The notes beneath the pieces were generated by a model, which worked only from the letters and a program-made list of their open reading frames with translations, was not told where the DNA came from and made no database searches. From contig JAICKM010000037.1 of NCBI GenBank assembly GCA_025927935.1, positions 1 through 18,265 of the forward strand: a stretch of 18,265 nucleotides of DNA. The letters run 5' to 3'. This DNA comes from Chloroflexia bacterium. Lineage in GTDB: Bacteria; Chloroflexota; Chloroflexia; QHBQ01; JADMIH01. This document shows, in pieces, positions 1 through 18,265 of this stretch. The position numbers and the translations under genes were made by a program. The stretch's first letter is position 1. Every line of letters starts with the position of its first letter.

Positions 1-450
1 CAGCTTCTCGTGCACGATCTCCAGCTCCTCGACGCCCACCTCGTTGGTCGACGAGTTCATCGAGGGGCCGCTGATCTTGCGCGGCCAGGCGCGGATGAAG
101 TTCCAGCGGGCCACTTCGGCGCCGGTCTGGTCCACCATGACAATCGAGCCGTTGGCGCGGGCCTGATCGACCTGGCCTTCCTCGACCATCTTGCGCCACT
201 TCCAGGCGTCCATCGAGTCGGTGATGCCGCGCTTGAGGTTGATAACCTGCCACTTCAGGCGGCCGGGCACCGCCTGGATCGTGTGGAAATCACCCTTCAT
301 CGAGGCTTTGTACTCGACCAGCTCGGTTTCGGAGCCGAGACCGCTGCACTCGCGGAAGACCATGTTGTCCAGGTGGCCGTCCACACTGACAAAGAAGTTA
401 GCTTGTACTAGGGGGTCCTTACGGACGCCACCACCATCCATACCGGGCAT
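1..450 (-). CDS. Phage tail tube protein (T4 gp19-like), 3' end cut by window edge
   Basis: Forms the inner tube of a contractile phage-tail-like particle; the sheath encoded just upstream contracts around it. The first 150 residues are visible and the frame is still open at base 1, so only a few C-terminal residues should be missing (family members are usually about 145-155 aa). It begins MPGMDGGGVRKDPLV and has the family hallmarks: an early FFVSVDG strand, FRECSGLGSETELVEYK around residues 33-49, then LKWQVINLKRGITDSMDAWKW, and a late WPRKISGPSMN followed by EELEIVHEKL. The ATG is preceded by a near-perfect Shine-Dalgarno (aaggaggtaacgcac). It lies 28 bp downstream of the sheath stop and is surely in the same transcript. 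Family assignment (gp19 / conserved phage tail region protein) is from recognisable sequence; membership in an injection system rather than a prophage is inferred from the DUF4255 neighbour. Confidence 0.93.
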   Translation of the reverse strand, partial: MPGMDGGGVRKDPLVQANFFVSVDGHLDNMVFRECSGLGSETELVEYKASMKGDFHTIQAVPGRLKWQVINLKRGITDSMDAWKWRKMVEEGQVDQARANGSIVMVDQTGAEVARWNFIRAWPRKISGPSMNSSTNEVGVEELEIVHEKL

Positions 451-478
451 TGTGCGTTACCTCCTTGTAGTAGACTGC

Positions 479-2086
479 TTACTCGCCAGCCGCCCCGCCG
501 CCCTGCCACTGGCTCAGGCGGATAATCACAAACTCGGCGGGCTTCACCGGGGCGATCCCGATTTCCACGATCAGTTGGCCGACATCGCGGACCTCGACCG
601 GGTTGTTCTCCGCATCGCACTTGACGTAGAACGCCTCGCTCGCCGTGTTACCGAAGAGCGCGCCGTCGCGCCAGGTGCGCACCAGGAAGGCCGAGATATC
701 GCGCTTGACGCGCTCCCACAGGTCCATGTCGTTCGGCTCGAAGACGACCCACTGCGTCCCGCGCTGCAACGACTCTTCTACATAGTTAAACAGCCGGCGC
801 ACGTTCAGGTAGCGCCACGCCGGGTCGCTGGAGAGGGTGCGCGCGCCCCAGACGCGGATGCCGCGACCGGGGAAGCTGCGGATGACGTTGATGCCCTCCG
901 GGTTCAAGATGGCCTGTTCCGAGGAGGTGGTCTGATATTCGAGGCCGATGCAGCCGGCGATCACCTCGTTGGCTGGAGCCTTGTGCACACCGCGTTGCGA
1001 GTCGCTGCGCGACCAGATACCGGCCATGTGGCCGCACGGGGGCACCATGATGCTGCCGCCGCTGACCGGATCGGCCACCTTGATCCACGGGTAATAGAGC
1101 GCGCCGTACTTGGAGTCGTAGTTGACTTCCTTCATGCGCCAGTCGCGGATCTGCTGCGGGGTCATGCCGGGCGGGCTGTCGAGGATGGCGACGCGGTTGC
1201 CCATGTTCTGGGCATGGTCGAGCATGGCCTGCTGCACGGCCTGCACGCCTTCCATGTTGACGCGCCCGGACTGGTAGAGGGCCATCAGGTCGGGGAAGCA
1301 GACGATCTTGGCATCTTCGGCCACTTCCAGGCCGTTGACGCCGCTGCGCTGGGCCGCATCGCCGACCAGCAGGTCGGTGCCGACGTTGGCCCGCTCGGCA
1401 GGCAGGGCGGACTCGACAGGCAGGCTGAGCGGATAGGCGCCCGGCAGGGGCATCCGGTCCACGGGGCTGCCCGGCATTTCGCGCTCGGCCACGCGGACCA
1501 GCTTGGACTCGGCGTTGACGACATCGGCCACGTTGCGCACGTTGCGGCCTTTGCGCAGGGTCACATTCTCGAAGCGCTCGGTCGTGTCGCCCTGTTTCAC
1601 CTGCAAAGTGAAGCTGTCGTCGGGGGGCGGCGGCTGGCCTTCGGTGGCGGCGGCGGGCAAGACATCGAGCTTGATCGCGCTGCCGGCCGATCCGGCCTCG
1701 CGGGCGGTGACTTCGAGGCCCATGGCCCCGCCGCCGATCTTGGCGGGCAGTTGGGCACTGGCGGTGGGCAACTGGCGCTGGGCGGCGCGGGATGCGTTGC
1801 CGTCGGCGGCGTCGACGTTGCCCAGGGGCAGGCGCGTCACATAGCAGGACGAACCGCCGTTATTGAAAAAGCCATACACGGCGTGGGCCAGGAACCCACC
1901 GGGGATGAAAGCGCCGAAAGTGTTGACGAACTGGGTCCAGTTGGCAATATAGCGAGGCTCGTTAATGGGTCCGCGTTCGGCAAACCCGACGAAGGCGGCG
2001 AGGGAAGTCCCGACGCCTTCAATGGGCTTGCTACCCTTGTCGACCTCCTCGACGTAAACGCCGGGGGTCAAGTAAGTCGTGGCCAT
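479..2086 (-). CDS. Contractile tail sheath protein
   Basis: Sheath subunit of a contractile injection system; polymerises around the tube and contracts to drive it through a target membrane. At 535 aa it has the N-terminal PGVYVEE strand, a variable middle part (about residues 100-260, with a run of four prolines, possibly surface exposed), and the conserved C-terminal half: PPCGHMAGIWSRSDSQRGVH, then NPEGINVIRSFPGRGIRVWG, ARTLSSDPAWRYLNVRRL and a final GQLIVEIGIAPVKPAEFVII. The start at 2086 (MATTYLTPGVY) was chosen over an in-frame ATG 18 nt upstream because ggaaaggaac lies just ahead of it and sheath proteins begin this way. The gene sits 66 bp downstream of the DUF4255 gene and 28 bp upstream of the tube gene. 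It could belong to a prophage tail, but the flanking DUF4255 gene favours an extracellular or cytoplasmic injection system. Confidence 0.95.
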   Translation of the reverse strand: MATTYLTPGVYVEEVDKGSKPIEGVGTSLAAFVGFAERGPINEPRYIANWTQFVNTFGAFIPGGFLAHAVYGFFNNGGSSCYVTRLPLGNVDAADGNASRAAQRQLPTASAQLPAKIGGGAMGLEVTAREAGSAGSAIKLDVLPAAATEGQPPPPDDSFTLQVKQGDTTERFENVTLRKGRNVRNVADVVNAESKLVRVAEREMPGSPVDRMPLPGAYPLSLPVESALPAERANVGTDLLVGDAAQRSGVNGLEVAEDAKIVCFPDLMALYQSGRVNMEGVQAVQQAMLDHAQNMGNRVAILDSPPGMTPQQIRDWRMKEVNYDSKYGALYYPWIKVADPVSGGSIMVPPCGHMAGIWSRSDSQRGVHKAPANEVIAGCIGLEYQTTSSEQAILNPEGINVIRSFPGRGIRVWGARTLSSDPAWRYLNVRRLFNYVEESLQRGTQWVVFEPNDMDLWERVKRDISAFLVRTWRDGALFGNTASEAFYVKCDAENNPVEVRDVGQLIVEIGIAPVKPAEFVIIRLSQWQGGGAAGE

Positions 2087-2152
2087 GAATGTTCCTTTCC
2101 GCATTGGCTAGCACTACTGATCAGGGTTCTTACGCGCAATCGCCTATTCGCG

Positions 2153-3124
2153 TCACCTCCTTCGACTTTTGCCGGTGGCTGGCGGAGCCGGGGGCGGCCC
2201 GGCCTCGTCGCTAGGCGCGGTGGGAAGGGGTCCCACCGGGCCGCTGGGGGCCGCAGGCGCACCGGGATCGGGCAGCACAAGGTCGTACCCCGCGCCCGGC
2301 ACCTCGATGGTGCGCTCGGCCTGGGCCGTCGCTGTCGTGGCGCGCAGCGTATAGCGCCCCCGTGGCACGCGATCAAAGGCGAAGCGCCCCGCCGCGTCAG
2401 TCAGCACCCGGAGGCCCCGTTCCACGAGGAGCACCTGCGCGCCGGGCACCACGGCGTCGGATTCGGCGCCTTGGCGCACCCACCCGCCGAACTGCACCGT
2501 GGGTAGCTCGTCCGGGGGTGAGTCGCCGGTGCCCAGCCGGGTCCGCATCCGGCGCGTCAGCACCAAGGGGACCTCGGCCACCCATTCGGGATCGAGCGGC
2601 AGCGTGACCACATAGTGGAACCCGGCCCGGATGGGGCCTTCCATGCTGCTCCAGAAGTCGGAGGGGTTCTTAATCGGGCCGTCGGGCTGCGCCGTCTTGG
2701 TGGGGAACGGCCATTCCTGGCCCACCAGGCTGCCCTTGAGGTATTCGACCGGGATGGTGTTGTAGCGCATGAGGGCGCCGATCACACGCCAGAGGAGCCG
2801 GTGCTCGTCTTCGGGCGCATTGGCCCAGGCGGTGACCATATAGCAGGCGTCCAACCGGAAGGGCATGCGCCGCCGGGTGACGCCCGGCACCTCGCGGGAT
2901 GTGCCGTTGCGGCGCCCGCCCAGATTGCGATCCAGTTCCCACTGATTATGGCGCAGATCCTGGTTCTCCACCAGGTGATAGAGGTAGCAGTTGACGGTGG
3001 GCCGGGCCAGCGACGCGCTCCACTCGGCGGTCGGCGCCTCGAACGCCACGTCGATCTCCGCGGTATCCAGCGGGACGCCCTTGACGAGCATTTCCTTGAT
3101 CGTTTCGTCTAGATCGGTTAGCAC
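2153..3124 (-). CDS. DUF4255 (Pvc16-like) tail cap protein with C-terminal regulatory-like beta domain
   Basis: First gene of the injection-system operon. Residues 1 to about 190 match the DUF4255/Pvc16 N-terminal family: DLDETIKEML at the start, RPTVNCYLYHLVENQ, DLRHNQWE, RLDACYMVTAWA, EDEHRLLWRVIGALMRY and an IRAGFHYVVTLPLD strand. In known systems this protein caps the end of the sheath-tube particle. Residues about 208-285 form a small beta-sandwich of the carboxypeptidase-regulatory type (VVPGAQVLLVE, TDAAGRFAFDRVPRGRYTLRA). The last 35-40 residues are Pro/Ala rich and end in basic GKSRRR, probably disordered. The start is GTG at 3124, with GGAG eight bases upstream; VLTDLDETI is the expected family N-terminus. 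Length 323 aa. What the beta domain does is unknown; an adhesive or structural decoration is possible. Confidence 0.88.
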   Translation of the reverse strand: MLTDLDETIKEMLVKGVPLDTAEIDVAFEAPTAEWSASLARPTVNCYLYHLVENQDLRHNQWELDRNLGGRRNGTSREVPGVTRRRMPFRLDACYMVTAWANAPEDEHRLLWRVIGALMRYNTIPVEYLKGSLVGQEWPFPTKTAQPDGPIKNPSDFWSSMEGPIRAGFHYVVTLPLDPEWVAEVPLVLTRRMRTRLGTGDSPPDELPTVQFGGWVRQGAESDAVVPGAQVLLVERGLRVLTDAAGRFAFDRVPRGRYTLRATTATAQAERTIEVPGAGYDLVLPDPGAPAAPSGPVGPLPTAPSDEAGPPPAPPATGKSRRR

Positions 3125-3567
3125 GCCCGGTACTCCGTCCCCACTAGCGCGGCCTCGCCGGTGAGGATCGCGCCCATCACCGCCGTCTCACCCAGTCTAC
3201 TGCGCCGGGCATGATCCGGTTACGGTTGGTCTGTCTGGAGGTTGCTTGCTCAGGTGGGAGGATCCCAAGGTCCGGTGAATAATGCAGCGCGCCGAAGCCC
3301 GTGCGCCGATGGGAAGTTCTCCAACCGGACTCCACGCGCCGATGCCCCAGCTAACAGCGGCAATATGCGGGAGCCAGAATCTGTAATTGTGGAATTGCAC
3401 CAAAACCGTAAGCGTAACGGGATGCACTACACCAGCACAGAACTAAATATGGCGAAATATAATTAAAAAAGCCGCGAAGAAATGGATGTGAGTGACGGGG
3501 GTGGACCGCGCCAAAAGAAGAGAAGGTGGGGTGGAATTCAAGCCAGCCTAGCGTGTCCCTTACCGTA
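3125..3567 (-). other. Long leader of the injection-system operon
   Basis: If transcription starts just downstream of the promoter at 3575-3603, about 440 nt precede the GTG start of the DUF4255 gene. I see no convincing gene in either strand. The half nearest the gene is GC rich; the 3400-3480 part is clearly AT richer than the rest of the window and contains an AT run at 3457-3470. A 19-codon frame (3118-3177, MGAILTGEAALVGTEYRAC) ends in a TAA overlapping the GTG start, which would allow translational coupling, but its ribosome binding site is poor. Its role is unknown. Confidence 0.4.
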
Positions 3568-3663
3568 TGTGCTTATGATACTCATTCATCGGAGGGTTGT
3601 CAATACCATTAATCCGATTGTAAGCAGCTATCAGTCCTATACAGGTCCTACAAAACGGTAAGG
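3558..3663. repeat. 9-bp inverted repeat flanking the promoter
   Basis: CCTTACCGT at 3558-3566 and its exact reverse complement ACGGTAAGG at 3655-3663. The first copy sits at the predicted transcription start, the second about 50 bp upstream of the -35 hexamer, so the pair brackets the promoter at 3575-3603. This would suit a repressor acting by looping, but chance cannot be excluded for 9-mers at this distance. Confidence 0.4.
3575..3603 (-). promoter_or_regulatory. Sigma70-type promoter for the injection-system operon
   Basis: Read on the minus strand: TTGACA (3603-3598), a 17-bp spacer, then TATCAT (3580-3575). A consensus -35, ideal spacing and a 4/6 -10 hexamer make this one of the two best promoter matches in the window. 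It points at the DUF4255-sheath-tube genes and lies in the only sizeable gap upstream of them. The predicted start of transcription is near 3568. Confidence 0.65.
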
Positions 3664-3679
3664 ATTCGCCAGGCAGGCG

Positions 3680-3713
3680 GGCGGCGCGTGGCTGGGGAAG
3701 CCCGCGCGCCGCC
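3680..3713 (-). terminator. GC hairpin after the cystathionine enzyme gene
   Basis: GGCGGCGCG (3680-3688) pairs perfectly with CGCGCCGCC (3705-3713) around a 16-nt loop, starting about 10 bp beyond the stop codon of the gene ending at 3724. There is no U-run after the stem, so it is terminator-like rather than a textbook intrinsic terminator. Its place between that gene and the next promoter on the same strand supports the role. Confidence 0.45.
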
Positions 3714-3723
3714 GGGGCCGTGC

Positions 3724-4890
3724 TCAGGCGAGGGCCTGCTCCATGTCGCGCAGCAGGTCGTCGCCCGACTCGATGCCGACACTGAGGCGCACCAGGTTAT
3801 CCGGCACCTCCAGCGGCGAGTTGGCGACGCTGGCGTGGGTCATGACCGCCGGGAGTTCGATCAGGCTTTCGACCCCGCCGAGGCTCTCGGCCAGGGCGAA
3901 GAGCCGGGTCTTTTCCACGACCGCTGCGGCCGCGGCCTTTCCGCCGCGCACGTCAAACGACATCATGCCGCCGAAGCAACGCATCTGCCGCCGGGCCAGT
4001 TCGTACTGCGGGCCGCATTCGAGGCCGGGATAGCGCACCGTCTCGACGCGCGGATGGGTGCTGAGGAACTGGGCGATGCGCAGGGCGTTGGCCTCGTGGG
4101 CGCGCATGCGCACGGCGAGCGTCTTGATCCCGCGCAAGACCAGCCAGGAGTCGAACGGGCCAGGGGTGGCGCCGACCGCGTTTTGCAGGTAGTGCAGCCG
4201 CTCGTACCAGGCGTCGTCGTTCAGCAGGATGGCCCCGCCGACGACATCGCTGTGCCCGCCCAGGTATTTGGTGGTGCTGTGGACGACCAGGTCGGCGCCG
4301 AGCAACAGCGGCTGCTGGCCGAACGGCGAGGCGAAGGTGTTGTCCACGATGACCCGCCCGCCGTTCGCGTGCGCCCGCGCAGCCACGGCGGCAATGTCGA
4401 TCAGCTTCATGAGCGGGTTGCTGGGCGTCTCCAGCCAGGCGGCACGCGTATTATCGCGCCAGTTCGCGTCGATGCTCGCCGGGTCGGTCATATCGATATA
4501 GCTGAAGTCGAGTCCGTATTCGCGCAGCACTCGCTCAAAGAGGCGGAAAGTGCCGCCGTACACGTCGTTCGCCACCAACAGATGATCGCCCGGCTTGAAC
4601 GTGTACATCAGCGTGGTCTCGGCGCCCATGCCGGTGGCGAAGCCCAGGCCATAGCGGGCGCCTTCGAGCGCGGCCAGGCATTCTTCGAGCGCCGTGCGCG
4701 TGGGATTGCCGGTGCGGCCATACTCATAGCCTTTGTGCTGCCCCAGCGCCTCCTGCACGAAGGTGGAGGTCTGGTAGATCGGCACGATCACCGCGCCGGT
4801 GGCGGGATCAGGGTCCTGCCCGGCGTGGATGGCGAGGGTTTCAAATCCGTAGCTCCCAGCCGCGTCGCCGGAAGAATTCGCGTCACTCAT
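3724..4890 (-). CDS. PLP-dependent cystathionine gamma-synthase/gamma-lyase family enzyme
   Basis: Trans-sulfuration enzyme of the Cys/Met metabolism PLP family; it makes or cleaves cystathionine in the cytoplasm. The 388 residues are family-typical in length. Visible landmarks: FETLAIHAGQDPDPATGAV near residues 16-34, YEYGRTGNPTR at 55-65 (phosphate-binding Tyr/Arg from the neighbouring subunit), DNTFASPF at 183-190 with the PLP-ring Asp183, the Schiff-base lysine K208 in HSTTKYLGGHSD, and the C-terminal SLGGVESLIELPAVMTH. The sequence is nearer gamma-synthase/gamma-lyase than beta-lyase or O-acetylhomoserine sulfhydrylase, but synthase and lyase cannot be told apart by eye, so no symbol is given. 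It appears to be a single-gene unit with its own promoter (4980-5009) and a hairpin after its stop. Confidence 0.92.
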   Translation of the reverse strand: MSDANSSGDAAGSYGFETLAIHAGQDPDPATGAVIVPIYQTSTFVQEALGQHKGYEYGRTGNPTRTALEECLAALEGARYGLGFATGMGAETTLMYTFKPGDHLLVANDVYGGTFRLFERVLREYGLDFSYIDMTDPASIDANWRDNTRAAWLETPSNPLMKLIDIAAVAARAHANGGRVIVDNTFASPFGQQPLLLGADLVVHSTTKYLGGHSDVVGGAILLNDDAWYERLHYLQNAVGATPGPFDSWLVLRGIKTLAVRMRAHEANALRIAQFLSTHPRVETVRYPGLECGPQYELARRQMRCFGGMMSFDVRGGKAAAAAVVEKTRLFALAESLGGVESLIELPAVMTHASVANSPLEVPDNLVRLSVGIESGDDLLRDMEQALA

Positions 4891-4979
4891 CTGCGTTGGC
4901 TCCTGTTACGTTAATGGAGTAAACTGTCTTATCCTGGTCAGCCCTGTGATTCGGTCTCGGCTGAAGGCTCATAAGAGGC

Positions 4980-5009
4980 ATTGTAGCCCTCGCCGTTGAC
5001 CGTTGTCAA
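4980..5009 (-). promoter_or_regulatory. Sigma70-type promoter of the cystathionine enzyme gene, overlapped by a palindrome
   Basis: On the minus strand: TTGACA (5009-5004), 18-bp spacer, TACAAT (4985-4980). The -35 hexamer lies inside the palindrome TTGACCGTTGTCAA (4996-5009), arms TTGAC/GTCAA around 4 bp, which could be an operator. The leader to the ATG at 4890 is about 80-85 nt. It holds possible nested pairings (CTTAT with ATAAG, AGCC with GGCT) but does not look like a SAM riboswitch. Confidence 0.7.
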
Positions 5010-5029
5010 GGCGCGAGGACGGACCTAAC

Positions 5030-5052
5030 CCCCTGCCCGGCGCGGGCAGGGG
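5030..5052 (+). repeat. GC-rich hairpin ahead of the molybdopterin-binding gene
   Basis: CCCCTGCCC (5030-5038) and GGGCAGGGG (5044-5052) form a perfect 9-bp stem with a GGCGC loop, about 35 bp before the chosen start of the next plus-strand gene. It is preceded by acctaac, so it looks like a stray intergenic REP-type hairpin or a leader structure. An attenuation role is possible but unsupported. Confidence 0.5.
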
Positions 5053-5087
5053 AGATGACGAGAGCTATTATGGGCAGGAGAGTGAGG

Positions 5088-6137
5088 ATGCGCGGTTTTC
5101 AGTTGATTTTGGGGCAGGACGATCCGGCGGCGGCGGCGGGGGCGATGGCGGCGGCCACGCTCGACCGGCCCGATGCCGGCGGCCATGTGCTGCGCAAGGG
5201 GCAGATGATCGGCCCGGCGGAAGTGGCGGGCTTGCGGACCCTGGCCGCGACGGCCCCTGGCACGCCGGTCTCGCTGCTGGCGCTGGATGCGGAGGATGTG
5301 GACGAGAGCGAGGCGGCGCGGATGCTGGGCGCGGCGTTCGCCGGGCCGGGGGTGGCGCTGCGCGGGCCGAGCCAGGGGCGCATACGCTTGGCCGCGGCGC
5401 AGACCGGGCTAGTGCTGGTGGACGGCGCGCGACTGGCCGCAGCCAACACCTTGCCCGATATCAGCGTCTACACGGTGTTTGGCGGCACGCCGGTCGCGGC
5501 GGGCACGCAACTGGGCGAGGTCAAGATCACGCCGCTGGCCGCGCCGCGGGCGGTGATCGAGGAGGCCGCGCGCATCCTGGCGCCGGACACCGGCGGGCCG
5601 GTCCTCGAAGTGCGCGCCTTCACGCCGCACCGCGCCGCCCTGATCGTCTGCGAACGCCTGGCCCCGGACGCCGCCGAGCGCATGGTGCGCGGGTTGCAGA
5701 AGAAGCTGGCCTGGTTCGGCTCCACGCTGGATGCAGCCGATGTGGACCACATTGCCAATGATCGGGTGGAAGTGGCAAGCCGCTTGCACGCGGCGCTGGA
5801 GCGTGGGGCGACTCTGCTCCTGGCGGCGGGCGGCTCGACCAGCGACCCGGCAGACCCCACGCTCTGCGCGCTAACCGACCTGGGCGCGACCCTGCTGCGG
5901 CGCGGGGTGCCGATCCATCCCGGCAGCCTGCTGTGGGTGGCGCAGCGCGGCGAGGCCCTGATCGTGGGCGTGCCGTCGTGCGGGGCCTTCGGCGAGCAAA
6001 CCTCGCTCGACCTGATGCTCCCCCGCCTGCTGGCGTTGGGCGCGGGCGGGCTGAACGGCCTGGAGCGGCTGGCCGAGGGCGGCCTGCTCACGCGGGGCAT
6101 GGACCACCGTTTCCCGCCCTATGGCGCGCTGGAGTAG
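5088..6137 (+). CDS. Molybdopterin-binding protein (MoeA/MogA-like domain)
   Basis: Resembles stand-alone molybdopterin-binding proteins carrying the MoeA/MogA (MoCF) fold, often found near molybdenum hydroxylase genes, where they are thought to help insert or process the cofactor. In the 349-aa product, residues about 100-150 hold a beta-rich LPDISVYTVFGGTPVAAG followed by GEVKITPLA. The C-terminal half has the family signature: an LLLAAGGSTSDPADPT loop at about 243-258, the equivalent of the MoeA GG-(V/T)-S loop, then GVPIHPGSLLWVA and GVPSCGAF near 294-301, in the place of the MoeA GLPGNP loop. The start at 5088 (MRGFQLILGQ) has aggag about 10 nt upstream; an ATG at 5055 lies too close to its purine run and inside the hairpin region. 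No molybdoenzyme is present nearby, so its client is unknown. Its 3' end converges on the next gene with only 9 bp between. Confidence 0.75.
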   Translation: MRGFQLILGQDDPAAAAGAMAAATLDRPDAGGHVLRKGQMIGPAEVAGLRTLAATAPGTPVSLLALDAEDVDESEAARMLGAAFAGPGVALRGPSQGRIRLAAAQTGLVLVDGARLAAANTLPDISVYTVFGGTPVAAGTQLGEVKITPLAAPRAVIEEAARILAPDTGGPVLEVRAFTPHRAALIVCERLAPDAAERMVRGLQKKLAWFGSTLDAADVDHIANDRVEVASRLHAALERGATLLLAAGGSTSDPADPTLCALTDLGATLLRRGVPIHPGSLLWVAQRGEALIVGVPSCGAFGEQTSLDLMLPRLLALGAGGLNGLERLAEGGLLTRGMDHRFPPYGALE

Positions 6138-6146
6138 CCCGGCACC

Positions 6147-6947
6147 CTACGGCGCCGGCCAGGTCTCGCCTTCCCGCAACACGACCAACCGGTCTGCGTA
6201 GGGCGTGTCGCGCAAGGCCGTCGCCAATGCGGCGATAGGTTCGACATAGTGCGCGAAGGTGTGGTGGTGAATCGGGATCACCGTGGCCGGTTGGAACAGA
6301 TCGACCACGCAGGTGGCATCCGCCGCGTCGAGCGTCAACCGCCCGCGCGGGCCATCCGAGCCCACCGCGCCCATATGCGGCACCAGCAGATCGGGGCGCC
6401 CGATGCGCTCCCGGATCAGCGTCAGCCCGTCGAACCAGACTGTGTCCCCTGTCCAGTAGATGGTGTAGCGCTCCGGCCCGGCGCGATACTCGATGAGATA
6501 ACCGTTGACCAGGCCCATATCCGCGTTCACGGCCTCGTCCGCGGCGTGGCGGGCGGGCAGCGCCATGACCCGTAGCCGGGCGCCGTCCTTTTCCAGCGTA
6601 AAATGTTCCCACCAGTTGATGCCCCAGACATAGGCGAAGCCCCACCGGCGGACCGTAGCGGCATCGGGGCGGGGCACGGCGACGCGCAGATTCTTGTCCA
6701 GCCGCTCGGCGGCGGGCGCATCGAAGTGATCGCGGTGCAGGTGGCTGACCAGCACCAGGTCCAGGCCGTCCAGTTGCACGGGCGGCAGGGGCGCCAGCCG
6801 GGCAATCGGCGCCTGCGCGGCCTCGGTCGATGGGTGGCGATTCATCACGAAGGCGGCCGGCCCTTCGCCGAACATGGGATCGGTCAGCACGCGGAACTGG
6901 TCCCACTCCAGCAGAAACGTCGGCCCGCCCAGCCATTGGAAGTGCAT
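6147..6947 (-). CDS. Metallo-beta-lactamase-fold hydrolase (UlaG/NAPE-PLD-like)
   Basis: Binuclear-metal hydrolase of the MBL superfamily, 266 aa, cytoplasmic (no signal peptide). All metal-site motifs are visible: H69-x-H71-x-D73-H74 in VSHLHRDHFD, His134 in PARHAADE, Asp168 in WTGDT, and a late HHH at 227-229. The N-terminal FQWLGGPTFLLEW and LTDPMFGEGP resemble the UlaG-like and NAPE-PLD-like subgroup, so the substrate may be a lactone, phosphodiester or lipid, but this cannot be fixed from sequence. The start at 6947 is preferred over an ATG 21 nt upstream because GGGGAG lies six bases ahead of it. It is the last gene of a three-hydrolase run, 32 bp after the M28 peptidase stop. Confidence 0.87.
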   Translation of the reverse strand: MHFQWLGGPTFLLEWDQFRVLTDPMFGEGPAAFVMNRHPSTEAAQAPIARLAPLPPVQLDGLDLVLVSHLHRDHFDAPAAERLDKNLRVAVPRPDAATVRRWGFAYVWGINWWEHFTLEKDGARLRVMALPARHAADEAVNADMGLVNGYLIEYRAGPERYTIYWTGDTVWFDGLTLIRERIGRPDLLVPHMGAVGSDGPRGRLTLDAADATCVVDLFQPATVIPIHHHTFAHYVEPIAALATALRDTPYADRLVVLREGETWPAP

Positions 6948-6979
6948 CGGTATCTCCCCGGCCCGCATCGCCGCGCCCG

Positions 6980-8269
6980 CTAGCCGATGCGCCGGCCCGG
7001 CCCCGCCGCCAGGCGGCGAACCGTGCGGATCAGCAAATCGAGCGCGCTTTCCATCGTCGTAACGTCGATGGCGTCGGGCGTATCGGTGCGCCAGTGCCAG
7101 TTGGGCAAGGCGCCATGTTCGTCAAAGGCCATCAAGCTCAAGGCGCGGTAGCCGCGCGACAGCGGCACCTGGGCGTCGGTCGGCAGGGTGTGGTAGCCGC
7201 GGGTCTGGAAATGGAGCCCGCGGCGCAGGGCCATGCGCGTCGCCGCGTCGAGCAGTTCGCTATCGGCCAGCAACGGCCAGAGCGTGCCCTCCTGGTTGAC
7301 CAGCGTGAGCATCCCGGCGCCCACGTTGTCCACGTTGATAAACAGCGTCGTGGCGGGATCCAGTTCGTCCGCGTGGGCCTCCAGGAAGCGCTGCATCCCG
7401 CCCAGGCCCGACTCTTCGCAGCCGGTGAAGACGACCCACAGCTCCGCTTTCTGCTCCAGCGCACCCTGGAGCGCGGCGGCCAGGCGCTCCGCCGCCGCCA
7501 GGACCACGGCCACCCCGCTGGCGTTGTCATTGGCCCCGGCGACAACGGGCATGGCCGCCTCGCGCTGCACCAGCAAGGCCAGCGGGAATAGGAGAGCGCC
7601 GCCCGCCGCCTGCGTGGCCCGATCCAGCCCTTCCGGGTCCTGCCGGCGCGGTCCCTGGATCCAGCGAACCAGGTTGCCCAGCGCCACGGTTGCCATGGCC
7701 GCCGTCAGTCCGACATACGACGCGCGAAAGCCGCGCACCAGGCGCGGGTGGAACAGCAACGCCGACCGCGCGGTGTCCAGATGGGCGACCAGGATTACGC
7801 GGCGCTCCGGCGGCGAGCCGTCCGATTCGGGCAGCGGCAGGCGGGCCACTACGTTCTGGCTGCGATCGTGGGGCAGAAACGGCAGGCGCGAGGCGACCTC
7901 GAAGCCCAGGCTCTCGGCCAGGAACGCGCCGAACGCACCCAGCCCCAGCACCGCGCCCAGCGCGGGCCGGCGCGGCCCCAGCCACCCGGCCAGGGCCAGG
8001 GCGCCGTAGAGCGGCGCATACGTCCAGCTAAAGGTGGTCAGGCCCTCAAACGGCTCCAACTCCACCTCGTAGCCGGCATGGCGCAACCGGTCGATGACAA
8101 AGGCCGCCGCCTTGCGCTCCCCTTCCCCCGCCGAAGGGCGGGCGCCGATCTCGCCGGCCAGCAGGCGCACCGTTGCCAGGAGTTCGCCCTGGATCTCGTT
8201 CTGCGCGGTAGGCCCGCCGGACGGCGGATGGTTCTGCGCGGCGCTATCCGCCTGGTTGTCCACGGTCAT
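6980..8269 (-). CDS. M28-family zinc metallopeptidase with membrane segments
   Basis: Di-zinc aminopeptidase-type enzyme of 429 aa. Metal and catalytic residues can be followed in order: His163 and Asp165 (VAHLDTARS), Asp248 (GANDNASGVA), the Glu pair 285-286 (GCEESGLGG), Asp314 (INVDNVG) and His392 (WHWRTDTPD). Unlike soluble M28 enzymes it has hydrophobic stretches at about 84-120, 185-203 and 221-234, the last two inserted between the first and second metal ligands. The protein is therefore probably anchored in the membrane. The start at 8269 (MTVDNQADS) has taaaggagtacgtt ahead of it; the same frame runs open further upstream, but there it overlaps the serine hydrolase gene and is not coding. 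The ribosome site overlaps the stop of the upstream gene (11-bp gap), so the two are cotranscribed. Confidence 0.88.
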   Translation of the reverse strand: MTVDNQADSAAQNHPPSGGPTAQNEIQGELLATVRLLAGEIGARPSAGEGERKAAAFVIDRLRHAGYEVELEPFEGLTTFSWTYAPLYGALALAGWLGPRRPALGAVLGLGAFGAFLAESLGFEVASRLPFLPHDRSQNVVARLPLPESDGSPPERRVILVAHLDTARSALLFHPRLVRGFRASYVGLTAAMATVALGNLVRWIQGPRRQDPEGLDRATQAAGGALLFPLALLVQREAAMPVVAGANDNASGVAVVLAAAERLAAALQGALEQKAELWVVFTGCEESGLGGMQRFLEAHADELDPATTLFINVDNVGAGMLTLVNQEGTLWPLLADSELLDAATRMALRRGLHFQTRGYHTLPTDAQVPLSRGYRALSLMAFDEHGALPNWHWRTDTPDAIDVTTMESALDLLIRTVRRLAAGPGRRIG

Positions 8270-8280
8270 AACGTACTCCT

Positions 8281-9345
8281 TTAACGTTCTGTCTCTCCCG
8301 GTGCGCGCACATCCAGTGCGCCGTAAACGGCATTGAGCACCCGGCGGGGCGTGTTGGTCTCCAGGCCCCAACGATTGGTCAGGAACACGAACACCAGGTC
8401 CCAGACCGGATCGATCCACAGCAGCGTCCCGGTGGCGCCGCCATGCCCAAAGGAGCGATCCGAACCGAGGATCTCGCCCGCCCGTACCTTGCGCCAGCCC
8501 AGCCCGTAATCGAACGGCTCGGGGTGCCGGTCCACCAGTTCGATCATCCCGGCGGTGTGGTTGCGGGTCATCAGCTCGATGGCCGGTTGGCCCAGCAGCC
8601 GGTAATCGCCATGCCGGCCACCGCAGAGAAACGCCTGGCCGAGGGTGATCAGGTCGGCTGCCGTGCCCCAGAGTCCGCCGCCGCCCGTGGCGAGCGCGCT
8701 GAAAAGCTGCTGTTCTTGCAGGCCGCCCATATCGTGCACGAACACAGCGCGCACCGGATCGACGGGTTGGAAGGCGGTATCGCGCATATCCAGCGGCGTG
8801 AAGATCTGTTCGCGCAAGTATTGCGGATAAGGCTGCCCGGCCAGCCGGGTGATCAGCGCGGCCAGCACGTCGAACGAGAGGGAACAGTATTCGCAGCGCG
8901 TGCCCGGCTCGAAATGCAGATAACTGAGGCAGGCCGCCTCGAACAGCGTGGCCGGCATACGCGGGTTGCGGGTGCGCAGGTCGTCCCACCAGCGCGCCTC
9001 CTCCAGGCCGCTGGTATGCGTGAGCAGGTGCCAGGGCGTGACCCGCTCTTTGCCGAACGCGGCGAACTCCGGCAGATAGGTGGCGACAGGGAAGTGGAGC
9101 ATCAGCCGGCCCTGCTCCACCAGGCGCATGATCGCCGTGGCGAGCACCGGCTTGGTGATCGAGGCCAGCAGGAAGATGCTGTCCAGGGTGACGGTGTCCT
9201 GGCCCGATACCACATGGGTCCAGACGGTCTCGTCGCGGTTCGCCACGGCCAGCACGGCGCTGGGGTGGGTGCCGGCGCGTACCACGTCCTCGGCGACGGC
9301 GGCGGCCTGTTGCAGGCGTTCTTGATTGATTGTCGCGCTGGGCAT
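8281..9345 (-). CDS. Serine hydrolase, class C beta-lactamase/esterase family
   Basis: Penicillin-binding-like serine hydrolase (Beta-lactamase Pfam family), 354 aa. The nucleophile motif is S62-I-T-K65, followed by the typical TPWHLLTHTSGL at 103-114. The second motif is Y153-C-S in place of the usual Y-S-N, with the general-base Tyr kept. The third motif is H301-G-G (in place of K-T-G), which points to esterase or peptidase activity rather than true beta-lactamase. FDYGLGWRK and LLWIDPVWDLVFVFLTNR complete the fold. No export signal is seen at the N-terminus (MPSATINQERLQQAAA), so it may act in the cytoplasm. GAGGA lies nine bases before the ATG. It is the first gene of the three-hydrolase run; I could not find a convincing promoter in the 157-bp gap upstream. 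Confidence 0.88.
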   Translation of the reverse strand: MPSATINQERLQQAAAVAEDVVRAGTHPSAVLAVANRDETVWTHVVSGQDTVTLDSIFLLASITKPVLATAIMRLVEQGRLMLHFPVATYLPEFAAFGKERVTPWHLLTHTSGLEEARWWDDLRTRNPRMPATLFEAACLSYLHFEPGTRCEYCSLSFDVLAALITRLAGQPYPQYLREQIFTPLDMRDTAFQPVDPVRAVFVHDMGGLQEQQLFSALATGGGGLWGTAADLITLGQAFLCGGRHGDYRLLGQPAIELMTRNHTAGMIELVDRHPEPFDYGLGWRKVRAGEILGSDRSFGHGGATGTLLWIDPVWDLVFVFLTNRWGLETNTPRRVLNAVYGALDVRAPGETER

Positions 9346-9456
9346 CTAGGATTCCTCTGTTATCCCGGTGTTAAGGGGAGGATGACGAATCTAACGGATC
9401 TGTCCCGCCGTTCGTTCTCTGCCCAATGGCACACGGTTTGCGAAAGTATGGGCAAG

Positions 9457-9478
9457 GGCCGGGCCACGAACCCCGGCC
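9457..9478 (+). other. Hairpin in the leader of the glutaredoxin-PDZ gene
   Basis: GGCCGGG (9457-9463) can pair with CCCGGCC (9472-9478) around an 8-nt loop, ending 24 bp before the ATG at 9503. The gap 9346-9502 between the two divergent genes otherwise shows nothing I can name, and no clear promoter. Confidence 0.35.
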
Positions 9479-9502
9479 TGACCGGCAAAGGAGAGGACGA
9501 AA

Positions 9503-10057
9503 ATGGCAGCGAATGCAGCGGGGATCGCCCCGGTGGTCGTCTATTCGACCCAGACCTGACCCTGGTGTGTCAAGGCGAAGGAGTTTCTTTCGCGTCGTGG
9601 CGTACCCTATATCGAGAAAGATGTCTCGCACGACCGGCAAGCGGCGATGGAGATGATCCGGCTGTCGGGCCAGCAAGGCGTACCGGTGATCGCCGTGGAT
9701 GACCAGGTGGTGGTCGGGTTTAACCGGCCCCGCTTGGAGCAATTACTGGCCCAGCGGACTACCACCGCGCCGGGCGGGCGCAAATCGCTGGGCGCGCGGG
9801 TGGCCGACGCGGCAACCATCGCCCTGCGGCGGCCCGGCATCCCGACCAGCGGCGCCTATATCGGCGGCGTGCGCCCCGGCAGTCCGGCGGAAGCGGCGGG
9901 CCTGCGGGCCGGCGATGTGATCGTCAGCGTGAACGGCACGCCCATCACCAACGCCGCCGGCCTGGAAGCCGCGCTGAGCCAGGCACCCGCCGGCAGCCGA
10001 GTCCCGATCAGCTACCAGCGCGACGGCACCACGCACCCGGTGACCGTGGCGCTGTAG
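9503..10057 (+). CDS. Probable selenocysteine glutaredoxin fused to a PDZ domain (TGA recoded at 9557-9559)
   Basis: Read through one in-frame TGA, this gives a 184-aa protein. Residues 9-85 are a glutaredoxin: VVVYSTQT, then U19-P20-W21-C22, then VKAKEFLSRRGVPYIEKDVS, the cis-proline loop GVPVI (59-63) and VVVGFNRPRLEQLL. The TGA falls exactly at the first Cys of the CPxC motif, and the frame stays glutaredoxin-like on both sides. Residues about 95-182 are a PDZ domain of the HtrA type (SGAYIGGVRPGSPAEAAGLR, AGDVIVSVNG). The ATG has aaaggagagga upstream. Expected role: thiol/selenol redox chemistry on a partner bound through PDZ, in the cytoplasm (no signal peptide). A hairpin at 9564-9606 fits a SECIS element. 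Alternatives are a TGC-to-TGA error or a nonsense mutation; internal initiation at 9647 would lose the redox motif. Glutaredoxins with Sec are known in other bacteria; use of Sec by this organism is inference. Confidence 0.75.
9564..9606 (+). promoter_or_regulatory. Candidate bacterial SECIS hairpin
   Basis: Starts 5 nt after the TGA and pairs almost continuously. GGUGUG (9564-9569) pairs with CGUACC (9601-9606, two wobbles); U9570-C-A pairs with U9598-G-G (one wobble); A9573/G9597 is a mismatch; G9574 pairs with C9596; G9594-U9595 bulge. GCGAAG (9575-9580) then pairs with 9587-9593, with one U bulged. The apical loop GAGUUU (9581-9586) begins with G and starts 21 nt after the TGA. Bacterial SECIS elements have the loop about 16-37 nt from UGA with a G in its first two positions, so both criteria are met. 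The hairpin lies inside the coding sequence, as bacterial ones do. Confidence 0.65.
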
Positions 10058-10071
10058 CCACTCGCCCCGGC

Positions 10072-10206
10072 TTGTCACTGCTGAACGCAGTGAAGAGTCT
10101 CGTCTCGTTGCCAACCGCGACGGAGATTCTTCGCGCCGCTCAGAATGACCAGGACAAGGGTGCCCTCCAGGTTGTCACTCTGAACGCAGTGAAGAGTCTC
10201 GTCTCG
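10072..10206. repeat. Direct and inverted copies of a short intergenic repeat
   Basis: Two direct copies, 10072-10107 and 10172-10206, are identical except for one extra base in the first (both contain ctgaacgcagtgaagagtct). Between them, 10123-10149 is an inverted, diverged copy, matching the reverse complement of the second copy at 21 of 27 positions. The 10058-10381 gap between convergent genes is thus almost wholly repeats. No coding potential is seen. This looks like a small REP/MITE-type element without its own transposase. Confidence 0.7.
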
Positions 10207-10228
10207 GTGAGTTAGAGACGGGACTCTT
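10192..10228 (+). terminator. Hairpin terminator candidate after the glutaredoxin-PDZ gene
   Basis: AAGAGTCTCGTCTC (10192-10205) pairs with GAGACGGGACTCTT (10215-10228) with one mismatch (a G-U pair in RNA) around a 9-nt loop, followed by tgttg. It lies between convergent genes and could stop transcription from either side. The left arm belongs to the second direct repeat copy. Confidence 0.45.
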
Positions 10229-10272
10229 TGTTGCGCTCCGCAGGTGGTCGTAGACTACTGGCCGGGATGCGC

Positions 10273-10297
10273 GGGCCGGTTTGAAACCGGCCCCTAC
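10273..10297. repeat. Palindromic repeat, copy 1
   Basis: Perfect palindrome with arms GGGCCGGTTT / AAACCGGCCC around a single central G, followed by CCTAC. The same unit recurs at 10328-10352 and 15790-15814. It can fold as a strong hairpin on either strand. Confidence 0.85.
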
Positions 10298-10327
10298 AGC
10301 GGCCTGATGCGTTGGAGCGGGTGCCAC

Positions 10328-10352
10328 GGGCCGGTTTCAAACCGGCCCCTAC
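10328..10352. repeat. Palindromic repeat, copy 2
   Basis: Same 25-bp unit as at 10273-10297 but with a central C (GGGCCGGTTT-C-AAACCGGCCC, then CCTAC). It begins 31 bp after copy 1 and ends 29 bp from the stop codon of the ornithine carbamoyltransferase gene. It may act as a transcript-end hairpin for that gene. Confidence 0.85.
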
Positions 10353-10381
10353 ATCGCAATCGCCGGCGTAGGGCCGCCGGA

Positions 10382-11311
10382 TCAGATCAGCAGGGCGAGG
10401 ACGGCCTTCTGGGCGTGGAGGCGGTTTTCGGCCTCGTCGAAGACCAGGGAACGCGGGCCGTCGATCACCTCGTCGGTGATCTCCTCGCCACGGTGGGCGG
10501 GCAGGCAGTGCATGACCAGGGTCTCCGGCCCGGCTTTTTCCAGCAGCGCCGTGTTGACCTGATAAGGGCGGAAAATGGGGCGGCGCGTCTCGGCTTCGGC
10601 CTCCTGGCCCATGCTGGCCCAGGTGTCGGTGAAGATGACATCGGCCCCCGCAACGGCGGCGGGGTCGCGGCTGAATGCCAGGCGCGCGCCGGTGGCCCGC
10701 GCGGCGGTCTCGGCCAGGGCGCGATATTTGGGCTGCACGTCGAAGCCTTCGGGCGTGATCACCGTCATGTGGATACCCATTTTGGCCGCGCCGATCATCA
10801 GCGAGTGGGTGACGTTGTTGCCGTCACCGATCCAGACGATGTGCAGGCCCTCCAGCCGGTTGCGCTTCTCCCAGATAGTCAGCAGGTCGGCCAGGATCTG
10901 GCAGGGGTGCTCCTCGTCGCTGAGGCCGTTGATCACCGGCACGCCCGCGTACTTCGCCAGGTCGTCGATCTTGGCCTGCTCGAAGGTGCGCGCCATGATG
11001 CCGTCGACCATGCGGCCCAGCACGCGGGCCACGTCGGCCACGCTCTCGCGCTTGCCCAGGCCGATGTCGTTGGGGCCAAGGTAGAGCGCGTGGCCGCCCA
11101 GTTGGGTCATGCCCACCTCGAACGAGACGCGGGTGCGCGCCGAGGGCTTCTCGAAGATCATCGCCAGGCTTTTGCCGGCGAGCACCGGGTGGGGCTGGCC
11201 GGTCTTCACCTTCAGCTTCAGGTCGCGGGCCAGCTCCAAAATCCGCCAGATTTCCTCGGTTGCCAGGTCGTTGATCGAGGTGATGCAACGGCCTTTCATG
11301 CTCACTGCCAT
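10382..11311 (-). CDS. argF: Ornithine carbamoyltransferase
   Basis: Transfers carbamoyl between carbamoyl phosphate and ornithine/citrulline. At 309 aa it has every family motif: carbamoyl-phosphate loop S57-A-R-T-R61 in FEKPSARTRVSFE, HPCQ at 135-138, DGNNVTHS, TDTWASMGQE (ornithine-binding SMG loop) and HCLPAHRGEEI near the C-terminus. Catabolic (ArcB) and anabolic (ArgF) forms share these motifs. Its position as last gene behind arcA and arcC suggests it runs in the catabolic direction, splitting citrulline to feed carbamate kinase, although an anabolic role is equally possible. The ATG at 11311 has aaggag 12 nt upstream, a slightly long spacing; a GTG and an ATG a few codons in are weaker. 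It is separated from the YciI gene by 156 bp containing a perfect hairpin, so it may be expressed partly on its own. Confidence 0.93.
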   Translation of the reverse strand: MAVSMKGRCITSINDLATEEIWRILELARDLKLKVKTGQPHPVLAGKSLAMIFEKPSARTRVSFEVGMTQLGGHALYLGPNDIGLGKRESVADVARVLGRMVDGIMARTFEQAKIDDLAKYAGVPVINGLSDEEHPCQILADLLTIWEKRNRLEGLHIVWIGDGNNVTHSLMIGAAKMGIHMTVITPEGFDVQPKYRALAETAARATGARLAFSRDPAAVAGADVIFTDTWASMGQEAEAETRRPIFRPYQVNTALLEKAGPETLVMHCLPAHRGEEITDEVIDGPRSLVFDEAENRLHAQKAVLALLI

Positions 11312-11346
11312 GCTGTTATTGCGCTCCTTCTATGTGTCGAGTGACA

Positions 11347-11366
11347 GCGTTCGCTCCCGCGAACGC
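11347..11366 (-). other. Perfect hairpin between yciI-like gene and argF
   Basis: GCGTTCGC (11347-11354) and GCGAACGC (11359-11366) with a TCCC loop. On the minus strand it follows tataaacatatatcc and precedes the argF ribosome site by about 20 nt, so it could be a leader structure, a processing site or an operator. No U-run follows, so it is not a standard terminator. Confidence 0.45.
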
Positions 11367-11467
11367 GGATATATGTTTATAGCCAGCCGCATCCTGGCGC
11401 CCGCCGGGCGGACCCACGGGTCCACCCCTGCGCCGCCTTCCCACATCCGATGGCACGCGGGCGGGCG

Positions 11468-11767
11468 CTACTCGCCCGCGATCCAGTCTTGCAGGAAGGG
11501 CTGGAACTTGGTTGGACCGAATTCGACGAAGCGGTAATTGCCCATGCCCGCGATGCGGTAGGGGTCGCCGGCGAAGAACATCTCCAACGCTTCCTGCGAT
11601 TCGGCGCGGGCCAGGATGAGGCCACTCGCGGGCGGCACCTGGCGACCCGAATAGAGCAGGAGGCCGCTGTCATAGCCCTGCTGCAAGAACGCCCGGTGCT
11701 CCGGCGTGACTTTGTCGATCTCCTCCAGGGGCGCCTGATAGGTGATTTCAACAAGAAAGTGCTTCAT
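11468..11767 (-). CDS. YciI-like (YCII-related) protein
   Basis: Small 99-residue protein of the ferredoxin-like alpha/beta dimeric-barrel fold. MKHFLVEITY is the first strand, then PEHRAFLQQGYDSGLLLYSG and PPASGLILARAES, and the DPY motif in FFAGDPYRIAGM near residue 68. The conserved His (EHRAF) and Asp (DPY) of the family are present; their catalytic role is only proposed for relatives. The family's biochemical role is mostly unknown. The gene has an excellent ribosome site (aaggaggagacaccg). It lies 34 bp behind carbamate kinase, inside the arginine deiminase cluster, hence probably cotranscribed; a function tied to arginine or carbamoyl phosphate metabolism is a guess from position only. 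Confidence 0.85.
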   Translation of the reverse strand: MKHFLVEITYQAPLEEIDKVTPEHRAFLQQGYDSGLLLYSGRQVPPASGLILARAESQEALEMFFAGDPYRIAGMGNYRFVEFGPTKFQPFLQDWIAGE

Positions 11768-11782
11768 CGGTGTCTCCTCCTT

Positions 11783-11808
11783 ACTCCCTTACTCCACTCC
11801 CTTACTCC
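11783..11808. repeat. Tandem 13-bp repeat at the arcC/yciI junction
   Basis: ACTCCCTTACTCC occurs twice head to tail (11783-11795, 11796-11808). On the coding strand it reads GGAGTAAGGGAGT twice. The first unit carries the arcC stop codon and both supply purine-rich, ribosome-site-like sequence ahead of the YciI gene. Confidence 0.8.
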
Positions 11809-12764
11809 GCGGTGATCACGGTGCCGGTCTCGCCCGCCAGGGCCGGCAGCGCGCTGAACAGTTGCGTGATAATGGCCTGGCGGCCGCCGCTCTCGACAAA
11901 GTTGACGGCGGCCTGGACCTTCGGCCCCATGCTGCCGCGGGCGAAATAGCCGTCCGTGAGGTAGCGCCGGGCCTCGGCGACGGTCAGATGGGCCAGGTCC
12001 ACCTGGTCGGGCTTTTTGTAGTTGAGCGCGACCTTCTCCACATCGGTCAGTATCAGCAAGCGCGAGGCCCCCACCTGCTGGGCAAGAAACGCCCCGGCCA
12101 AATCCTTGTCGATCACCGCCTCGACGCCGACCAGCGTGCCGTCCGGCTCCTGCACCACGGGGATGCCCCCACCCCCGGCGGCGACCACCAGCATACCGTC
12201 GTTGACCATCGTGCAGATGGCGTCGATCTCGGCGATGGCGCGCGGCTGCGGGGAGGCGACGACGCGCCGCCAGCCCCGGCCGCTGTCCTCGACCAGGCGC
12301 ATCCCCGCATAGCGCATGCGCTGGGCGTCGTCGCTGTTGTAGAAGGGGCCGACCGGCTTCGACGGGTTCTCGAACGCCGGGTCGTCGCGGTCCACGATCA
12401 CCTGGGTGATCACGGTGGCGATGCGTGTGGCCGCCGGGTGGTTGCGGCGCAGCAGGGCGTTGCGCAGCGATTGCTGGATCATGTAGCCGATCCAGCCCTG
12501 GGTCATGGCCCCGGCCACATCCATCGGCATGGCCGGCACCTGCGCGGCGCCCGCCGCCTGCTGGATGAGCAGGTTGCCCACCTGCGGCCCGTTGCCGTGG
12601 GTGACGACCACGCGGTAGCCCCTGAGAACCAGTTCGGCCACGGCTTCGGCGGCGCGCTGCACGTTGCGGAATTGTTCGGTGCTGGTGCCCTGCTCGCCCG
12701 CCGCTTTGATGGCGTTGCCGCCGAGGGCGATCACCAGCGTTTCAGTGGGGGCCTGCTCTATCAT
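11802..12764 (-). CDS. arcC: Carbamate kinase
   Basis: Final step of the arginine deiminase pathway: carbamoyl phosphate plus ADP gives ATP, CO2 and ammonia. At 320 aa it is normal for the family. Amino-acid kinase motifs in order: VIALGGNAI at 12-20, VVTHGNGPQVGNLL near 56-69, PMDVAGAMTQGWIGY, SPQPRAI, the glycine-rich AAGGGGIPVV near 200, EAVIDKDLAGAFLA, LLILTDVEKV and the C-terminal GSMGPKVQAAVNFVE. The start at 12764 (MIEQAPTETLVIALGG) was chosen over an in-frame upstream ATG because GATGAGGAG directly precedes it and homologues begin close to the first strand. It follows the arcA stop by 43 bp. The upstream frame, whose extra residues (MRCSPVRST) look random, is discounted. Confidence 0.95.
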   Translation of the reverse strand: MIEQAPTETLVIALGGNAIKAAGEQGTSTEQFRNVQRAAEAVAELVLRGYRVVVTHGNGPQVGNLLIQQAAGAAQVPAMPMDVAGAMTQGWIGYMIQQSLRNALLRRNHPAATRIATVITQVIVDRDDPAFENPSKPVGPFYNSDDAQRMRYAGMRLVEDSGRGWRRVVASPQPRAIAEIDAICTMVNDGMLVVAAGGGGIPVVQEPDGTLVGVEAVIDKDLAGAFLAQQVGASRLLILTDVEKVALNYKKPDQVDLAHLTVAEARRYLTDGYFARGSMGPKVQAAVNFVESGGRQAIITQLFSALPALAGETGTVITAE

Positions 12765-12807
12765 AAACTCCTCATCGCGGGGCAGCACAGCCGTGGACCG
12801 CACGGGA

Positions 12808-14190
12808 CTACATCTCATAGGGCGCGCGCTCCAGAGGCATGGTCATACAGCGCGGACCGCCGCGGGCGCGCGACAGTTCCAACCCGCTAATCTGGATCGC
12901 ATACTTGCGTTCGGGGTGGTCGCGGATCTCGGTGATGAGCGGGATGTTCTCGTGCCAGTAGCCGCCACCCTCGGCGGTCGCGTCCGGTTCCCAGCGCACC
13001 AGGTCTTCCTGGCGGCAGATCTGGTACCCGGCGGCCTGCAGGGCGCCGAAGGTCTGCTCGTTGCGCTCGTAGACCATGATCAGGCCGGGGCGCAAGGCAA
13101 AGGCGTTCGCGCCGTCGGTCCACTGCTCGCGATCCTGGTAGAGCCGGCTGCGGCCCCCGCAGGGGATGGCGTGGATCGGGTGGCCTAGCTCCGATTGCAG
13201 GCACGCGATGAGTGAGCGGTGCTCCGGTTCGGCGCGCAGCACGCCGCGCACATCGCGGCTGAGGCGCACGATGCCGACCTGCTCGCCGCCGCCGGGCAAG
13301 ATGAGCGGCGGGTAGACCAGGCACTCGTCACGGCTGAGGAAGGTGAAGATGGTGTCGAGGTGCATGGTGCTGCGCTGCTTGGGCATGATCACGGCGTAGA
13401 TGGTGCGCACCGGGCTGCCCCGGCGGCGCAACTCGCGGGCCAGCATGTCGATGCCCTCGTTCGAGGTGCGCTCGCTGGCCCCGACCAGCAGCAGATCGGG
13501 CCGCACCACCAGGATGTCGCCACCCTCTACCGTATACGGGTCGTGCCCGCCCCCGGCCCGCAACTGGCGGATCTGCTCGCTTTGCAGGCGGTCGAACCAC
13601 AGCGGCGGCTCCGCGCCCGCCTCGGCGAACATGGGGTGATGGGTGAAGATGTAGCGCATCAACAACGGTTCGCGTCGCCGGGCCGCCCGCGCCATCTGCG
13701 CCAGCACGACGCCCGCGCCGACTATCACCGCGGGGTCGCGCATGAACATCATATTGGGAGTGGGGGCCAGCGTGTAGGGATAGGTGTCGAGCGCACCGGC
13801 CAGGCTGCCGCCGGCTTTCGGCTTCTCCCACCCGATCAGCAGCCGCCCGGCGAGGGCGTCCGGCTCCTCGGCCAGCAGGCGGTAACGCACTTCGTCGCTC
13901 AGTCCTTCGAGCGCGCACACGTCGTCGATAATCTGGCGCCGCACCAGTTCGTCGGCCAGGATCTCGTGCAGCAGATCGAGCACTTCAAGGACGCCGCCGG
14001 GCGGGGTGACGATACTCATCAGCCGGCGGAAGGCGTCGTGTTCGCGTTGGGCCAGGTCGAGATAAAGGATATCGTCGAAGAGCAACTGCTGGCGCATGCC
14101 GGGCGTCATGCGGCGGATCTCGTCGCCGGGCCGGTGCAAGAGGATCTTACGCAGCGACCCGATTTCCGAGGTGACACTCAGCCCGCTCAT
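12808..14190 (-). CDS. arcA: Arginine deiminase, catalytic set intact
   Basis: Hydrolyses arginine to citrulline and ammonia. At 460 aa it is somewhat longer than typical deiminases (about 400-420). The guanidine-modifying catalytic residues, by homology to studied deiminases, are all there: Asp152 in FMRDP, Glu222 in VEGGDILV, His277 and Asp279 in STMHLDTIF, and the nucleophile Cys448 in LSRARGGPRCMTMPLER (codon TGT at 12847-12849). The N-terminus SEIGSLRKILLHRPGDE is classic. Its ATG overlaps the TGA of the upstream paralogue (ATGA), so the two are translationally coupled and probably made in matched amounts. With arcC and argF downstream it completes the pathway. No arginine/ornithine antiporter gene is present in the window. 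Confidence 0.95.
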   Translation of the reverse strand: MSGLSVTSEIGSLRKILLHRPGDEIRRMTPGMRQQLLFDDILYLDLAQREHDAFRRLMSIVTPPGGVLEVLDLLHEILADELVRRQIIDDVCALEGLSDEVRYRLLAEEPDALAGRLLIGWEKPKAGGSLAGALDTYPYTLAPTPNMMFMRDPAVIVGAGVVLAQMARAARRREPLLMRYIFTHHPMFAEAGAEPPLWFDRLQSEQIRQLRAGGGHDPYTVEGGDILVVRPDLLLVGASERTSNEGIDMLARELRRRGSPVRTIYAVIMPKQRSTMHLDTIFTFLSRDECLVYPPLILPGGGEQVGIVRLSRDVRGVLRAEPEHRSLIACLQSELGHPIHAIPCGGRSRLYQDREQWTDGANAFALRPGLIMVYERNEQTFGALQAAGYQICRQEDLVRWEPDATAEGGGYWHENIPLITEIRDHPERKYAIQISGLELSRARGGPRCMTMPLERAPYEM

Positions 14191-15746
14191 GCCGGGCCTC
14201 CGCTGCGCAGCAGGGGCAGGACCAGGCTATGCGGCCCGCCGTGCCCGCGCGAGAGTTCGGAGCCGCGGACACGCAGCACCCATTTGCCGGGTTCGTCCAG
14301 GCCGAGATTACGACCATCGGCCAGCACGGCGTTGATGTCGATCACCTCGTACCCGGCCGCCGCCAGCGCGGCGACCGTGCGGTCGGTGCTGCGGTAGGTG
14401 ATGACTTTGCCCGGCGCGACGGCCAGCAGGTTGGCCCCGCTGAACCATTCCTCACGCTCCTGGTCGATGGGATCGTCGCCGCCGCAGAAAATAGGCGTCA
14501 GGTCGAGGCCGTCGTCGCGCAGGCTGTGGATGAACGACGAGCGGCGCTCCGGTTCCACGCCGCCCTGGCCTAACTCCATGCGGATCACATCGACCGACGC
14601 CGGCCCGTAGGGCATGAAAACGGGCCGGTACATCACGCACTCGCTGGGGCTGATCAGGCTGAACACGGAGTCGATGTGGTTATGGGCCGGCGGCAGGCGC
14701 AGCACGTAGAGGATCAGGCGCTGGCCTGCCGCCATGGCCGCGGCTTCCCAGGCGCCGGCCAGCCGCTGCACGGCGGGCATGGTCGTGCGCGGGCTGACCC
14801 CCACCACCAGCAGATCTGCGCGCAACTGGAGGACGTTGCCGCCCTCCAGATACGCGGCGTGGGCCGGGTAGAGTCCCGTGCGCGCCTCCGGTACATGCTG
14901 TAGCTCCGGCTCTTCCCAGTAGGGCCGCTCGTCGGCGTTGGCGGTGCGCGGCCCCGCGGGCCAGCGGCCCACGTCCGCGAAACGCGGGTGGCAGGCGGTG
15001 AGGAAGTCCAGCAGGAGGGTTTCGCGCCGCCGGGCGAACGCGGCCATGCGGCTCAGCACCACGCGGTCGCGCACGATGGCGGCGGCGTCATGGAGGAACA
15101 TCAGGTTGGGCAGCGGCGTCAGGTGAAACAGGCGAGCTTCGACAAAGCGCGACAGGCGGTCTTCGTCCTCCAGCAGGTCGAGCTTTTCCAGTTCCGGGGT
15201 CGCAAAATCGCCGGCCAGGCCGGGATTATTCGCCTCGATGCCTTCGATCAGCGTGGCGGCAAGCACGGCAAACGCGCCGTCATTCGCCAGGTGTTGCAGA
15301 TGCTCTTCAAGGTAGCCCCGGCGCCGGTCGGCGGGCGTGGCAATCCGGGCGAACCGCGCGGGCGCCCGGCCCCCCTGCAACCGCTCCAGGTCGGCCCTTA
15401 CGGCGGCGAGTTCCTCCTCCAGCCGGGCCAGGCGCTGCTCGGAGGGCTGCGGCTCGGCCTGGATCAGGGCCGTGCGCTCCAGCAGCGTATCCAGATCCTG
15501 CGGCTGGGCCGCCTCCAGCGCCTCGGTGAGCATCTGGTGGAAGTAGTGCAGCTTAATGCCCAGGTGTTCGCCCAGCACGGCGGTGAACCAGTCGTGCTCC
15601 ATCTGGGCGTGGCGGGTATACAGGAGATCGTCGAAGAGGAAATGATCGCGCGAGTCGGGCGTCATGCGCATCAATTCACGACCGGGACGATGAACGATCA
15701 CCTCGCGCAGGGGATCGATTTCCGTAAAGACGTTGACGTTCGCCAT
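14187..15746 (-). CDS. Arginine deiminase-like protein lacking the catalytic cysteine
   Basis: A 519-aa paralogue of the arginine deiminase encoded directly downstream. The family frame is clear: EIDPLREVIVHRPGRELMRMTP at the N-terminus, LTPLPNLMFLHD (Asp220), YLEGGNVL (Glu301, with Asn304 where arcA has Asp225), HNHIDSVFSLISPSECV (His357, Asp359) and VRGSELSRGHGGPHSLVLPL. The nucleophile position is Ser507 instead of Cys (codon AGC at 14226-14228), and the RDP motif is HDA. An insert at about residues 85-150 includes a heptad-like charged helix (EQRLARLEEELAAVRADLERL), a possible coiled coil. Established knowledge: deiminases of this fold depend on the Cys, so normal arginine hydrolysis is not expected. 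It may bind arginine and regulate or assemble with ArcA, or have a new activity. The gene is intact and overlaps arcA by 4 nt, so it is not a decaying copy. GACGGAG lies four bases before the ATG. Confidence 0.87.
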   Translation of the reverse strand: MANVNVFTEIDPLREVIVHRPGRELMRMTPDSRDHFLFDDLLYTRHAQMEHDWFTAVLGEHLGIKLHYFHQMLTEALEAAQPQDLDTLLERTALIQAEPQPSEQRLARLEEELAAVRADLERLQGGRAPARFARIATPADRRRGYLEEHLQHLANDGAFAVLAATLIEGIEANNPGLAGDFATPELEKLDLLEDEDRLSRFVEARLFHLTPLPNLMFLHDAAAIVRDRVVLSRMAAFARRRETLLLDFLTACHPRFADVGRWPAGPRTANADERPYWEEPELQHVPEARTGLYPAHAAYLEGGNVLQLRADLLVVGVSPRTTMPAVQRLAGAWEAAAMAAGQRLILYVLRLPPAHNHIDSVFSLISPSECVMYRPVFMPYGPASVDVIRMELGQGGVEPERRSSFIHSLRDDGLDLTPIFCGGDDPIDQEREEWFSGANLLAVAPGKVITYRSTDRTVAALAAAGYEVIDINAVLADGRNLGLDEPGKWVLRVRGSELSRGHGGPHSLVLPLLRSGGPA

Positions 15747-15789
15747 TGAACTCCGTCTTTTCTAGCGTCAGCTTAGAGCGACCGGACGC

Positions 15790-15814
15790 GGGCCGGTTTC
15801 AAACCGGCCCCTAC
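15790..15814. repeat. Palindromic repeat, copy 3
   Basis: Identical to the unit at 10328-10352 (arms GGGCCGGTTT / AAACCGGCCC, central C, then CCTAC). It sits in the 161-bp gap between argS and the deiminase-like gene. On the minus strand it supplies TTGAAA, which could pass for a -35 hexamer, but no good -10 follows. The rest of the gap holds only a weak possible hairpin near 15866-15891. Confidence 0.85.
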
Positions 15815-15907
15815 GGGTAGCAGATGGTTGCGGTGGATTACCGGCATACGCAAGCGCGGACGAGCACCCTCCTCGGCTGGAGACGGAGTGCCCGACCGCG
15901 CGGGCAA

Positions 15908-18229
15908 TTACATCACGTCGGGCGCGGCGATGCCGAGCAGGCCCAGGCCGTTGGCGATGGTCTGCCGGGCGGCGGCGGCCAGCACCAGGCGCGACCGGCG
16001 TAACGCGGGCGTCTCGGCAGTCAAGATGCGCGAGGTGTCCCAGAACTTGTTGAACGCCTCGGCCAACTCAAACAGGTAGCGAGTCAGGATGACCGGGTTA
16101 TAGAGCGATGCCGCGCGCTGGATCTCGTCCGGGTAGCGGCTGATCATGTCGAGCAGGTTCAGTTCGCTGTTCAGGCTGATCACCCGGCGCTTGTTGGGAT
16201 CCCGGTCGTCGGCGTCCTTCAGATGGACCAGCAGATCGAGGTCCGCCTCGGCGAGTTGCAGGCGCGTGAAATCGACCGGCCCGGCGGCAAGATCCACCGA
16301 TAAGTCCTCTTCCTCGGCTTTCGCCAGGACGCTGCTGGCCCGCGCATGGGCATACATGATGTACGGCGCGCTCTGCTGGCGCGGGTTGAGCGCCTGCTCC
16401 CAGTCGAACGCGATGTACGTGTTGTTATCCTTGTCGAGCATACTGTACTTCATGGCGCCGATGGCGATCATGCGGGCGACGGCATCTTTTTGCGCGTCGT
16501 CCATGCGCCGCCGGTCGGCTTCGGGCCGCCGCTCCTGGTTCTCGGCTTCGATGGTGTCGATTTCGGCCCGCGCCCGCTCGAACGCTTCGCGCTCAAAGTC
16601 TTCGTATAGGGGCATGTTGCCCTTGCGCGAAGAGAACGCGCCTTCCTTGGTGCCGACAATTTCGTGGCCGATCTGCTGGCACTTATCGGCCTGCGGGAAG
16701 CCGTACAGTTCCAGGACCTTGAAGATCTGCTGGAAGTAGAACGACTGGCGTACGTCGATCACGTAGAGCGAGCGCTCGACGTGGTAGTCCTCAAACTTGC
16801 GCCGGGCCAGGGCCAGGTCTTTGGTGGCGTACAGCGTCGTACCGTCGGAGCGCAGCACGATGAGCACCCGGTAGGGGTTCAGTTCGGTCAGCGAGCCGTC
16901 CTTGCTCTTGCGATAGAGCTTGTCGAAGTACTTCTCGCGCAGCGCCGGGTGCTTGCGTAATTGCTCGTCGATGCGCACCAGGACCGGATCGCCCTCCGCC
17001 CGCAGGTCTTCGGCGATACCCATTTTGACCAGTTCGCCGACGATCTCGCGGCCCTCGTCCTCCACCTGGCTCTCGTAAAACTCGACATCGAATCGCACAC
17101 CCAGCGTGCGGTAGACCTCGGCGAATTCGTCCAGGCTCCACTGCCGCGTGCGCGCCCACAGCGCCATGAGGCCCGGCTCTTTGGCCTCCCACTGGGCGAA
17201 GAGCGCGCGCACGTCGTCGCGCCAGGCGGGCGCGGCGTTCCACCAGTCGAAATGGGCATCCAGGCGATCATAGTCGGCGCGCAGGGCGCTCTCCGCAGGC
17301 AGCAGGGTGCCCAGGGCGTGCCACAGGGCGGCGATGACAGCCGGATTGATGCTGCTCAGGTCCACGTCCGCGCCCAGGGTTTCGTCCGGCTCGTGCGCCG
17401 TTTCGGGGTCGGTATCCGACCCGGCGGCGGCGACCGCTTGCAGCAGGAGTTGCACGTCGGCGGCAGCCGCGCTGTCGCTCTCGCCGTGGGCGCGCAGCCA
17501 GGCGGTCAGGTCCGGCCCCAGGGCCGGGGCCTCTTTAGAGGCAGCCAGCGCCTGCGACAGCAGACCGAGCAGGTGCTTGCGGTATTCGAGGCGCGCGTCG
17601 GCCTCGGCGTAAATCGCGCCGAGCCAGCGGCCCCGGCCCGTCGCGGGTTCGTCGCCCTGGTGGAACGTCAGGTAGCACCAGAGACACTTGATGACGTGCA
17701 TGCCGATGTCGCCGGAGTAGGTCGCGGCCAGCACGTTCCACCCGGCGGCGCGCATGGTGCGCACGACGGAGTCGCCCAGGGCAATATTGCGCAGGTGGCC
17801 GACATGGAGCGCCTTGTGCGTATTCGGCTGCGCGAACTCGACCATCACCTGCTCGTTCTTCGGGACGCCGTGGCCCCATTCGAGACCCCGCGTGGCGACC
17901 TCAGCCACCAGCCCGTTGGCATACGCGGGGATATCGACATAGAAGTTCACGAAGCCGCGCAGGGCTTCCGTCTGCTGCACCATGGGCAGCGCGGGCAAGG
18001 CGGCGACCACCTGCTCGGCCAGTTGCTGCGCGCCGTCCGGCCCGCGGCCCAGCGACTTGCAGACCGCGCTGGCGTAGCCCCAGCGCCCCTCCAGGGGCAC
18101 CCGCCGCACCTCCAGCGCCTTCGCCTTCGGCTCATACCCCAGACGGCGCAACGTGGTCTCCAGGGTGTCGCGTAGAATCGCAGCCAGGTCTAAGACGCTG
18201 CCGTTCAGCAGCGTGTTCGGTGTATCCAC
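15908..18229 (-). CDS. argS: Arginyl-tRNA synthetase with a large insertion
   Basis: Charges tRNA-Arg with arginine. Class I landmarks: an N-terminal additional domain (about 10-115), HIGH motif H142-V-G-H145-LRN preceded by VEFAQPNTHKALHVG, LYATKDLALARRKFEDY near 466-482, IGHEIVGTKEGAFSSRKGN at 520-538 (the KMSKS-equivalent), SAPYIMYAHARASSV and a C-terminal DALR anticodon-binding helical domain (about 640-773). The 773 aa exceed the usual 550-600. The excess is an Ala/Asp-rich segment at roughly 215-345, between YSGDIGMHVIK and the AKEPGLMALWARTRQWSLDEF block where ordinary enzymes have a short connection. The start is GTG at 18229 with an ideal aaaggagg six bases before it. It stands first in the run of arginine genes; its promoter must lie beyond the window's right edge. 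Confidence 0.95.
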   Translation of the reverse strand: MDTPNTLLNGSVLDLAAILRDTLETTLRRLGYEPKAKALEVRRVPLEGRWGYASAVCKSLGRGPDGAQQLAEQVVAALPALPMVQQTEALRGFVNFYVDIPAYANGLVAEVATRGLEWGHGVPKNEQVMVEFAQPNTHKALHVGHLRNIALGDSVVRTMRAAGWNVLAATYSGDIGMHVIKCLWCYLTFHQGDEPATGRGRWLGAIYAEADARLEYRKHLLGLLSQALAASKEAPALGPDLTAWLRAHGESDSAAAADVQLLLQAVAAAGSDTDPETAHEPDETLGADVDLSSINPAVIAALWHALGTLLPAESALRADYDRLDAHFDWWNAAPAWRDDVRALFAQWEAKEPGLMALWARTRQWSLDEFAEVYRTLGVRFDVEFYESQVEDEGREIVGELVKMGIAEDLRAEGDPVLVRIDEQLRKHPALREKYFDKLYRKSKDGSLTELNPYRVLIVLRSDGTTLYATKDLALARRKFEDYHVERSLYVIDVRQSFYFQQIFKVLELYGFPQADKCQQIGHEIVGTKEGAFSSRKGNMPLYEDFEREAFERARAEIDTIEAENQERRPEADRRRMDDAQKDAVARMIAIGAMKYSMLDKDNNTYIAFDWEQALNPRQQSAPYIMYAHARASSVLAKAEEEDLSVDLAAGPVDFTRLQLAEADLDLLVHLKDADDRDPNKRRVISLNSELNLLDMISRYPDEIQRAASLYNPVILTRYLFELAEAFNKFWDTSRILTAETPALRRSRLVLAAAARQTIANGLGLLGIAAPDVM

Positions 18230-18265
18230 GAGCGTCCTCCTTTCGGGTAATGATCCACCGGCAGC

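Follow-up and report, generated by a model that had tools for sequence, protein, structure and literature searches.

Background

Bacteria insert selenocysteine (Sec) by means of a hairpin lying 3' of the UGA codon, in a process mediated by SelB. Glutaredoxins with Sec in a UxxC motif are already listed in PMC1794560, PMC9312934 and PMC13188914, as far as the accessible portions of these sources go; those of PMC1794560 give examples from Geobacter, Alkaliphilus and Moorella, while reference titles in PMC13188914 include a Sec glutaredoxin of Clostridium oremlandii, and the same source describes the hairpin after the UGA as directing Sec insertion via SelB. The gene described here lies in an 18,265-nucleotide stretch of Chloroflexota DNA (hereinafter the window, meaning the whole stretch analysed) and resembles these proteins in possessing a glutaredoxin domain (Grx; PF00462), a predicted Sec at the first Cys of the CxxC motif and a SECIS-type hairpin after the UGA. 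It differs from them in a C-terminal PDZ domain, a fusion absent from the glutaredoxin accounts of PMC1794560 and PMC13188914 in their accessible portions. In the main texts of PMC9312934 and PMC13188914, to the same extent, PDZ is mentioned once each, in connection with another, CxxU, protein, and a search of the literature conducted mostly by title and abstract opening, with few subscription journals, recovered no PDZ-fused Sec glutaredoxin.

Among the NCBIfam models, that of the Uxx-star proteins (NF041212) shares with the window's protein the glutaredoxin-like domain and, judging by the model name, the placement of Sec, but it spans 70 positions and lacks a PDZ domain; the window's protein scores 64.4 bits against it (with Cys substituted for Sec), just short of the cut-off of 66, which a Cys-containing relative (P0015) passes with 67.1 bits. 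The Trx7/PDZ (seleno)protein model (NF041199) likewise combines a redox domain with a PDZ domain in a selenoprotein; however, its redox domain is a different one with Sec at the opposite end of the motif (CxxU, according to the accessible part of PMC13188914), and the window's protein attains only 41.7 bits against a cut-off of 300, with the best stretch in the PDZ part. The best NCBIfam match of the glutaredoxin domain is GlrX_YruB (TIGR02196; 86.4 bits, below the cut-off of 88.55), and by sequence this part of the protein appears nearest to the YruB type. The usual members of GlrX_YruB have Cys. The Sec glutaredoxin domain is therefore known, as the term '(seleno)protein' in the name of the Uxx-star model attests, and the PDZ fusion is an added architecture. 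On balance, we favor the view that the gene represents an unlisted family of PDZ-targeted seleno-glutaredoxins, which is frequent in Chloroflexota, is shortened in many database records and has undergone many exchanges between Sec and Cys, with the hairpin kept alongside Sec and lost alongside Cys, so giving natural Sec/Cys pairs. If this is true, the bacterial selenoproteome gains a domain architecture.

The gene and its domains

Translation from the first ATG of the gene (Table 1) reads MAANAAGIAPVVVYSTQT, TGA, PWCVKAKEFLSRR and continues to a TAG at 10055-10057. The original prediction had claimed such a frame, interrupted at the position of the catalytic Cys, and this was borne out, as the TGA at codon 19 is the only interruption. 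The read-through product has 184 residues and a computed mass of 19.0 kDa if Sec is replaced by Cys. The Pfam glutaredoxin match runs across the TGA with 66.7 bits (cut-off 22.9). The C-terminal PDZ domain and the hairpin were both absent from the original prediction. Taking the evidence given below together, it is highly probable, judging from comparative sequence data, that this is a selenoprotein gene with Sec coded by the UGA at codon 19.

Table 1. Coordinates of the glutaredoxin-PDZ gene and its features in the window
Feature	Position	Strand	Basis or detail
Shine-Dalgarno-like AAAGGAG	9487..9493	+	9 nt upstream of ATG 9503, from sequence
Grx-PDZ gene	9503..10057	+	184 codons, UGA read as Sec (predicted), TAG stop
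Glutaredoxin domain, residues 11-70	9533..9712	+	Pfam PF00462, E 2.1e-18
UGA codon at first catalytic Cys position (predicted Sec19)	9557..9559	+	sequence, alignment of relatives
TGT, Cys22, second Cys of U-P-W-C, putative resolving residue	9566..9568	+	sequence, UGA rows
SECIS-type hairpin	9575..9593	+	8-bp stem 9575-9582/9586-9593, apical loop GUU 9583-9585
Internal ATG, start of the standard 136-aa ORF call	9647..9649	+	ORF list, database relatives
PDZ domain, residues 97-184	9791..10054	+	Pfam PDZ_2, E 2.6e-15

An AlphaFold2 model built from 51 sequences has a mean pLDDT of 88.9 over the whole protein and a pTM of 0.55, the latter value making the relative placement of the two domains unsure. 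DegP/DegQ proteases head the 50 Foldseek matches listed, with TM-scores of 0.38-0.48 on the query. A profile search of solved structures recovered DegP-type PDZ chains, aligning to positions 72-171 of 172, along with glutaredoxins (best 7c10 with 86.5 bits; also 4tr0).

Given the single in-frame TGA, one could invoke a general change of the code, by which TGA would specify Trp or another residue throughout the genome, but beyond this codon nothing points to such a change. As had been stated for the neighbors, TGA is an ordinary stop in the window: it ends four of the 14 ORFs checked, including one deiminase gene and the Pvc16_N gene, which we take to be the one previously referred to as DUF4255, and TGG is used in all 14. 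Moreover, the site aligns with Cys rather than Trp in relatives, leaving a genome-wide reassignment with a practically negligible probability.

Distribution of UGA and Cys codons among relatives

We surveyed 400 genomes of Chloroflexota (the phylum of UBA6077), 99 of which contained a match at a threshold of 1e-12. Both domains are covered by the 40 best: 31 have exactly one TGA, in every case at the codon that aligns at the DNA level with the TGA of the window, eight have no stop and TGC or TGT at the site, and one has TGT at the site with a TAG elsewhere. Thus, the relatives' DNA confirms that TGA alternates with Cys codons precisely where the catalytic Cys is expected. Lower in the list come eight weaker matches of two-domain length (27-32% identity) with no stop inside; should they truly belong to the family, the UGA share would be smaller. 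The loci read at the DNA level, with the window added and eight duplicates removed, form a first set with 39 UGA rows (32 Grx-PDZ and seven Grx alone), 28 Cys rows (nine and 19, respectively) and two other rows. As 20 loci of this set were picked for carrying a stop, the ratio of 39 to 28 is no frequency, unlike the 31 of 40 above. By record title, five of the seven UGA rows with Grx alone belong to Bacillota, Clostridiales, Terriglobia, Nitrospirae and Rokuibacteriota. A second set comprised 28 further, partly interrelated, rows from the class of genome G259 (18 UGA and 10 Cys), so that 97 rows were read in all, 57 with UGA and 38 with Cys. A Cys three residues after the site is present in all 57 UGA rows. 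A scan of viral contigs found no relative, and we found none with a readable genome at more than about 60% identity.

These data bear on the possibility that the TGA is a nonsense mutation in a pseudogene or a base error for a true TGC or TGT. The Cys codons of the homologues are indeed only one base away from it; yet TGA occurs at the site in 57 rows from many separate assemblies, a recurrence that argues against a base error, and neither TAA nor TAG, the other stops for which a check had been proposed, is seen there in any of the 97 rows. Further, the reading frame is undisturbed before and after the codon, and the downstream protein is retained at 82-93% identity in the 11 nearest relatives that are called from the internal ATG. 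Together with the behavior of the hairpin discussed below, this renders a pseudogene or base error exceedingly improbable.

The two other rows of the first set are L090, misaligned by the script and by eye carrying a TGA two codons on, and L094, with Ser at the site. L090 and L092 (from genomes G176 and G088), the latter of which yielded no row in the alignment, are glutaredoxin-like genes in which YTQGSG is followed by an in-frame TGA; they probably represent a further Sec form whose loop is slightly longer. L094 is a glutaredoxin relative with SAEG in place of CxxC, which by its sequence apparently lacks a redox motif.

A SECIS-type hairpin downstream of the UGA

The bacterial SECIS rules given in the accessible part of PMC13188914 specify a loop of 3-9 nt with a G in its first two positions, a stem of 4-16 bp, a distance of 16-37 nt from the UGA and a minimum free energy of at most -7.5 kcal/mol. 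The window's hairpin conforms to all of these: it has a 3-nt GUU loop and an 8-bp stem, lies 23 nt past the UGA and has -8.3 kcal/mol when folded alone. To compare relatives we used a rule that asks for a G at the loop start and for at least six pairs at the corresponding position, whichever of two registers is used; it holds for 39 of 39 UGA rows versus none of the 28 Cys rows in the first set. As this rule had been set after inspecting that set, it was applied unchanged to the 28 further rows, where it again holds for all UGA rows (18 of 18) versus one of the 10 Cys rows, giving 57 of 57 versus one of 38 overall. This association of the full-rule hairpin with TGA, and its absence from all Cys rows but one, is a further point against a degraded or misread Cys codon. 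Part of this difference is due to the loop G, since on pairing alone, with no G required, eight of the 38 Cys rows pass (4/28 and 4/10).

Across the 39 UGA rows 85.9% of the stem cells are paired versus 79.8% in shuffled alignments, and 26 cells are changed on both sides versus 7.9, a count as high being reached in none of 500 shuffles. The covariation score is 0.225 versus 0.127 for shuffled alignments and at most 0.179 for slid registers, while four of the 500 shuffles attained the observed count of doubly changed pairs and 18 that of pair types; these shuffles ignore the relatedness among rows. Every slid register is lower in both score and paired cells than the hairpin structure, but in pair types the +2 register has 10 versus nine for the structure, such that the slide wins on this measure. 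An example of the exchanges is pair 20-36, which is U-A in 13 rows and C-G in 12. In seven of the 39 UGA rows the loop has 4 nt and the pairing is offset by one column; leaving these out, 95.3% of the cells are paired in the other 32.

When the window's codons were shuffled synonymously, none of 200 sequences gave a qualifying hairpin as stable as its own; for certain other UGA rows an equally good one arose more readily (L003 in 53, L048 in 61 and L081 in 97 of 200). The best-scoring hairpin lies at a spacing of 22-23 in 37 of the 39 UGA rows and elsewhere in L057 and L081. Some qualifying hairpin at another spacing is found in 12 of the 28 Cys rows, with L063 reaching -8.2, and none in the other 16. 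Against plain dinucleotide shuffles the hairpin region did not stand out (z of -1.09, -1.05 and -0.33 for three lengths), and a search of the window with Rfam at gathering scores recovered nothing.

Selenocysteine machinery in genomes with relatives

In the first set, 31 genomes code for a Grx-PDZ protein with UGA, and one or more of selA, selB, selD and tRNA-Sec occur in each. Individually, selA scores over its cut-off in 30 (the exception being G036), selB is present in 27 (not in G036, G009, G128 and G002), tRNA-Sec at 65 bits or more in 26 (not in G120, G009, G128, G002 and G232), and selD in 25 (not in G026, G176, G088, G009, G002 and G232). The threshold of 65 bits was adopted because the RNA family's cut-off of 47 was also passed in five of 14 control genomes and, in several genomes of this set, by second matches. 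The assemblies of G002 and G009 measure 1.1 Mb and 1.6 Mb. The genomes with Cys forms of Grx-PDZ in the first set have both selA and selB in nine of nine cases, and selB is found in 306 of the 400 Chloroflexota genomes. Being so common in the phylum, selB in the hosts discriminates only weakly, and we set its presence aside as proof of Sec: the machinery makes Sec possible and alone does not decide the residue. Combined with the site and the co-varying SECIS-type hairpin, its occurrence in genomes with the UGA form upholds the earlier reading of the gene as a probable selenoprotein.

The selD gene itself has one TGA in 24 of its 25 carriers among the UGA Grx-PDZ genomes and, over all genomes searched for it, one internal TGA in 31 of the 33 matched places; it is thus probably a selenoprotein gene in its own right. 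According to the accessible portions of PMC4918011 and PMC13390414, Dehalogenimonas has sel genes and a Sec-containing formate dehydrogenase, and the former source reports its selenophosphate synthase as a further Sec protein; the word glutaredoxin does not occur in the main texts of the two sources to that extent.

Shortened database records and phylogeny

A search of protein databases found 677 relatives, and among the 120 listed 85 have the CxxC motif and 35 begin after the UxxC/CxxC motif. The prediction that gene callers would start this gene at the internal ATG agrees with both the window, where a 136-aa ORF begins there, and the database, where 11 of the 12 nearest proteins (P0002-P0013 without P0008) start at the Met of that ORF. 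Cys relatives, on the other hand, are called in full from the start corresponding to the first ATG. Hence, the active site appears, from these protein sequences, to have been lost from many database records through gene finders stopping at the UGA, and we infer that the genes behind the shortened records carry UGA; for the window's closest relatives the missing motif is seen at the level of protein records. Some of these records are on short contigs, while P0116 is on one of 289,527 bases.

The starts of these 11 records could also be taken at face value, with the functional protein being the 136-aa, mostly PDZ, product of the internal ATG and the upstream glutaredoxin region a relic. Against this, the upstream region fits the family profile across UxxC, a ribosome-binding-like site precedes the first ATG, the Cys relatives are called in full, and a caller halting at the UGA yields identical short records. 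Accordingly, we consider an internal start very improbable and retain the full-length glutaredoxin-PDZ reading.

A tree was computed from 121 rows (41 for the loci including the window, 45 of the 85 full-length proteins and all 35 shortened ones) with the site residue left out. The window sits in a set of 33 rows, the other 32 of which are shortened records (support 92/88), and the smaller sets around it, of 31, 22, 12 and three rows, are starred. Scoring Cys versus all other states requires 11 changes on the best tree, at least six of them forced by starred branches, and Sec and Cys alone require 10; the tree is unrooted, and the changes are counted without regard to direction. Close mixed pairs are L055 with Sec and L051 with Cys, and L061 with Sec and P0050 with Cys. 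If the family is as proposed, Sec/Cys pairs such as L055/L051 would allow the reason for selenium use to be tested, and near-related Sec and Cys forms in hosts with the Sec machinery offer a way to ask what benefit selenium confers on a glutaredoxin. It would also mean that a set of database proteins is probably cut off at the active site.

Proposed mechanism and function

What the comparison establishes at the sequence level is the UGA site together with its hairpin, the two domains and, in relatives, the Sec machinery. For the organism of the window we propose that Sec is inserted at codon 19 because the GUU-loop hairpin 23 nt beyond the UGA offers a binding place to SelB loaded with Sec-tRNA(Sec). 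Sec19, as a selenolate, would then attack disulfides or selenenylsulfides, with Cys22 resolving the intermediate and an electron donor presumably serving the protein; such a redox role is likely. A PDZ domain in a redox protein suggests that particular clients are targeted; with somewhat less assurance, we propose that it binds client or partner proteins by their C-terminal tails, holding these close to the active site.

An alternative function, compatible with Sec coding, is that the Sec serves as a ligand for a metal or metalloid instead of participating in glutaredoxin-type redox chemistry. We retain it because PMC13188914, in its accessible part, suggests that Sec may be a metal ligand in UXX-star selenoproteins, and the window's glutaredoxin domain comes near the cut-off of the corresponding model. 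It is nevertheless unlikely, given that the resolving Cys is retained in every UGA row and the relatives have CxxC like redox glutaredoxins, with no metal-resistance gene recognised beside the gene and no widely shared neighbor in relatives.

Gene neighborhood and other features of the window

Both genes flanking the Grx-PDZ gene are on the opposite strand. Among the relatives' loci, examined over at most 2.5 kb per side (about 300 bases per side for nine loci), there is no widely shared neighbor; neighbor clusters of seven, five and four loci all fall inside a single near-relative group, and there is one more of three. With opposite-strand neighbors and none widely shared, the context provides no partner for the protein.

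Immediately 3' of the gene a repeat, CTGAACGCAGTGAAGAGTCTCGTCTCG, occurs at 10081 and 10180, and three copies of another repeat, built around a GGGCCGGTTTCAAACCGGCCC-type palindrome, lie in the regions 10263-10356 and 15780-15818. On the minus strand, 10382-18229 is occupied by an arginine deiminase pathway cluster with genes for an ornithine carbamoyltransferase, a YCII protein, an amino-acid kinase (by context, carbamate kinase), two adjacent deiminases and an arginyl-tRNA synthetase. The last of these (15908-18229, minus strand; 773 aa) seems divergent, having a match at 1e-50 in only three of the 49 genomes with glutaredoxin relatives. At the other end of the window, a phage-type tail sheath gene recognised by Pfam adjoins the Pvc16_N gene (479-3124, minus strand); pairs of this kind occur in contractile injection systems.
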